Position numbers and translations under genes: made by a program. The notes below the pieces were generated by a model that had not been told where the DNA came from, did not search any database, and saw only the letters and a list, made by a program, of their open reading frames with translations. From assembly GCF_001687605.2 (NCBI RefSeq), contig NZ_CP016539.2:2820501-2884500 (forward strand): a stretch of 64,000 nucleotides of DNA. The letters are read 5' to 3'. How positions within the stretch are numbered: position 1 is the first letter of the stretch; each line of letters opens with the position of its first letter. Positions 1 to 64,000 of the stretch are shown here, in pieces. The stretch is from Planococcus plakortidis. Lineage in GTDB: Bacteria > Bacillota > Bacilli > Bacillales_A > Planococcaceae.

Positions 1-1335
1 ATTCTCCGTGTCGCCCGGTTTGACCTGCGGGCGAAACACCCCGGATTGCCGCAATGTCGGGCCGATCCCGAAACTGCCGCCTTTGAACAAGCCGAACGCT
101 TCTGCATCTTTCGGCGTTCGCACGTCCATCCATTCGATCGACTCGCGGATCCCCGGAAAAGACAGCGTCTCCATGCGCTCCAAAATACGCCCGATCCACT
201 CTTCATCATTTTTCCAATCGATTTCTGTGCCTGAAGGAACCGGCACAAGTACGTAAAGCACCGATTTCCCTTCAGGGGCAAGCGAATCGTCAATGACAGA
301 AGGATGGAATGTATAGAATGCCGGATTCTCCGTTTTATGCCCCCGGACAAATACGTCTTCCATATGTTCTTTATAATCATCACCGATAAAGAATTGGTGG
401 ACATTTACATCTTCATAAACTTTGTCCAATCCAAAATACAACAGCACACAACCTGAGGAAGGCGTAAATTCCTTCTGCTTTTTCGCTGGCGCCAATTGCT
501 GGATTCCCGGGAAATCCCCGTTATAGACAATTGCATCATAAGGCTCGACGCCTGACTCTGTTTCGACCGCTGTCGCACGGCCTTCTTCTTTCAAGATGCG
601 CTTGACGGGCGTGCCCAACCGGATTTCAACGCCCCGGCTGCGCAATTCCCGCTCCATGACGGGAATGATGCTTGCATAGCCGCCTTTCACATAATAGACG
701 CCGTGTTCATGTTCACTGAACGGCACGAGCGAGTACATGCCCGGCGCCCGGTATGGATCCCCGCCGATATAGAGGGCCTGCAGGGAGTAGGCCAGCTGTA
801 ACCGCTCATCCCTGAAATAGGACTCCATCAATTTATGCACAGATTGCTGGGGTTTCAGTTTCATCAAGTTGCGGATATTGCGGAAAGTCCAGAAATCCGC
901 TTTGCGGATGAAATCATGCTCCAGAAAAGCAGGCTTGCCGATATCGAAACGCTTCTTCCCTTCATCCATAAAGCGGATAAACCCTTCCCTATCATCCGGG
1001 AACTGCTCTTCGACTTCCTGTAATTGCCGCTCGCGCCCAGGGTATTTCGTATACACTTTGCCGTCTGTGAAACGGATTGTATAAAGCGGATCGCATAGTA
1101 ATAATTCGATGCTTTCCGGATCGATTCCTGCCTGGGCGAATAAATCGCGGAACATTTCCGGCAATAAGACGATCGTCGGGCCTTCATCGATCCGGAAGCC
1201 GTCCCGTTCCACAAACGCCATCCTGCCGCCAAGTTTATGCTCTTTTTCGTAAATCATGACTTCATAGCCGAGCTTCGTTAAATACAACGCGCCCATCAAT
1301 CCGCCGACACCGCCGCCGATCATCGCGATTCTCAT
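1..1335 (-). CDS. crtN: Diapophytoene desaturase CrtN (3' end outside window)
   Basis: FAD-dependent amine-oxidase-fold desaturase of the CrtI/CrtN family, expected to introduce double bonds into 4,4'-diapophytoene during C30 carotenoid synthesis at the membrane. The 445 visible codons are open from the ATG at 1335 to the window edge. The N-terminus has the dinucleotide-binding glycines (GGGVGG near residues 7-12) followed by the E-K...GGRM pattern. The stretch around residues 130-220 (FLE...RKADFW, then LYIGGDPYRAPGMYS) and the late GPTLRQSGVFRPQ resemble staphylococcal CrtN more than CrtP. The last part, with the usual HPG motif, lies outside. The start overlaps the stop of the upstream desaturase in an ATGA, so the two are translationally coupled. 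The substrate is inferred from the family. Confidence 0.8.
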   Translation of the reverse strand, partial: MRIAMIGGGVGGLMGALYLTKLGYEVMIYEKEHKLGGRMAFVERDGFRIDEGPTIVLLPEMFRDLFAQAGIDPESIELLLCDPLYTIRFTDGKVYTKYPGRERQLQEVEEQFPDDREGFIRFMDEGKKRFDIGKPAFLEHDFIRKADFWTFRNIRNLMKLKPQQSVHKLMESYFRDERLQLAYSLQALYIGGDPYRAPGMYSLVPFSEHEHGVYYVKGGYASIIPVMERELRSRGVEIRLGTPVKRILKEEGRATAVETESGVEPYDAIVYNGDFPGIQQLAPAKKQKEFTPSSGCVLLYFGLDKVYEDVNVHQFFIGDDYKEHMEDVFVRGHKTENPAFYTFHPSVIDDSLAPEGKSVLYVLVPVPSGTEIDWKNDEEWIGRILERMETLSFPGIRESIEWMDVRTPKDAEAFGLFKGGSFGIGPTLRQSGVFRPQVKPGDTEN

Positions 1336-2858
1336 GCAGTTCCCCTCGCTTTCGGAAGCGGGCCAATCGGGATTCCGGACCGCCCGTCTTCTTTCAGAAT
1401 GCCATTGACCGTGATGCGGGCGGATTCCAGGATGGTCGGCAAGCCGCTGCCGGGATGTGTCCCGCCCCCGACCAGCCAGCAATTGCCGAGCTCCTCGAAT
1501 TTATTGTGCGGGCGAAACACCATCATTTGCGATAATTGATGCCCTAAATTGAACGTGGCACCACGATAAACGGAGTAATCCGATTCCCAGCCGAACGGCG
1601 TCAGCATCTTCTCGACTTCGATATGGTCGCGCAGGTTCTTGAAATCGGTTTTTTCTTCAATGATGTCCAGCACCAATTCGCGGAAAGCTTCCTGTTCGTG
1701 CTCCCAACCGATATCGCTGAAATTATTCGGCACAGGTGCCAAAATATAAAGTGCCGATTTGCCTTCCGGAGCCAAGGTCGGATCCGTCACGCTGGCATTT
1801 TGGATATAGATCGACGGGTCCGCGGACAAAATGCGGGATTTCGTCATTTCTTCGACATTCTTCTGGTAATCTTTCGCAAAAACGATCGTGTGATGCGACA
1901 AATCGTATTTCTTATCCAGTCCCAAATAAAGCATGAACGTGGAACATGAATATTTTTTCTTGTCGAGCTTTTTCGGGGTGTATTTGTTCAAGATGCCTGG
2001 CTCTACCAGGTGGGTCATCACATGTGCAAAGTCGCCATTGATGACCACTTCATCCGCTGCTTCGCGGCTGCCGTCATACAAGTCGACGCCTTTTACATCG
2101 CGTCCCTCCACCCATAATTTCTGTACGCCTTTATTGAGATGGATGCGGCCGCCCATTTCCTTGACGGCTTTCGCCATCGCCGCAGACAATTGGTTGACAC
2201 CGCCGATCGGATGGTAGATACCGTAGGCATGTTCCATATAGGACAGGATGGTGAACGCGCCTGGGCATTCCCAGGGGGACATGCCGAGGTATTTCGACTG
2301 GAACGCAAACGCCATCTTCAAGCGCTCATCTTTGAAGTAGCGGGACAAGACATCATAAAGTGTCTTGCCTGCTTCAAGTTCCGGAAGCGCTTTGATCACT
2401 TTCGGCTGCATAAGGTCCGTCATGCGGTCCATTTTCGTCTGCAACAACGGTGATAGCGCTTCAAGCTTCTTGCCGGTTTCTTTCATGAAACGCGCATAAC
2501 CTTCCCCGTCGCCTTTGAAATTTTCATCAATTTGCTTGCGCATGGCTTCCGGGTCGCGCGTCATCACCAAATTCTGGTCTTCAAAGCGCAATTCATACAT
2601 CGGGTCCAATTCGACCGCTTCCATATAATCGTGGACATTGCGGCCGGTCGCCTCGAATAATTCCTCCACCAGATGAAGCATGCTCAAAAACGTCGGCCCT
2701 GTATCAAAAGTAAAATCACCCAATGTCAATGCAGCATTGCGCCCGCCGATGCGGTCATTTTTTTCATATATATCGACTTGGTATCCTTTGCTCGCCAAGA
2801 GCATTCCTGCTGCCAAGCCTCCTGGCCCCGCTCCTATAATAATCATTCGTTTTGCCAT
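1332..2858 (-). CDS. Phytoene desaturase family carotenoid enzyme (second CrtI/CrtN-type)
   Basis: A full-length 508-aa CrtI/CrtN family flavoprotein. The N-terminal IIGAGPGGLAAG binds FAD. EKNDRIGGRNAA follows, and the C-terminal GATFNLGHQLSQMMVFRPHN and GGGTHPGSGLPT motifs close the FAD site. It is the promoter-proximal gene of the visible carotenoid operon. Its TGA overlaps the ATG of the crtN-like gene. Two such paralogues in tandem are usual in C30 pathways, where one desaturates and the other desaturates further or oxidises the end groups. The sequence alone does not say which step this one does, so no symbol is given. The ATG at 2858 has GGGGGC 8 nt upstream. The promoter region carries the tandem 11-bp repeats at 2889-2907. 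Confidence 0.85.
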   Translation of the reverse strand: MAKRMIIIGAGPGGLAAGMLLASKGYQVDIYEKNDRIGGRNAALTLGDFTFDTGPTFLSMLHLVEELFEATGRNVHDYMEAVELDPMYELRFEDQNLVMTRDPEAMRKQIDENFKGDGEGYARFMKETGKKLEALSPLLQTKMDRMTDLMQPKVIKALPELEAGKTLYDVLSRYFKDERLKMAFAFQSKYLGMSPWECPGAFTILSYMEHAYGIYHPIGGVNQLSAAMAKAVKEMGGRIHLNKGVQKLWVEGRDVKGVDLYDGSREAADEVVINGDFAHVMTHLVEPGILNKYTPKKLDKKKYSCSTFMLYLGLDKKYDLSHHTIVFAKDYQKNVEEMTKSRILSADPSIYIQNASVTDPTLAPEGKSALYILAPVPNNFSDIGWEHEQEAFRELVLDIIEEKTDFKNLRDHIEVEKMLTPFGWESDYSVYRGATFNLGHQLSQMMVFRPHNKFEELGNCWLVGGGTHPGSGLPTILESARITVNGILKEDGRSGIPIGPLPKARGTA

Positions 2859-2888
2859 TGCGTAAGCCCCCGTTTCGCTTCTTAAAAG

Positions 2889-2907
2889 TTATACAATATC
2901 TATACAA
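2889..2907 (-). promoter_or_regulatory. Putative LitR/CarH-type operator of the carotenoid operon
   Basis: On the minus strand the sequence TTGTATAGATA is followed directly by TTGTATAACTT: two direct repeats with an exact 11-bp period, about 30-50 bp before the first carotenoid gene. A weaker third unit (GTATATAC) lies one more period upstream, at 2911-2918. The same tandem TTGTATAA repeat precedes the B12-binding MerR gene (44456) and the RND gene (53634). CarH-type regulators are known to bind tandem 11-bp direct repeats that overlap promoters. The assignment to this regulator is inference. Confidence 0.6.
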
Positions 2908-3160
2908 ATAGTATATACGTCTCTTCCCTAAAAGACTAATTATTTAACCTTTTTATGGTGCTTGTTTTTTAATTCGTGGGATGCAATGAGTTTTGTCGGT
3001 GCTTTCGGGGAATCGCTTCTTGGATCCGGATATAGTGAGGGGTTGCTTGTGGAATTGTTTTTGCGCTTGGAATGAAGCTTCATTTACCTATTCGCCGCCT
3101 GGCTTTGGGTTGGCCTCTTGCCGTAAGCCAATGCAATGGCGAAAGGAAGTTGAGCCATTT

Positions 3161-3220
3161 CATTTGCGACGCATCTGCGTAGTAGATGTGGGAGCAAGGT
3201 GTTTGATGTGATGCTCGAAT
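3161..3220 (+). repeat. Relic of the dispersed intergenic repeat
   Basis: This stretch starts CATTTGCGACGCATCTGC, continues GATGTGGGAGCAAG and ends GATGCTCGAA. It matches the centre of the repeat copy at 38417-38724 over about 60 bp, with few differences. The rest of the gap from 2919 to 3360 shows no convincing gene; it may hold further decayed parts of the repeat. Confidence 0.6.
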
Positions 3221-3363
3221 AAACTTTTTATCCTTGGCATCGGCTCACCCTGGACGCTTGGCGGCTGCGAGATGTCATTGATCGGAGTGTAGCTAATCAG
3301 ATCTGCTTCTATAGTTAGTTGCCGGCTAGTGGGGGAATCGCTTCCTCAGATTAGCGTCTTGTA

Positions 3364-3397
3364 ACAAAAAAACCCGGCTGACGGATCAGCCGGGTTT
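3364..3397 (-). terminator. Rho-independent terminator of the LysM-3D gene
   Basis: An AACCCGGCTGA/TCAGCCGGGTT stem is followed on the minus strand by a run of seven T. It sits 4 bp past the stop codon. Confidence 0.9.
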
Positions 3398-3400
3398 TGC

Positions 3401-3964
3401 TTATTTCAGGATTTTAATTTTTACGTTCTTGCGTCCCCATTTCAATGCTTTGTTGCGGTCTGGGATGAAGACATCGATTTTCTTGCCTTTGATGGCGCCG
3501 CCTGTATCGCCTGCGACAGCGTAGCCATAGCCTTCCACCCATACTTTCGTGCCAAGCGGGATGACTTTTGGATCGACTGCGATTACTTTAGCTCCAGGGT
3601 TCTTCTTCAAATTGATGCCGGTTCTGGTGATGCCCGAGCATCCTTTGCAATAGGCCGTGTAAGCTGTCGAGGAAACTGTAAATTCCTTCACCACTTTATC
3701 TTTGCTTGAAGATGGAGTCGATGGTTTGGAAATGGTTTGAGCCGTTGTTTTCTTCAATTTCAATTTTTGCTTCGGGTAGATCAAATTCGATTTCAAGCCA
3801 TTCCAGGATTTCAGGTTATTGACCGAGACTTTTGTCTGTTGGGAAATTTTATAAAGCGTATCACCGCTTTTGACTGTATAAACATTCGATGCTGCAGAAG
3901 TCGTAAGTGAAGTGCCGAGCAACAAGAGCATTGCCATTCCTAAAGCCGCCAATAATTTTTTCAA
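3401..3964 (-). CDS. Secreted LysM and 3D-domain cell-wall protein (YocH-like)
   Basis: A 187-aa exported wall-binding protein, probably a peptidoglycan hydrolase or remodelling enzyme. A signal peptide covers residues 1-25 (KKLLAALGMAMLLLLG, then TSAAS). One LysM motif (residues about 28-71, YTVKSGDTLYKISQQ) binds glycan. After a Ser/Thr/Lys linker comes a C-terminal 3D domain with its aspartates in AVDPKVIPLGT, AGDTGGAIKG and KIDVFIPD. This layout matches Bacillus YocH/YuiC-type proteins. Translation starts at a TTG preceded by AAAGGGGATAGGAAC. The gene stands alone between two terminators. The 3D fold resembles lytic transglycosylase MltA, but the enzyme activity here is inferred. Confidence 0.85.
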   Translation of the reverse strand: MKKLLAALGMAMLLLLGTSLTTSAASNVYTVKSGDTLYKISQQTKVSVNNLKSWNGLKSNLIYPKQKLKLKKTTAQTISKPSTPSSSKDKVVKEFTVSSTAYTAYCKGCSGITRTGINLKKNPGAKVIAVDPKVIPLGTKVWVEGYGYAVAGDTGGAIKGKKIDVFIPDRNKALKWGRKNVKIKILK

Positions 3965-4148
3965 GTTCCTATCCCCTTTGCGTATCGGATAATTGCGCCT
4001 TGCGTAAATCGTTTGAAAGCTTTTCAGTAAAAATAAAATAGCACGGCAAGGTTACAATCATGTGACAGCATTAGGCATATTTGATGACAATTGCGCTTTT
4101 TTTCGTGACAAAAGGACCTATTCCTATAAAACATTAAACGCAGAAATA

Positions 4149-4192
4149 AAAAAAGGCCCTTTCCGAAGCTTTGAAAGCTCGGAAAAGGCCCC
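4149..4192 (-). terminator. Terminator of dbpA
   Basis: The long stem GGCCTTTTCCGAGCTTT/AAAGCTTCGGAAAGGGCC is followed on the minus strand by seven T, just past the stop codon at 4196. Confidence 0.9.
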
Positions 4193-4195
4193 ACC

Positions 4196-5641
4196 TCATT
4201 TTTTCGCTTTATGCACTTTCAAGGTCTTGCCTTTGACGGTTTTGTCTTTCATCGCCTTCAAGACATGGAGCCCTTTGCCGTTCAGGATGTCGATGTAAGT
4301 GACAGTGTCCTGGATCTTAATGATGCCGATATCTTCCGCCGTGATGCCGGGGATGCTGGTCAAAGTCCCGACAAAATCGACGGCGCGCAGCTTTTTCTTC
4401 TTGCCTCCGTTGAAATACAGCTTCATGATGTCTTGGTTGAGCGCAGCCGCTTTATGTTTCTTCGGCTTCTGGCGGCTCTCGATCTTGTCTTCAAACGCCG
4501 GTTTCGCCAAGGCGACTTGCTCTCTCGAGGGGCGTTCGACACGCGAAATCTCAAACCCTAAATAATCTTCCGTTTCTTTCAGGAATTTATCCTCGAACGG
4601 TGTGACGAACGAAATCGCCTTGCCGCTCTTGCCGGCACGCCCTGTCCGCCCTGCGCGGTGGACATAGCTTTCTTTTTCGAGCGGGAAATCATAATTGATG
4701 ACATGGGTGATACCGTCAATATCGATGCCTCGCGCCGCGACATCGGTGGCGACCAGGTAACGGAACTCGCCCCGCCGGAAATCATCCATGACACCGAACC
4801 GGTCTTCCTGTGTCATGCCGCCATGCAATTGGTCGCTTGTATAGAACAAACGCTCAAGCCCTTCCGATACTGCATCGACCTGGTCTTTCGTCCGGCAGAA
4901 AATGATGCAGCTGTCCGGATTCTCCACTACGGTCACATCGCGCAGCAATTGGAATTTATCCTGTTCCTTGACGATATACAAAGAATGCTCGATGCGTTCT
5001 TCCAAGGTATCGGCTGCCTGGATCGCGATATAGCGCGGAGAGCGCATGAAATCACGTTGCAGCTTTTCCAGATGCTCGGGGAAGGTTGCCGAGAACAACA
5101 TCGTCGTCCGTTGTTTCGGAAGCTGCTTGATGATCGATTCGACTTGTTCGATAAAGCCCATATTGAGCATCTCGTCCGCTTCATCGAGTACCAGGTATTC
5201 GATTTTTTCGAGTTTCAATGTCCCTTTTTCGATATGGTCGAGCACGCGCCCCGGTGTTCCGACGACGATATGGCATTTTTGCTTCAGCTCTTCCTTCTGG
5301 TAGACAAAAGGGTGCTTGCCGTAGATCGCGGCTGCCTTGATGCGCTTGAAACGGCCGATGTGGGTGATGTCTTCTTTCACTTGGTCGGCAAGTTCACGTG
5401 TCGGGGTCAGGACGAGTGCCTGGGGCTTGTTTTCCTCCCAATCGACGAGTTCACACAATGGAATGCCGAATGCGGCCGTCTTGCCGCTGCCGGTTTGTGA
5501 TTTGACGGTCAAGTCGTATTTTTCAAGAGCGGCCGGGATGACTTGCTGCTGCACTTCCGTCGCTTGCCGGTAGCCCAGGCCTTCCAGCGCTTTTGCGATC
5601 GACTCGCTGATGCCGTAAGCTTTAAATTGGTTCGTGTCCAT
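4196..5641 (-). CDS. dbpA: DEAD-box ATP-dependent RNA helicase DbpA/YxiN
   Basis: A 481-aa RNA helicase. The Q-motif region leads to AQTGSGKT-like motif I ([12 protein letters not shown]), then [20 protein letters not shown] (VLDEADEML), SAT (LFSATFPE) and the C-terminal helicase motif [13 protein letters not shown]. After the helicase core, the last 80 or so residues ([20 protein letters not shown]) form the DbpA RNA-binding domain. In the family this domain recognises hairpin 92 of 23S rRNA, pointing to a role in assembly of the large ribosomal subunit. The start is set at the ATG at 5641 because GGAGAAGGAG lies just upstream. An in-frame ATG 7 codons earlier overlaps this ribosome site and is less likely. 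It is a single gene with its own terminator. Confidence 0.92.
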
Positions 5642-5723
5642 AAGTTCTCCTTCTCCGTTCATCTGTCTTATCTTTTCATTATGGCACGGATCGGGCGGTT
5701 TTGCAGTTGAGCGATTATTGGCA

Positions 5724-7595
5724 TTATTGGTCGAGCAGGCTGACGGAGACTTTCACATCGAGCGACTGGCTGCCGCCGCGGTAAACGCCTTGCACCGGGC
5801 TGACATCGTTGTAGTCGCGGCCGACACCGACGCGGATATGATTTTCGAGCGCCTCGACATTATTCGTCGGATCGAGCCCGACCCAGCCGATGCCCGGCAC
5901 CATGAACTCCACCCACGCGTGGCTTGCCGCATCGCCGACAAGCGCGGAATCTTCCCCTACATACAAATAGCCACTGACATAACGTGCCGGGATGTGCTTG
6001 TTGCGCAAGATGCCGAGCATAACGTGCGTAATGTCCTGGCACACGCCTTTTTTCAAATCGAACGATTCACTCGCCTTCGTCGTGACAGTCGTCGAATCGC
6101 CGTCATAGGTGAAATGGTCGAATACGTACTCAGTCACATCGATTGCGTATTGCACCGGATTGGTCATCGCCCCGAGCTCCCTGTCGACCAATTCCATCTG
6201 TTCCGGCGTGATGTACGTATAAGCGGTATTGCTCAAGTACGCCAAGTAATGTTCTTTAAACAATTGGGAATGGAAAATGACGTTCATTTCCGGCGAGTAA
6301 TCGATGCGATGGATGAACGGGCTTTTCTGGATGCTGACGATGGACGTCGATTTCACTTCCAGGTGCTGGTGATGTTCCGCAATGAAAAACGTCTCGACAT
6401 TATTGCCAAAAATATCGACATGTTCTTTCGTCAATGTCGCGGGCGTGATATCCGCACGGTAGGACAGGAGGCGCTGGCATTCATCCGTCCGTGGTTTCAG
6501 GCGGATGGTATTCATGCTTTGGTCGACAATTGTTTCATAATCAAAAATATTGGTATGCTCGATTTTGTATTTCATAGAAGTTATTCCTTTCATGTCCATC
6601 CCCTGGGATTGGAAAGCGGTAGCTGTTTCCGCTTCCGGATCGGTCAGATAATAAGTGCTGGAGAAAATGCGGCTGATTTCATTGCAGCCGTCCTGGAAAC
6701 GGTTCAGGAAATGCATCAATCCGTCCGAATCCAAGGATTCGATATCCGTCTCGCTGAAGGAAGTCCGGACTTCATCGAGTTTTGCATACAATTCCCATGA
6801 ATAATGGGACACTTTGCCTTCTTCAAGTTCTTCGACCGCATCCCGCACGTGGTCGAGGCAATAGCGGATCGATCTTGGGAAGGTCTTGTCTGAGATCAAA
6901 AAAGCCAATACGCTCTTCGGTTCCATGCGCGGCGGATGGCTCTTCAAATAAGCATTATAGCCATTGGTCATCCGCAGGGCCGCCAGCCAGAAATAATAAT
7001 CATCGGTCTTTTCTTTTCTGACACGCTCACGCGTCCTCTCGCAGACAACATTCAAAATGCGGGCTGTCTTTTCTGCGCGTTCGAGCCATTTGGCAATTTT
7101 GATCATCTGGTACGCCACGCCCCGGGACATCGATGATTCGACTATTCCCTGGGAAATAAGCGAAGTCGTTTTGATATCTTCAAGGAACGAGCTCATTTCG
7201 CTGGCCGAACTGTTTTTCAAATCCATCTCAGACAATGACAGATACGCGCGGTTCCATGTTTCCCAATAGTCATCCGGGATATGGTCCCGGCTGATGCGGG
7301 CATTTTCACGGACGACCATCGCGCAGCTCGCGACCGAATTGGCGTTTTCCTGTGCCATCGCCAAATACTGCACCAGTTCCGATTCTTCATACCTTGGGTT
7401 GGCTTTGATCCGGCGCATCGTCTCGGTCGAGTCGCAGATTTCAAAAATCAGCCGCCAATCCGAATCGCGCACGAGTTCTTCATCGGCCGCTTCAATCATC
7501 TGCAAGAGTTGTACGTCGAGGATGCGCGCGTTATTTTCCGCCCGCTCAACATTCCGGGACATCCAATACAGTGAATTTGCAACACGGCTTAACAT
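5724..7595 (-). CDS. Alpha-E domain protein fused to transglutaminase-like domain
   Basis: 623 aa with two parts that are usually separate genes. Residues 1 to about 315 are an all-helical alpha-E (DUF403) domain starting [21 protein letters not shown]. Residues about 341-623 are a transglutaminase-like protease with an N-terminal beta region and a catalytic Cys ([14 protein letters not shown]), His ([10 protein letters not shown]) and Asp (GWVGLDPTN). Family knowledge: alpha-E, transglutaminase and permuted ATP-grasp genes travel together and are predicted to make or break a peptide-like bond; the product is unknown. The start directly abuts the TAA of the ATP-grasp gene (TAAATG). No stop separates the halves, but the second half begins with its own ATG (6575) and an AAAGGA ribosome site, so both a fusion and a free second protein may be made. 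Confidence 0.85.
6573..6590 (-). promoter_or_regulatory. Internal ribosome binding site and ATG within the fusion gene
   Basis: On the minus strand AAAGGA is followed 9 nt later by an in-frame ATG at 6575-6573 (MKYKIEH). This is exactly where stand-alone transglutaminase-like proteins of this type begin. Initiation here would give a 283-aa protein. Confidence 0.5.
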
Positions 7596-9053
7596 TTACG
7601 CATCCTCCCCTTCTTCTTTCTTCTTGAATACCCAGGTGTCTTTTCCGCCACCGCCTTGTGAAGAGTTGACGACAAGCGAGCCCTCCTTCAGCGCCACACG
7701 GGATAATCCGCCAGGGAGCACGTGCGTCGTCTCGCCTCTCATGACGAAGACCCTCAGATCCACATGGCAAGGGTAGAATTTCTCTCCCTGATAAGCAGGT
7801 GCGCGGGACAGCTTGATCGTCGGTTGGGCAATGTATTGATGGGGAGTCTCGATGATCTTCTCCCTGAATTTTTCGATCAGTTCCTTCGAAGCGTGCGGCC
7901 CGACCAGCATATCGTAACCCCCGGATGCCCCCACATTCTTGACGACGAGCTCCTCGAGATGCTCGAGTACCCATTCCCGGTCCCCGGGCTTATCGAGCAA
8001 ATAAGTTTTCACATTGTCGATGATCGGTTCTTCGCCCAAATAATAGCGGATCATCTCCGGCACGTACGCATAGATCGCCTTATCATCTGCGACGCCATTG
8101 CCGACCGCATTCAAAATCGCGACATTGCCTTGTTGATAAGCTTCCATCAAGCCACGGACCCCGAGTGCGGAATCGGGACGGAATGCCTCCGGATCCAGGA
8201 AATCATCGTCGATACGGCGATAGATGATGTCGACACGCTTCAGCCCGCGGATCGATTTCATGTAGACGATATTGTTGCGGACGACGAGATCGCGGCCTTC
8301 AACCAAATCCATGCCCATCTGCTGGGCCAGGAAGACATGGTCATAATAAGCCGAGTTGTACATCCCTGGCGTCAACAGCACCGCAAAGGGCTTGTCTTTC
8401 CGTTCCCTCGGGGCGTGATCCAAAATCGCCTCATGCAGAAAGCTCATCTGATGCTCGAGCGTCCTCACTGAATGGTTGACGAAAAACTCAGGATACACTT
8501 GGCGCATGACGTAACGGTTCTGGTAAACATAAGACAGGCCGGATGGATTGCGCAAATTATCTTCCAGCACGTGGTATTTTCCGTTTTCATCCCGGATCAA
8601 ATCGATGCCCGCCAAAAAGATATGGTTATTAAGCGGAACCTTGACCCCTTTCATCTGCTTTTCGTAATAATAAGGATTGTCTTCGACCAGATGGTGCGGG
8701 ACGATCCCCGCTTCGATGATCTTTTGGCCGTGATAGACATCGTCCAAAAAGCGGTTCAGCGCTTCCGCACGCTGGGTCATCCCTTTCTCGACCACTTCCC
8801 ACTCTTCCGGCGGGATGATGATCGGCACGAAGTCGAACGGCATTGTCCTCTCGGTTCCTACATTATTATGGTAGACAGTGAAAGTGATTCCTTGGCGAAG
8901 AAACGATAATTGAGCTGTTTCATGTTTTTCCCTCAACTCATCCTCTGAAAATCGCTTGATCACTTCATGGAAAGTTTCATAGTGAGCTTTAGGCTTTCCA
9001 TCCGGCGTAAACATTTCGTCAAAAAACGGACTGGTTTTATAGTCATTAAACAC
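7596..9053 (-). CDS. Circularly permuted ATP-grasp protein (type 2, DUF404/DUF407)
   Basis: A 485-aa cytoplasmic protein of the circularly permuted ATP-grasp family. Recognisable blocks are the N-terminal FNDYKTSPFFDEMF and GITFTVYHNN, LEDNLRNPSGLSYV, the central AILNAVGNGVADDKA, the nucleotide-binding VVKNVGASGGYDMLVGP and the C-terminal DLRVFVMRGE...PGGLSRVAL followed by SSQGGGGKDTWV. These enzymes are expected to form an amide bond using ATP; the substrate is not known. Its stop touches the start of the alpha-E/transglutaminase gene, so the two are one operon and very likely one pathway. The ATG at 9053 begins MFNDYK. The length is normal for the family. The gap upstream (9054-9193) holds the likely promoter but no clear -10/-35. 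Confidence 0.88.
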   Translation of the reverse strand: MFNDYKTSPFFDEMFTPDGKPKAHYETFHEVIKRFSEDELREKHETAQLSFLRQGITFTVYHNNVGTERTMPFDFVPIIIPPEEWEVVEKGMTQRAEALNRFLDDVYHGQKIIEAGIVPHHLVEDNPYYYEKQMKGVKVPLNNHIFLAGIDLIRDENGKYHVLEDNLRNPSGLSYVYQNRYVMRQVYPEFFVNHSVRTLEHQMSFLHEAILDHAPRERKDKPFAVLLTPGMYNSAYYDHVFLAQQMGMDLVEGRDLVVRNNIVYMKSIRGLKRVDIIYRRIDDDFLDPEAFRPDSALGVRGLMEAYQQGNVAILNAVGNGVADDKAIYAYVPEMIRYYLGEEPIIDNVKTYLLDKPGDREWVLEHLEELVVKNVGASGGYDMLVGPHASKELIEKFREKIIETPHQYIAQPTIKLSRAPAYQGEKFYPCHVDLRVFVMRGETTHVLPGGLSRVALKEGSLVVNSSQGGGGKDTWVFKKKEEGEDA

Positions 9054-9193
9054 GTGGCCAACCCCCCTCTATTGGAATGCCGCCAGCAAATGCGGATGAT
9101 ATTCAAAAGGAGCGAATTTTCTGTCTACTGGAGGGAAAGAAAAAGCCATGCCCATGCCCGGCATAGCTGTTCTTTGTTCTATTATAACCGAAG

Positions 9194-9736
9194 TTATTTT
9201 TTTGTTGTGCCATCATTTGAAGATTTGCCAGAAGAGGAACCATTTTCCGGATTTTTTTTCAACGACTCTGTATACGTGGTGTTGCCGCCGAATGCGCCGC
9301 CGCTTGGTTGATCAGATTGTGAAGAAGAACCGGCAGACGAGAACGGGTCTTTATTACCCGGAGCTGTCGTTTTGTTGGCTGAAGAATCCGGGCCTTTCGT
9401 TTCGCCGACTTCATCCTGGACGGTCTTGTTCGCTTGGTCGAGCGTGTCTTTTTCCTTATCCATCATTTGCTGCTGCTTTTCGATGGTCGTCTTGACCGTT
9501 TCGACCGCTTTGTTGATATGGGGCTTCACTTTATCGACCATGCCGCCCGATTGTTCATTGAAGCGATCTAAATTCTTCTTGATATTTTCTTTCATGTCGG
9601 CCGTGTTCATCGAAGAACCGCTTGTATTTTGCGTATTGCCAGTTTCCGATTTTTTCTGGGTCATTGCTGCCCCGATTGCGGCCCCTACCCCGAGCAATAC
9701 GAGCTTACTGAAAAATCCGCCTGATTTCCGTGCCAT
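9194..9736 (-). CDS. YtxH-like membrane-anchored protein, low-complexity tail
   Basis: 180 aa. One N-terminal hydrophobic segment, GFFSKLVLLGVGAAIGAAMT (residues 7-26), has the Gly/Ala-rich pattern of YtxH-type general stress proteins. A predicted helical stretch follows (residues about 48-105, NIKKNLDRFNEQ... to DTLDQANKTVQDE), then a Ser/Gly/Asn/Thr-rich unstructured tail ending in Lys-Lys. No enzyme motif is visible. The start ATG at 9736 has GGAGGAGATCATAGA before it. A sigma-B-like promoter candidate lies at 9781-9806. The function is unknown; YtxH proteins are linked to stress in Bacillus, so a stress role is inference. Confidence 0.7.
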   Translation of the reverse strand: MARKSGGFFSKLVLLGVGAAIGAAMTQKKSETGNTQNTSGSSMNTADMKENIKKNLDRFNEQSGGMVDKVKPHINKAVETVKTTIEKQQQMMDKEKDTLDQANKTVQDEVGETKGPDSSANKTTAPGNKDPFSSAGSSSQSDQPSGGAFGGNTTYTESLKKNPENGSSSGKSSNDGTTKK

Positions 9737-9780
9737 TCTATGATCTCCTCCTTCATTGGATAAAACTTAGTGTAGTAAGT

Positions 9781-9806
9781 ATAGACGGAATTGCCTATTT
9801 TCAAAC
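9781..9806 (-). promoter_or_regulatory. Possible sigma-B promoter of the YtxH-like gene
   Basis: On the minus strand GTTTGA, a 14-bp spacer, then GTCTAT. The -35 fits the sigma-B consensus (GTTTAA), but the -10 matches GGGTAT only partly. Confidence 0.3.
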
Positions 9807-9828
9807 ATCGCTTCCTAGAAAAAGAAAA

Positions 9829-9857
9829 AGACACCCTTGTGGAAGAGCGTCTTTTAC
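9829..9857 (-). terminator. Terminator of the HD-GYP gene
   Basis: The hairpin AAAGACGCTCTTCC...GGGTGTCTTT is followed on the minus strand by TTTTCTTTTTC. The TAA stop of the gene lies at the foot of the stem. Confidence 0.75.
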
Positions 9858-10768
9858 GGCGTATCTATTAATTTGCCCTCTTCCATCAAGACTTGCTTGA
9901 ATGCTTTTACGACTTCTTCATCATATTGGATGCCGATCAGCCGCTCAAGTTCCTCCATCGCATACTGGGCGGTGAATGCAGAACGATAAGCACGGTCTTC
10001 CGTCATCGCGTCGAACGTATCGCAAACACCGATGATTTTCGCCTCGATCAGGATTTCATCGCCTTTCAAGCCGAATGGGTATCCGCGCCCGTTCACCCGT
10101 TCGTGATGCTGCTCGACGATGTCGGCGATGTCCTTATAAGGCGTATCGCGAATCATATCAGCCCCGTCTCCCGGATGTTTTTTCACCAAGTCGAATTCCT
10201 CGTCCGTCAATTTGGAAGGCTTTTTCAAAATTTCTTCAGGAATATTGATTTTGCCGATATCGTGAAGGATGGAGGCGAGAAATAATGATTCCATATGGTC
10301 TCTAGTTAATTTCAACTTTGCAGCAGTTTTTACTGCATAATTAGCTACTCGGGCACTGTGGTTAAAAGTATACCGGTCCTTTTGCTCAACTTTTTCGCCA
10401 ATCTTCCGTAGCTCTTCAATGATTTTGCTTAAATAATGAAATACGGGAGCAGTAGAGACTGAGAATAATGTCACTGTTTCTATGACCTTAAAAGAAACGG
10501 GGACTTCTAATTCATTGCACGAAAAGAATCCATCCTTGTTTAATGTAATGATGTTCCCTTCTACTTCTGCCTGAATCTCTCCGTCTAGTATATAGTAAAA
10601 TTCATGAGCATCAGCAACTTCACTTGGAAAAAGGATAAAGCTATTGTCTTTAAGAATTGTTTGTTTAAGGAGTTCTAAGCCACCCCCTCGTCCTAATAAA
10701 GACAAAGTAGTGGTATCATTTTCAATCTTTTCCAGATAGTTCCCCTTCAATATATCCAAGCCTCTCAC
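9854..10768 (-). CDS. HD-GYP domain phosphohydrolase with N-terminal cNMP/cupin-like sensor
   Basis: 304 aa. The C-terminal half is an HD-GYP domain: HSARVANYA, the metal-binding LASILHDIGKINIPEEIL and HHERVNGRGYPFGLKGDEI. Such domains degrade cyclic di-GMP or act on other nucleotides. The first 120 residues (FYYILDGEIQAEVEGN...) resemble a small beta-barrel sensor of cNMP-binding or cupin type, so the protein probably couples a ligand to second-messenger turnover. I start at a GTG (10768) with AAGGGA 9 nt upstream. The earlier in-frame ATG at 10822 lies inside the terminator hairpin of the preceding gene. Base use changes inside the gene: the sensor half is AT-rich and the enzyme half GC-rich, which suggests a domain swap. 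Confidence 0.82.
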   Translation of the reverse strand: MRGLDILKGNYLEKIENDTTTLSLLGRGGGLELLKQTILKDNSFILFPSEVADAHEFYYILDGEIQAEVEGNIITLNKDGFFSCNELEVPVSFKVIETVTLFSVSTAPVFHYLSKIIEELRKIGEKVEQKDRYTFNHSARVANYAVKTAAKLKLTRDHMESLFLASILHDIGKINIPEEILKKPSKLTDEEFDLVKKHPGDGADMIRDTPYKDIADIVEQHHERVNGRGYPFGLKGDEILIEAKIIGVCDTFDAMTEDRAYRSAFTAQYAMEELERLIGIQYDEEVVKAFKQVLMEEGKLIDTP

Positions 10769-10786
10769 ACATTCACTTCCCTTATA

Positions 10787-10822
10787 TAAAAAAAATGAGA
10801 GCAAAGTTACCTCTACTCTCAT
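10787..10822 (-). terminator. Terminator of the secreted 156-aa protein gene
   Basis: ATGAGAG/CTCTCAT arms with a 14-nt loop are followed on the minus strand by eight T. It lies between the secreted-protein gene and the HD-GYP gene. Confidence 0.75.
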
Positions 10823-10854
10823 ACTACTCTTTTTATAAGATATCTACAATATTC

Positions 10855-11325
10855 TTACCAAGAAACTACTACGATTGGGTCGATTTTAGCCGTCTTGTCG
10901 GCAAAATCTTCTTCAACCAGGACGATGTCCGCCACGATTCCTGATGCAGTGGCACGTTCAATTCCTTCTAACGTAATTTCTTCAGCTTTTTTCTGCAATG
11001 CTTTAATCAATTGCGCGATTTCTTCTTCGTAATTTGCCGTAAGTTCGGCTTGTTTCGCCTCGTCTTCTTCAGAAGCTAAGTTATTGAGATATTCCTCATG
11101 CAGCTCAGCGGCTTTTTCTTGGTTTTTGACAATTTCAGCCTCGATTTTTGCATTGACGCTATTGATGTCTTTGATCGCTGCCTGGGTTTCTTCGCTCATC
11201 CCTTCCTCAATTTCATAGTAAGGTACTTCTGATACTACCAACAGTTCTTCCGCGAAAGCCCCGTTAGCCAGCGATAAAATCATTAGGAATGACAAAGTGA
11301 CAGCTGCAATACTTTTCTTGAACAT
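10855..11325 (-). CDS. Secreted protein of unknown function
   Basis: 156 aa. A clear Sec signal peptide (MFKKSIAAVTLSFLMILSLANGAFA, cleavage before EELLV) is followed by an acidic, strongly helical region of about 90 residues (EETQAAIKDINSVNAKIEAEIVK onwards) rich in Glu, Ala and Lys, probably a coiled coil. It ends VVVSW. I do not recognise a family. The ATG at 11325 is chosen because AGGAGG ends 7 nt upstream; an in-frame ATG 6 codons earlier overlaps that site. The gene is more AT-rich than its neighbours. It precedes the HD-GYP gene, but a terminator stands between them. Confidence 0.75.
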   Translation of the reverse strand: MFKKSIAAVTLSFLMILSLANGAFAEELLVVSEVPYYEIEEGMSEETQAAIKDINSVNAKIEAEIVKNQEKAAELHEEYLNNLASEEDEAKQAELTANYEEEIAQLIKALQKKAEEITLEGIERATASGIVADIVLVEEDFADKTAKIDPIVVVSW

Positions 11326-11512
11326 TAAATTTCCTCCTGACATTTGGCAAAATTCGTAGGTTATGAATACTTGTTATGTGCATACACCAGCTTAACCATA
11401 GTCCTACACTGACTAGTATATATAAACCAGGACTTTCGCACAATACGAATGTAAAAATTAACAAAGAATAAATATTTGTATTTTCTGAAATTTTTCGTTT
11501 TATTGCGTCATA

Positions 11513-11543
11513 AAAGCCTGCAATTAAAAATTGCAGGCTTTTT
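11513..11543 (-). terminator. Terminator of gltD
   Basis: The stem AAAGCCTGCAATT/AATTGCAGGCTTT with T-rich flanks on both sides lies 20 bp past the gltD stop. It may also work from the other strand. The rest of 11326-11512 shows no gene. Confidence 0.85.
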
Positions 11544-11562
11544 CCATTCGCTTCTATTTTCT

Positions 11563-13050
11563 TTAAGGCAATACGGTACTGCCCATCAAATAACGGTCGC
11601 ATTCCCGTGCGGCTTCACGGCCTTCATTGATCGCCCAGACGATCAAGCTCTGGCCCCTGCGCATATCGCCCGCCGCAAAGATGCCTTCGACATTAGTGCG
11701 GTAATCGCCGTATTCGGCTTTGACGCGTGAATTGGCATGCGTTTCCACATTCAACTGGTCGATCAAAAGCTGTTCCGGCCCGCTGAACCCGATAGCGATC
11801 AAGATCAGGTCCGCTTTCCATACTTTTTCCGTACCCGGGATTTCCTCGCGGATGCGGTTGCCTTCTTCATCGATCTTCAACTTGACATTGACAGTGTGAA
11901 CTTCTTTGACATGCCCATTTTCATCCCCGACGAATTTTTTCGTCATGACCGCATATGCACGCGGGTCATCGCCGAAAGTTGCAGCTGCTTCTTTATGGCC
12001 GTATTCTACGCGGTGGATTTTCGGGTATTGCGGCCAAGGATTGCCTTTTTCGTCACGGATGGCGCCTTTTTTATCGTAGACATCGAATTGCACAAGGCTC
12101 TTGCAGCCATGGCGCACGGAGGTTGCGAGACAGTCCGTCCCCGTGTCGCCGCCGCCGATGACAATGACGTCTTTTCCTTTTGCAGAGATATAATTGCCGT
12201 CTTCCAAATCGGAGTCGAGCAAGCTTTTCGTGCTGGAATGGAGGAAGTCCATCGCGAAATGAACGCCTTCCAAGTCACGCCCTGCGACGTCAATATTGCG
12301 GTGGACAGTCGCCCCGGTCGCCATGATGACCGAATCGAAATCATCGCGCAATTTCGTTGCAGGATAGTTCTTGCCGACTTCGACATTCGTCACGAATGTG
12401 ATGCCTTCCTGCTCGAGGATTTTGACGCGGCGCATAACCATATCGTACGGCAATTTCATTTCAGGGATACCATACGTCAGCAAGCCGCCGACGCGGTCGC
12501 TTTTCTCGAAGACGGTCACGGTATGGCCCGCTTTGTTCAATTGGGCTGCCGCTGCCAGGCCTGCAGGGCCCGATCCGACAACCGCCACTTTTTTGCCGGT
12601 GCGCTGTTTCGGCGGTTCCGGCACGACCCAGCCTTCCGCAAATCCGCGTTCGATGATCGAGCGTTCGACCGTGCGGATGGCGACAGGCGGTTCGTTGATG
12701 CCGAGCACACAAGCCCCTTCACACGGCGCCGGGCAAGCGACGCCGGTGAATTCCGGGAAATTATTCTTCAGATGTTCCCGGTGAAGCGCTTCTTTCCACT
12801 GCCCCCGGTAAACGAGGTCGTTCCATTCCGGAATCAAGTGATTGACCGGGCATCCGGTCGTCCCGTTGTCGAGATCCATGCCCGTCTGGCAGGTCGGGAC
12901 GCCGCAATCCATGCAACGCGCCCCTTGCTTTTGTACTTCCTGTTCAGATAGCGGGATCGTGTAATCTTTCCAGTCATGCGTCCGCTCTGCGGGATCGCGT
13001 TCTTTTACAGTCTGTCGGTCATATTCCATAAATCCGGTTATCTTCCCCAT
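11563..13050 (-). CDS. gltD: Glutamate synthase (NADPH) small subunit
   Basis: A 495-aa flavoprotein that passes electrons from NADPH to the large subunit during conversion of glutamine and 2-oxoglutarate to two glutamates. The N-terminus carries the [4Fe-4S] cysteines ([12 protein letters not shown], then [12 protein letters not shown] and [11 protein letters not shown]). FAD binding follows at [17 protein letters not shown], with [21 protein letters not shown] binding is at [13 protein letters not shown], and a late [16 protein letters not shown] closes the FAD site. It is the second gene of the operon, 63 bp after the large-subunit gene. Bacillus subtilis names this subunit gltB; the symbol gltD follows E. 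coli. Length and motifs are complete. Confidence 0.97.
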
Positions 13051-13113
13051 CGTTTCCCTCCAGTTCGCATATTTTCAAGCTTCTCTCTATGACAGGCCGC
13101 TTTGCCGGCGCTG

Positions 13114-16100
13114 TTACTTGCCAGCCGAAGCCATTTTGCTTTCTTCGAATGCGGCCATTTCAGCATCGAATTTCGCCATGCCGCTATCCTGCAGCTTGCT
13201 GATGCGCTCGTTGATCTTCAAATAGGCTTTCGGAATGACGCGGACGAATTTGGCAGAAAGAATCTCCCAATGGTCCAATACACGTTTGCCGTTCAGGCTT
13301 CCTGTATAGCGGACATGGTTTTCAATCATCTCTTTCAATTCCGCGATTTCAACAGGATCTGCAAGCGGCTGCATATGGACCATTTCAGCGTTGCAGCGTG
13401 CACTGAATGTCTCTTCCTCATCAAGGACATAGGCGACCCCGCCAGACATGCCGGCCGCGAAGTTCTTGCCGGTATCCCCAAGAATGACGACGCGCCCGCC
13501 GGTCATATATTCACAGCCATGATCGCCGACGCCTTCGACGACAATCTTGGCGCCCGAATTTCTGACGGCGAAACGCTCGCCTGCCATGCCGTGGATATAC
13601 GCTTCCCCGGCTGATGCCCCGTAGAACGACACGTTGCCGATGATGATGTTCTTCTCAGGAAGGAATGTCGAATCCACGGCCGGCTTAACAATAATCTTGC
13701 CGCCCGATAGCCCTTTCCCGACAAAGTCGTTGGAGTCGCCGATCAATTTCAGCGTCATGCCTTTTGGAATGAAAGCACCAAAACTTTGCCCTGCAGAGCC
13801 TTGGAAATTGAATGTGATCGTGTCCTCCGGCAAGCCTTCCGCCCCGTACTTACGGGAGATGGCACTGCCGATGATCGTTCCGGTCGCGCGGTGGATGTTG
13901 CGGATGGCCGTCGATACTTCGACAGGTTCCCCTGTTTCAATCGCATTGCGGCAGCGCGGCAGGAGCTCCTGCACATCCAAGGTATGCTTCAATCCGTGGT
14001 CTTGCTTGACCGTCGCATAGCGGCCGACTTTTTCTGGCAGGTCCGGCTGATAGAGAAGCTGCGTCAAATCCAGCCCCTCCGCTTTCCAATGCTTGATCGC
14101 TGTATTCGTTTCGAGCACATCGGTGCGCCCGATCATTTCATTGATCGTGCGGAAGCCAAGCTCCGCCATCAGCTCGCGCGCTTCCATGGCGATAAAGCGC
14201 ATGAAGTTCGCGACGTGATCTGCTTCGCCTGTGTACTTTTTGCGCAGTTCCGGGTTTTGCGTCGCAATCCCGACCGGGCATGTATCCAAATGGCAGACGC
14301 GCATCATGACGCATCCGAGGACGACGAGCGGCGCGGTTGAGAAGCCATATTCTTCTGCCCCGAGAAGCGCTGCCGTGACGACATCGCGTCCGGTCATCAT
14401 CTTGCCGTCCGTTTCGACGACGATGCGGTCGCGCAGGCCATTCAAGAGCAGCGTCTGATGCGTTTCGGCAAGGCCAATTTCCCATGGCAAACCGGTATGC
14501 TTCAAGCTCGTTTTCGGAGCAGCGCCCGTGCCGCCGTCATAACCGCTGATCAAGACAAGATCCGCACGGCCTTTCGCAACGCCTGCTGCGATTGTGCCGA
14601 CACCGACTGCTGACACCAATTTCACGCTGATGCGCGCACGCGGATTGGCGTTTTTCAAGTTGAAGATCAGCTCCGCTAAATCCTCGATCGAATAGATGTC
14701 GTGGTGTGGCGGCGGTGAAATCAATTCAACGCCGGTCGTCGAACCGCGCACTTCCGCAATCCACGGATAGACTTTCTTGCCTGGCAAATGGCCGCCTTCT
14801 CCAGGCTTCGCCCCTTGTGCGACTTTAATCTGGATTTCATCCGCATTGACCAGATAATGGCTTGTGACACCGAAGCGCCCGGATGCGACTTGCTTGATGG
14901 CGCTTCTTCGGCTGTCGCCGTTGTCGTCCGGAATGAAGCGTGACACTTCTTCGCCGCCTTCACCGGAGTTGCTGCGGCCGCCGATTTTATTCATCGCGAT
15001 TGCCAATGCTTCGTGGGCTTCTTTACTGATCGACCCATAAGACATCGCGCCGGTCTTGAAGCGTGCGCAGATCTCCTCGACCGTTTCGACTTCTTCGATC
15101 GGCACCGGCGTGCGTTCCTTGAATTTCAATAAGCCGCGCAATGACTGGAGATTGGCTTTTTCATCCGTCAACAGTTTCGAGTACTTGCGGAATGTATCGT
15201 AATTGTTCGTCCGGCACGCCTGTTGAAGCGTGTGGATCGTCATCGGGTTGTATTGATGGTCTTCGCCGTTTTCACGGTATTGGTATTCATCGCCTGATTC
15301 CAGTGCCGGATCTGCCCCTTCGCGTTCCGGATAAGCAGACGCGTGGCGCAGCAGCACTTCCTTAGCGATGATATCGATTCCGATGCCGCCAAGGCGCGAT
15401 GAGGTGCGCGTGAAGTATTTATCGATAACGTCCATGCGGATCCCGATCGCTTCGAAAATCTGCGCGCCCCGGTAACTTTGTATGGTGGATATCCCCATTT
15501 TAGACAATATCTTGATGATTCCATCTGTAACAGCTTGCACGTAGCTCGCTTCGGCTTGTTCGACATTCATGCCGTGGATGTCGTCTTTCGCCACCAGATC
15601 TTCGATCGATTCGAATGCCAGATAAGGGTTGATCCCTTCCGCACCGTACCCGATCAGCATCGCAAAATGATGTACTTCACGCGGTTCCGCAGACTCGAGC
15701 AGGATGCTCATGCGCGTCCGCGTGCCTTTGCGGATCAAGTGATGATGAAGGCCGGATACCGCTAGCAATGCAGGGATCGCCGCATGTTCCTTGTCAACGC
15801 CCCGGTCGGATAGGATGACGAGTGTCGCGCCTTGTTCGATGGCCTTGTCCGCTTCCGCAAATACCGCTTCCAAGCGGGCTTCCATCGCTTCTGCGCCTCC
15901 ATCCGCTTTAAACAGGATCGGCAAAGTGACAGCCTTGAATTCCGGCAAGTTCTGCTGGCGCAGTCTTTCAAGCTCCGCATTCAACAGTACCGGCGTTTCG
16001 AGTCGGATATGGCGGGCGCTTTCCGGTTTCGGATCCACCAAATTGCCTTCTGCGCCGATTGTCGTCCGCGCAGCCGTGATGATCTGCTCGCGGATGGCGT

Positions 16101-17697
16101 CGATCGGCGGGTTGGTGACTTGTGCAAACAATTGCTTGAAATAGTTATACAAAAGCTGCGGTTTTTTCGACAGGACCGCAAGCGGCGAATCATACCCCAT
16201 CGAGCCGACCGGATCTTTCCCGTCGGATGCCAGCGGTTTGATGATTTTCTGGACTTCTTCCTGTGTATAGCCGAAAGCGAGCTGTTGCTTCAACAAGCCT
16301 TCGCCATTTGGGTGCATAGCTTCTTTCGGTTCCGGCAAATCACCCAAATCGAGCAAGTTATTTTCGACCCAGTCTTTATAAGGAAGCTCGGATGCAATCT
16401 GCATCTTGATTTCGTCATCCGGGATGATCTTGCCGGCTTCGAGGTCGACCAAGAGCATCTTCCCTGGGCGCAGGCGGTCCTTATAGATGATGTCATCGGA
16501 AAAGATGTCGAGTGCGCCGACTTCCGAGCCGAGCACGATCATGCCGCTTTTTGTAATATAATAGCGCGCCGGGCGCAGGCCATTGCGGTCGAGACACGCT
16601 GCAATCTGGCGGCCGTCGGTAAATACGAGTGCTGCCGGCCCGTCCCATGGCTCCATGAGCGTACTGTGGTATTCGTAGAAATCGCGTTTTTTCTTATTGA
16701 TCGATGTATCGTTGACCCATGGCTCCGGCACCATCATCATCGCCGTATGCGCCAGCGAACGGCCTGATAGGTGGAGGAATTCGAAGCAATTGTCGAACAT
16801 CGACGAATCGCTTCCGGTTTCATCGATGACCGGCAGGACTTTTTGCAGGTCCTGGTCATTGAAATAAGGGGATTCACAGGCAAGCTGGCGGGCTCTCATC
16901 CAGTTAACGTTTCCGCGAAGCGTATTGAATTCGCCGTTATGGATGGAGTAGCGGTTCGGGTGGGAACGCTGCCAGCTCGGGAAGGTATTCGTACTGAACC
17001 GTGAGTGGACGAGTGCCAACGCCGATTTGAATTCGGGATGGTTGAGGTCGATATAGAATGAATCCAGCTGTTCCGGGATGAGCATGCCTTTATAGACGAT
17101 CGTGCCGGCAGACAAGCTGCTGAAATAGACATCTTTGAACTCTTCCTGGCCGCCCATTTCCTGCTCGATGCGCTTGCGGATAATATACAAACGGCGCTCC
17201 AGATCCATGCGTGTCTCGAGATCCGCTGATGCGCCTATGAAGATTTGGCGAATGACCGGCTTGGTTTTCGCCGCGACATTCCCGACAAACGAATCGTTGA
17301 CGGGCACAGGTCGCCAGCCGAGTGCTTGTTGCCCTTCTTCTTCGACGATGCGCTGGATGATGTCCTTCGCTTTCATCCGGAGATCGTAATCCTGAGGCAT
17401 GAAGATCATGCCGATGCCGTACTTTCCTTCATCCGGCAGCGTGATTCCTTCTTTTTCACATTGCTTCAGGAAAAAGCGGTGCGGGATTTGCGTCAAAATG
17501 CCGGCGCCGTCCCCTGTACTCGTATCGGATGATTGGCCGCCCCGGTGCTCCAAGTTACAGAGGATATTCACTGCGTTCTGGACGATATTGTGGGATTTTC
17601 TTCCGTCTATATTAGCGATCATCCCGATGCCGCAAGCTTCATGCTCCTGGTCGGGATGATACAGTCCTTGTGCGATTGGATACTCTTTCTTTCTCAA
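13114..17697 (-). CDS. gltB: Glutamate synthase (NADPH) large subunit
   Basis: A 1,527-aa glutamate synthase alpha subunit. The N-terminal class II amidotransferase domain has its nucleophile Cys22 (EHEACGIG) exposed after removal of a short propeptide. A central domain follows, then the FMN/2-oxoglutarate synthase barrel ([17 protein letters not shown]), the 3Fe-4S cysteines ([15 protein letters not shown]) and the C-terminal GXGXG beta-helix ([21 protein letters not shown]). It releases ammonia from glutamine and channels it to 2-oxoglutarate. I start at TTG 17697 because AAGGAGG stands 8 nt upstream; the earlier ATG at 17721 overlaps that site. An upstream promoter and a perfect cre site suggest carbon control. 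Known as gltA in Bacillus subtilis. The usual divergent gltC is absent. Confidence 0.97.
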
Positions 17698-17742
17698 TAA
17701 AACCGCCTCCTTTTTACGCATTCATTGTCGTAATGTTTTGAT

Positions 17743-17772
17743 AGTATATCATATAATTGAATATATATACAA
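17743..17772 (-). promoter_or_regulatory. Sigma-A promoter of gltB-gltD
   Basis: On the minus strand TTGTAT, an 18-bp spacer and TATACT lie about 45 bp before the start codon, in a very AT-rich stretch. Confidence 0.6.
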
Positions 17773-17834
17773 ATTAGATTAGTTAGAAAATTAATTCATG
17801 CATGAAGATTCATTGACATATCGACACTTTTTCT

Positions 17835-17848
17835 TGGAAACGCTTTCA
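17835..17848 (-). promoter_or_regulatory. Catabolite-responsive element (cre) upstream of gltB
   Basis: On the gltB strand TGAAAGCGTTTCCA fits the CcpA consensus TGWAARCGYTWNCW at all 14 positions. It lies about 65 bp upstream of the -35, a position more typical of activation than of roadblock repression. Confidence 0.65.
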
Positions 17849-17950
17849 CTTTACGCTATAACTAGGTTTTCTTTATTCGTTATTTATGCATATTAATACA
17901 GAAAACAAAGGACAGGAAGCATCTCTTCCCCACCCGGCCGCGCAGAAGCG

Positions 17951-17990
17951 AAAAAAAATAAACCGGGAAGAGCGCTCTGCCTTCCCGGTG
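17951..17990 (-). terminator. Terminator downstream of recQ
   Basis: An ACCGGGAAG/CTTCCCGGT stem is followed on the minus strand by TTTATTTTTTTT. It is 140 bp past the recQ stop; the stretch between shows no gene. Confidence 0.8.
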
Positions 17991-18132
17991 TTTGCTGGAT
18001 CGTTTGCTGATTCATCTATCGAAGCGTTTTTTTATTATCAGTCCACGAAAATGACAATGCAAGAATATTCGCCGGCCGACGATTCCTTGCCATTTCGCCG
18101 GCATGCCCCGACGGAAGCGGCTTATTAGGGAT

Positions 18133-19896
18133 TCACTGCCTCATACCCCGGATCGCTTCAAGAAAATGCGTCCCGTACTTCTCCAGCTTATTCGTGCCGA
18201 CGCCATTGACTTCCAAAAAGGCTTCTTCGTCTTTCGGCTTGCGTGCGACCATGTCCTGTAAACTTCTATCCGAGAAAATGACGAACGGAGGCACGCCTGC
18301 TTCATCCGCCAACTTCTTGCGGACGGTCCGCAATTCCTCGAACAGCGGATCATTGGTAGCGATCCGCTTCGTCACGACGGCGCCTTTTCTCATGACGCGG
18401 CGTTTCCCGAGCAGGACATCGCGGCCGCCGTCCGGAACGAAGATCGTCGGGAAACTGCCTTGTTCAACTGCCAGCAATTCCTGCGAAATCATGAATTCGA
18501 TGAGGTTCGATACTTCTTTTGAATTCATATGCTTCAATACGCCATAAGTCGACAATTGATCAAAGCGGAAATCGAGCACTTTCTTGTTGCGCGAACCGGT
18601 CAATACTTGGGCAGTCATCGTCTTGCCGAATTTCTGCCCCATGCGGATGACACACGACAATACTTTCTGTACATCTTCCGTGACGTCCTGGCCTTCCCGC
18701 TCGTCAATGCAGTTTCCGCAATGGCCGCATGCGGCAGCATTACCGTCGCCGAAATAATGGACAATGAATTGCTGGAGGCAGTTCTCCGTATGGCAATAAT
18801 CGACCATGCCCTGCAGCTTTTTTAGCTCGCCTGGAATGCGCGAAGGGTCCTGCGCCTGGTCGATCAAAAAGCGCTGCGTCTGGACATCCTGCGATGCATA
18901 TAGCACGATGCATTCGCTCGGCAAGCCGTCTCGCCCGGCACGTCCCGCTTCCTGGTAATAGCTTTCCATGTTTTTCGGCAACTGGTAATGGATGACATAC
19001 CGGATATTCGATTTATCGATGCCCATCCCGAATGCATTGGTCGCAACCATGACAGTCACTTCATCGTTCAAGAAGCGTTCCTGCCCGAGCCGCCGTTCGT
19101 CGTCCGGCATGCCCGCATGGTATTTCGCCGCCTTGACGCCGCGTTTGATGAGTGACTCATAGACGGAGTCCACCGTTTTGCGGGTCGCTGCATAAATGAT
19201 ACCTGCCTCGTTGTCGTTTTTCTGGACGTAATCGCGGATAAAGCGTTCGCGGTCCTGGCCCTGGATGACGGAGAAACTTAAATTTGCCCGTTCGAAACCG
19301 GTGATGACGGTATTTTGTTCTTCGATATCCAGGATACGGCAAATATCTTCCCGCACTTGCGGCGTCGCGGTCGCCGTCAATGCAAGCACAGTCGGATTGT
19401 CCGGGAAAATCTCCAGCATGCGGCTGATCAGCCGGTAACTTGGCCGGAAATCATGGCCCCATTGCGAAATGCAATGCGCTTCATCGACAGCGATGAGCGG
19501 AACCTTGACGCCTTGCAGGCCATCCAGAAACATTTCCGAATCGAGGCGCTCAGGCGCAATATACAATAATTTGATGATTCCCATCTGCACTTCATGCAGG
19601 ATTTCACGGACTTCATGGAAATCAAGCGAACTATTGATGGAAGCAGCCGGGATCCCGGCTGCCTGCAATGAGTCGACTTGATCTTTCATGAGGGAGATCA
19701 GCGGGGAGACGACGATGGTCGTCCCTTCCATGGCAAGCGCAGGAATCTGGTAACACATCGATTTCCCGCCGCCTGTCGGCATGACGCAAATCGTATTTTG
19801 GCCATCGAAGACTTGTGTGATGGCTTGTTCCTGGCCGGTCCGGAAACTATCATACCCGAAATGCGACTGCAGTAATTTTCTTGCTTGTTCCAACAC
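18133..19896 (-). CDS. recQ: ATP-dependent DNA helicase RecQ
   Basis: A 587-aa 3'-5' DNA helicase for recombination and stalled-fork repair. The N-terminal motif 0 (FRTGQEQAI) leads to Walker A MPTGGGKS, DEAH in AVDEAHCISQWGHDFRPSY and LTATATPQVRED. The second RecA domain has the QEAGRAGRDG motif. A zinc-binding segment with four Cys (CHTENCLQQF ... ACGHCGNC, residues about 370-400), a winged helix and a C-terminal HRDC domain (LRTVRKKLADEAGVPPFVIFS) follow. It starts at GTG 19896 with GGGGAG upstream; the next codon is a TTG that could also serve. Its length is typical of Bacillus RecQ. It is a single gene. Confidence 0.96.
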   Translation of the reverse strand: MLEQARKLLQSHFGYDSFRTGQEQAITQVFDGQNTICVMPTGGGKSMCYQIPALAMEGTTIVVSPLISLMKDQVDSLQAAGIPAASINSSLDFHEVREILHEVQMGIIKLLYIAPERLDSEMFLDGLQGVKVPLIAVDEAHCISQWGHDFRPSYRLISRMLEIFPDNPTVLALTATATPQVREDICRILDIEEQNTVITGFERANLSFSVIQGQDRERFIRDYVQKNDNEAGIIYAATRKTVDSVYESLIKRGVKAAKYHAGMPDDERRLGQERFLNDEVTVMVATNAFGMGIDKSNIRYVIHYQLPKNMESYYQEAGRAGRDGLPSECIVLYASQDVQTQRFLIDQAQDPSRIPGELKKLQGMVDYCHTENCLQQFIVHYFGDGNAAACGHCGNCIDEREGQDVTEDVQKVLSCVIRMGQKFGKTMTAQVLTGSRNKKVLDFRFDQLSTYGVLKHMNSKEVSNLIEFMISQELLAVEQGSFPTIFVPDGGRDVLLGKRRVMRKGAVVTKRIATNDPLFEELRTVRKKLADEAGVPPFVIFSDRSLQDMVARKPKDEEAFLEVNGVGTNKLEKYGTHFLEAIRGMRQ

Positions 19897-19970
19897 CTTT
19901 GAACACTCCCCAACCTGTTTTGCTATGAACGTAGCTTACCATATTTGAAGGGCTATTTCTTTTTCGGGGC

Positions 19971-20010
19971 ACGAAAAGCCACCCGGGAAAACGATTGTTT
20001 TCCGGGTGGC
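19971..20010 (-). terminator. Terminator of the GXWXG gene
   Basis: A GCCACCCGG/CCGGGTGGC stem with an AAAACGATTGTTTT centre is followed on the minus strand by TTTTCG. Confidence 0.8.
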
Positions 20011-20032
20011 TGAGAAGCCCGTACCATCCGAT

Positions 20033-20518
20033 TTAAGTATATACTCTCGCTAACAGGAAGAAATACGGCCGTTTCATGCCTTTCCAGTCCATCATTCCGA
20101 GCAGCACGTCATCGTTCACTTTCCGGAAATGGTCATGGATCGGCAAATGGTCGTATACCATCACTGCACTCGTTTTTCCGCGCCACTCCATTTTGCGGAG
20201 CCGCGCAGCACCTCTCGCCCCGCTCAACAGGTTCACGACTGAACCAGGCGGGAACGGCGGCAGCGCCAATGGTTTCCCAAAGGGTGTCCGGAACAATAAA
20301 GGGTCAACATACTCAGTGTTGTGGAAGGCTTTCCCATACCAGCCCGTTTTTTCGAGCCAGCCGTCCAATGGATGCCCTGTAGGCAATTCGCGTCCTTTCC
20401 ACGTGCCGAGCATCACTTGAGGCTCGACTGGCTCCAGCGCATCGAACAGGCTGCAAGCTTCTTCAACGCCCGCCCTGCCTTGCTCCAATATTTCCCACAA
20501 CCTGCGCTCGGGTTTCAT
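20033..20518 (-). CDS. GXWXG / DUF4334 domain protein
   Basis: 161 aa. The N-terminal third contains the GXWXG motif (MLGTWKGRELPTGHPLDGWL, residues about 36-55). The C-terminal two thirds match the DUF4334 pattern (FRTPFGKPLALPPFPPG, then KMEWRGKTSAVMVYDHLPI and MMDWKGMKRPYFFLL). The two domains are known to occur together in many bacteria, but no activity is established. A lipocalin-like ligand-binding role has been suggested by fold only. There is no signal peptide or membrane segment. The ATG at 20518 lies 18 bp after the dehydrogenase gene, so the two may be co-transcribed. Confidence 0.82.
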   Translation of the reverse strand: MKPERRLWEILEQGRAGVEEACSLFDALEPVEPQVMLGTWKGRELPTGHPLDGWLEKTGWYGKAFHNTEYVDPLLFRTPFGKPLALPPFPPGSVVNLLSGARGAARLRKMEWRGKTSAVMVYDHLPIHDHFRKVNDDVLLGMMDWKGMKRPYFFLLARVYT

Positions 20519-20536
20519 GATCTTCTCCCTTTCCGG

Positions 20537-21322
20537 TTAGATCTCAAGCTCCCAATGCTTGGCTTCTTCGTCTTTCATCTGCCGTTCAGTTTCTTCCGGA
20601 TAAGCCGTGCGGAATTTATGCGAGTCCTGTGGGATGATTTCGACCATCTTGTCAATCATGTCCTGTGGATCGAATTGGTCTTCCAATCCCTTCTCCGCTT
20701 CCTTCATGTCTTCAGGGCGCGTGAAATGGGTTTTTTCATCGAACCATCTCCATTTCGCTTCCGCACTGCGGTCATTGAAGCCCGTGTCGAAAGCTCCTGG
20801 ATTGATGGTCGCCACTTGTACGCCGAATTCCGCCATTTCTTTGCGCAGCGTTTTTGCGATCGCTTCTATCGCATGCTTTGTCGCCGTATATGGGCCGACG
20901 TAAGGCGTCGACATGATACCGGCCATGGAAGACAGGAAGATGATCTTGCCTTGCCCTTTCTCCACGAATTTGCGGGCGGCAATTTGTGCCGTCTCGAGGG
21001 TCTGGAACACATTCACTTCGAACAATTCACGGAAATTCGACATCGGCACTTCACCGAGTGGCCCGCCTTCATTGATGGCGGCATTCGCTACGAAAATATC
21101 AAAATCATAGTCGAGCATCTGTGCCAGGTCCTGTGGATTCTTGATATCCATCTTGAATGTCGTCAGTTCGACCCCGGCGTCCGCCGCCGCTTCTCGGAGC
21201 GAAGTCACCTGGGGCGCCGTTTCGACCGGCGCGACCACTTTATGCCCTTGCGCCGCCAAGCCCAATGCCGTTCCTTTTCCAAGGCCGCTTCCCGCCCCGG
21301 TAATGAAAATCGTTTTGACCAT
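20537..21322 (-). CDS. SDR family oxidoreductase
   Basis: A 261-aa classical short-chain dehydrogenase. The Rossmann nucleotide site is FITGAGSGLGKG (residues 6-17), with FVANAAIN later, a catalytic Ser in FLSSMAGIMST and Tyr-Lys in YTATKHAIE. The substrate cannot be read from the sequence. The start is the ATG at 21322, preceded by AGGAGGAGAATAAA; an upstream in-frame extension lacks any ribosome site. A sigma-B-like promoter (21362-21386) precedes it, and several Bacillus general-stress genes encode similar dehydrogenases. The GXWXG gene follows after 18 bp. Confidence 0.88.
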   Translation of the reverse strand: MVKTIFITGAGSGLGKGTALGLAAQGHKVVAPVETAPQVTSLREAAADAGVELTTFKMDIKNPQDLAQMLDYDFDIFVANAAINEGGPLGEVPMSNFRELFEVNVFQTLETAQIAARKFVEKGQGKIIFLSSMAGIMSTPYVGPYTATKHAIEAIAKTLRKEMAEFGVQVATINPGAFDTGFNDRSAEAKWRWFDEKTHFTRPEDMKEAEKGLEDQFDPQDMIDKMVEIIPQDSHKFRTAYPEETERQMKDEEAKHWELEI

Positions 21323-21361
21323 TTTATTCTCCTCCTGATTCTGTAAGTTGCTATAATTTGT

Positions 21362-21386
21362 GTTCCCCACAACAAACAGAATAAAC
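21362..21386 (-). promoter_or_regulatory. Possible sigma-B promoter of the SDR gene
   Basis: On the minus strand GTTTAT, a 13-bp spacer, then GGGAAC. It lies between the stop of the upstream unknown gene and the SDR ribosome site. Confidence 0.45.
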
Positions 21387-21390
21387 AGGT

Positions 21391-21891
21391 TTAATTGAGC
21401 CACCATTCCTTGCGGTCCATTTCCTCCGCAAAATGGCCGTATTCCGAGAGCGTCTCTTCCAACACTTTTTCGCTGCGGGCAAGCATGCGCTCCCTGGCCT
21501 TCTTCCTTTTGAACCGGCTCCCGTATACCGCCTGCAACTCATCGTAGGATTGTTTCAATTCACGGAAACTTGCCGCTATTTCACTGTCTTCATCAGCAAG
21601 CAATGAAGCCAGCATCCCGATTTTCGCGTATAGTTCACCCACCGTATAGCGGGCGCGGTCCTTATACAGGATGCCCGCTACAATCGACGCCGGCAGCTCT
21701 TCGTCCACCCCTCTCGCCAAATCCGTCAGCAATTCAATCATGATGCGGCGGTTGCTCGCCAGCGACAGGACATAAAAAATATGGGGAATCTGGTCAACTG
21801 GCGTTTCTTCAATATATTCATCGATTTGCCTGATCAAGTCTTCCGCCTTTAAATGGTCGATGAGAATGCCCAGCCGGTATGTTTCGTACAT
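21391..21891 (-). CDS. Conserved-looking protein of unknown function, helical
   Basis: 166 aa, acidic to neutral, mostly helical, no signal peptide and no membrane span. It begins MYETYRLGILIDHLKAEDLI. Residues about 60-110 (LLTDLARGVDEELPASIVAG, then ARYTVGELYAKIGMLASLL) look like a compact helical domain. The C-terminus is basic and charged (RFKRKKARERML). I do not recognise the family. The start is uncertain: ATG 21891 has only a weak AGAAG upstream, while TTG 21906, five codons earlier, has GTGGGGA too close. It precedes the SDR gene, but a promoter candidate lies between. Confidence 0.6.
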   Translation of the reverse strand: MYETYRLGILIDHLKAEDLIRQIDEYIEETPVDQIPHIFYVLSLASNRRIMIELLTDLARGVDEELPASIVAGILYKDRARYTVGELYAKIGMLASLLADEDSEIAASFRELKQSYDELQAVYGSRFKRKKARERMLARSEKVLEETLSEYGHFAEEMDRKEWWLN

Positions 21892-21990
21892 TATGTATCT
21901 TCTCAAATCCCCACCGCCATTTCCTTAAGTCTCCTTTTTATTTTGACAGATAATTCTGTCAAAAACAATTCCACAAAGCTGGCCTGCACA

Positions 21991-22026
21991 CAAAAAAACC
22001 CGCTCCCCCATTATAGGAGAGCAGGC
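21991..22026 (-). terminator. Terminator of the XRE regulator gene
   Basis: An imperfect CCTGCTCTCC/GGGAGCGGG stem is followed on the minus strand by seven T. Confidence 0.7.
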
Positions 22027-22049
22027 TCAATAATTCTTGTACATGGGTA

Positions 22050-22403
22050 TCAAGTCGCTAAGCCATAACTGCCCATGCGGCGCTTCACTTGGATAAAGGA
22101 AGCCGCTTCAGCGAGTTCCGCTTCATTCAACGGCTGGTCATCTAGCATCACTGTATATTCGTTCAGGAAATTCGTATTTTGAAGGTCGACATTGATCGTA
22201 CGGTCATTGCGGTCCAATAGGCTATCCACAGAAATCTCAAAGAAATCGGCGAGGCGTTCCAGATGCACAACTGACACTTGTTTCTTTCCGCTTTCGTATG
22301 CCCATACCGTGCTTTTCGCAAAGCCCAGGCGGTCTGCAAGCTCTTCCGGGGAAAGTCCTCTCGCTTCTCTTAAGTCTTTTATCTTTTTGCTTAACTGCTT
22401 CAT
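22050..22403 (-). CDS. XRE-family helix-turn-helix regulator
   Basis: 117 aa. An N-terminal Cro/CI-type helix-turn-helix covers residues about 5-60 (IKDLREARGLSPEELADRLG, then STVWAYESGKKQVSVVHLERLADFF). A short acidic C-terminal part follows (DDQPLNEAELAEAASFIQVKRRM) with no known sensor fold. It is similar in layout to SinR/ImmR-like repressors. The ATG at 22403 is preceded by AAAAGGAGCAGGAATCAACC. The target is unknown; it is monocistronic between an AT-rich gap and its terminator. The gap 22404-22584 is AT-rich and shows no gene. Confidence 0.85.
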   Translation of the reverse strand: MKQLSKKIKDLREARGLSPEELADRLGFAKSTVWAYESGKKQVSVVHLERLADFFEISVDSLLDRNDRTINVDLQNTNFLNEYTVMLDDQPLNEAELAEAASFIQVKRRMGSYGLAT

Positions 22404-22584
22404 GGTTGATTCCTGCTCCTTTTAATAGATTTCTAATTATTTTAAATATACTGCAATTAAAGTGAATGAGCAATCATTTTATGGATAATTTTTTAAAATA
22501 GAATGAATATTTAGTGAACAGTATCTATTTAATATAATTATTGGAAAATAGCAGGGCCATAAAGCATATAAAAACTAAAAAATC

Positions 22585-23214
22585 TTATTCCGTGATAATT
22601 AATCCCAATTTACGCGCAAACAACAAAGCTTGATCTGTAGATACTTTGCACCCCAACAGCAATTCAGGTGTCACTTGCAGTTCCTCAAAGCGGCTTGAGC
22701 TGAAATCCACTCCTTTAAGGGAAGTCCCCGTAAAATTGGCTTCATTCAGATCGCTGGCCAGAAACTGCGCACTTTTCATATCCACTTCGTAGAAATCCGC
22801 TTGCCGCAGTATGCTCCGTTCAAAACTCACATCACTTATATGGGAAAAGCCGAAAACCGCATAATCAATCCGGCATTCTTCAAAGCGGGTATAGCGGATC
22901 GTGCTTTCCGTGAAGTCGGTGCCGAGCATCCGGCAATTCTCGAACTTCACCCGATGGAACACTGCCCCGCTCAAATCAGCATTCGATAGATCGCAATTGA
23001 TGAAAACGGCATCCGCAAATTCACTGCGCCCCCATTCGCGGTCCAAAAAACGGACATTCTCGAACAACACACGGTCAAAATGGGTTTTTCCTGCCGGTAA
23101 ATCTTCGGAAACGATCCGGCAATCATGGACATATCCATCATCTAATGCTTCAATAAAAGAAAATGTTTGTAATTCGAGGGGAAGCATCGGTTCGGTCTTC
23201 TTATTCTTTTTCAT
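22585..23214 (-). CDS. Pentapeptide-repeat protein
   Basis: 209 aa. From about residue 30 to 190 it is built of imperfect A(D/N)LXX-type pentapeptides, for example FINCDLSNADLSGAVFHRVK, LGTDFTESTIRYTRF and ASDLNEANFTGTSLKGVDF, which should form a right-handed quadrilateral beta-helix. It has no signal peptide. Some proteins of this fold protect gyrase (Qnr/MfpA), but most have no known role and none is implied here. Three consecutive ATG codons follow AGGAGGA; I take the third (23214) for spacing. It is transcribed away from the DUF1538 operon, with about 115 bp between. Confidence 0.82.
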   Translation of the reverse strand: MKKNKKTEPMLPLELQTFSFIEALDDGYVHDCRIVSEDLPAGKTHFDRVLFENVRFLDREWGRSEFADAVFINCDLSNADLSGAVFHRVKFENCRMLGTDFTESTIRYTRFEECRIDYAVFGFSHISDVSFERSILRQADFYEVDMKSAQFLASDLNEANFTGTSLKGVDFSSSRFEELQVTPELLLGCKVSTDQALLFARKLGLIITE

Positions 23215-23329
23215 CATCATTCCTCCTGGCTCGCACTTGTCCTTTCTTTATCTTAACGGCTAACCAGTTTCCTGTCCCATCCGCCGCGTGATATGCATTA
23301 AACCAAATCCGCTGTAGAGGAGATGCTGC

Positions 23330-24025
23330 ATGGAAAATGTCAAAAGCACGTTCAAAGAAGTTGCATCTGCCATTCTTCCTGTCACCATTGTCGTCATCTT
23401 GCTTCAAGTCCTGACCATCCGCCTGCCGCTCGAAGCGCTGCTGCAGTTCTTGATCGGGGCCGTTTTTGTCGGAACCGGTTTTTTCCTGTTCCTGCTCGGG
23501 GTCAATGCCGGCCTGCTCCCGATCGGGGAATTGATCGGCAAGAGGCTGCCTTTGACCCGCAAACCATGGCTGATCATCGGCACTGGCCTCGTACTCGGCC
23601 TTGCCGTCACGATCGCCGAACCCGATGTCCGCGTCCTGGCGAACCAGATCGACGATGTGTCAGGAGGCGCCATCTCCAGAAACATCCTGATCTTATCCGT
23701 TTCGATCGGCCTGGCGATTTTCGTCGCCCTGGCGATGGTCCGGACGCTGTTCAGCATCCCGATCCATTACCTGCTGATCGGGGGCTATGCCATCGTCTTC
23801 CTTCTTTCTTTCTTTGTCCCTGACGCCTTCATCCCGATTTCATTCGATGCCGGCGGTGTCACGACGGGCCCGATGGCAGTGCCGTTCATTCTAGCGCTCG
23901 GCATCGGCGTCGCTTCCGTCCTGCGCTCCGATAAGCCGAGCAGCGGCGAAGGCTTCGGCTTGATCGGCCTGGCCTCGATCGGTCCGATCATCGCTGTCAT
24001 GCTCCTGGGGGTGTTGTACCGGTGA
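23330..24025 (+). CDS. DUF1538 membrane protein, first copy
   Basis: A 231-aa integral membrane protein with about 6-7 hydrophobic segments. Family features are GAVFVGTGFFLFLLGVNAGL, PIGELIGKRLP, GLAVTIAEPDVRVLANQID and, near the end, SFDAGGVTTGPMAVPFIL. These match DUF1538, a family without an established function. The conserved AEPDVRVL and GGVTTGP segments sit in likely re-entrant or pore regions, which suggests a transporter or channel, but that is inference. The ATG at 23330 follows GAGGAGATGCTGC. Its TGA overlaps the GTG start of the second copy (GTGA), and a tandem PII gene follows, so a PII-gated two-subunit transport system is likely. Confidence 0.85.
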   Translation: MENVKSTFKEVASAILPVTIVVILLQVLTIRLPLEALLQFLIGAVFVGTGFFLFLLGVNAGLLPIGELIGKRLPLTRKPWLIIGTGLVLGLAVTIAEPDVRVLANQIDDVSGGAISRNILILSVSIGLAIFVALAMVRTLFSIPIHYLLIGGYAIVFLLSFFVPDAFIPISFDAGGVTTGPMAVPFILALGIGVASVLRSDKPSSGEGFGLIGLASIGPIIAVMLLGVLYR

Positions 24026-24765
24026 ACTTGCATATTTTCCATGGTTTCGGGGAAGTGCTGATCGAAGTCAGCATGGCTCTCCTCCCGCTCGTCCTGTTCT
24101 TTAGTGTATTTCAATTGTTCATGCTGAAATTGCCGAAAGAACGCGTCCTGCAAACCGGGCTCGGTTTCGTTTTGACCTTTTTCGGATTGGCCTTTTTCCT
24201 GCAGGGCGTCCATATCGGGTTCATGCCCTTCGGTGAATTGATGGGTGCGGAACTTGGGGATTGGCACTATCGCTGGGCCATCATCCCAATCGGATTTGTG
24301 CTCGGCTTCGTTGCGACATTCGCCGAACCGGCTGTCCGCATCATGAACGAGGAGGTCGACCGCGAAACGGGCGGTTATATTTCCTCGAAAGTCATGCTCT
24401 ACACCTTATCGACGGGGGTCGGATTGTCCATCGCTTTGTCGATGCTGCGGATTTTGACGGGCTGGTCGATCTGGTATTTCATTTTGCCAGGCTATCTTAT
24501 CGCTTTGGCCTTAATCTTTTTCTCCACGCGCACGTTCATCGCCATCGCCTTTGACTCAGGGGGCGTCGCTACCGGGCCAATGACCGTCACATTCATCGTC
24601 TCTGTCGCAGTCGGTATCGCTTCCGTGACAGAAGGACGGGATCCGCTCGTCGATGGTTTCGGGATGATCGCGCTGGTGGCATTGACGCCGATCATTTCCG
24701 TACTTGTTGTCGGCTTACTCTTTAACCGAAAGGCAGTGAACCAAAACCATGAATCTGAATCATAG
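24022..24765 (+). CDS. DUF1538 membrane protein, second copy
   Basis: 247 aa, paralogous to the preceding gene: the same blocks recur as LGFVLTFFGLAFFLQGVHIG, MPFGELMGAELGDWHYRW, FVATFAEPAVRIMNEEVD and AFDSGGVATGPMTVTFIVS. About seven membrane segments. The GTG start at 24022 overlaps the previous stop. Its own end overlaps the ATG of the PII gene by 17 bp. Two half-size paralogues with matching motifs suggest a heterodimer that forms one pore, with opposed re-entrant loops. In many genomes the two halves are reported fused in one gene; whether that holds for close relatives would need a search. The substrate is unknown. Confidence 0.85.
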   Translation: MNLHIFHGFGEVLIEVSMALLPLVLFFSVFQLFMLKLPKERVLQTGLGFVLTFFGLAFFLQGVHIGFMPFGELMGAELGDWHYRWAIIPIGFVLGFVATFAEPAVRIMNEEVDRETGGYISSKVMLYTLSTGVGLSIALSMLRILTGWSIWYFILPGYLIALALIFFSTRTFIAIAFDSGGVATGPMTVTFIVSVAVGIASVTEGRDPLVDGFGMIALVALTPIISVLVVGLLFNRKAVNQNHESES

Positions 24766-25438
24766 ACTGATGATCGCCATTATAAAACGCGGCGCCTCAA
24801 GGGAGGTCATCGCCGCTGCAAAACAAGCCGGCGCTGACGGTGCAACGGTGGTATATGCGAAAGGAATCGGGAGAAACGAAAAGCCCAGGTTTCTCGGGCT
24901 GCCCGCTACACACGAAAAAGATGTCGTCTTCATCGCTGTCGACGGCGAAATCGAATTTGCAGTCGCCAAGGCGATCAGTGAAGCCGGAAAACTGGGGAAA
25001 TCCGGTTACGGCCTCGGCTTTACCATCCATCTCAGCCAATTGCTGGGGGTCCCCCATCTCAGCGATCGCGAAGACGACCGCAAAAAAACGCGAGGAGTGG
25101 AAAAGATGCCAGAACCTACAGATTTTCAATTGATCGTGACCATCGTCAATTCGGGTGATTCCGGGCAAGTCGTCAAGGCCGCCGCAAAAGCCGGCGCTGA
25201 AGGCGGCACCATCTTGGAAGGGCGCGGCACCGGAGTCAATGAACAGAAAAAATTCATGAACTTTACGATCGATCCAGAAAAGGATGTCGTCCTGACTTTG
25301 GTGCCCACCGTATTCGCGGAAAAAGTGGTCGCAAGCATCGAACAGGCAGTCGACCTCGATGCACCCGGAAAAGGCATCGCCTTCCTGATTGATGTGGAAA
25401 ACGTATTCGGGGTCAACCATTCCTCCCTGAATCAATAA
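24749..25438 (+). CDS. Tandem PII-like signalling protein (two PII domains)
   Basis: 229 aa made of two ferredoxin-like PII domains. Domain 1 (residues about 6-105) shows LMIAIIKRGASREVIAAAKQ, GATVVYAKGIG, VVFIAVDGE and KLGKSGYGLGFTIHLSQLLG. Domain 2 (about 124-222) repeats the plan: LIVTIVNSGDSGQVVKAAAK, GGTILEGRGTG, VVLTLVPTV, GKGIAFLIDVENVFG. The K-G-I-G-R and G-K-S/G-K-G elements are at the nucleotide-binding positions of PII, but the T-loop is short and lacks the uridylylated Tyr. PII proteins form trimers; a tandem protein must form a pseudo-trimer or other assembly. Overlap with the DUF1538 genes strongly suggests it gates them. The ATG at 24749 has GAAAGG 15 nt upstream and is probably translationally coupled. 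Confidence 0.85.
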   Translation: MNLNHRLMIAIIKRGASREVIAAAKQAGADGATVVYAKGIGRNEKPRFLGLPATHEKDVVFIAVDGEIEFAVAKAISEAGKLGKSGYGLGFTIHLSQLLGVPHLSDREDDRKKTRGVEKMPEPTDFQLIVTIVNSGDSGQVVKAAAKAGAEGGTILEGRGTGVNEQKKFMNFTIDPEKDVVLTLVPTVFAEKVVASIEQAVDLDAPGKGIAFLIDVENVFGVNHSSLNQ

Positions 25439-25469
25439 AAACCGGTGAGCCCATTAGGCTCACCGGTTT
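25437..25469. terminator. Shared bidirectional terminator (PII operon / catalase)
   Basis: A AAAACCGGTGAGCC/GGCTCACCGGTTT stem lies between the two convergent stops, A-rich on one side and T-rich on the other. Confidence 0.9.
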
Positions 25470-25475
25470 CCAGGT

Positions 25476-27104
25476 TTAATAGCGCTCTGCCCCGTGCCCT
25501 TTGGAACTGGCGGCTTGAGCCACTTTGCTCGCTGCCGGCTTGCCGTAGAGCTTCGGTTCGGCACCTTCATTGTCTTTCATTTCTTTCATCTTCTTCACTT
25601 TCATATCGATGTTTTCGCGGACGCGGCGGCCATAATCTTCATCGGCCTGCGTGAAGTGATGCACCATTTCCTCTTGGATGCGTGGATCACATGCAGATAG
25701 GGCATCACCGAGATTGTTGATCAATTCGTCGCGCTCCCAGTCCTCGAAGCTGCGGTAGGTTTCGCCGGCCTGGCCGTAATTATTCGTACGGTCGATCGGC
25801 GCCTTCGTCAATTTGCCGTGGTACTCCGGTTCATAATCCGGCGTGTTCGGGCGATCCGCCTCCTTGAACCCGCCAAGCACGGACGGTTCGTAGTTGATGT
25901 GCGGATTCTTCGCATTCTCGCCGCGCGGCACATCCATCGCCCCTCCGTATTGGTTGGTCGCCACACGCTTTCTCGGGGCGTTGACCGGCAGCTTCAAGTA
26001 GTTCGCACCCACCCGGTAACGCTGCGTATCGGAATACGAGAACGTCCGGCCGATCAGCATCTTGTCGTCCGAGAAGTCCATGCCATCGACCAGGACGCCT
26101 GTACCGAATGCGGCTTGCTCGATTTCCGCATGGTAGTTTTCAGGATTGCGGTTCAAGACCATTTTCCCGACTGGCAGGAACGGGAATTTATCCATTGGCC
26201 ATAGCTTCGTGTCATCCAGCGGGTCGAAGTCGAGTTCGGCATGCTCATCATCACTCATGATCTGCACGAACAGCTCCCATTCCGGATAATCGCCATTTTC
26301 GATTGAATCGTAAAGGTCTTCTGTCGCGTGACCGACGTTTTTCGCCTGGATTTCATCGGCTTCTGCCTGAGTCAAATTACGGATGCCCTGTTTCGGCTCC
26401 CAGTGATATTTGACGAGGACCGCTTCCCCTTTATCATTGACCCATTTATACGTATTGACGCCAGATCCCTGCATATGGCGGTAGGTCGCCGGAATGCCCC
26501 AAGGGGAGAACAGGAACGTGATCATATGCGTCGCTTCCGGGGAACGGGCGACAAAGTCGAACATCCGCTCCGGATCTGGCACGTTTGAGACCGGGTCGTT
26601 CTTGAAGGCATGGATCATGTCCGGGAATTTCATCGCATCACGGATAAAGAAAATCTTCAAGTTATTCCCGACAAGGTCCCAGTTGCCGTCTTCCGTGTAC
26701 ATCTTCACGGCAAAACCGCGCGGGTCGCGTGCCGTTTCAGGGGAGTGGCGGGATCCCGCCACTGTAGAGAAGCGCACCAGCAATGGCGTCTGTTTGCCTT
26801 TGCCGGAAAATACTTTAGCGCGCGTATATTTTTCAACCGGCTCATCACCGACTGTTCCATAAGTCTCGAAATAACCGAATGCCCCAGCACCACGTGCATG
26901 GACGATGCGTTCCGGTATTTCTTCACGGTCAAAATGAGAGATTTTTTCGATGAAGTTATAGTTTTCAAGAGTTGCCGGCCCACGGTTTCCGATCGTACGC
27001 AAATTCTGGTTGTCTTTTACCGGGTGCCCTTGGCGGTTGGTCAAGGTTTCTTCGTTTTCACCTTCAGACATCTTTTTCTTCAGCTCTTCATTATTGTCCT
27101 TCAT
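25476..27104 (-). CDS. Monofunctional haem catalase
   Basis: A 542-aa catalase that converts hydrogen peroxide to water and oxygen. The active-site signature with the distal His is [20 protein letters not shown] (His about residue 69), the distal Asn lies in [13 protein letters not shown], and the proximal haem Tyr is in [12 protein letters not shown]. The length exceeds small-subunit KatA (about 480 aa) by a C-terminal extension rich in Lys, Ala and Ser ([13 protein letters not shown] to the end). I give no symbol because katA and katX types cannot be told apart here. The ATG at 27104 has GGAGG 7 nt upstream; another ATG two codons earlier overlaps that site. A sigma-B-like promoter candidate lies upstream; no PerR box was seen. 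Confidence 0.95.
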
Positions 27105-27140
27105 GATCATCCTCCTTCATTTGATTGCCATCATTTCCCT

Positions 27141-27166
27141 CTTCCCACTCCCGCCTTCCGCTAAAC
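27141..27166 (-). promoter_or_regulatory. Possible sigma-B promoter of the catalase gene
   Basis: On the minus strand GTTTAG, a 14-bp spacer and GGGAAG lie about 40 bp before the start codon. Confidence 0.4.
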
Positions 27167-27319
27167 CTGTTTTCCGTTAAATCAGCCGTTAGACACAACC
27201 GCCCCCGAATCAGGAGATTTTCTAGTCCATAAAAAACGGCACTCCCCTCTTGGAATAGACAAATACCGCGGGATATGGAAAACTAGAATGGAATCGACTT
27301 ACAGAAAGCAGGGCTGGAA

Positions 27320-28507
27320 ATGAGTGTTACCTTGAAAGAGAAAGGGAGATGGGACCCTTTGAAAGTTTTTTTGAAAGTATCTGCGGCCTATCTTCTATCC
27401 CGGTTTTACCGGAATGCAAAAGGCCCGAAAATCGCCCTGGTAGGAGGAAACCTCGGAGAAAAATATGAAGACAATGCTTCCGTTTTCCATAAATATCTGG
27501 TGAATAACCACGCCGATCAAGTCACGGCCTATTGGATGTTTGACCCGTCGACCGACTATGCGAAGAACGGCCGGATCCCAAATGCCGTGCCGCTTGGCAG
27601 CTTCCGCAATTACTTATTGTTCTTCCGCGCCGACTATACGTTCCATGGGCATTCACTGCTTTATGATATCGTGCCATCGGCCGACAAATTCCTGAACTTG
27701 AACCGTCGGACGGTCATTACGCATGTCAGCCACGGCATCGAGGGCTTCAAGAAAATCCTCATCCAAAAAGAAGACATCCCGCTCCTCAAGCGGACAGATT
27801 ATTTCAACTGCGCCTCGCGCTATGAATACGAATTGAAACGCGACAAATGGAAAATCCCTGAAGAAAAACTCATCATCACCGGATTTCCCCGCTTTGACCG
27901 TTACTTGCCAAACCAGCCGCCTAAAGAAATGAAGCGCATCCTCATGATGATGACTTGGCGTGAATGGTTGTTTGATCTCTCAAGGGAAGAATTTCTCGAA
28001 AGCAATTACTTCCGCAGCACGATCGGTTTATTGGAGCACGAAGGGATACGCGAACTGCTGAAATCCAATGGGATCCACCTTCAAATCGCATTACACCCAT
28101 TCATGAAACGCTTTGAAGAACATTTCTTTCCGCTTGCCGACCAGGATTACGGAATCGAATTCCTGGATTTTAATCACGCTTCCATCGAGCGGTCGATTGA
28201 GGAAAACGATATGCTTTTGACGGACATCACCAGCGTTTCCTGGGACTTCCTGTATTTGAATAAACCAATCATTTTCTTCATGTTCGACCAGCAGGAATAC
28301 ACGGAAAAGCGCGGCTCCTACCTCGACCTCGACAAAGACCTGTACGGTTATAAATCGAAGACGGTTGAAGAGGTCTATCGCACGCTTTCCTATATGGTCG
28401 AAAACAATATTACGCATAACGAATGGTATGGAAAAGCCGGTGAATACATCGACTATTTCGACCAGGACAATTGCAGACGCCTGGCACAGCGCGTCATGAA
28501 TGTATAA
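27320..28507 (+). CDS. CDP-glycerol glycerophosphotransferase family protein
   Basis: 395 aa, GT-B-like enzyme of the TagB/TagF/TarF family that transfers glycerol phosphate (or a related polyol phosphate) from CDP-linked donors during teichoic acid synthesis. Seen: FHGHSLLYDIVPSADKFLN, VITHVSHGIEGFKK, a catalytic-type ITGFPRFDRYL, and the late donor-binding block LLTDITSVSWDFLYLNKPIIFFMFD. Basic and hydrophobic N-terminal residues fit membrane-edge association. It is a single gene, so it is likely an accessory transferase and not the main wall teichoic acid polymerase. The start ATG at 27320 has AGGGCTGGAA close by. The 215-bp gap before it shows no gene. Confidence 0.88.
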   Translation: MSVTLKEKGRWDPLKVFLKVSAAYLLSRFYRNAKGPKIALVGGNLGEKYEDNASVFHKYLVNNHADQVTAYWMFDPSTDYAKNGRIPNAVPLGSFRNYLLFFRADYTFHGHSLLYDIVPSADKFLNLNRRTVITHVSHGIEGFKKILIQKEDIPLLKRTDYFNCASRYEYELKRDKWKIPEEKLIITGFPRFDRYLPNQPPKEMKRILMMMTWREWLFDLSREEFLESNYFRSTIGLLEHEGIRELLKSNGIHLQIALHPFMKRFEEHFFPLADQDYGIEFLDFNHASIERSIEENDMLLTDITSVSWDFLYLNKPIIFFMFDQQEYTEKRGSYLDLDKDLYGYKSKTVEEVYRTLSYMVENNITHNEWYGKAGEYIDYFDQDNCRRLAQRVMNV

Positions 28508-28508
28508 A

Positions 28509-28524
28509 TGTTTCACGTGGAACT
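28509..28524 (+). other. parS-like site (ParB/Spo0J binding)
   Basis: TGTTTCACGTGGAACT matches the Firmicute parS consensus TGTTTCACGTGAAACA at 14 of 16 positions, including the whole CACGTG core. It lies one base after the stop codon of the glycerophosphotransferase gene, outside coding sequence. Binding is not shown. Confidence 0.45.
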
Positions 28525-28536
28525 TTATAATGAGAC

Positions 28537-28580
28537 AAAAACCGGCAAGCCTGAAGGCGATTCAGGCTTGCCGGTTTTTT
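28537..28580. terminator. Bidirectional terminator
   Basis: AAAAACCGGCAAGCCTGAA pairs with TTCAGGCTTGCCGGTTTTT between the convergent glycerophosphotransferase and exoA genes. Confidence 0.9.
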
Positions 28581-28613
28581 CCGTTTAAACGATGCATATT
28601 CATGAATAAGCCA

Positions 28614-29378
28614 TCAATCCATTAGATCGCCTAATTGCAGTTCCACCGGGCAATGATCCGATCCGTACACTTCCGTATGAATGGATGCGCCTTTCATTTT
28701 TCCGATCAGGCGGTTGGAAGTGATGAAGTAATCAATGCGCCAACCGATATTCTTCTCGCGGCAATTCGAACGGTAAGACCACCATGAATAATGGCCGCCT
28801 TCATCTGGATGGAAATGGCGAAACGTATCGACGAATCCGCTGCCGAGGAAATCACTGATCTTGCCGCGTTCTTCCGGCGTGAAGCCTGAATTCTTTTTAT
28901 TGGCTTTCGGATTTTTCAAATCGATTTCCTGATGGGCTACGTTCAAATCGCCGCACAGAATGACCGGCTTTTCGAGGTCCAGCTGCTGGATGTACGAAAG
29001 CAACTTATCTTCCCATAGCAGGCGGTATGCAAGGCGCAACAGCCCGTGCTGGGAATTCGGCGTATAACTATTGACCAAATAAAATTCAGGAAACTCCAAT
29101 GTGATGAGCCGGCCTTCTGCATCGTGTTCCTCGAGGCCGACTCCGTAACGGACATCCAATGGCTCGTGCTTCGTGAAAATCGCTGTCCCGGAATAACCTT
29201 TCTTTTCTGCATAATTCCAATACGTATGATATCCCGGAAGCTCCAAATCAATTTGCCCTTCCTGCAATTTGATCTCCTGGACACACAAGATGTCCGCGTC
29301 CACTGCTTCAAAGAAATCCATAAAACCTTTTTTCATCACGGCCCGCAGGCCATTTACATTCCATGACACCAATTTCAT
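28614..29378 (-). CDS. exoA: Exodeoxyribonuclease III / AP endonuclease ExoA
   Basis: A 254-aa endonuclease/exonuclease/phosphatase-fold enzyme of base-excision repair that cuts 5' to abasic sites. Seen in order: MKLVSWNVNGLRA, the metal-binding Glu in VQEIKLQ, GYSGTAIFTK, YTPNSQHGLLRLAYRLLW, CGDLNVAHQEIDL, SWWSYRSNCREKNIGWRIDYF and the catalytic His in GSDHCPVEL. The length matches Bacillus ExoA. The start is set at ATG 29378, giving the usual MKLVSWN N-terminus; an ATG three codons earlier is possible. It is monocistronic. Confidence 0.95.
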   Translation of the reverse strand: MKLVSWNVNGLRAVMKKGFMDFFEAVDADILCVQEIKLQEGQIDLELPGYHTYWNYAEKKGYSGTAIFTKHEPLDVRYGVGLEEHDAEGRLITLEFPEFYLVNSYTPNSQHGLLRLAYRLLWEDKLLSYIQQLDLEKPVILCGDLNVAHQEIDLKNPKANKKNSGFTPEERGKISDFLGSGFVDTFRHFHPDEGGHYSWWSYRSNCREKNIGWRIDYFITSNRLIGKMKGASIHTEVYGSDHCPVELQLGDLMD

Positions 29379-29492
29379 CCCATTCACTCGCTTTCTTTCC
29401 CAGTTTATCGGAATCCCGAGTTCGCCTCAATCGGGGAAGTTCGGGTTTGCGGGAATTCTCATTGTAAAATTTCAGCAAATATTCAGGCAAAA

Positions 29493-29522
29493 ATGACTTT
29501 TTTTAGAACTATCTTGTACAAT
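29493..29522 (+). promoter_or_regulatory. Sigma-A promoter of the UMF1 MFS gene
   Basis: ATGACT, an 18-bp spacer and TACAAT. Because the -10 ends at 29522, the start codon must be downstream of the ATG at 29521, which favours ATG 29551. Confidence 0.5.
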
Positions 29523-29550
29523 GGACTTAATGAAAAGGGGGCTTTCGGCT

Positions 29551-30828
29551 ATGGCGAAGTTTACGAAACCTGAAAAAAGCTGGGCATTCTACGATTGGGG
29601 CAGCTCCGCTTATTCCATCATCATCACGACCGCCGTGTTTCCGCTTTTCTACAAGGCAGCCGCTACAGACGCCGGCGTGGAACTTGCGGATTCCACCGCT
29701 TATTTAAGCTATACAATCGCTATTTTCACCTTCATCCTGGCGATGCTCGGCCCGCTGCTCGGCACGATTGCCGATTATGAAGGAATGAAGAAGAAATTTT
29801 TCACGGGGTTCTTCCTGCTGGGCACGGTTTCGACAGCGATGCTCGCATTCGTCCCGGAAGGCCAGTGGTTCTGGCTTTTGGCCTGTTATGTATTCGCAGC
29901 GCTCGGCGCAACCGGCGCCAACTTGTTCTATGACGCGTTCATTGTCGACGTCACGACCGAAAAGCGCATGAACCGCGTTTCCGCGTTCGGCTACGGGCTC
30001 GGCTATATCGGCTCGACCATTCCCTTTGCGCTCGCCATCCTGATCATCCTGCTTGCCCAAAACGGCGCCTTGCCGCTGTCTGTCACGAACGCGAGCCGGC
30101 TTGCATTCCTGATTACCGCCGCTTGGTGGGTCCTGTTCTCGATTCCGCTGTTCCGCCATGTGAAGCAAAAGCATTTCATCAAACGCGAAGCGAACCCGGT
30201 TGCCCAAAGCTTCCGCCGCTTAAATAAGACCATCCGGGAAATCCGGCAGTACCGTGCCTTGTTCCTGTTCCTGATCGCGTATTTTTTCTACATCGACGGC
30301 GTCGGCACGATCATCTCGCTGTCCACCGCTTACGGGACGGACCTTGGGTTGAGTGCGACGAGCCTATTGATCGTCTTGTTCGCTACGCAAGTGGTAGCCG
30401 CGCCATTTGCGATCCTCTACGGCAAACTGGCTGACCGGTTTACTGGCAAGAAAATGCTGTATGTCGGCATTTTCGTCTATATTGCTGTATGCATTTACGC
30501 AGTATTCATCGAGACCATCCTGGATTTCTGGATACTTGCGATGATGGTCGCCACCAGCCAAGGCGGCATCCAAGCCCTGAGCCGTTCGTATTTCGGCAAG
30601 TTGGTGCCAAAGCAAAACGCCAATGAGTTTTTCGGCTTCTACAATATTTTCGGCAAGTTTGCCGCAATCACAGGCCCTTTGCTTGTCGGCGTCACTTCCC
30701 AGATTACCGGCAACTCCAGCTTCGGGGTATTGAGTTTGGTCGTGCTCTTCATCATTGGGCTGGTCGTCCTTATCTTCGTCCCGGAACCTACGCCTCATGA
30801 TTCTGTTGACGAAGTGGCAACTGAATAA
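29551..30828 (+). CDS. UMF1-family MFS transporter (YxiO-like)
   Basis: 425 aa, 12 predicted membrane segments, of the UMF1/Atg22-like branch of the major facilitator superfamily. Typical are the start KSWAFYDWGSSAYSIIITTAVFP in short form WAFYDWGSSAYS, the loop GTIADYEGMKKKFF, FYDAFIVDVT, SAFGYGLGYIGS, and GGIQALSRSYFGKLVPK in the second half. In yeast Atg22 exports amino acids from vacuoles; the bacterial substrate is not known. The ATG at 29551 follows AAAAGGGGG; earlier in-frame ATGs overlap the promoter. It is a single gene, with a terminator region shared with the next, convergent gene. Confidence 0.85.
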   Translation: MAKFTKPEKSWAFYDWGSSAYSIIITTAVFPLFYKAAATDAGVELADSTAYLSYTIAIFTFILAMLGPLLGTIADYEGMKKKFFTGFFLLGTVSTAMLAFVPEGQWFWLLACYVFAALGATGANLFYDAFIVDVTTEKRMNRVSAFGYGLGYIGSTIPFALAILIILLAQNGALPLSVTNASRLAFLITAAWWVLFSIPLFRHVKQKHFIKREANPVAQSFRRLNKTIREIRQYRALFLFLIAYFFYIDGVGTIISLSTAYGTDLGLSATSLLIVLFATQVVAAPFAILYGKLADRFTGKKMLYVGIFVYIAVCIYAVFIETILDFWILAMMVATSQGGIQALSRSYFGKLVPKQNANEFFGFYNIFGKFAAITGPLLVGVTSQITGNSSFGVLSLVVLFIIGLVVLIFVPEPTPHDSVDEVATE

Positions 30829-30858
30829 CAAAAGGCCTCCCGCAGCTGCGGGAGGCCT
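30829..30858 (-). terminator. Terminator (perfect palindrome)
   Basis: AGGCCTCCCGCAG/CTGCGGGAGGCCT, with TTTTG on the minus-strand side, lies between two convergent genes. Confidence 0.8.
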
Positions 30859-30868
30859 CAATTCATCA

Positions 30869-31627
30869 TTAATTGTTCTTTTTGGCATCAGTCGGCTCGA
30901 CTTTGATCTCGCCATCTGAATTTTTGCCGATGGATGATTCGCCAAATTCCACGACATCTACGCCGCCGGCATCTTTCTCGGCTTTCTTGATTTCTTTTTC
31001 CACTTTCTTTTCAGCCTTGTCGTGCTCTTTTTGGGCTTTTTCTTCTTTCTTCTCTTCTTTTTCTTCAGCTTTTTCCTGCTGTTTCGCTTCTTTTTCAATC
31101 GCCTTTTCTTGTTTCTTCAATTCTTTTTCTTCTTTCTTTTCTTCGCGCTTCGCTTTCAGTTCATCGGCTTTCACTTTCGCCTGCTCTATGGAAGAATTCA
31201 TCTTTTCGCTGGAATCCGAAGTTTTCGCTTTGACCTGCTCCTGCAATTCCTTGCCGCTCTTAGGCGCAAGCAAGAGGCCAGCTGCAGCACCGATCAAAGC
31301 GCCTGTCACAGCCCCAGCCACGAAGCTTCCGCCGCCTCCACCTGATTCAGAACCGTACTCCGGCGCCATTGGTGCAGGGGATTGGATCTTGCCTTGGCGC
31401 ACAAGTCGCTCTTCCACTTCTTCCACGATCTCAAACAACGTACGCCCTCTTGCTTCGACTAAGGAAACGCTCATGTGGAAATCCGTCAGATCTTCCTGGT
31501 CACGGACGACCACTACGTCATAATCCGTTGCATCTGTTTTCTTTTCAAGCATTTCTGCGCGATACCCTTTTTGTACTAATGCATCGCGTACGGATGTAAA
31601 TGGATGTTCAACTGCAATTTTCACCAT
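30869..31627 (-). CDS. UPF0180-YtxH fusion with long Lys/Glu coiled coil
   Basis: 252 aa in three parts. Residues 1-80 (KIAVEHPFTSVRDALVQKGY, DYDVVVVRDQEDL, then GRTLFEIVEEVEERL) resemble the small YkuS/UPF0180 family. Residues about 96-140 form a Gly-rich membrane segment and YtxH box (VAGAVTGALIGAAAGLLLAP, KSGKEL). The rest, about residues 140-225, is an extreme Lys/Glu/Ala/Gln-rich helix, almost certainly a coiled coil or single alpha helix, with a short acidic tail. The ATG at 31627 follows AAGGAGTGGACACAGA. YtxH proteins are stress-linked in Bacillus. This combination is not one I know. A weak sigma-B-like promoter lies upstream; no enzyme motif is present. Confidence 0.75.
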   Translation of the reverse strand: MVKIAVEHPFTSVRDALVQKGYRAEMLEKKTDATDYDVVVVRDQEDLTDFHMSVSLVEARGRTLFEIVEEVEERLVRQGKIQSPAPMAPEYGSESGGGGGSFVAGAVTGALIGAAAGLLLAPKSGKELQEQVKAKTSDSSEKMNSSIEQAKVKADELKAKREEKKEEKELKKQEKAIEKEAKQQEKAEEKEEKKEEKAQKEHDKAEKKVEKEIKKAEKDAGGVDVVEFGESSIGKNSDGEIKVEPTDAKKNN

Positions 31628-31669
31628 TCTGTGTCCACTCCTTTTTTTGAAAACTCTATGTTAATTTGT

Positions 31670-31694
31670 TTTCCCCTAATCCCTCACTCTAAAC
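31670..31694 (-). promoter_or_regulatory. Possible sigma-B promoter of the UPF0180-YtxH gene
   Basis: On the minus strand GTTTAG, a 13-bp spacer, then GGGAAA. Nothing else is evident in 31695-31850. Confidence 0.35.
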
Positions 31695-31852
31695 TTCCGC
31701 TTTTCGAACCACTGCATTTTTTTCCAATTTCACGCTTTGCACGGTGAAATGCATACCATCAGTCGCGATAAAGCATACTTCTAGCCGGAATGCCCCTGAG
31801 GAGGTGCCGGCCTTTACCTGCCCTTCATTTCTACGCTGCACTGCATAAACAT

Positions 31853-31885
31853 AAAAACCCCGGCCGGCGTTTGAGCCGGTCGGGG
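31853..31885 (-). terminator. Terminator of the ABC ATPase gene
   Basis: A CCCCGACCGGC/GCCGGCCGGGG stem is followed by five T on the minus strand. Confidence 0.9.
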
Positions 31886-31895
31886 CCTATGGATT

Positions 31896-33020
31896 TCAGA
31901 CAGTCATTTCTGCGCGTTCCAATGCTTTGATGCGGTTTCCTGTTTCCGCATCGAAGAAATGCACATGCGCCATATCAAAGGCGAGTGTCGCTTGGTGGCC
32001 TGCTTCGATCGAAGTCGATGCGTCGACGCGGGCGATGAATTCCTGGTCTTCATAGACCGCATGGAGAATCGTCTCTGCCCCTGTCAATTCAGAGACAGTG
32101 ATGGTGGCATCGAATTCGCTTGCAGGAATGCCGGAGAGGTCTTCGTTGTTGACATGGATATGTTCCGGGCGGATGCCGAGCGTGACCGGTTTGTTGTCAT
32201 ACCCTTCCGCTTTCAGCACATCCAATAGTTTTGCTGGAATGGCCATCTTCTTTTCTCCAATCGCGAAAGCGCCATCGACCAGCTTGCCTTCAAAGAAGTT
32301 CATCGCCGGCGAACCGATAAACCCGCCGACAAAGCGATTTTCCGGGAAATCATAGACTTCTTTCGGCGTCCCCACTTGCTGGATCAAGCCGTCTTTCATG
32401 ACCACGATGCGTGACGCCATCGTCATCGCTTCCGTTTGGTCATGGGTCACGTAGATCGTGGTCGTCTTCAAGCGGTTATGCAGTTTGGAAATCTCTGCAC
32501 GCATCTGCACACGCAATTTCGCATCCAGATTCGATAAAGGCTCATCCATCAGGAACACTTTGGCGTCGCGGACGATGGCGCGCCCGAGCGCCACACGCTG
32601 GCGCTGCCCGCCTGAGAGCGCTTTCGGTTTTCTGTTCAAGTATTCTTCCAGGCCAAGGATCGCTGCGGCTTCATCTACACGGCGCTTGATCTCCGGTTTT
32701 TTGAACTTTCTAAGCTTCAAGCCAAATGCCATGTTTTCATAGACGGTCATATGCGGATACAATGCATAGTTTTGGAACACCATGGCGATATCCCGTGCTT
32801 TCGGTTCCACATCGTTCATGCGTTTTCCATCGATGAAAAATTCGCCTTCCGTGATTTCCTCCAACCCTGCAATCATGCGCAAAGTCGTGGATTTCCCGCA
32901 TCCCGAAGGACCGACAAACACGATGAATTCTTCATCTTTTATATGTAAATTGAAGTCGCTGACGGCCAGTGCCCCCTTATCGTACCTTTTTCCTAAATGG
33001 TCAATCTTGATTTCTGCCAT
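31896..33020 (-). CDS. msmX: Sugar ABC transporter ATP-binding protein (UgpC/MsmX type)
   Basis: A 374-aa ATPase that energises carbohydrate ABC importers; MsmX of Bacillus serves several different permeases. Walker A is GPSGCGKST, the Q-loop is in MVFQNYALYPHMTV, the signature is ALSGGQRQRVALGRA, Walker B is VFLMDEPLSNLDAKLR and the H-loop is YVTHDQTEAMT. The C-terminal 130 residues form the OB-like regulatory domain (LGIRPEHIHV, VSELTGAET). It is transcribed divergently from the binding-protein/permease operon, with 225 bp between, and has its own promoter and terminator. This fits a shared ATPase. The start ATG at 33020 follows AAAGGAGACTGGAC. Confidence 0.93.
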   Translation of the reverse strand: MAEIKIDHLGKRYDKGALAVSDFNLHIKDEEFIVFVGPSGCGKSTTLRMIAGLEEITEGEFFIDGKRMNDVEPKARDIAMVFQNYALYPHMTVYENMAFGLKLRKFKKPEIKRRVDEAAAILGLEEYLNRKPKALSGGQRQRVALGRAIVRDAKVFLMDEPLSNLDAKLRVQMRAEISKLHNRLKTTTIYVTHDQTEAMTMASRIVVMKDGLIQQVGTPKEVYDFPENRFVGGFIGSPAMNFFEGKLVDGAFAIGEKKMAIPAKLLDVLKAEGYDNKPVTLGIRPEHIHVNNEDLSGIPASEFDATITVSELTGAETILHAVYEDQEFIARVDASTSIEAGHQATLAFDMAHVHFFDAETGNRIKALERAEMTV

Positions 33021-33049
33021 GTCCAGTCTCCTTTAATACTTTTTCTTCT

Positions 33050-33077
33050 ATTATAGAGAATATGCAGTAAATTACAA
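33050..33077 (-). promoter_or_regulatory. Sigma-A promoter of msmX
   Basis: On the minus strand TTGTAA, a 16-bp spacer and a perfect TATAAT, about 30 bp before the start codon. Confidence 0.6.
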
Positions 33078-33085
33078 ATATATAT

Positions 33086-33114
33086 TTGGCAATTGATGGC
33101 CACTACGGTATACT
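33086..33114 (+). promoter_or_regulatory. Sigma-A promoter of the sugar-uptake operon
   Basis: TTGGCA, a 17-bp spacer and TATACT, with a leader of about 125 nt to the first gene. It is nearly back-to-back with the msmX promoter. Confidence 0.6.
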
Positions 33115-33245
33115 CATCCCTAATGAAGCTGGAATATTCTGTACTACTAGAGACATGAATAGCGAGCTCCTTCACTTCTTATTGACCATTATTTTGAAAG
33201 GCGAAATTTATGGTTATCAAAGATATCGAAAAGGAGAGAAAAATC

Positions 33246-34571
33246 ATGAAGAAAATGTATACTTTACCCGCAGCGTTTTTGGCCTCTTCACTGCTTCTTA
33301 CGGGATGTGCAGGGTTCCAAACCGGAAACAGCAACGACAGCGCCACCGAAAATGAGGATGGGAAAGTCGTACTTGATTTCTGGACATTCTGGGGTTCCGA
33401 AATCCGGCGCCCGGTTATTGAAAAAATCATCACCGATTTCAATGAATCCCAGGATGAGATCGAAGTCCAGCATACATATCTGCCTTGGGGGGACATCTGG
33501 ACGAAGGAGCTGGCGGCGATTGCAGCCGGTGACCCGCCTGATGTGGTCATCAACGACATCAATACGACCGCTCTCCGCGGCGAACAGAACCAGGCGATGA
33601 ACCTGGCCGAATTCCTGTCAGAAGACGATATTTCGGGACAGTTCTATCCAGAGCTTTGGGATGCCACACTTTATGAAGGCGATTCATACGGCATACCATT
33701 CAACACCGATACGCGTGTGCTGTTCTACAACAAAGACGCATTTGAAGAAGCGGGGCTCGATCCGGAACAGCCGCCTGCTACTTGGGACGAGCTTGAGGAA
33801 TATGCCGCGAAGTTGGATGTGAAAAACGGCGATGACTACGAACGGATCGGCTTTTACCCATTATGGGGCATCAATTACGACGTGTGGATGTTGAATGCCA
33901 ATGGCCATAATTTCATCAACGGGGACAACGAGGTCCTGATCGATACCGAAACCAACCTCGAGACGCTGGAATGGCTGAAAGGGTGGAAAGATAAGTACGG
34001 CGACGATGTCATCAATTCCTATAAAGCCCAAATCGACAGCCAGCAAGGCAACCCGTTCTTCAACGGCAGCCTCGGCATGTACGTCAGCGCACCGACTTTC
34101 TATACCCAAATCCGCGATTATGCAGATGACTTGAACTTCGGCGTGGCGAAATTGCCGGAGATGGAGCCAGGCAATGGCCACACAAGCTGGGGCGGCGGAT
34201 TTGTTGCCGAGATTCCAGCCGGCGCTTCGAATCCCGAAGCTTCCTATGAATTCATCAAGTACCTGACGGGGGCAGAAGCCCAGGAATACTGGGCCGTCCA
34301 GAACTTCGACAATGTCGCCAATATCGAAGCCGCCGAAAATGCAGCGGAGTCTGATGAATTCACCGAAGACGGCACCATGGTCTACAGCATGGCAACTGAG
34401 TATATGCGCGATACGCTCCTTACCCCGGTACCGGTATCTGCACCTGACTTCATGGGCAGTGTCAACCCGAAAATCGATGAAGTGTTCCTTGGTTCGAAGA
34501 CGCCGAAACAAGCGCTCGAAGAAGCACAGGCCGATGTCGAATCACTGGTCGAAAAAAACACACGCGAGTAA
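33246..34571 (+). CDS. Sugar ABC transporter substrate-binding lipoprotein
   Basis: 441 aa, family 1 extracellular solute-binding protein. A lipoprotein signal with lipobox LLTGC (Cys21) anchors it outside the membrane. The mature part begins with an acidic linker, then LDFWTFWGSEIRRPVIEKII and the signature-like LAAIAAGDPPDVVINDI; FYNKDAFEEAGLD and PPATWDELEEYA are typical of sugar binders. The C-terminal EYWAVQNFDNVAN and SKTPKQALEEAQ complete the fold. The ATG at 33246 follows AAGGAGAG; longer upstream reading lacks a signal peptide. It is the first gene of a three-gene uptake operon with two permeases. The sugar cannot be read; no glycosidase gene lies near. Confidence 0.92.
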   Translation: MKKMYTLPAAFLASSLLLTGCAGFQTGNSNDSATENEDGKVVLDFWTFWGSEIRRPVIEKIITDFNESQDEIEVQHTYLPWGDIWTKELAAIAAGDPPDVVINDINTTALRGEQNQAMNLAEFLSEDDISGQFYPELWDATLYEGDSYGIPFNTDTRVLFYNKDAFEEAGLDPEQPPATWDELEEYAAKLDVKNGDDYERIGFYPLWGINYDVWMLNANGHNFINGDNEVLIDTETNLETLEWLKGWKDKYGDDVINSYKAQIDSQQGNPFFNGSLGMYVSAPTFYTQIRDYADDLNFGVAKLPEMEPGNGHTSWGGGFVAEIPAGASNPEASYEFIKYLTGAEAQEYWAVQNFDNVANIEAAENAAESDEFTEDGTMVYSMATEYMRDTLLTPVPVSAPDFMGSVNPKIDEVFLGSKTPKQALEEAQADVESLVEKNTRE

Positions 34572-34583
34572 GGAGGGCTTCGC

Positions 34584-35498
34584 TTGGCTAAAACAAAGTC
34601 CGCTATGCGGCGGAAAGAAACGATGTACGGCTATATTTTCGTCATGCCGTGGATCATCGGGTTTCTTGCTTTTACGGCGGGGCCCCTGCTCTTCTCACTG
34701 TTCGCTAGTTTTACGAATTACAACATCACATCCCAGATGGACTTTGTCGGAACCGAAAACTATCAAGGGCTCTTCACGGAAGACGGTTTGTTTTGGACAT
34801 CCCTCTGGAATACTTTGTACTATGTGCTATTTTCCGTCCCCCTGACGACGATCGGCGCCATTTTCCTGTCTGCGCTCCTGAACCAGGACGTACCGGGCAT
34901 CCGCGTGTTCCGCACGCTATACTACCTGCCTGCTGTCCTGTCGGGGGTCGGCGTTTACCTGCTATGGATGCAACTGCTTGATCCAGGTACCGGAATGATC
35001 AATTTAGTCCTCGGCTGGTTCGGCATTGATGGGCCCAATTGGCTGTTCGACCCTGCCTGGACCAAACCTTCTCTGATCTTCATGAAATTATGGAGTGTCG
35101 GCGGCGCGATGCTATTGTATCTCGCGAGTATGCAAGGCGTATCCAAGACGCTGTATGAAGCGGCGGAAATCGACGGCGCCAATACATTTCGAAAGTTTTT
35201 CCATATTACCTTGCCGATGATCACGCCGGTCATTTTCTTCGATGTGGTGACCAGTTTGATTGGCGGCTTCCAGATCTTCCAGGAAGCTTATGTCATGTCG
35301 AGCAACGGCGAAGGCGGTCCTGCAAACTCATTATTGTTCTACAATCTATACATGTGGCGCCAGGCTTTCGAGAACTTCAATATGGGTTACGCGATGGCGA
35401 TGTCCTGGATCCTATTCATCATCGTTTTCATCCTGACCATGATCAATTTGAAGCTTGCTCCGCGTTGGGTCCATTATGAGGGAGGCGATAACCGATGA
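34584..35498 (+). CDS. Sugar ABC transporter permease (MalF/UgpA type)
   Basis: 304 aa, six membrane segments of the binding-protein-dependent permease family. The N-terminal cytosolic KSAMRRKETMYGYIFVMPWI leads into the first span. The EAA loop that meets the ATPase is TLYEAAEIDGANTFRKFFHI (residues about 189-208). It starts at a TTG (34584) with AAGGAGGGCTTCGC just upstream. Its TGA overlaps the ATG of the second permease. It pairs with the next gene to form the channel; the ATPase is most likely the divergent MsmX. Confidence 0.92.
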   Translation: MAKTKSAMRRKETMYGYIFVMPWIIGFLAFTAGPLLFSLFASFTNYNITSQMDFVGTENYQGLFTEDGLFWTSLWNTLYYVLFSVPLTTIGAIFLSALLNQDVPGIRVFRTLYYLPAVLSGVGVYLLWMQLLDPGTGMINLVLGWFGIDGPNWLFDPAWTKPSLIFMKLWSVGGAMLLYLASMQGVSKTLYEAAEIDGANTFRKFFHITLPMITPVIFFDVVTSLIGGFQIFQEAYVMSSNGEGGPANSLLFYNLYMWRQAFENFNMGYAMAMSWILFIIVFILTMINLKLAPRWVHYEGGDNR

Positions 35499-36409
35499 CC
35501 TCCCCACAACAAGATACCCGTTACATAGAGGAAGCGGGCACAGCCAGGGACATCAAGAATCCAAGCTATTTCGAGCATCATGGAAATCGTAAAAAAATGC
35601 TCAGGCTCATCAATTTCGTCCTGCTTGCTGCAGGGAGCCTGATGATCTTGTCGCCATTATGGTGGATGTTCTCCACTTCCTTGAAGACGATGGCGGAAGT
35701 CATGTCCTTCCCGCCGACCTTCTTCCCGGAATCCTGGAATTGGTCCAATTACATCCGGACATGGGAAGCGGCCCCGTTTACCCAATACACGATCAATACG
35801 CTCGTCATCACCACCCTGGTCGTCATCGGCAATGTCCTGTCGAATTCATTCATCGCATACGGTTTTGCCAAAATTCCGTTCCGGGGGCGCAACGTGCTGT
35901 TTGCGATCGTGTTGGCGACCATGATGATCCCGGGATTCGTGACCTTGATCCCACAATACGTCTTGTTCGCAAAACTCGGCTGGGTCAACACCTATTATCC
36001 TTTGATCGTCCCCGCCTTCTTTGGTAGCGCGTTCAACATTTTCCTGCTCAGACAATTCTATATGACAATACCGAATGAATTGATTGAAGCCGCGAAGATG
36101 GAAGGCGCGAGCCATTTCTACATTTGGCGCAAGATCGGCTTGCCGCTTACCAAACCGGCCATCGCCACCGTCGCCATCTTCTCGTTCAACGGCGCCTGGA
36201 ACGACTTCCTTGGGCCGCTGCTCTATCTGAACGACGAGAACCTGTACACCCTCCAGATCGGCTTGCAGGTCTTCAAAGGCCAGCTCAATACCCAATGGAA
36301 CTATCTCATGGCCGGCTCGCTGCTCGTATTGCTGCCAGTCATCATCATTTTCTTCTTTTTCCAGAAGTATTTTATCCAAGGCATCAATCTGCAGTCCGGC
36401 GGAAAATAA
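35495..36409 (+). CDS. Sugar ABC transporter permease (MalG/UgpE type)
   Basis: 304 aa, six membrane segments. Seen: PLWWMFSTSLKTMAEVMSFP (periplasmic-type loop), YGFAKIPFRGRN, TMMIPGFVTLIPQYVLFAKL and the EAA loop ELIEAAKMEGASHFYIWRKI, followed by PLTKPAIATVAIFSFNGAWN. The first 40 residues are hydrophilic. It starts in an ATGA overlap with the preceding permease, which ensures equal expression. A strong terminator directly follows, so the operon has three genes and no enzyme. Confidence 0.92.
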   Translation: MTSPQQDTRYIEEAGTARDIKNPSYFEHHGNRKKMLRLINFVLLAAGSLMILSPLWWMFSTSLKTMAEVMSFPPTFFPESWNWSNYIRTWEAAPFTQYTINTLVITTLVVIGNVLSNSFIAYGFAKIPFRGRNVLFAIVLATMMIPGFVTLIPQYVLFAKLGWVNTYYPLIVPAFFGSAFNIFLLRQFYMTIPNELIEAAKMEGASHFYIWRKIGLPLTKPAIATVAIFSFNGAWNDFLGPLLYLNDENLYTLQIGLQVFKGQLNTQWNYLMAGSLLVLLPVIIIFFFFQKYFIQGINLQSGGK

Positions 36410-36411
36410 TG

Positions 36412-36445
36412 AAAAGCTTGCAGCCAATAAGGTTGCAAGCTTTTT
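36412..36445 (+). terminator. Terminator of the sugar-uptake operon
   Basis: An AAAAGCTTGCA/TGCAAGCTTTT stem ends in T5, 3 bp past the stop. Confidence 0.9.
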
Positions 36446-36460
36446 ATCGTTGCGCCCAAC

Positions 36461-36493
36461 AAAAAAAGCCCCCGAATCATTCGGGGGCTTTTT
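36461..36493 (-). terminator. Terminator of rlmN
   Basis: An AAGCCCCCGAAT/ATTCGGGGGCTT stem is followed on the minus strand by seven T. Confidence 0.9.
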
Positions 36494-36506
36494 GCCTGTC
36501 ACGCGA

Positions 36507-37580
36507 TTAGACCGTTGCCGGTTTCTTCTCTTTTTTGATCTGCTTGCTGCGAAGCTGTCCGCAAGCCGCGTCGATATCGGCGCCTTGTTCTTGGCGGACA
36601 CCGCAATTGATGCCTTTTTTCTTCAACGCGTCAAAGAATGCGCTGATCGCTTCAGGCGTGCTTTGCTGGTACTGGTCATGCTCATCGACCGAGTTGTATG
36701 GAATCAAGTTGACGTAAGACAAGTGGCGCTTGTTTTCAAGCAATTTCGCCAGCTTGTTCGCTTCCTCGACATGGTCGTTGACATCACGCAGCAAAATGTA
36801 CTCGAACGTGATGCGGCGGTTTGATTTTTCCAGGTAATAATCGATCGCAGCCATCAGCTTCTCGATCGGGTATGCTTTGTTGATCTTCATGATGCGTGAA
36901 CGCAATTCGTTCGTTGGCGCGTGGATCGAGATCGCCAAGTTGACTTGCAAGCCTTCATCCGCGTAATCGTAGATTTTCGGCACGATGCCGCTCGTTGAAA
37001 CCGTGATATGGCGCGCTCCGATCGCCAACCCTTTTTGGGAGTTCACGACATGGAGGAAATCCATCAGGTTCGTATAGTTATCGAACGGTTCACCGATGCC
37101 CATGACCACGATATGGCTGACGCGCTCGTCTTTTTTCTCCGCGTCGAAATGCGCCTGCACTTGCATGATCTGCTCGACGATTTCGCCTGCGTTCAAGTCG
37201 CGGCTTTTCTTCAACAGGCCGCTGGCGCAGAAACTGCAGCCGATGTTGCAGCCGACCTGTGTCGTAACACATACCGAGTTGCCGTATTTAAAGCGCATAA
37301 GAACCGTTTCGATCAAGTTGCCGTCCTGCAAACGGAAAAGGAATTTGATCGTGCCATCGGACGATTCCTGCTTGACTGCCTGGTCCAATGTACGGATCGC
37401 AAAATTGTTTTCCAAAAGCTCGATGCAATCCTTCGACAGGTTCTTCATCTCCGAGAATTCAGTGACACGTTTGATGTAAAGCCAATCCCACACTTGTTCC
37501 GCACGGTATTTCTTTTGGCCATTTTCTACAAACCAATCTTTTAATTGTTCTATCGTCAATCCATAGATGGAATTTTTCAT
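36507..37580 (-). CDS. rlmN: 23S rRNA (adenine(2503)-C(2))-methyltransferase RlmN
   Basis: A 357-aa radical SAM enzyme that methylates A2503 of 23S rRNA and A37 of some tRNAs. The N-terminal domain ([18 protein letters not shown]) is followed by [22 protein letters not shown] with the Cys-X3-Cys-X2-Cys [4Fe-4S] motif, then [24 protein letters not shown] and [14 protein letters not shown]. The C-terminal [10 protein letters not shown] has the catalytic Cys. Length and motifs are complete, and it lacks Cfr-specific features that I can see. The ATG at 37580 begins MKNSIYGLT. It is monocistronic. Confidence 0.96.
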
Positions 37581-37743
37581 ATTAGGACCCTCATTTCAGA
37601 ATTTCACAATTGCTTATTATAATACTAAAAATCCAGTCTGGCAACAACTATTTTGGGTTAATTCCTTTGGACGTGCAATTTCCTGCATATTCCCGCCCCC
37701 GGAAGGGTACAGAATCAATACAGCAAAAAGGAGGAGAATCATC

Positions 37744-38211
37744 ATGGCAGCAATTACGCATGTGGGGCTGGCGGTCCCCGATTTAGATAAGGCAATTAAA
37801 TGGTACCGGAAAGTATTCGACTTTCATATTTTGGCGGGGCCGTTTGATTTCGATGCAGAAGCGGAAGGCCCCGGTTCCATGACGACCGACCTTCAAGGGG
37901 CCGATATCCGCAAGATGCGCAACGTCCACCTCATGTCTTCCGACGGCTTCGGCATCGAATTATTCGAATTCCAGGACCCCTCTTTTTCTGAAGAGCCGCC
38001 GCGTCATGCGGGATTCTTCCATATCGCCCTGGTTGTCGATGACATCGTCGAGACGATTGAACAGATTGTCCAGCATGGCGGGCGCCAGCGCAGCAAGATG
38101 TGGAACGTCAATAAAGGCAAGCCGCATTATCTCGTCTACACCGAAGATCCATTTGGCAATATCATCGAATTGTACTCCCGCAACACATCGGAAATGTACG
38201 GCAATCGTTGA
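37744..38211 (+). CDS. VOC-fold (glyoxalase/bleomycin resistance) protein
   Basis: 155 aa, vicinal-oxygen-chelate fold with two beta-alpha-beta-beta-beta modules: MAAITHVGLAVPDLDKAIKW at the start, FGIELFEFQDP in the middle and HAGFFHIALVVDDIVETIEQ, YTEDPFGNIIELYS in the second half. The His and Glu residues at THVGLAV, IELFEF, FFHIALV and IIELYS are the metal-ligand positions of the family, as in methylmalonyl-CoA epimerase and lactoylglutathione lyase, so the site looks intact. The exact reaction is unknown. The start is set at ATG 37744 with AGGAGG 9 nt upstream; open frame upstream of it has no support. Confidence 0.88.
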   Translation: MAAITHVGLAVPDLDKAIKWYRKVFDFHILAGPFDFDAEAEGPGSMTTDLQGADIRKMRNVHLMSSDGFGIELFEFQDPSFSEEPPRHAGFFHIALVVDDIVETIEQIVQHGGRQRSKMWNVNKGKPHYLVYTEDPFGNIIELYSRNTSEMYGNR

Positions 38212-38296
38212 CCAGAAATAGCCTAACCAATTTCTCAAGTTATATTCATTCAAGAAATTTACGAAACATCAATTTTGAAGATATTAAAATCAATTT

Positions 38297-38329
38297 AAAA
38301 CCGGACAGCCCAGGTGGCTGTCCGGTTTT
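38297..38329 (+). terminator. Terminator of the VOC gene (first of a duplicated pair)
   Basis: An AAAACCGGACAGCC/GGCTGTCCGGTTTT hairpin. A near-identical hairpin, one base different, lies at 38755-38787. Confidence 0.85.
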
Positions 38330-38416
38330 CAGAGTGTTGAAGAAGTCTATTAACCCATTACGAATTAAAAGGAGAATATCTTTACAACATTCAAAAATCA
38401 GTGATCAAACTAAGTA

Positions 38417-38724
38417 TTTGGAGAAGCGTTCGCTCGTAAATCCTTCTGCTCAATAATGCTGCGCATTACTTTCGCAAAGATAATGTCTCCCGTAGGTCGA
38501 CCTTATCTTTCCTGTGGATCAGCGAGACGACCGAGACCCCGCAAGAAATGAATGAGCGAAGCTTCGCGAAGCGCATTCATTTGCGACGCATCTGCAACGC
38601 AGATGTGGGAGCAAGCGGGTTTTCTGCGATGCTCGAACGCAGTGAGAGTTGAGCACAAAGGTTTCAAAGCGGCTGAGGAGGCTTGGGCGCGAGCCCACGG
38701 AAAGCGAGCGATAAGCTTCGGAAA
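38417..38724 (+). repeat. Dispersed intergenic repeat, copy 2
   Basis: It runs from TTTGGAGAAGCGTTCGC through GGATCAGCGAGACGACCGAG, ACCCCGC and GCGCATTCATTTGCGA to GGCTTGGGCGCGAGCCCACG and AGCTTCGG. The same blocks occur in reverse orientation at 45738-45984. It contains several small dyads (GCGAAGCTTCGC, GCATCTGCAACGCAGATG) that would fold in RNA. No convincing reading frame. Repeats of this style (bracketed by 'crossing' GC-rich blocks) are common between genes in Bacillaceae, with unknown function. Confidence 0.75.
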
Positions 38725-38754
38725 ATATGACTTCTTATCTTTCTCGACAGCCTG

Positions 38755-38787
38755 AAAACCGGACAGCCCAAGTGGCTGTCCGGTTTT
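38755..38787. terminator. Second copy of the duplicated terminator, after the CoA-transferase gene
   Basis: An AAAACCGGACAGCC/GGCTGTCCGGTTTT hairpin 6 bp past the stop codon at 38794. Confidence 0.85.
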
Positions 38788-38793
38788 ATTTGT

Positions 38794-40308
38794 TTAGACC
38801 AATTGCTCTTTTTTCACGAGCATCGTGCCGTTTTTCGCTAATGATTCATGCCAAGAGAAAGCTTTCTCGAGGACGTGCGGCGTCTGCCCGCCACGTGTCA
38901 GCGCTTCTTCGTAATACTCGCGCATTTGCGGGCGGTAGTCCGGATGCACACAGTTTTCGATGATGGCTTCCACGCGCTGGCGCGGCGCCAGACCACGAAG
39001 GTCGGCATAGCCCTGCTCCGTGACAACTACGTCAACATCGTGCTCCGTATGGTCGATATGCGATGCAAACGGCACCACGCTCGAAATCTTGCCGTCTTTT
39101 GCGGTTGATTTGGTGACGAAGATGGCAAGGCGCGCGTTGCGGGCGAAATCGCCTGAACCGCCGATGCCGTTCATCATTTTCGTGCCGGATACGTGCGTCG
39201 AGTTGACGTTTCCATACATATCGAACTCAAGTGCCGTGTTGATCGAAATCAAGCCGAGTCGGCGCACGACTTCCGGATGATTCGAGATCTCCTGCGGGCG
39301 CATGATGATCTTATCGCGGTATTGGTCGAAATCGCTGAAGACCTGCTTCATTTTCGGTTCGGACAATGTGATCGAACAGCACGAAGCGAAATCGACTTTG
39401 CCGGCATCGATCAAATCAAAGACGGCATCCTGTAACACTTCCGAATAGACTTCCAAGTTCTTGAACTCGGAATCGATCATGCCGTGAAGTACGGCGTTCG
39501 CGACAGACCCGATTCCTGATTGAAGCGGAGCCAGTGTTTCCGTCAGGCGGCCAGCTTCAATTTCACTGCGGAAAAAGTTCAGCAAATGGTCAGCCATGAT
39601 TTTCGTTTCCGCATCCGGCGCCACGATGTTCGATGGGGAATCTTCCTGATGCGTGAAGACGATTCCGCGCACACGGTCCATGTCGACCGGGATGCCTTTT
39701 GTGCCGATGCGTTGGTCCACGGAAGTCAATGGGATCGGGTCGCGCTCGCCTTGTTTGCCGGTATCGTAAATATCGTGGATGCCTTCAAATAGTTCAGGCT
39801 GTGCCGCATTGATTTCCACGATGATGTTTTTCGCGTGTTTCACGAACACAGAAGAGTTGCCGACAGAAGTTGTCGGGATGATCATGCCGTCTTCTGTGAT
39901 GGACAAGGCTTCGACGATCGCAAAATCGATCGGCTCGATGACCCCTGAGCGGATCCATTCCGCCGTATGGGACAAGTGATGGTCGACGAAATACATTTCA
40001 CCTGCGTTGATGGCTTTGCGCATGGCCGGCTCTGCCTGGAACGGCAAGCGCTTGTTGACGATGCCCGCTTCCGCGAATAGCCGGTCAATATCAGAACCTA
40101 GGGACGCCCCCGTGAAGACGTTGACCTTGAAGCTTTCCGTTTCAGCGCGTTCGACAAGCGCGTAAGGAACCGCTTTCACATCTCCCGCTCTCGTGAATCC
40201 GCTGAGCCCCAGCGTCATGCCGTCTTGGATCCACGCTGCCGCTTCCTGTGCCGTGACAACCCGGTCCTGCAATTCTGCCGCTTTGATACGTTCTAGTTTC
40301 TTTTCCAT
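38794..40308 (-). CDS. Acetyl-CoA hydrolase/transferase family protein (succinyl-CoA:acetate type), copy 1
   Basis: 504 aa, class I CoA-transferase fold with two alpha/beta halves. Seen: GMTLGLSGFTRAGDVKAVP, DHHLSHTAEWIRSG, IPTTSVGNSSVFVKHA, the block LEVYSEVLQDAVFDL whose Glu is the likely catalytic CoA-thioester carrier, and IGGSGDFARNARLAIFV with ASHIDHTEHDVDVVVTEQGYADLRGL. The length fits the succinyl-CoA:acetate CoA-transferase group (about 500 aa). It would exchange CoA between acyl groups, probably acetate and succinate. A nearly complete cre site 50 bp upstream points to carbon catabolite control. A paralogue lies 1 kb away across a LytTR gene. The ATG at 40308 is preferred over the GTG at 40317. 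Confidence 0.88.
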   Translation of the reverse strand: MEKKLERIKAAELQDRVVTAQEAAAWIQDGMTLGLSGFTRAGDVKAVPYALVERAETESFKVNVFTGASLGSDIDRLFAEAGIVNKRLPFQAEPAMRKAINAGEMYFVDHHLSHTAEWIRSGVIEPIDFAIVEALSITEDGMIIPTTSVGNSSVFVKHAKNIIVEINAAQPELFEGIHDIYDTGKQGERDPIPLTSVDQRIGTKGIPVDMDRVRGIVFTHQEDSPSNIVAPDAETKIMADHLLNFFRSEIEAGRLTETLAPLQSGIGSVANAVLHGMIDSEFKNLEVYSEVLQDAVFDLIDAGKVDFASCCSITLSEPKMKQVFSDFDQYRDKIIMRPQEISNHPEVVRRLGLISINTALEFDMYGNVNSTHVSGTKMMNGIGGSGDFARNARLAIFVTKSTAKDGKISSVVPFASHIDHTEHDVDVVVTEQGYADLRGLAPRQRVEAIIENCVHPDYRPQMREYYEEALTRGGQTPHVLEKAFSWHESLAKNGTMLVKKEQLV

Positions 40309-40357
40309 TCCATCCACACTCTCTTTCTGTATGTTTTTGTCTAATATATGTCGTTTG

Positions 40358-40371
40358 TTGAAGCGTTTTCA
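40358..40371 (-). promoter_or_regulatory. cre site upstream of CoA-transferase copy 1
   Basis: On the gene strand TGAAAACGCTTCAA fits the CcpA consensus TGWAARCGYTWNCW at 13 of 14 positions. A TATATT -10 candidate lies about 15 bp downstream, so CcpA binding would overlap the -35 and repress. Confidence 0.55.
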
Positions 40372-40555
40372 TCTTGGCGATGGGTTATATTTTCTTCCAT
40401 TAAAAAAGACAGGATGCAAAACATCCAATCTATTTGTCTGATTATTAGATAATATTAACGTGTCGTGAAACGAAAAAGGGAATATCCGAATGGAAGAGTG
40501 CATACCTTGGGTAAAACAGAAAATCGGCTGTCCGAGGCAGCATTTTCATGCGTTC

Positions 40556-41200
40556 TCAGAAGCCGAGCAATTTTCGAAAATAGCTGGAGTACGATTGGCT
40601 GACCGGCAAACGGTCTCCGTTATCCATGGCCAGCACGAAGGTGGAGTGGGTATCAGGATGGATTTCTTCTATATGATGGACATTGACGATAAACGAACGG
40701 TGGCAGCGGATGAACGAATCCCTCGGCAGCAAATATTCGAATTCCTGCAGGGAGTTTTTATTCGTTCCGGAAAAATCCGCCGAATGGACGTGGGTTTTGC
40801 GGTCCTTCACTTCGAGGTAGCGGACTTCCGTAAAAGGAATCGGCTTCCAGCCATCCGGGCTTTTCACCGTCACGACCGACTTCCCTTCTGTATACGCCGG
40901 GTAGATCGCCATGACACAGCCCGCGAGCTCACCGTCTTCTTCGAACGGGACCGCCATGCCGTGGTAAGGTACGCCGAACACTTCACGATTGATGAATTCG
41001 GACGCTTTTTGCCCGGTTGTGAGCGCTTTATGGGCGATGGTGCCTTCACGCACTTTATCCCCTGCCTTGATTTTCAGGTCGATTCGTTTGCTCGGTCGGT
41101 AATAGGTGTATTCTTCCATATTGGATACCGCTATCGAGACTTCATCGGAGAACAGTTCCCCCATCACATCCAATAGCGGGCCGGGTGTCATTTTTTCCAT
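40556..41200 (-). CDS. LytTR-type DNA-binding regulator with N-terminal sensor domain
   Basis: 214 aa. The C-terminal 100 residues are a LytTR domain (VKSPDGWKPIPFTEVRYLEV, the RCHRSFIVNVHHIEEIHP core, and a final SYSSYFRKLLGF). Residues about 10-105 (DEVSIAVSNMEEYTYYRPSK, REGTIAHKALTTGQKASEFI, YHGMAVPFEEDGELAGCVMA) look like a PAS- or GAF-like sensor; no receiver domain is present, so it is not a standard response regulator. It lies between two CoA-transferase paralogues, all on the same strand, which suggests it senses a metabolite and controls one or both. The ATG at 41200 has GGAGG 10 nt upstream; a TTG nine codons earlier is less likely. Confidence 0.82.
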   Translation of the reverse strand: MEKMTPGPLLDVMGELFSDEVSIAVSNMEEYTYYRPSKRIDLKIKAGDKVREGTIAHKALTTGQKASEFINREVFGVPYHGMAVPFEEDGELAGCVMAIYPAYTEGKSVVTVKSPDGWKPIPFTEVRYLEVKDRKTHVHSADFSGTNKNSLQEFEYLLPRDSFIRCHRSFIVNVHHIEEIHPDTHSTFVLAMDNGDRLPVSQSYSSYFRKLLGF

Positions 41201-41299
41201 TACGCATGGGCCTCCAGTAAGATTCAAGTGCTATCAGTATACATGACTTTGCATGAACAGAAAAGAAGGCTCGGGAATGCCGGCTCGGTTTTCCGCCAA

Positions 41300-42805
41300 T
41301 TATGTCGAATTCTTTAACATCGTGCCCGTCCGCGTGTACCTGGCATGCCACGATAAAGCTTCATCGAGAACATGCGGCGTGTGCCCTCCCTGGGCGATCG
41401 CCCGATCGAAATAACCCTGCAGCTGCGAGCGATAATCAGGATGGACACAATTCGCGATGATCCGCTCCGCCCTCTCACGCGGCGCCAGGTTGCGGATGTC
41501 CGCGAATCCATATTCCGTAACCAACACGTCCACATCGTGTTCTGTATGGTCGATATGGGAAGCAAACGGCACGACACAGGAAATCCGCCCATCTTTGGCG
41601 GTGGATTTGGTGACGAAAATGGCGAGCTGCGCATTGCGCCCGAAATCGCCCGACCCGCCGATGCCGTTCATCATTCTGGTCCCGGCCACATGAGTCGAAT
41701 TGACATTGCCGTACAAATCGAATTCCAACGCGGTATTGATGGAAATGAGGCCCAGGCGGCGGATGATTTCCGGGTGATTCGAGATTTCTTGCGGGCGCAG
41801 CACCAGACGGTCCCGGTAACGGCCGAAATCTTGATAGATCCTTTCCATATAAGGCTTCGATAAAGTGATCGCAGAGGCGGAAGCAAATAATGCCTTGCCG
41901 GAATCGAGCAAATCGAACACGGCGTCCTGCAACACTTCGGAATACAGCTCCAGCCCTTCGAACTCCGAATCGAGCAGTCCATGCAGCACTGCATTCGCCA
42001 CGGAGCCGACACCCGATTGAAGCGGGGCCAGGTTTTGGTCCAAGCGCCCCGCCTCGACTTCACCGCGCAGGAAATTGAGCAAATGGCCTGCCATGACTTC
42101 CGTTTCCTTATCCGGCGGCTCGATTGGCGAAGGCGAATCCACTTGATGGGTCCAGACGATGCCTTTTACTTTGGATACATCGATCGGGATGCCTTTCGTG
42201 CCGATACGGTCCCGCGGGGAGACGAGCGGAATCGGCTGGCGTTTGCCGAGCGCTCCCGGTTCAAAGCAATCATGGATTCCTTCCATCTCCGCCGGCTGTG
42301 CGGTATTGATTTCGATGATGAGCTCTTTTGCGTGAAGGGCAAAGACAGCCGAATTGCCGACGGAAGTCGTCGGGATGAGCAAACCCTCCTCCGTGATGCC
42401 CAGCGCTTCGATGATGGCAAAATCGAGCGGCCCTGCAACGCCGCCCCTGACCCACTCTGCGGTTTGGGATAAATGATGGTCCACGAACTGCACCTCCCCT
42501 GAGTTGATCGCAGCACGCATCAAGGAATCGGACTGGTACGGCGCGCGTTTTTGGACGATGCCCGCCTGTGCGAAACGCCCATCAGTGCCTGAACCGAGTG
42601 AAGCGCCGGTATAGACATCGATTTTCAATGACTCCTTTTCTCCACGCTTGGCCAATGCGTTCGGCACAGCCTTGGCATCCCCTGCCCGCGTGAATCCGCT
42701 GAACCCGATGGCCATGCCGTCCTTTATCCAGGAGGCCGCCTGCTCAGCGGTGGCCACCCGTTCCTGCAAAGCCGTCAGTTTGATCCGATCGTGTCGTTGA
42801 TCCAT
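41300..42805 (-). CDS. Acetyl-CoA hydrolase/transferase family protein, copy 2
   Basis: 501 aa, a clear paralogue of the gene at 38794, with matching blocks: GMAIGFSGFTRAGDAKAVPN, DHHLSQTAEWVRGG, LIPTTSVGNSAVFALHA, the catalytic-Glu block LELYSEVLQDAVFDLLDSGK, SNHPEIIRRLGLISINTALE and ASHIDHTEHDVDVLVTEYGF. The same family reaction is expected, transfer of CoA between short acyl groups. It differs in the end (ARYTRTGTMLKNST) and in lacking a visible cre site. The ATG at 42805 follows GAAGGGGAGGACG; a longer upstream frame has no ribosome site. Two such enzymes with a sensor gene between hint at different substrates. Confidence 0.87.
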   Translation of the reverse strand: MDQRHDRIKLTALQERVATAEQAASWIKDGMAIGFSGFTRAGDAKAVPNALAKRGEKESLKIDVYTGASLGSGTDGRFAQAGIVQKRAPYQSDSLMRAAINSGEVQFVDHHLSQTAEWVRGGVAGPLDFAIIEALGITEEGLLIPTTSVGNSAVFALHAKELIIEINTAQPAEMEGIHDCFEPGALGKRQPIPLVSPRDRIGTKGIPIDVSKVKGIVWTHQVDSPSPIEPPDKETEVMAGHLLNFLRGEVEAGRLDQNLAPLQSGVGSVANAVLHGLLDSEFEGLELYSEVLQDAVFDLLDSGKALFASASAITLSKPYMERIYQDFGRYRDRLVLRPQEISNHPEIIRRLGLISINTALEFDLYGNVNSTHVAGTRMMNGIGGSGDFGRNAQLAIFVTKSTAKDGRISCVVPFASHIDHTEHDVDVLVTEYGFADIRNLAPRERAERIIANCVHPDYRSQLQGYFDRAIAQGGHTPHVLDEALSWHARYTRTGTMLKNST

Positions 42806-42944
42806 CGTCCTCCCCTTCCTCTTGTCTGCCCTGGATATTACCTTATACCCTTGAATACCCCCCTTCAACCTGTTTCAATTTTACGCTCCCAGTAAGCTTT
42901 TTCCCTGCCCGAAAAAGAAAATCCGTTTTGCCGTTACAAAGTAA

Positions 42945-42973
42945 TTGACAAGCTTTGGAAGTATCCATAATAT
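42945..42973 (+). promoter_or_regulatory. Sigma-A promoter of the MFS gene at 43029
   Basis: TTGACA, a 17-bp spacer and TAATAT: one of the strongest promoters in the window. Confidence 0.75.
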
Positions 42974-43028
42974 GGGGAAGTCAATATAACTGTCATGTGT
43001 ACATATATATAAGAAAGAAGGCACCCCA

Positions 43029-44234
43029 ATGTCCAAAGACCAACGCAAAAAAATCCTGATTCTGATGATCAATATGTTCATCGCCATCGGCAGTTTCGGC
43101 ATCATCATCCCGATCCTGCCATCGTATCTCGTCTCCATCAATCAAGGCGGCATGGCAGCCGGTTTGATGATCGCCATCTTCGCGGCTGCCCAGTTCCTAT
43201 TCTCGCCGATCGCCGGCAAATGGGCGGACCAATACGGCCGCCGCATCATGATCATCTGGGGCCTTGCCGGGCTGACTCTATCGATGTTCATTTTTTATGC
43301 TTCCGACTTTATTTGGGTGCTGTACTTTTCCCGGGTTATCGGCGGAATTGGCGCCGCTATGCTCGTGCCGGCGATTTTTGCCTATATCGCCGACATCACG
43401 ACGTTCGACCAACGCGCTAAAGGCACAAGCCTTGTTTCTGCCTCCATGTCACTCGGCATCGTCATCGGCCCGGGAATCGGCGGCTTTCTCGCCGATTTCA
43501 GCCTGAAGCTGCCGTTTCTCGTGTCCGCGCTCGTCTCGCTCCTAGCAGTGCTGTTTTCCATCTTCGTGCTGAAAGACAGCGACGCGGAAAAAGCGGATCC
43601 GGATCTCGCTTTGACGATGACACAATCCGAATCGATGTTCAAAAAAATTGCACGCTCGACTTCGGTTCCTTACTTTTTGCCGCTAGTCATCACGCTCGTC
43701 ATGAGCTTCGGGCTTCTTGCTTATGAATCGGTCCTTGGGCTTTATCTCGACAATCAATTCGACTCCACCGCAAAAGATATCGCCTTCATGATCACTGCGA
43801 CCGGTACGGTCAGTGTCATCGTCCAATTGTTCATCGTTGACCGCATCGTCTCGCGCTTCGGGGAGATCGGCGTATTGATCACGTTCCTCGGCGTCGCAAC
43901 GGGCGGCTTCCTCGCCTCGCTGTTTGCCAGCAGTTACGCCATGTTTTTCGGGGTCTCGCTGATCATTTTCCTGGCGACTTCGATTTTGCGCCCGGTCTTG
44001 AACACCTTGATCTCAAAACTCGCAGAAGGCGAAGTCGGCTTTGCGATGGGCATGAACAATGCCTATATGAGCATCGGCAACGTCATGGGCCCGCTCCTCG
44101 CCGGCATCCTGTTCGACATCAATATCGTTTTCCCGTTCATTCTCGGGTTGTTGCTGCTATTGGCCACGCTCGTCATTACAGCGGGCTGGCAGCGTTCAAG
44201 AGCCGCTAAACAAGCACGCATCGTCGAACAATGA
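43029..44234 (+). CDS. MFS multidrug-type efflux transporter (DHA1)
   Basis: 401 aa, 12 membrane segments. The loop 2-3 motif A is AGKWADQYGRRIMII, motif C in the fifth span is LGIVIGPGIGGFLAD, and the second half repeats GFAMGMNNAYMSIGNVMGPL. These are marks of the DHA1 drug:H+ antiporters (Bmr/NorA/YitG group). The substrate is not visible. The ATG at 43029 follows AGAAAGAAGGCACCCCA. It is monocistronic, with a strong promoter and terminator; no regulator of its own lies adjacent, though the B12-type MerR gene is downstream on the same strand. Confidence 0.88.
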   Translation: MSKDQRKKILILMINMFIAIGSFGIIIPILPSYLVSINQGGMAAGLMIAIFAAAQFLFSPIAGKWADQYGRRIMIIWGLAGLTLSMFIFYASDFIWVLYFSRVIGGIGAAMLVPAIFAYIADITTFDQRAKGTSLVSASMSLGIVIGPGIGGFLADFSLKLPFLVSALVSLLAVLFSIFVLKDSDAEKADPDLALTMTQSESMFKKIARSTSVPYFLPLVITLVMSFGLLAYESVLGLYLDNQFDSTAKDIAFMITATGTVSVIVQLFIVDRIVSRFGEIGVLITFLGVATGGFLASLFASSYAMFFGVSLIIFLATSILRPVLNTLISKLAEGEVGFAMGMNNAYMSIGNVMGPLLAGILFDINIVFPFILGLLLLLATLVITAGWQRSRAAKQARIVEQ

Positions 44235-44295
44235 TTCGCAACTTCAGTTGGTTGCTTACTGGCCGTTAAGTTTGTATCACTATTATATTCGAAAA

Positions 44296-44330
44296 GAGAC
44301 AGTGCAGCCGTTAACCTGCACTGTCTTTTT
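44296..44330 (+). terminator. Terminator of the MFS gene
   Basis: An AGACAGTGCAG/CTGCACTGTCT stem ends in T6. Confidence 0.9.
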
Positions 44331-44435
44331 TCCATTTTAAGGATTAACTGTAAGACTATGAACTTCTTAAAGTATGTTTTTCTTTAGAGATTTGTTTTTT
44401 CTTGCCTTTTTCTGCGATTCCGGGATGCCAATAGC

Positions 44436-44464
44436 TTTACGCTGGGGATAGTTGGTTGTATAAT
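44436..44464 (+). promoter_or_regulatory. Sigma-A promoter of the LitR/CarH-like gene
   Basis: TTTACG, a 17-bp spacer and a perfect TATAAT. The -10 lies inside the first operator repeat. Confidence 0.65.
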
Positions 44465-44477
44465 CTTTGTATAACAA
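44456..44477 (+). promoter_or_regulatory. Putative autoregulatory LitR/CarH-type operator
   Basis: TTGTATAATCT followed directly by TTGTATAACAA: two direct repeats with an 11-bp period overlapping the -10 and the likely transcription start. The same motif occurs before the carotenoid genes and the RND gene. Confidence 0.65.
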
Positions 44478-44502
44478 AAAACTACGGAATGAAGGTCATG
44501 CT

Positions 44503-45399
44503 ATGTACAATATCAAAGCTGCTGCCAAAATACTCGATATGCCAAAGGTGACCATTCGCTCTTGGGAGACGCGCTATAACGCCATCACGCCTGCGCGCAC
44601 GGAATCGGGACATCGGCTGTATTCCGACCAAAACCTGGAAGATTTGAAATGGCTGAAAATCCAAGTCCAGGAAAACGGCATGAAGATCAGCGAAGCCGTA
44701 AAGCAATTGCACGCTTCAAGAAAACAGTTCTATCACCCTGAAGCCACCGATTCCACAGAACCGATTGAGTATGCCCAACAAATTGAAGAACTGTATCAAG
44801 CCGCTGTTGAGATAGACATTGACCGTTTCAATTACTTGCTCGATCTGAAGTTCTCACTGTTTCACCACCAGATTGTGTTCTTCCAGATCATCGCGCCGCT
44901 TATGGTCCGGATTGGCGCTGAATGGGAAGATGGGCAAATCAGCGTTGCGCATGAACATATGATCACCAATATCATCCAGCAGCGCTTCAACCAGTTTTTC
45001 CGTGTCTTCCCGGTCGCGCCGCATCTCCCGAAAGTGCTGGCCCTCAGCCCAAGCGGCGAACACCATCAACTTGGCCTGCTGCTGTTCTCGCTCTTCCTGC
45101 GTGAAAACGGCTTTCATGTTGTCTACACAGGCCCGGATACGCCGATTGACGGCTTGGCAGAAATGGTGGCTAAACAGGATTTCCAGCTCGTGTGCATGTC
45201 TGTCACCACGCCCAAAAGCCGGCCCGTTGCAGAACAATATATCAAAGAACTTTCTGCAGCGATCCCGAATCTACACTTCCTGCTCGGCGGCCAGGGCATC
45301 GACTGCAATGACGAAAAGGTTAACCGCTATTGCATCGGCACCACGCTTGAATCCTGGCAGCAATGGCTCGACGGTTTCAAAGCCACCCGCACGTCTTGA
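44503..45399 (+). CDS. MerR-family regulator with cobalamin-binding domain (LitR/CarH-like photoreceptor)
   Basis: 298 aa. An N-terminal MerR helix-turn-helix (MYNIKAAAKILDMPKVTIRS, ESGHRLYSDQNLEDLKWLK) is followed by a four-helix B12-cap with WEDGQISVAHEHMITNII (the W-X9-EH motif of CarH), and a C-terminal Rossmann B12-binding domain with the E-X-H-X-X-G motif in SGEHHQLGLLLF, then VYTGPDTPIDGLAEMV. In CarH/LitR proteins adenosylcobalamin makes a tetramer that binds DNA in the dark, and light breaks it and frees the promoter. All needed residues are present. The ATG at 44503 is preceded by GAAGG; the promoter and operator lie just upstream. Likely targets here: itself, the carotenoid operon and the RND pump. 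Confidence 0.88.
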   Translation: MYNIKAAAKILDMPKVTIRSWETRYNAITPARTESGHRLYSDQNLEDLKWLKIQVQENGMKISEAVKQLHASRKQFYHPEATDSTEPIEYAQQIEELYQAAVEIDIDRFNYLLDLKFSLFHHQIVFFQIIAPLMVRIGAEWEDGQISVAHEHMITNIIQQRFNQFFRVFPVAPHLPKVLALSPSGEHHQLGLLLFSLFLRENGFHVVYTGPDTPIDGLAEMVAKQDFQLVCMSVTTPKSRPVAEQYIKELSAAIPNLHFLLGGQGIDCNDEKVNRYCIGTTLESWQQWLDGFKATRTS

Positions 45400-45407
45400 T
45401 CGAACAG

Positions 45408-45446
45408 AAAAGCCATGCGCGAAGGATTCCTTCGCGCATGGCTTTT
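45408..45446. terminator. Bidirectional terminator (LitR/CarH-like gene and 61-aa gene)
   Basis: A long AAAAGCCATGCGCGAAGG/CCTTCGCGCATGGCTTTT palindrome between convergent stops. Confidence 0.92.
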
Positions 45447-45448
45447 CT

Positions 45449-45634
45449 TTATTGATTGTCGATTTCCTGGTATTGTTTCATGAACGGGCCGCTGTCCGCC
45501 ACTTCGGAGTGGTAGAGCGCCTTCAAGGCAAAGCTTTTCTCAAGCTCCATTTCCTTCATCAATACTTTCAGTCGTTTTTTCAATTCCGGCTCCTGATTGA
45601 CCAGCTTTTCCATATTCGATTTAAAATAGCGCAT
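45449..45634 (-). CDS. Small charged protein of unknown function (61 aa)
   Basis: 61 aa, starting MRYFKSNMEKLVNQEPELKK and ending QEIDNQ. It is rich in Lys, Glu and Met and predicted helical, with no signal peptide and no membrane span. It has a convincing start: ATG 45634 with GGAGCGG 8 nt upstream, and a terminator directly after the stop. I do not recognise the family. It is convergent with the photoreceptor-type regulator gene. Confidence 0.65.
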   Translation of the reverse strand: MRYFKSNMEKLVNQEPELKKRLKVLMKEMELEKSFALKALYHSEVADSGPFMKQYQEIDNQ

Positions 45635-45678
45635 CGTGATCCGCTCCTTTTCTTTTATTATAACACGGCAAAGCAATG

Positions 45679-45712
45679 AAAAAGCGCATCCGGTTGATGG
45701 ATGCGCTTTTTT
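45679..45712. terminator. Rho-independent terminator-like hairpin
   Basis: An AAAAAGCGCATCC/GGATGCGCTTTTT hairpin upstream of the 61-aa gene and next to the repeat. It may stop readthrough from the purine permease side. Confidence 0.7.
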
Positions 45713-45737
45713 GACATTTCTGGGATTTTAGAATCGT

Positions 45738-45984
45738 GCTTTCCGAAGCTTAAACCGCCCGCTTTCCGTGGGCTCGTGCCCAAGCCTCCTCGGTTTGCTC
45801 TACTTTCGCTATGCTCAAGCATCGCTTCCGTCGGCTCAAATTCAAGCCGCCTTTATTTGCTCTACTTTCGCTATGCTCAAGCATCGCAAATGAATGCGCT
45901 CAGCGTTGCTTCGCGCATTCATTCCCTGCGGGGTCTCGGTCGTCTCGCTGATCCACCGGAGTCGGGCGGACGCTTCTCCAAACA
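45738..45984 (-). repeat. Dispersed intergenic repeat, copy 3 (inverted relative to copy 2)
   Basis: On the minus strand it reads TTTGGAGAAGCGTCCGC, GGATCAGCGAGACGACCGAG, ACCCCGCAGGGAATGAATGC, GCGCATTCATTTGCGATGCT, then GAGGAGGCTTGGGCACGAGC and CCACGGAAAGCG: the blocks of copy 2 in the same order. It carries an internal 62-bp tandem duplication not seen in copy 2. Confidence 0.75.
45794..45887. repeat. Internal tandem duplication within repeat copy 3
   Basis: A 32-bp unit beginning TTTGCTCTACTTTCGC and ending CAAGCATCGC occurs exactly at 45794-45825 and again at 45856-45887, a 62-bp period. Confidence 0.85.
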
Positions 45985-46077
45985 CTTAGAAAGTTTATAG
46001 ACTATTTGTCGTTTAAAATTAGTTGCTTTCTAATTTTAGCGACTTATTCTAAGTGGTTAAAAAAATATGCGCTTTCT

Positions 46078-47376
46078 TCAGCCAACCACGTGGAATACGT
46101 AATTGACGAAAAACAGGCAAGCTATCACGTAAAGGGCCGGGGAAACCTCGCGCCATTTGCCGATTGCCACTTTCAGCACCGGATACAGGATAAACCCGAT
46201 CGCAATGCCGTCCGCAATGCTGTACGTAAACGGGATCAGCGCGATGATCAGCAATGCCGGGAAGGTCTCGCTCATGTCCTTCATGTCGAGATTCTTGATA
46301 TTCTGAAGCATCAAGCCGCCGATGATGATCAATATCGGCGCAATCGCGCTGTCAGGGATGATCTTGATCAGCGGAATGAAGAACGCCGCCCCCATAAACA
46401 TGAAGCCTGCCGTCAGGGATGTCAACCCGGTGCGCCCGCCAGCAGCCATTGCCGCTGCACTTTCCACACTGGCCACAGTCGGGCTCGTGCCGAGAAATCC
46501 GGAAGCCATCGTCGACACGGAAGTTGCCTGGAACGCACGCGAATATTTTTCCGGACGGCCGATGAAATTCACCTGGCCGTGGACAAGGCCGATGTTTTCA
46601 AACACCAGGACCATCGTCAGGGAAAATACCGCCACCCAGAACGTCGTCGACAAAAAATTGCCGAACGACATCGCGCCGAACACGGCGAACGCTTCCGCCG
46701 TATCGACGCCCGGTTCGCTCAATTGCCCGAGGTCGATCATGCCGAAGAAATAGGCAATGGCCGTTCCGAGTACGATGGTGATCAGGAAATTCCCCGGCAC
46801 ATTGCGGATGAATAAAATGATCGCGAGCAAGAACGTCATCACTGTCGACAGCACAAGCGGATCCGACAGCGAACCGAGCGACAGAATCGAACCGTCGCCC
46901 GGCCCGACAAGACCGCCTTTCTCAAGGCCTAACAGCATGAGGAATAGCCCAAGCCCAACCGTAATCGCTTCTTTCAGCGAATCTGGCACCGCCTCGCTGA
47001 GCATTTTCGAAAAGCGCGTGAACGCGACGAAGACGAAAATGACACCCGAGACGAAGACGACCGCAAGCGCTTCCTGCCAGCTAAGCCCCATCGACTGGAC
47101 GAGCGTATAAGAGAACAACGCATTGATCCCCATCCCTGGAATGAGCAAAATGGGCGCATTGCCCCAAAAGCCCATCAGCAAAGCCCCGATGACGGAAGCG
47201 GCGATGGTGCCGATGATCGCATACTCGATCGGCATGCCGGACTCCGATAAAATGAGCGAGTTGACGGCGATGATGTACACAACGGTGAAAAAGCCGATCA
47301 AGCCGGCTGTCATTTCCCGCTTGATGGTCGTCCCGTTTTCGTTAAGACCGAAAAACCGGTCCATCCAATTTGCCAT
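46078..47376 (-). CDS. NCS2 purine permease, AzgA type (PbuG/PbuO-like)
   Basis: 432 aa, about 12-14 membrane segments, nucleobase:cation symporter of the AzgA branch for guanine, hypoxanthine or adenine. Seen: the start WMDRFFGLNENGTTIKREMT, GFFTVVYIIAVNSLIL, GNAPILLIPGMGINALFSYT, the substrate-site block VFENIGLVHGQVN, GTSPTVASVESAAAMAAGGR and TAGFMFMGAAFFIPL. Which purine it carries cannot be read, so no symbol is given. The ATG at 47376 follows AGAAGGTATATCTT. I looked for a purine riboswitch in the 180 bp upstream and found none. A nucleoside permease gene lies just upstream, so purine salvage is a local theme. Confidence 0.92.
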   Translation of the reverse strand: MANWMDRFFGLNENGTTIKREMTAGLIGFFTVVYIIAVNSLILSESGMPIEYAIIGTIAASVIGALLMGFWGNAPILLIPGMGINALFSYTLVQSMGLSWQEALAVVFVSGVIFVFVAFTRFSKMLSEAVPDSLKEAITVGLGLFLMLLGLEKGGLVGPGDGSILSLGSLSDPLVLSTVMTFLLAIILFIRNVPGNFLITIVLGTAIAYFFGMIDLGQLSEPGVDTAEAFAVFGAMSFGNFLSTTFWVAVFSLTMVLVFENIGLVHGQVNFIGRPEKYSRAFQATSVSTMASGFLGTSPTVASVESAAAMAAGGRTGLTSLTAGFMFMGAAFFIPLIKIIPDSAIAPILIIIGGLMLQNIKNLDMKDMSETFPALLIIALIPFTYSIADGIAIGFILYPVLKVAIGKWREVSPALYVIACLFFVNYVFHVVG

Positions 47377-47550
47377 AAGATATACCTTCTATGAAATTAG
47401 CCCTCTCCCTACCCGCTCTGCCTAAAAATCAGGTGAGCCAAGATAGAAGTGTAATCCTAAAAAAAGCCGCTGTCAAGGCTTCCCTCTTGAAAGGAAACCG
47501 TCGATTTTGCAGGCCTCCTGTCCGTCAATTCCATCAAGCCGCCCCCATAT

Positions 47551-47609
47551 AAAAAACCGCCCGTTCCCCGTTCATCACAGTAGATGAAACAGCGAACGGA
47601 CGGTTTTTT
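47551..47609 (-). terminator. Terminator of the nucleoside permease gene
   Basis: AAAAAACCGTCCGTTC pairs with GAACGGGCGGTTTTTT around a long imperfect loop; T6 on the minus strand. Confidence 0.85.
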
Positions 47610-47635
47610 GATGTGATCAAATATGAAGCGATTGC

Positions 47636-48847
47636 TTAAACGAACATCCCCGCGATTGCCGCACTCAACAATGAGGCAAGCATACCCGCTGCGATTGCGC
47701 GCATGCCAAGGCGTGCGATATCCGGGCGGCGGCTTGGCGCCATCGCACCGAGGCCGCCGAGCAGGATGGCGAGTGAGCTGAAGTTCGCGAATCCGCAAAG
47801 CGCGAAACTGACGATGATGACTGTCTTCGGAGACAAGTTTGCGATTTCCGGAGCGAATGCCGTATAGGCAACAAATTCGTTCAACACAAGTTTCTGGCCG
47901 ATATAGCTTCCTGCCTGGACCGCTTCTTCCCATGGCACGCCGATCGCGAATGCCAGCGGCGCGAAGATGAATCCGAGAATGCCTTGGATCGTGATGTTAT
48001 CAGCACCGAACCAGCCGCCGATGCCGCCAAGTACGCCGTTCAACAGCGCGATGAGCGCGATGAACGCAAGAAGCATCGCCCCGACGTTCAATGCCAGCTG
48101 GAGGCCGTCTGAAGCCCCGCGAGCAGCTGCATCGACAACGTTGACGGAACGGTCGTCTTTTTCCATGACAAACTCTTTTTCTTCGATTTCTTCCTGTTCC
48201 GGAATCATGATTTTCGCCATGACCAACCCGGCAGGAGCCGCCATGAAGCTGGCAGCGAGCAAGTACTCAAGCGGGACACCGAGAAGCGCATAACCCGCGA
48301 GCGTGGAGCCCGCGACCGATGCAAGCCCCCCGGTCATGACTGCAAACAATTCCGACTTGGTCATGTTCGGCAGGAACGGGCGCACGACAAGCGGTGCTTC
48401 CGTCTGGCCGACGAAGATGTTGGCAGATGCCGAGATCGATTCCGCTTTACTCGTACCGAGCAATTTCGACAAGGCCCCACCGAGCAAACGGATGATCCAT
48501 TGCATGATGCCAAGATAATAAAGAACAGAAATTAGGGAAGAGAAGAAAATGATGATCGTCAATACCTGGAACGCAAAGACGAAACCGAAACCTTCCGTGT
48601 CAGCTGCAGGACCGAAGACGAATGCAATCCCTTCCCCTGCATAATTGATGATGTTTTGGACGCCTCGTGATAAACCGAGCAAGGCGTTTCTGCCAAACTC
48701 CCATTCAAGTACCATAAATGCAAACGTAATCTGGATGGCCAATCCGCCGAGAATCGTCCGCGGCTTGATGGATTTTTTTCCATCAGAGAACAAGAAAGCG
48801 ATTCCAAGAACGACGATAATGCCGAAGATGCCCCACAATAAATTCAC
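47636..48847 (-). CDS. nupC: Concentrative nucleoside transporter NupC
   Basis: A 403-aa CNT-family nucleoside:cation symporter with about eight transmembrane helices. Typical features: the N-terminal [40 protein letters not shown], the substrate motif [38 protein letters not shown], and [12 protein letters not shown] with [13 protein letters not shown] in the C-terminal half. It imports nucleosides for salvage. The ATG at 48847 follows GAGGTGAAGTTGTG-type sequence. Two dyads in the upstream gap (48906-48921 and 48940-48959) could be regulator sites. It is monocistronic. Confidence 0.93.
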
Positions 48848-48905
48848 AACTTCACCTCATTAAAAGTAGTTTTATCAGAAAATTGAACAATTTTTTGTTA
48901 TTCAT

Positions 48906-48921
48906 TGTCTGTCGTCAGACA
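48906..48921. promoter_or_regulatory. Perfect 16-bp dyad, possible operator of nupC
   Basis: TGTCTG-TCGT-CAGACA. It lies about 60 bp upstream of nupC; a second dyad, AAGATGT...CACATCTT, follows at 48940. The regulator is unknown; the shape fits a dimeric HTH repressor. Confidence 0.4.
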
Positions 48922-48981
48922 TCTTACCAAATCTCACCGAAGATGTAAATGCACATCTTGTGACAGCTTTTCTTCATATAT

Positions 48982-50394
48982 TTATGCGTCGCCGCTTTCC
49001 TGCTTTTTCGGATTTTTCATGAAGAACGCCAGCACGATGCCGATTGCGCTTAATCCCCCTGTCACCATGAAGGAGATATTGACCCCGCGGATCAGCCCTT
49101 CCACGCCGTATCGGGCTGGGTCAAGCGCCGCACTGGTCATGATCGTCACAAGTAGCGCCGTCCCAATCGAGCCCGATACTTGGCGCATCGTATTGCTCAT
49201 CGCCGTGCCATGCGGAATAAGGCGGTCCGGCAATTGATTGAGCCCCGCTGTCGTAACAGGCATCATGACAAGCGCAACGCCGAACATGCGGATGGCGTGC
49301 ATGACGGTCAAATAAACAAATGCCGTCTCGGCCGTCAGCACCGTAAACTGGAAAGTCGAACCTGTTACGATCGACAGCCCCGCAACCGCCAGCCACTTGC
49401 CCCCGACTTTATCGAAAATACGCCCGGCAATCGGGTTCATGAGTCCCATGATGACCGCTCCCGGCAGCAGCATGATCCCGGATTCAAGCGCCGTAAACCC
49501 ATGCATGTCCTGCATATAGATCGGCAAGATCGTGGCACTGCCGATCATCGTGACAAACACGATAATGCTGAGGATCGTCGATAAAGTAAACAAGCCGTAT
49601 TTAAAGACGCGGAATTCCAGGATCGGCTGCTTCAGTTTTCCCTGGCGGCGGATGAAGAACCATAAAGCGACAGCCCCGACACCGATCGATGCGATGACCG
49701 AAGTGCTGCCCCATCCCGCTGACCCGGCGCTCGAAAAGCCATACAGCAAGCCGCCGAACCCTATAGTCGACAGCATGATCGACAGAATGTCGATCTTCGG
49801 GAAAGTCCGTTCCGTCACATTGCGCAGGAAGAAATACGCCAGCGCCAAATCGAGGATCGCGATCGGTATGACGATGTAGAACAAAGACCGCCACGGGTAT
49901 TGCCCGACCAAATAACCGGATAAAGTCGGGCCGATTGCCGGCGCGAAGGAAATGATCAAGCCGAACATGCCCATCGCCTGGCCGCGTTTTTCGACCGGAA
50001 AGATGACGAACAAAACCGTTTGGGCGAGCGGCATCATGATGCCGGCCCCCGATGCCTGGACGATGCGCCCGAGCATCAAGGTCGCAAATCCCGGTGCAAG
50101 CGCACAGATGATCGTCCCGGCCGCGAACAAGCCCATCGCCACAAAAAATAAATGGCGCGTCGTGTATTTATTGATCAAGAAAGCGGTAATCGGGATCATG
50201 ACGCCGTTGACGAGCATGAACACCGTCGTCAGCCATTGCGCGGTATTGGCGGTGATATCGAGATCTTCCATGATGTGCGGCAAAGCGGTGGCGAGCAGCG
50301 TCTGGTTGAGTATCGCCACAAACACGCCGGCCATCAATACCGCGAGCAGCGGTTTCCTATGCCGCGCTTCTAATTCCACTTTCCCCAAGCGCAT
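48982..50394 (-). CDS. DHA2 (EmrB/QacA) MFS multidrug transporter
   Basis: 470 aa, 14 membrane segments, drug:H+ antiporter 2 family. Family marks are FVAILNQTLLATALPHIMED (motif D1), QWLTTVFMLVNGVMIPI, GRIVQASGAGIMMPLAQTVL and GPTLSGYLVGQYPWRSLFYI (motif C). The late block GTAMSNTMRQVSGSIGTALL is typical of EmrB/LmrB. The substrate is unknown. The ATG at 50394 has GGGGGAG directly before it. It lies downstream of the RND gene on the same strand, but a terminator stands between them. Confidence 0.9.
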   Translation of the reverse strand: MRLGKVELEARHRKPLLAVLMAGVFVAILNQTLLATALPHIMEDLDITANTAQWLTTVFMLVNGVMIPITAFLINKYTTRHLFFVAMGLFAAGTIICALAPGFATLMLGRIVQASGAGIMMPLAQTVLFVIFPVEKRGQAMGMFGLIISFAPAIGPTLSGYLVGQYPWRSLFYIVIPIAILDLALAYFFLRNVTERTFPKIDILSIMLSTIGFGGLLYGFSSAGSAGWGSTSVIASIGVGAVALWFFIRRQGKLKQPILEFRVFKYGLFTLSTILSIIVFVTMIGSATILPIYMQDMHGFTALESGIMLLPGAVIMGLMNPIAGRIFDKVGGKWLAVAGLSIVTGSTFQFTVLTAETAFVYLTVMHAIRMFGVALVMMPVTTAGLNQLPDRLIPHGTAMSNTMRQVSGSIGTALLVTIMTSAALDPARYGVEGLIRGVNISFMVTGGLSAIGIVLAFFMKNPKKQESGDA

Positions 50395-50471
50395 CTCCCC
50401 CCTTTCTCAAAAATCGCCCTTTATCTCCTGCTTACCCCATCACACAAGCTTTACTCTGCCACTAAAAAACA

Positions 50472-50506
50472 AAAAAAGCTGCAAAGTCCGAAGACCCTGC
50501 AGCTTT
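50472..50506 (-). terminator. Terminator of the RND gene
   Basis: An AAAGCTGCAGGGTC/GACTTTGCAGCTTT stem is followed on the minus strand by seven T. It should uncouple the RND and DHA2 genes. Confidence 0.85.
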
Positions 50507-50509
50507 CCA

Positions 50510-53500
50510 TCAGGCGGTTTGTTTCTTCTCCTTGCGCACGATGCGATGGAATAAAAGATACAGCGCCGGAATCATGACCAATGTGAAAATCCCGGAGAAC
50601 GCAAGCCCCGCAATGATCGTCACGGCCAGCGGTTCAAACAATGGGTCGCCGGAAAACGCGACCGGCAAGAGCGCCACAATTGAAGTCAAGGACGTCAGCA
50701 CGATCGGCTTGATGCGCGCATACCCTGATTCGATGATCGCTTCTTCGATGTTGAAGTCTCCCGTCAGGCGGCGTTCTTCCACAAAGTCGATGAGCACGAC
50801 CGCATTCCGGACGACAATCCCCGTCAAGGAGACGATCCCCATGACGCCAAGGAAGCTGAGCGGCGTCTGCGTCAGGAACAAGCCGAGGATCGCGCCCGAG
50901 ATGCCGAGATAAACGGCAATCAACACAAGGAACGGCAAGCCGAACGATTTGAACTGGAACGCGATGACCAAATAAACCAGCAGCAGCACGACCAGGAACA
51001 GGATGCCGATTTCAGCGAAGAATGCTTCCTGGTCGGAATTCTCGCCGCCAGTTGACAGTTCATAGCCAGACGGCAAATCCGCACGTGCATTGTCTACGAC
51101 TTCAAGCATCTGCGCTTCGAAATCATCGGCTTCACCGAACGCGCGGAGCGTGATGGCGCGGTCCCCTGATTTATGCGGCACTTGTGCAAGCGCCGTCGTT
51201 TCTTCTGCGGTGAGCAATTCGTCCAGGCCGACCAGTTCAGGCGGCCCTGGCTGTGCGGCAGCAGGCGGCCCTGCTTCACCGCCGGTTTCCGCTTGTTCAC
51301 CGCTTGCCGTGGATGCCGGCAAACTGAATTCAGCAAGGTCGATCGGTTCGCCTTCCGTGATGCCTGCTTGCTTCAGGACGACTTCATATGGCGTCTGCCC
51401 TTCATAAAGCGTATAGAGCGGGACGCCTTGCGTCAGCAGCTGCAATTGATTGGTGACCGTCGACAAGGCGATGCCGTTGTCTTCAAGCGTTTCCCGCTCC
51501 GGTACGTATTCAATCGCCGGCACAGAAGCGCCGAGGTTATCGGTGACGACAGTCGCACCGTTTGCGAGCATCTCTTCTTCGAGCGTGTCACGCAGCGCCG
51601 CGAGTTCATCGATATCCTCGCCCGTCGCCGTCACGGTCACCGGTGCGCCCACTGGCGGCCCCTGGACGATGGTATCAAGGAAAATTTCCGCATCCGGATA
51701 GCGTTCGCGAAGTTCCGGTTCCCATTTGTCGATAAAGGCGGAGGCGGAAGTCGCTTCACGGTCGATACGGAATGCCACTTGGCCCGTATTGGCGCCGGTA
51801 TTGTCCATCGATGAAGCAAACAGGTTCGGCAATCCTTCTCCTGTGAAGACGGCGGTTTCATTCACATCGCCATCTTCCTGCGCCACTTCCTCGGTCACTT
51901 CACGGATGAACGCATCGGTTTCTTCGATGGTCGTTCCTTCCGCAAGGCGCACGTTCATCGTCACTTCCTCGCGGTCCGCTTCCGGGAAGAATTCGAATGG
52001 CGTGAACAAGGCGAGTGACAGCAGTGCGGTCGCAATGGCCAATCCGCCGATCCCAGTCAGCCAAGGGCGTTTCAACACGCCTTTCAGCACTTTTCCGGAA
52101 TACACTTGCGCAAGTTTTTCGAGCGGCTTGCCAAGGAAGCCCGGCGTGTCGGAAATTTTGCGCTTTTTGCGTTTCGTGCGCAAGTATTGCATCATCGGCA
52201 CAAGCGTAATCGACAGTACCGTCGAAGCCAGGATGGTCGTAATCAAAATACTCGGCAGCGCTTTGATGAATGCGCCGTTTCCGCCGGATAGCAATAACAG
52301 CGGAGAGAACGTCACGACAATCGCCAGACTCGACGACACGATCGATGGGTAGACTTCCCGGACGCCATTGATGGCCCCTGCCATTGCGTGATCGCCAAGC
52401 TTATAGCGGCGCTGGATATTATCGTTGACGACGATGCTGTCGTCGACCAAAATCCCGATCGCGATAATCAAGCCGATAACGGAAATCTGGTTCAAATCGA
52501 CACCGAGCGCCGGAATCGGGATGAGCCCGATCAGGACGGAAGCGAGAACGGTCAGCGCCACGGCAAACGCGCCGTATAGCGTAAGCCCCGCAGTCGTAAC
52601 GACCAAGACCGCAAGCACCGCGATCAATAGCGAAATGTAAAGCGAGCTGAAAATCTCGTTGACGTTTTCAGCCTGGGACTCATAGCGTTCAGCCGAGATG
52701 CCTGCAGGCAAATCTTCATTGAACCCTTCGATCACTTCGCTGACACGGTCATCGACAGAAGGCACGTCCTGGCCAGTCTGCAAGAAGACCGTATAGGAAA
52801 CCGCCGGCTCGCCTTCGAATGTGACGATATCTTCAGCCGGCATTTCAGCCAATTCGACCGACGCCACATCAGCGAGCGGCACCGCTGCCTGGCCGACCTG
52901 CAGCTCACGCAGCTTTTCGATGCCTTCGCTTTGCTGCACGGTCAAGAGGAATTGCTGTTCGCCGTCACTGTGGGTACCAAGGGACAGCGGCTGATTCGCT
53001 TGCTGCAGGCTTTCAAGCACTTCAAAAGGCTGCAATTGATTTTCTGCCAGCGCATCCCCATCGAGCTCAATGACCACCTGCTCACCGTTCAAGCCTTTCA
53101 CTTGGGTTCCGGCGACGCCGGACACCGCTTCGACTTCATCCGAGAGATCGGCGAGCGGCCTTTCGAGTTCGGCAAGTTCCGCTTCGTCCCCGTAGAACAT
53201 ATAGGAAACCAACGGGAATGTCAGGTCCAGCTTTTCGACGCTTGTTTCCTGCGCCTGTTCCGGGAAACTGCCGGCTGCGCGCTGTGCCTGTTGCTGGATC
53301 GTATTGATCAAGCCATCAGGCTCTACGCCGTCTTCAATTTCCAATGTGATGATGGAAGCCGAATTCGCTGAAATGGAATCCATCGACGCGATGCCGTCAA
53401 TGCTCTGCAATTCCCTTTCAATCGGATTCGTGATGCTCGTTTCCACTTCTTCCGGCTCGGCGCCCGGCAAGATCGTGGAGACCAGCACAAGGCCCGGAGG

Positions 53501-53611
53501 CGTTTCGGGAATTTCACGCTGAGGCAAAGTCAGGAATGTATAGACCCCGACCAGCATGAGAATCAGGATCAAGAAGATGAATAACTTACTGCGTTCAAGT
53601 ATGTACTGCAT
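50510..53611 (-). CDS. RND family efflux transporter (AcrB/MMPL-like)
   Basis: 1,033 aa, complete RND architecture: an N-terminal span, a large porter loop, spans 2-6 with the proton-relay motif GILVDDSIVVNDNIQRRY in span 4, a second porter loop (FPEADREEVTMNVRLAEGTT) and spans 8-12 (GIVSLTGIVVRNAVVLIDFV). It is a proton-driven exporter of hydrophobic molecules, of the SwrC/YerP type found in Firmicutes without an outer-membrane partner. The second loop has a Gln/Gly/Pro/Ala-rich insertion around residue 770. The ATG at 53611 follows GGAGGGAGC. The promoter carries tandem TTGTATAACTA repeats shared with the carotenoid and photoreceptor genes, so a link to carotenoid or photo-oxidative stress export is likely by inference. 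Confidence 0.92.
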   Translation of the reverse strand: MQYILERSKLFIFLILILMLVGVYTFLTLPQREIPETPPGLVLVSTILPGAEPEEVETSITNPIERELQSIDGIASMDSISANSASIITLEIEDGVEPDGLINTIQQQAQRAAGSFPEQAQETSVEKLDLTFPLVSYMFYGDEAELAELERPLADLSDEVEAVSGVAGTQVKGLNGEQVVIELDGDALAENQLQPFEVLESLQQANQPLSLGTHSDGEQQFLLTVQQSEGIEKLRELQVGQAAVPLADVASVELAEMPAEDIVTFEGEPAVSYTVFLQTGQDVPSVDDRVSEVIEGFNEDLPAGISAERYESQAENVNEIFSSLYISLLIAVLAVLVVTTAGLTLYGAFAVALTVLASVLIGLIPIPALGVDLNQISVIGLIIAIGILVDDSIVVNDNIQRRYKLGDHAMAGAINGVREVYPSIVSSSLAIVVTFSPLLLLSGGNGAFIKALPSILITTILASTVLSITLVPMMQYLRTKRKKRKISDTPGFLGKPLEKLAQVYSGKVLKGVLKRPWLTGIGGLAIATALLSLALFTPFEFFPEADREEVTMNVRLAEGTTIEETDAFIREVTEEVAQEDGDVNETAVFTGEGLPNLFASSMDNTGANTGQVAFRIDREATSASAFIDKWEPELRERYPDAEIFLDTIVQGPPVGAPVTVTATGEDIDELAALRDTLEEEMLANGATVVTDNLGASVPAIEYVPERETLEDNGIALSTVTNQLQLLTQGVPLYTLYEGQTPYEVVLKQAGITEGEPIDLAEFSLPASTASGEQAETGGEAGPPAAAQPGPPELVGLDELLTAEETTALAQVPHKSGDRAITLRAFGEADDFEAQMLEVVDNARADLPSGYELSTGGENSDQEAFFAEIGILFLVVLLLVYLVIAFQFKSFGLPFLVLIAVYLGISGAILGLFLTQTPLSFLGVMGIVSLTGIVVRNAVVLIDFVEERRLTGDFNIEEAIIESGYARIKPIVLTSLTSIVALLPVAFSGDPLFEPLAVTIIAGLAFSGIFTLVMIPALYLLFHRIVRKEKKQTA

Positions 53612-53633
53612 AAGGATTAGCTCCCTCCGATTG

Positions 53634-53655
53634 TTGTATAACTATTGTATAACTA
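53634..53655. promoter_or_regulatory. Putative LitR/CarH-type operator of the RND gene
   Basis: TTGTATAACTA occurs twice in exact tandem (53634-53644 and 53645-53655), an 11-bp period, on the plus strand. On the gene strand it covers TATACA/TACAAT -10 candidates, with TTGGCG about 16-18 bp upstream. The repeat matches those at 2889 and 44456. Confidence 0.65.
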
Positions 53656-53685
53656 CAAATCGGAAAGCGCCAATTTAAACGCTCG

Positions 53686-53713
53686 AAAACCGGCCAAAAA
53701 GATTGGCCGGTTT
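53686..53713 (-). terminator. Terminator of the 81-aa membrane protein gene
   Basis: An AAACCGGCCAA/TTGGCCGGTTT stem just past the stop codon. Confidence 0.8.
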
Positions 53714-53717
53714 CCGG

Positions 53718-53963
53718 TTAAACTTTTTCAGGGCGCCGCTGCTTGAAGAAGTAAGCGCCGATGAACAGCAAGAGCGGTGGCAAGATGCTCAATTTGAACA
53801 CCCAGCTGTCATCTCCCATGAAAATCAGGCCCATCGGCAAAAGTGATGCAAGCCCTCCCCAAAACAGCGCTTTCCACGATCGTTTCCAAACCCCGTACAA
53901 GCCGAGCAGCAATGCGGCAATCACCAGCGACCACAATAAGATCCCCATCAACAGGAAATCCAT
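53718..53963 (-). CDS. Small membrane protein of unknown function (81 aa)
   Basis: 81 aa with two or three hydrophobic segments: LLMGILLWSLVIAALLLGLY, ALFWGGLASLLPMGLIFMG and LSILPPLLLFIGAYFF, and a basic C-terminus (KQRRPEKV). I do not recognise a family. The ATG at 53963 is set by GGAGG 9 nt upstream; an ATG two codons earlier is too close to that site. It precedes the RND gene on the same strand, but a terminator and the RND promoter lie between. Confidence 0.7.
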   Translation of the reverse strand: MDFLLMGILLWSLVIAALLLGLYGVWKRSWKALFWGGLASLLPMGLIFMGDDSWVFKLSILPPLLLFIGAYFFKQRRPEKV

Positions 53964-54071
53964 CTCCATGCGCCTCCGTTCGGTTTTATACTTTAGTTAT
54001 ACCCCTTTTTTTAATAAAAATCATTCATCAAGAATACTTTTTATGCATTTTTATATAGGTATCTAGAAATG

Positions 54072-54105
54072 AAAAAGCTTCCACCGAAATTTTCGAGGGA
54101 AGCTT
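54072..54105 (-). terminator. Terminator of the TraB-family gene
   Basis: An AAGCTTCCCTCGAAAA/TTTCGGTGGAAGCTT stem is followed by T5 on the minus strand. Confidence 0.85.
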
Positions 54106-54116
54106 CATAAAGCGTT

Positions 54117-55298
54117 TTATAAGTTTTCGAAAAACAGGCGCAACACGTCTGCCCCGCCGATGAATGTGCCGAGCGAACTGCCGAGGTTGGTCAATACGAT
54201 GACGAGTAGGACGCGCGTCACTTTATTGTCCCAAAAGCCTTTGACCGTGAACACGTCTTTCGACAAGGTATCGAAATCCCCGACATTCGGCCGGCGGATA
54301 AACGCTTGTGTCAGCCCCGAAAACCAGCCGGCCGCAACGAGCGGATTGAGCGAGGAAATCGGCGCAGCGACAAAGGCGGTGAGGATCGCCAGCGGATGGC
54401 CGAACGCGACCGCGGCCCCGATTGCGGCAAGCGTGCCGTTCCACAGGATCCAGCTGACGGTTTGGTCCAAACCAGCCGCCGGGTTTGCATAGAAGGTGTA
54501 CGCGATAATGGACAAAATAATCGCCGGGATGGCCCAGCCGATGATCTTCGGCCATTTCGACTTCTTCGGCACTTCATTGAGCGCCTTTAAATCCTGCTCT
54601 TCGTGGATTTCGCGGGTAATGCCTGGAATGTGCGCGGCACCAAGCACCGCGACGACCTTGTCGCCGGGTGCTTCTTTGATCTTCTGCGCCAAATATTGGT
54701 CGCGTTCATCGATGAGCGGCTTCTTGATGCGGGGGAACGCTTTAGTGAAATCATCCATCACCGCGTTCAATGTATCCTGCTGCTTCATCTTCTCAAGTTC
54801 CTCTTCGGAAATCGATTCCTTGCTGAAAATGCTGAAGAACACGGAGGAAATGAGCTGGACCTTGCCCATCAGCCCGATATTGCCCCAGATACGCGAAAAC
54901 GTCACTTGGATATTGCGGTCGGCCAGGACCAGTTCCGCTCCGGTCTCTTGCGCGGAATGGATGCCCTGGATCATTTCCGAACCGGGCTTAATGCCGAACT
55001 GATCGGCCAGGCGGTTCTGGAACGAGGAAATGGCCAAGTTCATCAACAACAGGCTCGCTTTCTTGTCCTTGATGATCTTGAAGATATCGGTTTCTTTCCA
55101 TTTCTTGTCCTGCATGACCGAATCATAGCGCTGGGCGTCGAGTTCGATGCACACCGAATCCGGCCGTTCGCGCTCGACGACTTCCTTCACTTGCTCTGCG
55201 CTCCGTTTGGACACATGTGCTGTGCCGATCAAGATAAATTGTTTGCCGCCCACTTCGAGACGGGTGATATTGTCTTCCGTCATTATCTCTTCTGTCAT
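54117..55298 (-). CDS. TraB/PrgY family membrane protein
   Basis: 393 aa. The N-terminal 230 residues hold the TraB/GumN-type signature: LIGTAHVSKRSAEQV (GTAH), VCIELDAQRYDSV (E-L-D) and VVAVLGAAHIPGITREI. The last 160 residues have four or five membrane segments (PKIIGWAIPAIILSIIAY to VLLVIVLTNLGSSLGTFIGG). TraB proteins in enterococci shut down or degrade pheromone; related Tiki proteins are metalloproteases that use the same GX2H and Glu motifs. The target here is unknown. The ATG at 55298 has AAGGAAG 8 nt upstream. It is monocistronic. Confidence 0.88.
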   Translation of the reverse strand: MTEEIMTEDNITRLEVGGKQFILIGTAHVSKRSAEQVKEVVERERPDSVCIELDAQRYDSVMQDKKWKETDIFKIIKDKKASLLLMNLAISSFQNRLADQFGIKPGSEMIQGIHSAQETGAELVLADRNIQVTFSRIWGNIGLMGKVQLISSVFFSIFSKESISEEELEKMKQQDTLNAVMDDFTKAFPRIKKPLIDERDQYLAQKIKEAPGDKVVAVLGAAHIPGITREIHEEQDLKALNEVPKKSKWPKIIGWAIPAIILSIIAYTFYANPAAGLDQTVSWILWNGTLAAIGAAVAFGHPLAILTAFVAAPISSLNPLVAAGWFSGLTQAFIRRPNVGDFDTLSKDVFTVKGFWDNKVTRVLLVIVLTNLGSSLGTFIGGADVLRLFFENL

Positions 55299-55413
55299 GA
55301 GTGTACTTCCTTCATAGAATAGGATTTCTTCTTCATTCTTGATTCTCGATGAAAAAGACTGTCTATTCTTTATAATGAATCACCGAGCGCAAAATATCAA
55401 TCTTTTCGAAAGC

Positions 55414-56256
55414 TTACAAGTCCGGCGCATTGAACGTATTGCCGTCATTCAAATCACCGGCGCGGAAGCCTTTATAGAACCATTCCTTGCGCTGCTCGGA
55501 TGTGCCGTGGGTGAAACTCTCCGGCACGGCATAGCCGCGCGTCCTTTTCTGGATCGTATCGTCGCCGACTGCACTGGCCGCGGTCAACGCTTCCTCCAAA
55601 TCGCCTTCTTCAAGATAGCCCATGCCTTGAGCGTGATGCGCCCAGACACCGGATAAATAATCCGCCTGCAATTCCAGGCGCACCTGCAATTGATTGTATT
55701 CCGTCTCGCTCAGCTGGTTGCGCGCCTGTTGGACGTCCCCGAGCACGCCGAGCAAATTCTGCACGTGGTGGCCGACTTCATGCGCCACGACATACGCCAT
55801 CGCGAAATCACCGGGTGCGTTGAACTGGCGCTCGAGCTCGTCATAAAAGCTTAAATCGATGTATAATTTGGAATCCGCCGGGCAATAAAACGGTCCCGTC
55901 GCCGCTCCCGCCATGCCGCAAGCCGACTGGACACTTCCGGAAAACAGCACCAAGGTCGGCTCGACATATTCCATGCCTTCTTCGGCGAACACTTCGGCCC
56001 ATACTTCTTCCGTATCCGCGAGGACGACCGAGACGAAATCGGCCAGTTCTTCTTCCCGCTCGCTCGCCACATACGGCTCCGAACTGGATCCGCCTCCGCC
56101 ATCGCCGAGTATCGCTCCCGGGTCGCCCCCGAGAAACGTGATCAACAAGACGATCAGTAAGCCGCCGATCCCGCCCCCGGCCAGCACCGGCCCGCCGACA
56201 CCGCGCCCTCTCCTGTCTTCTACATTCCTGCTACCCGCTCGCCCTTTCCATTTCAT
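55414..56256 (-). CDS. YpfJ-type neutral zinc metallopeptidase
   Basis: 280 aa. A basic N-terminus (KWKGRAGSRNVEDRRGRG) and a Gly-rich membrane segment (VLAGGGIGGLLIVLLITFLG, residues about 24-43) anchor it. The outside domain has the Cys pair SACGMAG...FYCPAD, the zinc motif AYVVAHEVGHHVQNLLG (HEVGHH) and LELQADYLSGVWAHHA with the third ligand. It closes with HGTSEQRKEWFYKGF. These are marks of the YpfJ family, whose substrates are unknown. The ATG at 56256 has AGGGATTC nearby. It is monocistronic. Confidence 0.9.
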   Translation of the reverse strand: MKWKGRAGSRNVEDRRGRGVGGPVLAGGGIGGLLIVLLITFLGGDPGAILGDGGGGSSSEPYVASEREEELADFVSVVLADTEEVWAEVFAEEGMEYVEPTLVLFSGSVQSACGMAGAATGPFYCPADSKLYIDLSFYDELERQFNAPGDFAMAYVVAHEVGHHVQNLLGVLGDVQQARNQLSETEYNQLQVRLELQADYLSGVWAHHAQGMGYLEEGDLEEALTAASAVGDDTIQKRTRGYAVPESFTHGTSEQRKEWFYKGFRAGDLNDGNTFNAPDL

Positions 56257-56315
56257 AAAAGAATCCCTCTTTCCGCATCCATTTTTATTTAGCTATACCC
56301 GCTATAGCGGAAACT

Positions 56316-56912
56316 TTAATCCCATATGGGCAAACGGTAGACCAAAAACCGTTCACGTGGATCTTTCTCTTCGACCGGCAGTTCAATATCTTCAGCCAAT
56401 TCGAATGCGGTGCGCCGTTCCAGGAAATCGGTATATTCGACTGCAGGATAAAATAAGATCACTTCAACTTCCCGCGGATGGTCCGCCGCCGACTTTTGGA
56501 TCCTGTCCACTACACTCATGAACACCGGATCGGAAAACGGGTTGAAAAAATAAAACCAGCGATCTTGTGGATCGATTTCATAATCCTGCGCGTAAGCATT
56601 GATGAACTCGATATCAGCTTTCCCTCTATAGCGCTGCAAATTCCGGAGCGAGGCTTTATGCAGCGACGGGTCGACTTCCACTCCTGCCGACGGCGTCCCG
56701 AACAGGTGATGCGCGAAAAAGTTCAAGCGCCCTTTGCCGCTCCCGAAATCGACCAGCCTGCCCGTTCCTTTCAACGGATGTGCCTTGAACAATCGATCCA
56801 GCCACGCATAAGGCGTCACTTCAAACCGGTGCTCATGCAGCGATGCGTGGAAGCCCATCTGCTCGCCGCCGGTGTGGATATTCAATTTTCGGTCCATTCG
56901 ATGATCGTCCAT
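56316..56912 (-). CDS. Class I SAM-dependent methyltransferase-like protein
   Basis: 198 aa. The SAM-binding motif I is RLVDFGSGKGRLNFFA (residues about 51-66) and motif II ends in AGVEVDPSLHKASL; post-motif blocks are ADIEFINAYAQDYEI and WFYFFNPFSD, the latter at the position of the catalytic NPPF/DPPY segment. The target could be a nucleic acid, protein or small molecule and cannot be told. The N-terminal 40 residues (HTGGEQMGFHASLHEHRFEV) are probably part of the substrate site. The ATG at 56912 follows AAAGGAGGCAAGCAC. Confidence 0.8.
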   Translation of the reverse strand: MDDHRMDRKLNIHTGGEQMGFHASLHEHRFEVTPYAWLDRLFKAHPLKGTGRLVDFGSGKGRLNFFAHHLFGTPSAGVEVDPSLHKASLRNLQRYRGKADIEFINAYAQDYEIDPQDRWFYFFNPFSDPVFMSVVDRIQKSAADHPREVEVILFYPAVEYTDFLERRTAFELAEDIELPVEEKDPRERFLVYRLPIWD

Positions 56913-57063
56913 GTGCTTGCCTCCTTTGGTCTATTGGGAGCAGTTCAAGCCGTCGCTCTCCATTCCCACATTTTACAAAATTAAAAATGCTTTTTCTCTT
57001 GCCTTTCCCATTTCTTTCTGTTATATTACAGCTAATTCAATAATTTCTTGCTTCCTTAGCGGA

Positions 57064-57235
57064 GCGAGGATAGAGGCGCAAAAACCATCAGTACGCAATC
57101 CGAGGAGTATGGGCTCTTAGGACGATTGCCGAAAGGGGGATTTGCCGAAGCGGCAGGATGCTCATATTCCTGTGCGCTGGTTCTGCACTGAAGAAGTGCC
57201 GGACTGTCATATAGGAAACTATATGGAGGGCTATC
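57064..57235 (+). promoter_or_regulatory. Lysine riboswitch (L box) aptamer
   Basis: Conserved L-box elements appear in order: GATAGAGGCGCA (57070-57080), CAGTA, GCCGAAAGGGGGA, TTGCCGAAGCGG, GCTGG near 57176, CTGTCA, and the closing GGAGGGCTATC ending at 57235, which pairs with the 5' GAGGATAG side. Lysine binding should favour the terminator at 57274 and switch off dapA. Confidence 0.92.
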
Positions 57236-57273
57236 TGACGAACAGGAACGATTGGTAAACATTGTTTCTAACG

Positions 57274-57303
57274 GCAGCAACGGGCCCCCGTTGCTGCTTT
57301 TTT
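57274..57303 (+). terminator. Riboswitch-controlled terminator before dapA
   Basis: A GCAGCAACGGG/CCCGTTGCTGC stem is followed by T6, 65 bp before the dapA start. Confidence 0.9.
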
Positions 57304-57367
57304 GTTTACTCCGGACCGGCCCCCACCTCTAATTTTTGAAAAAAACTTAGAAAAGGGTGTGTTCTCT

Positions 57368-58258
57368 ATGAAATTCGGTCAAGTGATCACTGCGATGGCG
57401 ACGCCATTCGACGCAAACGGTGAAATCGATTTTCAGGCAACAACAAATCTCGTGGAACATCTTATCAATAACGGTTCGGACGGCATCGTCGTCGCCGGGA
57501 CGACCGGCGAATCGCCGACTTTGTCGACAGACGAAAAAGTGGCGCTGTTCGTCCACGTCGTCACTGTGGCGGACGGGCGCGCGAAAATCATCGCGGGCAC
57601 CGGCTCGAACAACACGCGGGCATCCGTCGCCTTGACTCAGCAAGCGGAACAAGCGGGCGTCGACGGCATCATGCTTGTCACTCCTTACTATAACAAACCG
57701 TCTCAAGAAGGCATGTACCGCCATTTTGAAGCGATCGCAAACGCGACGACGCTTCCGGTCATGCTCTATAACATCCCGGGCCGCAGCGTCGTCAATCTGT
57801 CGGTCGATACCATCGTCCGCCTGTCGCTGATCGATAATATCACCTGCGTAAAAGAAGCAAGCGGCGATCTGGATGCCGCTTCCGAAATCATCGAGCGCAC
57901 AAGCAGTGACTTCGCCGTCTACAGCGGCGACGACAGCCTGACCTTGCCGATGCTTTCTGTCGGCGGGACTGGAATCGTTTCGGTTGCAGCGCACATCATC
58001 GGCAATGAAATGCAGGAAATGATCAAATTGTTCCGCACAGGCGATACAGTTGGCGCTGCGGCGCTTCACCGCAAATTGCTGCCGACGATGAAAGCATTGT
58101 TCGCGGCACCGAGCCCGAGCCCTGTCAAAGCGGCGCTCAACCTATCGGGCGTACCGGTCGGCGGCGTGCGTTTGCCGATGCTCGCGTTGACTGAGGAAGA
58201 AACTGCCACCTTGCAGCAATTCCTGCCATCCCCTAAACAGGCCGCCGTCACCAATTAA
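57368..58258 (+). CDS. dapA: 4-hydroxy-tetrahydrodipicolinate synthase DapA
   Basis: A 296-aa (beta/alpha)8 aldolase that condenses pyruvate and aspartate semialdehyde in the lysine/diaminopimelate pathway. Seen: VITAMATPFDANGEID, the pyruvate-loop VVAGTTGESPTLS, the catalytic Tyr in YYNKPSQEGMY, NIPGRSVVNL with its Arg, and the Schiff-base Lys in CVKEASGDLD. The ATG at 57368 has AAAAGGGTG upstream; the frame is open farther 5' into the riboswitch, without a start. The gene stands alone after a lysine riboswitch, so it is feedback-regulated by lysine at the RNA level. Confidence 0.97.
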   Translation: MKFGQVITAMATPFDANGEIDFQATTNLVEHLINNGSDGIVVAGTTGESPTLSTDEKVALFVHVVTVADGRAKIIAGTGSNNTRASVALTQQAEQAGVDGIMLVTPYYNKPSQEGMYRHFEAIANATTLPVMLYNIPGRSVVNLSVDTIVRLSLIDNITCVKEASGDLDAASEIIERTSSDFAVYSGDDSLTLPMLSVGGTGIVSVAAHIIGNEMQEMIKLFRTGDTVGAAALHRKLLPTMKALFAAPSPSPVKAALNLSGVPVGGVRLPMLALTEEETATLQQFLPSPKQAAVTN

Positions 58259-58303
58259 AAAAGCTTCGCAGCCCTTTAAAACAGGGACTGCGAAGCTTTT
58301 TTT
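58257..58303. terminator. Bidirectional terminator (dapA / RsbR-like gene)
   Basis: AAAAAAGCTTCGCAG pairs with CTGCGAAGCTTTTTTT between the convergent stops. Confidence 0.9.
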
Positions 58304-59138
58304 AATTGTATACTTCTTCCAGCGCGCGCTTCAAGCTCCCGCCAATGCGTAAGGTCCGGACATCGATGCCAAGGGAAGTCAATGACTGTGCCGTCTCCGG
58401 GCGGATACCTGTCAACACGCATTCGACGCCGATCAGCTCGAGCGACTGGATGATTTTCAGGATCTGTTCAGCTACCATCGTGTCGACGCGAATGACCCCT
58501 GATAAATCGAGAAGCAAGGTAGTGATCTTCAATTCGCTCGCAGACAGCAGCGTGCGCTCGAGAATATAGTGTGCACGGTCAATTTCAACGCTCCCGATCA
58601 GCGGCAAAATGGCGACTGAATCACTGATCGGGACGACAGGCGCCGATAATTCCAGAAATTCCTGGCGCGCTGCAGCCAGCTTGTTCTGGTACGAAACCGT
58701 ATAGGCATGCATGTAGGCGTAGGTGGCATGGTCCAGAAGCGCATGCAATAATTCCGCCGCATCATAGGTTATTTCCGGGGAAATATCCAAACGGCGGCCT
58801 TCGCTTTTGATCAGCGTGGCCAGATGCTTCCGGTATAAACCGGTTTCTTCCAATGCCGTATCCAATGTCATGCCTTGCTCCAGAAAGAAATTCCCCGTGG
58901 CATTGCCCCATTGCGTAATGACAGCCATGTTCTTCGCTTCATTGCAGCTGTCCTGCATCGCCTTCCCAAGCAATTCGATGAAACGGGCGCGCTCTTCCAA
59001 TACCAGTTCCGAGAACTCCCTTTTTTCTTCCACCATCTCCTCCGGCAAGGCCGACTGCCGTTCTTCCTGGATCAATTGCGCAATCATGTATTTATCTTCT
59101 TCCACTCGTTTACCGAATAAAGCCATTTCTTTTTCCAT
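58302..59138 (-). CDS. RsbR-like stressosome protein (STAS domain)
   Basis: 278 aa. The C-terminal STAS domain (VVPISDSVAILPLIGSVEID onwards) has the phosphorylatable Thr of the RsbR family in DLSGVIRVDTMVAEQIL and the following ECVLTGIRPETAQSLTSLGID. The N-terminal half is a helical, globin-like or coiled region (LVLEERARFIELLGKAMQDS, MTLDTALEETGLYRKHLATL) with the TYDAAELLHALLD stretch. RsbR paralogues form stressosomes that release RsbT and activate sigma-B. No rsbS/T lie adjacent, so it is probably an extra input subunit. The ATG at 59138 follows GGAGGTTCCA. A perfect dyad sits beside its promoter. Confidence 0.88.
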   Translation of the reverse strand: MEKEMALFGKRVEEDKYMIAQLIQEERQSALPEEMVEEKREFSELVLEERARFIELLGKAMQDSCNEAKNMAVITQWGNATGNFFLEQGMTLDTALEETGLYRKHLATLIKSEGRRLDISPEITYDAAELLHALLDHATYAYMHAYTVSYQNKLAAARQEFLELSAPVVPISDSVAILPLIGSVEIDRAHYILERTLLSASELKITTLLLDLSGVIRVDTMVAEQILKIIQSLELIGVECVLTGIRPETAQSLTSLGIDVRTLRIGGSLKRALEEVYN

Positions 59139-59194
59139 TGGAACCTCCATCAATTGCTGCTTGCTTGATTTGCCATAACAGATTCATTATACCC

Positions 59195-59213
59195 ATTTCT
59201 TGATACAAGAAAT
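59195..59213. promoter_or_regulatory. Perfect palindrome next to the RsbR-like gene promoter
   Basis: ATTTCTTG-ATA-CAAGAAAT has 8-bp arms. On the gene strand it is followed directly by GGGTATAAT, a good -10 for sigma-A (TATAAT) and at the same time a sigma-B-like GGGTAT. The dyad covers the spacer, as a repressor site would. Confidence 0.5.
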
Positions 59214-59234
59214 AGCGAATTGATTTTTTGGGAC

Positions 59235-59266
59235 AAAAAAACCTGCCAAATGGCAGGAATTTTTTG
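59235..59266 (-). terminator. Terminator of the CWB2 gene
   Basis: A CCTGCCATTTGGCAGG hairpin is followed by seven T on the minus strand. Confidence 0.85.
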
Positions 59267-59268
59267 TC

Positions 59269-60294
59269 TTATTTTGCGAATAGCTTTTTCAATGTATCAG
59301 ATGAAACGGCTTTTTCTCCACCAAGGATCGTGTAGTACGTATCTTCTGTTGAGTAATCGACGATTTGTTCTTTAGAAGCCGCAGTCGGGTTTGCCGCAGT
59401 CAAGACAAGCGGAGCCGGAAACAGTGAAGCGAGTGCACTGCCGGATAAAGCATCCGGGAAGTTGGTTCCTGTCGAGACGAAAACATCATACACCTCTTCG
59501 AAAACGCCAGCTTCGAACATGAAATCATTGATTGCCTGGTTCGTGTCGTAGCGGCTGACACCTGCAAGGCGCATCGGCTCTTCCGTGAACAACGCTTCCA
59601 CTGAAGGGGCAACAGCTTTTTCGCCGCCGATGATAAATGGCCATGTCGGCTGGTTGGCTTCGATATAGTCTGCAACTACCGCAGGGACAGCTCCAGATGC
59701 AGGCACCAGAAGGATCGGTTCTTCAATGTATCCTGCTGCAGGGGAAATCGACAAAGAATCGGCAAAGTTTGCGCCAGTCGTAACGAATAATGACCCGTCC
59801 ATTCCTAGTTCTTCAGCTATTTTCACAGCAGTCTCATAGCGGCTCTTCCCGCTGATGCGGTCTACTGTAATGCCAAGCTTCGCGATTTCGTTTTGGACTT
59901 TTTCGGAGATCGCTCCCGTACCGCCAATCAAAATAACATTTTTCGCGCCCAGACGCTTGAGTTCATCCGCGAATCCTGCAGGCAAAGAATCTTTTTTCGT
60001 CAAAAGCAGCGGTGCATAATAAGAAGATGCCAGCGGAGTAGCTGCCAGTGCATCCGGGAAGTCAGCGCCTGTTGCAACGACTACCGTTTCCGCCTCTCCA
60101 TCTTCCCAGCCTTCCCACGAAACTTCCAGGCTTGTCTGGTAGCGGTCGCTGCCAAAAATGCGGTAGGAGTTATCTTCTGTAAGTGTGGCTGCAGAAGCTG
60201 CCCCCGTCGGTAAAACTGCTCCAAGAGCCAATGCTGCAGCCAATGCCGCAGTCGTCAAAACTTTGCCGTGAATCATCTTTAATCGTTTCCCCAT
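59269..60294 (-). CDS. Secreted protein with three CWB2 cell-wall-binding repeats
   Basis: 341 aa. A signal peptide (VLTTAALAAALALGAVLPTG, cleavage near ASAA) is followed by three cell-wall-binding repeat 2 units of about 95 residues, each with R-x-x-G-x-x-R-Y-x-T near the start (YRIFGSDRYQTSLE, DRISGKSRYETAVK, RLAGVSRYDTNQA), GANFADSLS/GTNFPDALS in the middle and a closing I-G-G (ILIGGTGAIS, FIIGGEKAVA, TILGGEKAVS). CWB2 repeats bind anionic wall polymers. No catalytic domain is attached, so the whole protein is a wall binder or surface-layer-like part. Start uncertain: ATG 60294 or ATG 60276, which has GGGGAA upstream. Confidence 0.9.
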   Translation of the reverse strand: MGKRLKMIHGKVLTTAALAAALALGAVLPTGAASAATLTEDNSYRIFGSDRYQTSLEVSWEGWEDGEAETVVVATGADFPDALAATPLASSYYAPLLLTKKDSLPAGFADELKRLGAKNVILIGGTGAISEKVQNEIAKLGITVDRISGKSRYETAVKIAEELGMDGSLFVTTGANFADSLSISPAAGYIEEPILLVPASGAVPAVVADYIEANQPTWPFIIGGEKAVAPSVEALFTEEPMRLAGVSRYDTNQAINDFMFEAGVFEEVYDVFVSTGTNFPDALSGSALASLFPAPLVLTAANPTAASKEQIVDYSTEDTYYTILGGEKAVSSDTLKKLFAK

Positions 60295-60495
60295 TCTGTA
60301 ATGTATTCATTTCTTTTCCAATTATATGATATTTTACGAACATTACAATAGGGTTACGAAAATATATTTTAGTAGGCATAAACACCTTTCTCTGAATGTT
60401 CCTTTTTGCAGTAATCCATTACCTCCATATATTCTTTTTCATTCGTAAGTTCTCCTCTCCCCGTTGCCACACCCTGGCATCAAGCTCCGTACAAG

Positions 60496-60522
60496 GTTTA
60501 TGACTCCTCATCTCCCGGGTAC
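60496..60522 (+). promoter_or_regulatory. Likely sigma-B promoter of the YsnF-like gene
   Basis: GTTTAT, a 15-bp spacer and GGGTAC match the sigma-B consensus (GTTTAA-N12-15-GGGTAT) at 10 of 12 positions, about 50 bp before the start codon. The rest of the 60295-60495 gap shows no gene. Confidence 0.6.
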
Positions 60523-60575
60523 ATAAGCCATAACGCAGACACGGCAAAACATTGAGGTTACAGGAGGAAGTTATT

Positions 60576-61406
60576 ATGCAAAAACATGGCCATAAATTGA
60601 TCGGCACATTCGATGTGCAGGCGGAAGTGATCCACGAGATCGGTGAATTGAAAGCACAGGGATATAAAGAAGAAGATATGTACGTCGTCGCTCTGAACGG
60701 CCAGCAACTGCAAATGGTGCAGGGGCAGACGGACGTTCACTTGAATACGGATAAAGGCGATTTCATGGATAAGTTCAAATCGTTCATTTCAGGGGAAGAC
60801 CCGACCAAGGACGCGCTGAAGCAGATGGGCCTCTCCGATTCGGAAGCCGATGAGTATTACAAGCAAGTCCAAAGCGGCAAGCTCGTGCTTTATGTCGATA
60901 GCGAATACGGGATGAATTACCAGAATTTCGATGCCGCAGCAGCCAGCTTATCCGGAAACAAGCATTCGCCTGATGGCCGACACTTAAGCGACACACCCGA
61001 TTTGGAAGATGAACGGAAGATGGAACTGCACGAAGAGCGCCTCGCGGTCGACAAGGACTGGGTCGAGACTGGGAGTATCGACATCCGTAAGAAAACAGTC
61101 GAAGAACAGCAGGAGCTCGAAGTTCCATATGAACGGGAAGAAGCCGAAGTCGAACGCCGTCCCGTCAACCAGGAGCTGGCGGATTATGAATCCAGCGGCC
61201 ATTCCGCCGAGCCTTACGAAAAAGACGGGCTCTGGCACATTCCCGTGATCGAAGAACGCCTGGAAGTCCGCAAAGTGAAATACGTCAGCGAAGAGATCAT
61301 CGTCCATAAACGCAAAGTCCAGGAAACGAAGCATATCAGCGAGACGGTGCAGCGGGAGACCGTCGATATCGACGAGAACAATGTCCAGCGCTACGAAAAG
61401 CCATAA
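60576..61406 (+). CDS. General stress protein: YflT/GS17M-like N-terminus with YsnF (DUF2382) domain
   Basis: 276 aa. The N-terminal 110 residues (HKLIGTFDVQAEVIHEIGEL, GYKEEDMYVVALNGQ, then GLSDSEADEYYKQVQSGKLV) have the fold pattern of heat-induced YflT/general stress protein 17M. The C-terminal 130 residues are a YsnF/AvaK DUF2382 domain: ERKMELHEERLAVDKDWVET, RKKTVEEQQELEVPYEREE and IPVIEERLEVRKVKYVSEEI. Members are stress-induced with unknown biochemical role. The ATG at 60576 follows AGGAGGAAGTTATT. A good sigma-B promoter supports stress control. It is monocistronic with a strong terminator. Confidence 0.88.
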   Translation: MQKHGHKLIGTFDVQAEVIHEIGELKAQGYKEEDMYVVALNGQQLQMVQGQTDVHLNTDKGDFMDKFKSFISGEDPTKDALKQMGLSDSEADEYYKQVQSGKLVLYVDSEYGMNYQNFDAAAASLSGNKHSPDGRHLSDTPDLEDERKMELHEERLAVDKDWVETGSIDIRKKTVEEQQELEVPYEREEAEVERRPVNQELADYESSGHSAEPYEKDGLWHIPVIEERLEVRKVKYVSEEIIVHKRKVQETKHISETVQRETVDIDENNVQRYEKP

Positions 61407-61411
61407 ATACG

Positions 61412-61446
61412 AAAAAGGCGATCCCGTTTTTTGGGGATCGCCTTTT
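61412..61446 (+). terminator. Terminator of the YsnF-like gene
   Basis: An AAAAAGGCGATCCC/GGGATCGCCTTTT stem; it also faces the convergent gene. Confidence 0.9.
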
Positions 61447-61456
61447 GCCTATTCGA

Positions 61457-62095
61457 TTAAAATGCCGCAAACAACACTAGCGATAGCAAGGTAATGACAG
61501 CTATTGCCACCAACACGGACGGAATCATGATCACGAAAAACCCCTTCCAGGCTGAAAATCGCTGCGCTTCCCCTACCGCTTTGCACTGGATGACGAAAGT
61601 CCAGATACCGACAACGATCACGATGGTCAGAAGCAGCAGGCCGACGACCAAGCCGAGCCCTGTATCGGGTTGTGCCGAAACAGGATCGATTTCCGTGTAG
61701 AAGGTCGATGGTGAAGTGATGAGCCAGACCAGCCACATCGGCAATAACCAAACCTGCGGAATGCTCGCCGTGACCACTGCGCGGAACATTTCCGCATACG
61801 TCCCGACACCGCCGAATAATTTGCCCAATAACTTATAAATGCCCGAAATGATGGCGATTCCCGCGACTGCAGAAAGCGGCCCGAGTAGCAAGGATCCCAC
61901 GATCACCCCGACAGCCGGAAACATCTGCTCCCCGCCCGAAGCACCGGAAAGCGCGCCTGCAAATCCGACCAGTGCCAGGAGCAAAACGATAAAACGGGTG
62001 GTTTTTTCTTCGATGACATAACGTACCGTCTCGCGGGGACGCGTCCAAATGGCTGTAAACGGATTCAATTCAGCGTATGCAGCCGGCTTATTCAT
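61457..62095 (-). CDS. Yip1-family membrane protein
   Basis: 212 aa with five or six membrane segments (FIVLLLALVGFAGALSG, VGVIVGSLLLGPLSAVAGIA, WLLPMWLVWLITSP, LVVGLLLLTIVIVVGIW, FFVIMIPSVLVAIAVITLLS). The hydrophilic N-terminus NPFTAIWTRPRETVRYVIEE is typical of bacterial YIP1/DUF1282-type proteins, whose role is unknown. The ATG at 62095 has AAGAGGT 7 nt upstream; another in-frame ATG ten codons earlier (62125) is possible. Confidence 0.8.
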   Translation of the reverse strand: MNKPAAYAELNPFTAIWTRPRETVRYVIEEKTTRFIVLLLALVGFAGALSGASGGEQMFPAVGVIVGSLLLGPLSAVAGIAIISGIYKLLGKLFGGVGTYAEMFRAVVTASIPQVWLLPMWLVWLITSPSTFYTEIDPVSAQPDTGLGLVVGLLLLTIVIVVGIWTFVIQCKAVGEAQRFSAWKGFFVIMIPSVLVAIAVITLLSLVLFAAF

Positions 62096-62220
62096 GAAGA
62101 TACCTCTTGTGTTTTGCTTGTTCATTACCCATGACTCTCTCCCCCTTTTATTTCCATCTAATCATACCGTTCTATATTTGTAAATGAATGGAAAGGAAAG
62201 TTTGTACCCTTTCTACAGCA

Positions 62221-62253
62221 AAAAAAAGCTTAAGCAGCTATCGCTTAAGCTTT
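62221..62253 (-). terminator. Terminator containing the SDR stop codon
   Basis: AAAGCTTAAGC pairs with GCTTAAGCTTT, followed by T7 on the minus strand. The TAA of the SDR gene lies within the first arm. Confidence 0.85.
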
Positions 62254-63132
62254 CGGGTTGCTATCGTCAGGTTCTTTCGCTGCGTTTTCCGGTTCATGGA
62301 GCGTTCCGCTATGCGGTGCTTCCGGCGGTGTTTTCTCCAAATTCATCTTGATGAAGTTTGCCGAGCGCTTTTCCAGCATCTTCGGGGCCATCCGCGTCAA
62401 TAAACGCACGGTTTTCATCTTCCGGCCGACTTCCACGACTTCCTTCGGCTCATCAATCAAATCGATGATCGCCTTGACTGCTTGCATCGGGTCATCCATG
62501 GGCTTCATGTCGACCACATGGCCCGAGTAGTTGCCGGCGTGTTCGAACCATGGGGTATCGGTCGCCCACGGAAGCACCGAGCAGACATGGATGTCGCCGT
62601 AACCCTCGAGTTTCACTTCTTCATTGAGCGCCGAACTGAAACCGAGGACGGCGTGCTTGCTGGCGCTGTAGCCGGTGAAATAAGGAAATGCGACATCGCT
62701 CGCCACCGATCCGATATTGATCAAAATGCCGCTTCCGGCCTCCTTGAAATGGCGAAGCGCAAAATGGCTGCCGTTGACCGTCCCTTTGACGTTCACTTCC
62801 ACCATGCGCGCGAGATCTTCCAGCGGGATTTCAGTAAATGGGCCGATCACGCCGACGCCTGCGTTATTGATCCACACATCGATCCTGCCGAAACTGGTCA
62901 GCGCTTCTTCGAATAGCCACGCGACATCCGCTTCACGGCTGACATCCATCGTAACCGCAATGGCGTTCGGGCCGAGTTCGCTCGCAAGCGCTTCGATCAA
63001 GCCGGTGCGCCGTGCCGCCAGGACCAGATTCGCGCCATCCTTCGCCAATTGGCGCGCCACTTCTTTGCCGAGCCCGCTGGAGGCGCCGGTGATGACGATT
63101 GTCTTGCCGCGCCGTGATTTTTCCTGTACCAT
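62245..63132 (-). CDS. SDR family oxidoreductase, tandem copy 1
   Basis: 295 aa. The nucleotide site is VITGASSGLGKEVARQL, then VTMDVSRE, WINNAGVGVIGPF, catalytic Ser in LINIGSVASDV and Tyr-Lys in YFTGYSASKHAVLGF. The C-terminal 60 residues are extra for a classical SDR (VVEVGRKMKTVRLLTRMAP, then APHSGTLHEPENAAKEPDD). It resembles the next gene upstream over its full length, including the SG(T/S)LHEP tail motif. The substrate is unknown. The ATG at 63132 follows AAAGGAGGGGGGCGGC. It overlaps nothing but lies 18 bp after its paralogue, so both form one operon. Confidence 0.9.
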   Translation of the reverse strand: MVQEKSRRGKTIVITGASSGLGKEVARQLAKDGANLVLAARRTGLIEALASELGPNAIAVTMDVSREADVAWLFEEALTSFGRIDVWINNAGVGVIGPFTEIPLEDLARMVEVNVKGTVNGSHFALRHFKEAGSGILINIGSVASDVAFPYFTGYSASKHAVLGFSSALNEEVKLEGYGDIHVCSVLPWATDTPWFEHAGNYSGHVVDMKPMDDPMQAVKAIIDLIDEPKEVVEVGRKMKTVRLLTRMAPKMLEKRSANFIKMNLEKTPPEAPHSGTLHEPENAAKEPDDSNPKA

Positions 63133-63150
63133 GCCGCCCCCCTCCTTTCG

Positions 63151-64000
63151 TCACTGTTCTTCTTGTTGTTCAAAGCGTTCCCGCAAATCCCCTGTCACCG
63201 CATGGCCCTCTTCCACCGGCTCGTGCAGGCTGCCGGAAGTCAGTTCCGCTGCCGGCGCCGATTCAATCATTTCCTTAAGTTCTTCGCCACTGAGGCCTTT
63301 CGCGAATGATGGCAGGAACTGCCCGAGAAAGGCTGCGGCTTTTCCCTTGCCGCCGACTTCCACATTCTTTTTCGGCTCCTCGATCAACTCGAGAATGGCA
63401 TCGATCACCTTGGCCGGATCGTCCGGCGGCCCGACCAGTATTTCATGCCCGGAGTAATTGGCTGCATGTTCTGTCCACGGCGTGTCGGTGACCCATGGGT
63501 CGATTGAACAGACATGGATATCGGGGTAGTCTTCCAGCCGGAGTTCCTCGTACAAACCGTTCGATAATCCGCTGACGCCGAATTTACTGCCGGTATAGGC
63601 AGCCCCGTAAGGCATCGGGATCTTGCTCGCAAATGACGAGACATTGATCAAGATGCCGGACTGCTGCTGTTTGAATCGGCGCAACGCAAAATGGCTGCCA
63701 TACATGGTGCCGAGCAGATTCACTTCCACCGTCCGGTTCAAATCACGCAGCGGTGTATCGATAAAGGGGCCGTAGACGCCGATTCCTGCGTTGTTGATCC
63801 ACACGTCGATGCGCCCGAAATTATTCACCGCCGCCCTGTGCAAACTTTCCACATCCTTCACCTGGCTGACATCAGCTGTCACCGGGATGACCAATGGCCC
63901 GAGCGAGTCCGCGAGCTCTTCGATGAGCCGTGTCCTGCGGGCAGCAATGACCAATTTCGCTTGTTCACCCGCCAAACGTTCCGCCAGCCCGCGGCCGATT
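63151..64000 (-). CDS. SDR family oxidoreductase, tandem copy 2 (5' end outside window)
   Basis: A partial gene that runs off the right edge; about 283 residues are visible. The remaining first part of the TGxxxGIG site is seen as IGRGLAERLAG at the edge, followed by KLVIAARRTRLIEEL, PVTADVSQVKDV, WINNAGIGVYGPFID, Ser in LINVSSFASKI and YTGSKFGVSGL. The tail has the SGSLHEP motif shared with copy 1. A TTG start at 63975 would cut into the Rossmann motif and is rejected. It is the first gene of the pair in transcription order. Confidence 0.88.
   Translation of the reverse strand, partial: IGRGLAERLAGEQAKLVIAARRTRLIEELADSLGPLVIPVTADVSQVKDVESLHRAAVNNFGRIDVWINNAGIGVYGPFIDTPLRDLNRTVEVNLLGTMYGSHFALRRFKQQQSGILINVSSFASKIPMPYGAAYTGSKFGVSGLSNGLYEELRLEDYPDIHVCSIDPWVTDTPWTEHAANYSGHEILVGPPDDPAKVIDAILELIEEPKKNVEVGGKGKAAAFLGQFLPSFAKGLSGEELKEMIESAPAAELTSGSLHEPVEEGHAVTGDLRERFEQQEEQ

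Follow-up and report, generated by a model that had tools for sequence, protein, structure and literature searches.

The RND permease gene of the Planococcus plakortidis window (the whole 64,000-nucleotide stretch analyzed here) carries an exact tandem 11-bp repeat on its promoter and, judging from sequence comparison, very probably belongs to the regulon of the CarH-type regulator encoded in the same window. This assignment is based on the fit of the repeat to the published CarH unit, its sharing with the promoters of carH and of carotenoid (crt) genes, its conservation at all 39 pump orthologues found in the genus, and its absence from the pump orthologues of Sporosarcina. We consider it highly likely that the tandem is a CarH operator, at which the pump gene would be repressed in the dark and released in the light, and that the pump would be co-induced with carH and the crt genes and export a hydrophobic compound.

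A predicted tandem operator at the pump promoter

The unit TTGTATAACTA occurs as two exact, adjoining copies at 53634–53644 and 53645–53655, confirming the repeat reported in a preliminary description of this DNA. On the pump strand (minus), the operator at 53634–53655 reads TAGTTATACAA TAGTTATACAA. The spacer between the tandem and the ATG of the pump gene (53611, minus strand) is 22 bases long (53612–53633) and includes a Shine-Dalgarno-like sequence, GGAGGGAG, read from the minus strand at 53621–53628. A consensus scan placed the promoter-like hexamers TTGGCG-18-TACAAT at 53644–53673 (minus strand), and the second of them, TACAAT (53649–53644), falls within repeat 1 except for one base, the first of repeat 2. 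It should be mentioned that promoter-like sites of this region, found by consensus scan only, were not in significant excess (five, compared with 3.3 expected from shuffles). CarH operators have been described as tandem 11-bp repeats of the form nnnnTnnACAn that overlap −35 or −10 elements (PMC9304148). TAGTTATACAA matches this unit, as do both units at each of the pump, carH, and crt sites.

With up to two mismatches, TTGTATAACTA had 16 matches in the window compared with 5.11 (sd 2.26) in shuffles, and none of 100 window shuffles reached 16. The one other exact copy in the window is a single unit at 16142–16152, within the glutamate synthase coding sequence (13114–17721). Genome-wide, the exact 22-mer of the pump promoter occurs once in 3.26 Mb, and the sole additional match with up to three mismatches is the promoter of the crt gene of the window. 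A chance origin of the pump repeat is thus ruled out by the shuffles, by its uniqueness in the genome, and by the genus-wide count of sites given below (138 versus 3). Single sites elsewhere in the window (e.g., 17762–17790) were set aside because they lack the 11-bp tandem structure.

Conservation of the predicted operator within the genus

The preliminary description had placed the pump in a photoreceptor regulon; we inspected the orthologous pump promoters on this point, and every one of them kept the repeats. A pump orthologue (at least 73% identity) was found in 39 of the 46 genus genomes; that of P. maitriensis is 97% identical to the window pump, and the window genome falls in the Planococcus group. 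The operator was present at 39/39 orthologues, with no mismatch in 34, one in three, and two in two. Both TnnACA cores were intact at 37 of these 39 promoters, and the cores of the two repeats were equally conserved. Mean column conservation was 0.92 in the operator and 0.57 and 0.59 in the flanks, in an ungapped alignment anchored on the best operator match, a procedure that biases the comparison towards the operator columns. Among named relatives, 19 of 19 Planococcus/Planomicrobium loci carried the operator, and 0 of 6 Sporosarcina loci did.

Counted against the same pump-type pattern, the carH promoters (46/46) had zero, one, two, and three mismatches in 14, 12, 9, and 11 cases, respectively. 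The promoters of the window-type crt gene (40 of 41; that of G175 was excluded because its 5' end is missing, and the crt matches are partial in G159, G169, and G175) had one, two, and three mismatches in 16, 16, and 8 cases. The pump site is therefore the strictest of the three, which, together with the match to nnnnTnnACAn, lends further support to the predicted regulon membership.

We also considered whether the repeat might be a plain promoter, with the TATACAAT core serving as a −10 element that was duplicated by chance and inherited. TACAAT is indeed the second hexamer in the consensus scan and the repeats are A+T-rich, but repeat 2 lies 11 bp downstream of the −10-like hexamer with its core equally conserved across the 39 orthologues, and neither the genus-wide excess of sites nor the lack of the repeat at all 14 Sporosarcina promoters fits such an origin. 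We regard this explanation as very improbable, and rejected a plain −10 duplication on the conserved core of repeat 2. A double role of repeat 1 as a −10 element may nevertheless add to its conservation.

Distribution of sites across the genus

We searched the 46 genus genomes for the pattern TTATACAAnnnTTATACAA with up to one mismatch and found 138 sites, compared with 3 for the reversed pattern. The reversed pattern was used as the control, and random 220-bp windows were discarded as background since their pool contained real promoter sites; the counts are those of the one-mismatch search, as at two mismatches the reversed pattern gave up to 11 sites per genome. With a site assigned to a gene when it lay at most 250 bp upstream, 37 sites preceded the pump, 26 carH, 16 the window-type crt gene, and at least 11 another crt desaturase, so that at least 90 of the 138 were at pump, carH, or crt promoters. 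The remaining 48 were unassigned; some of them are probably crt sites, the count of other crt desaturases being a lower bound. Orientation relative to the gene was uniform within each class, namely same-strand for the pump (37/37) and the other crt desaturases (11/11, at least 11), and opposite for carH (26/26) and the window-type crt gene (16/16). The pump accounted for 34 of the 50 perfect sites and carH for 14, with 2 lying elsewhere.

Eight of the 48 remaining sites were inspected (L195–L202). One had crtM, two had a DUF4397 gene, and one had an ArsC-like gene about 350 bp off; four had no evident link to light, lying near PgpA-like, sulfatase-like, STAS, and FtsX-like genes. Five genomes (G088, G097, G105, G112, G163) share the site TGATACAATTTTTATACAA, which in G088 stands before the PgpA-like gene (L196).

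The CarH-type regulator and its predicted operator

The regulator gene (44503–45399, plus strand) encodes a MerR helix-turn-helix domain followed by two B12-binding domains according to Pfam. The protein has the motifs W-x9-EH and ExHxxG; W-x9-EH and E/DxHxxG are the motifs expected of CarH-type regulators. Its score against the NCBIfam CarH equivalog was 122.8 bits, below the cut-off of 400, so we call it CarH-type and not a certified equivalog. Its own operator, TTGTATAATCT TTGTATAACAA at 44456–44477 (plus strand), is an 11-bp tandem in the opposite orientation relative to the gene, about 9 kb from the pump operator. A carH orthologue was present in 46/46 genus genomes, being split over two frames in G174.

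The crtI-family carotenoid desaturase/oxygenase gene of the window (1332–2858, minus strand; assigned by profile matches) is a candidate member of the same regulon. Its operator (2886–2918, minus strand) consists of two tandem repeats, TTGTATAGATA TTGTATAACTT (2886–2907), and a degenerate third unit (2908–2918).

Several observations count against the CarH reading. The pump site has two repeats, compared with the three of Thermus and the four of B. megaterium (PMC9304148), and the orientation relative to the gene differs between pump, carH, and crt sites. Two or three mismatches to the pump-type pattern were found at 20 of 46 carH and 24 of 40 crt promoters, the regulator falls short of the NCBIfam cut-off, and some of the inspected sites lack an evident link to light. 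Concerning repeat number, the same source reports that one or two repeats with degenerate flanks are bound by CarH in myxobacteria (PMC9304148).

Another protein might bind the repeat and control the pump, carH, and crt genes together, CarH being merely one of its targets. In favour of this, light-induced crt genes elsewhere are under other regulators such as CrtR, and the binding of CarH here is itself a prediction. Against it, the unit matches the published CarH operator (PMC9304148), carH is second after the pump among the perfect sites (14/50), as autoregulation predicts, and two Sporosarcina genomes without a CarH match also lack the repeat at their pump gene. In addition, one genus genome (G167, L203), which has neither the pump nor the window-type crt gene, encodes a second MerR-B12 regulator whose gene diverges from crt genes across an intergenic tandem site. 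We give this alternative a small chance, and control by CarH remains the preferred explanation.

The pump gene and its surroundings

The pump gene (50510–53611, minus strand) encodes a full-length, 1033-aa RND permease of the ACR_tran family (PF00873, 1.1e-153, residues 3–1022), assigned by Pfam, by its match to a relative of solved structure, and by orthologue alignment. The best solved relative was MexK (7.2e-71), with a match along the full length. Residues D390–D391 are invariant across 23 aligned orthologues and align with the LVDD of MexK; an Asp pair in TM4 forms the proton relay of RND permeases. AlphaFold predicted the pump structure with low confidence (mean pLDDT 54.9, pTM 0.27). 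The preliminary description had called it the only RND pump in the window, which agrees with the subset of window ORFs that was scanned. The genome has three further RND matches to it, two of which are among those listed, at full length and 27–29% identity.

A terminator-like hairpin with a T run (50473–50508, minus strand; pattern scan only) lies directly 3' of the pump gene. Terminator-like sites in the region (10, compared with 6.3 expected from shuffles) showed no significant excess, this one having the longest stem. Because promoter-like hexamers precede the gene and the hairpin follows its stop codon, the sequence suggests that it is probably monocistronic. The next gene downstream, encoding a DHA2-type MFS transporter (48982–50394, minus strand), lies beyond the hairpin, which makes co-transcription with the pump unlikely. 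In a Pfam scan of the neighbours (the MFS gene, an ORF at 53718–53969, and a TraB family gene at 54117–55298) no adaptor (membrane fusion) gene, as expected next to the pump in a tripartite efflux system, was found. The 83-residue ORF at 53718–53969, upstream of the pump, was without a Pfam match, and a counterpart occupies this position at many named loci of the genus.

Joint absences of the pump and the crt gene

Seven genus genomes lack the pump. In five of these (G007, G130, G166, G167, G170) the window-type crt gene is missing as well, and no operator was found in the interval bounded by the genes that adjoin the pump in other genomes. The pump thus accompanied the crt gene in 39 of 41 genomes and occurred in 0 of 5 without it (Fisher 1.5e-5, a test that ignores kinship). 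In the CarH tree, four of the five genomes cluster in a single clade (0.994), and G166 branches with G153, G156, and G160 (0.995), the deeper nodes being poorly supported. This distribution reads as two joint absences of pump and crt within the genus. In G165, a decayed pump gene (L126:560-1567) has an operator weakened to two mismatches. In G160, the pump is gone without trace, and a one-mismatch operator is kept (L192:9017-9035) with the MFS gene now next to it.

Pump orthologues in Sporosarcina and other relatives

In a wider sample of 261 genomes from 19 genera, the matches listed were all from one family. Among them, the pump relatives outside the genus were 14 from Sporosarcina, at 68–72% identity, and four from another genus, at 32–34%. 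The operator was found at 0 of the 14 Sporosarcina orthologues (at least five mismatches at best, and no tandem TnnACA within 400 bp) and at neither of the two more distant relatives examined of the four (L027, L028). The two of the 14 pump-bearing Sporosarcina genomes that were searched for these genes, G076 and G116, gave no CarH match and no crt desaturase, the latter search returning just a 38-residue match in G116. At the level of genome content, carotenoid genes are not a prerequisite for having the pump, as its Sporosarcina orthologues demonstrate. Conversely, among the 16 sampled Sporosarcina-group genomes, the five with crt desaturases (G039, G094, G103, G134, G146) had no pump orthologue.

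In one Sporosarcina, the gene immediately upstream of the pump orthologue encodes UvdE, a UV-damage endonuclease (L155:8865-9830). A link between the pump and UV repair was dropped, since UvdE occurs at one of six named Sporosarcina loci and is absent from the other 24 named loci.

Possible substrates and purpose of the pump

The exported compound is probably hydrophobic, and a glyco-carotenoid or a photo-oxidised lipid is a sensible guess for it. Planococcus has been reported to make glucosylated C30 carotenoids, with a fatty-acid ester in one strain (PMC8502411, PMC8933910). It is conceivable, albeit rather unlikely, that the pump is the export arm of a C30 glyco-carotenoid light response and moves a glycosylated carotenoid ester or photo-oxidised membrane lipids across or out of the membrane; if so, a solitary Gram-positive RND pump would have a natural, light-dependent substrate. 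A carotenoid-only substrate is weakened by the finding that the pump and crt desaturases never occur together in the 16 Sporosarcina-group genomes.

We lean somewhat towards a different purpose, which is compatible with a CarH operator: the operator would be real, and the pump a general-purpose exporter, for compounds that are hydrophobic or damaged, which was recruited to the light response and stands outside carotenoid metabolism. The two Sporosarcina genomes with the pump and with neither crt desaturase nor CarH point to this, as do the five Sporosarcina-group genomes with crt desaturases and no pump. In Corynebacterium, inactivation of an RND gene left carotenoid production unchanged, according to a statement of the authors' unpublished data (PMC6739363). 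On the other hand, within the genus the pump is found only alongside the window-type crt gene, by the kinship-blind comparison given above, the five genomes that lack both lie on two branches of the CarH tree, and the two crt-bearing genomes without the pump show decay (G165) or deletion (G160).

Proposed mechanism and comparison with known systems

We infer CarH binding, dark repression, proton drive, and any substrate; the steps of the mechanism are drawn from the operator anatomy and the published CarH mechanism. In the dark, AdoB12-bound CarH would occupy both 11-bp repeats, over the −10-like element and the expected transcription start, and block RNA polymerase. In the light, breakage of the Co–C bond of AdoB12 would release CarH, and the pump gene would be transcribed, probably as a single gene, along with carH and the C30-carotenoid (crt) genes. 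As its contribution to the light response, the encoded RND permease would use proton drive to clear a hydrophobic compound from the membrane.

The proposed system resembles the CarH/LitR regulons of Thermus thermophilus, Bacillus megaterium, and myxobacteria in having a MerR-B12 regulator, tandem nnnnTnnACAn units, at the pump over a promoter-like hexamer, and predicted control of crt genes. It differs in that the targets described in the CarH literature consulted are carotenoid genes, whereas in this genus the strictest operator of the set, with two repeats, belongs to a lone RND permease. CarH is known as a pigment-gene switch; an exporter as its strictest genus-wide target would, if true, mean that the light response includes membrane transport. 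A solitary Gram-positive RND pump would also gain an inducer (light) and a defined regulator, and its substrate would become searchable.

SwrC/YerP of Bacillus subtilis is a known RND permease of a Gram-positive bacterium. The pump is like the HAE-type RND permeases (MexK, MdtB, AcrB) in its full-length match to MexK and the aligned Asp pair, and unlike them in its Gram-positive host and in the lack of an adaptor among the scanned neighbours.

The closest parallel in regulation is the CrtR regulon of Corynebacterium glutamicum (cg0722 / BBD29_03565), in which a Gram-positive RND gene is likewise co-regulated with light-induced carotenoid genes. There, the RND gene (labelled mmpl) lies within the light-regulated crt operon under the MarR-type CrtR (PMC5401885, PMC6739363), and cg0722 was reported to be up 13-fold (LB) and 22-fold (CgXII) in the crtR deletion (PMC5401885); here, the gene is of the AcrB/HAE type and stands alone, about 9 kb from carH. 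The Planococcus and Corynebacterium cases together suggest that RND genes linked to carotenoid genes came under light control on more than one occasion, through regulators unrelated to each other.

The preliminary description had held that the coupling of a Gram-positive RND pump to a B12 photoreceptor was undescribed. This stands for CarH, as we found no CarH-controlled RND pump in our searches of open-access literature, but not for light-regulated RND genes at large, one being known under CrtR in Corynebacterium and relatives. What would be new here is an RND pump under predicted CarH-type control, CarH–crt regulons and the CrtR–RND pairing being already known. The main text of a Planococcus transcriptome paper (PMC13044350) makes no mention of RND, efflux, MerR, AcrB, or transporter, which we regard as neutral.

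Further sites in the P. plakortidis genome

A looser pattern gave seven sites in the P. plakortidis genome compared with three for the reversed control, so that single extra sites are weak there. The extra sites precede a CruF-like carotenoid gene, a second crt desaturase, a DUF4397 gene, and an ArsC/Spx-like gene. The site at the ArsC/Spx-like gene (L008, near 2124173) is a tandem with three mismatches to the looser pattern, and near-identical sites occur in G151 and G154. A DUF4397 gene with a tandem was found in three genomes, namely P. plakortidis (L005, near 892862), where a sortase gene follows it, G167 (L200), and G026 (L201), where the site is perfect and the gene has an LPXTG-type anchor match. 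From its recurrent tandem, the DUF4397 gene is likely to be a second non-pigment member of the light regulon.
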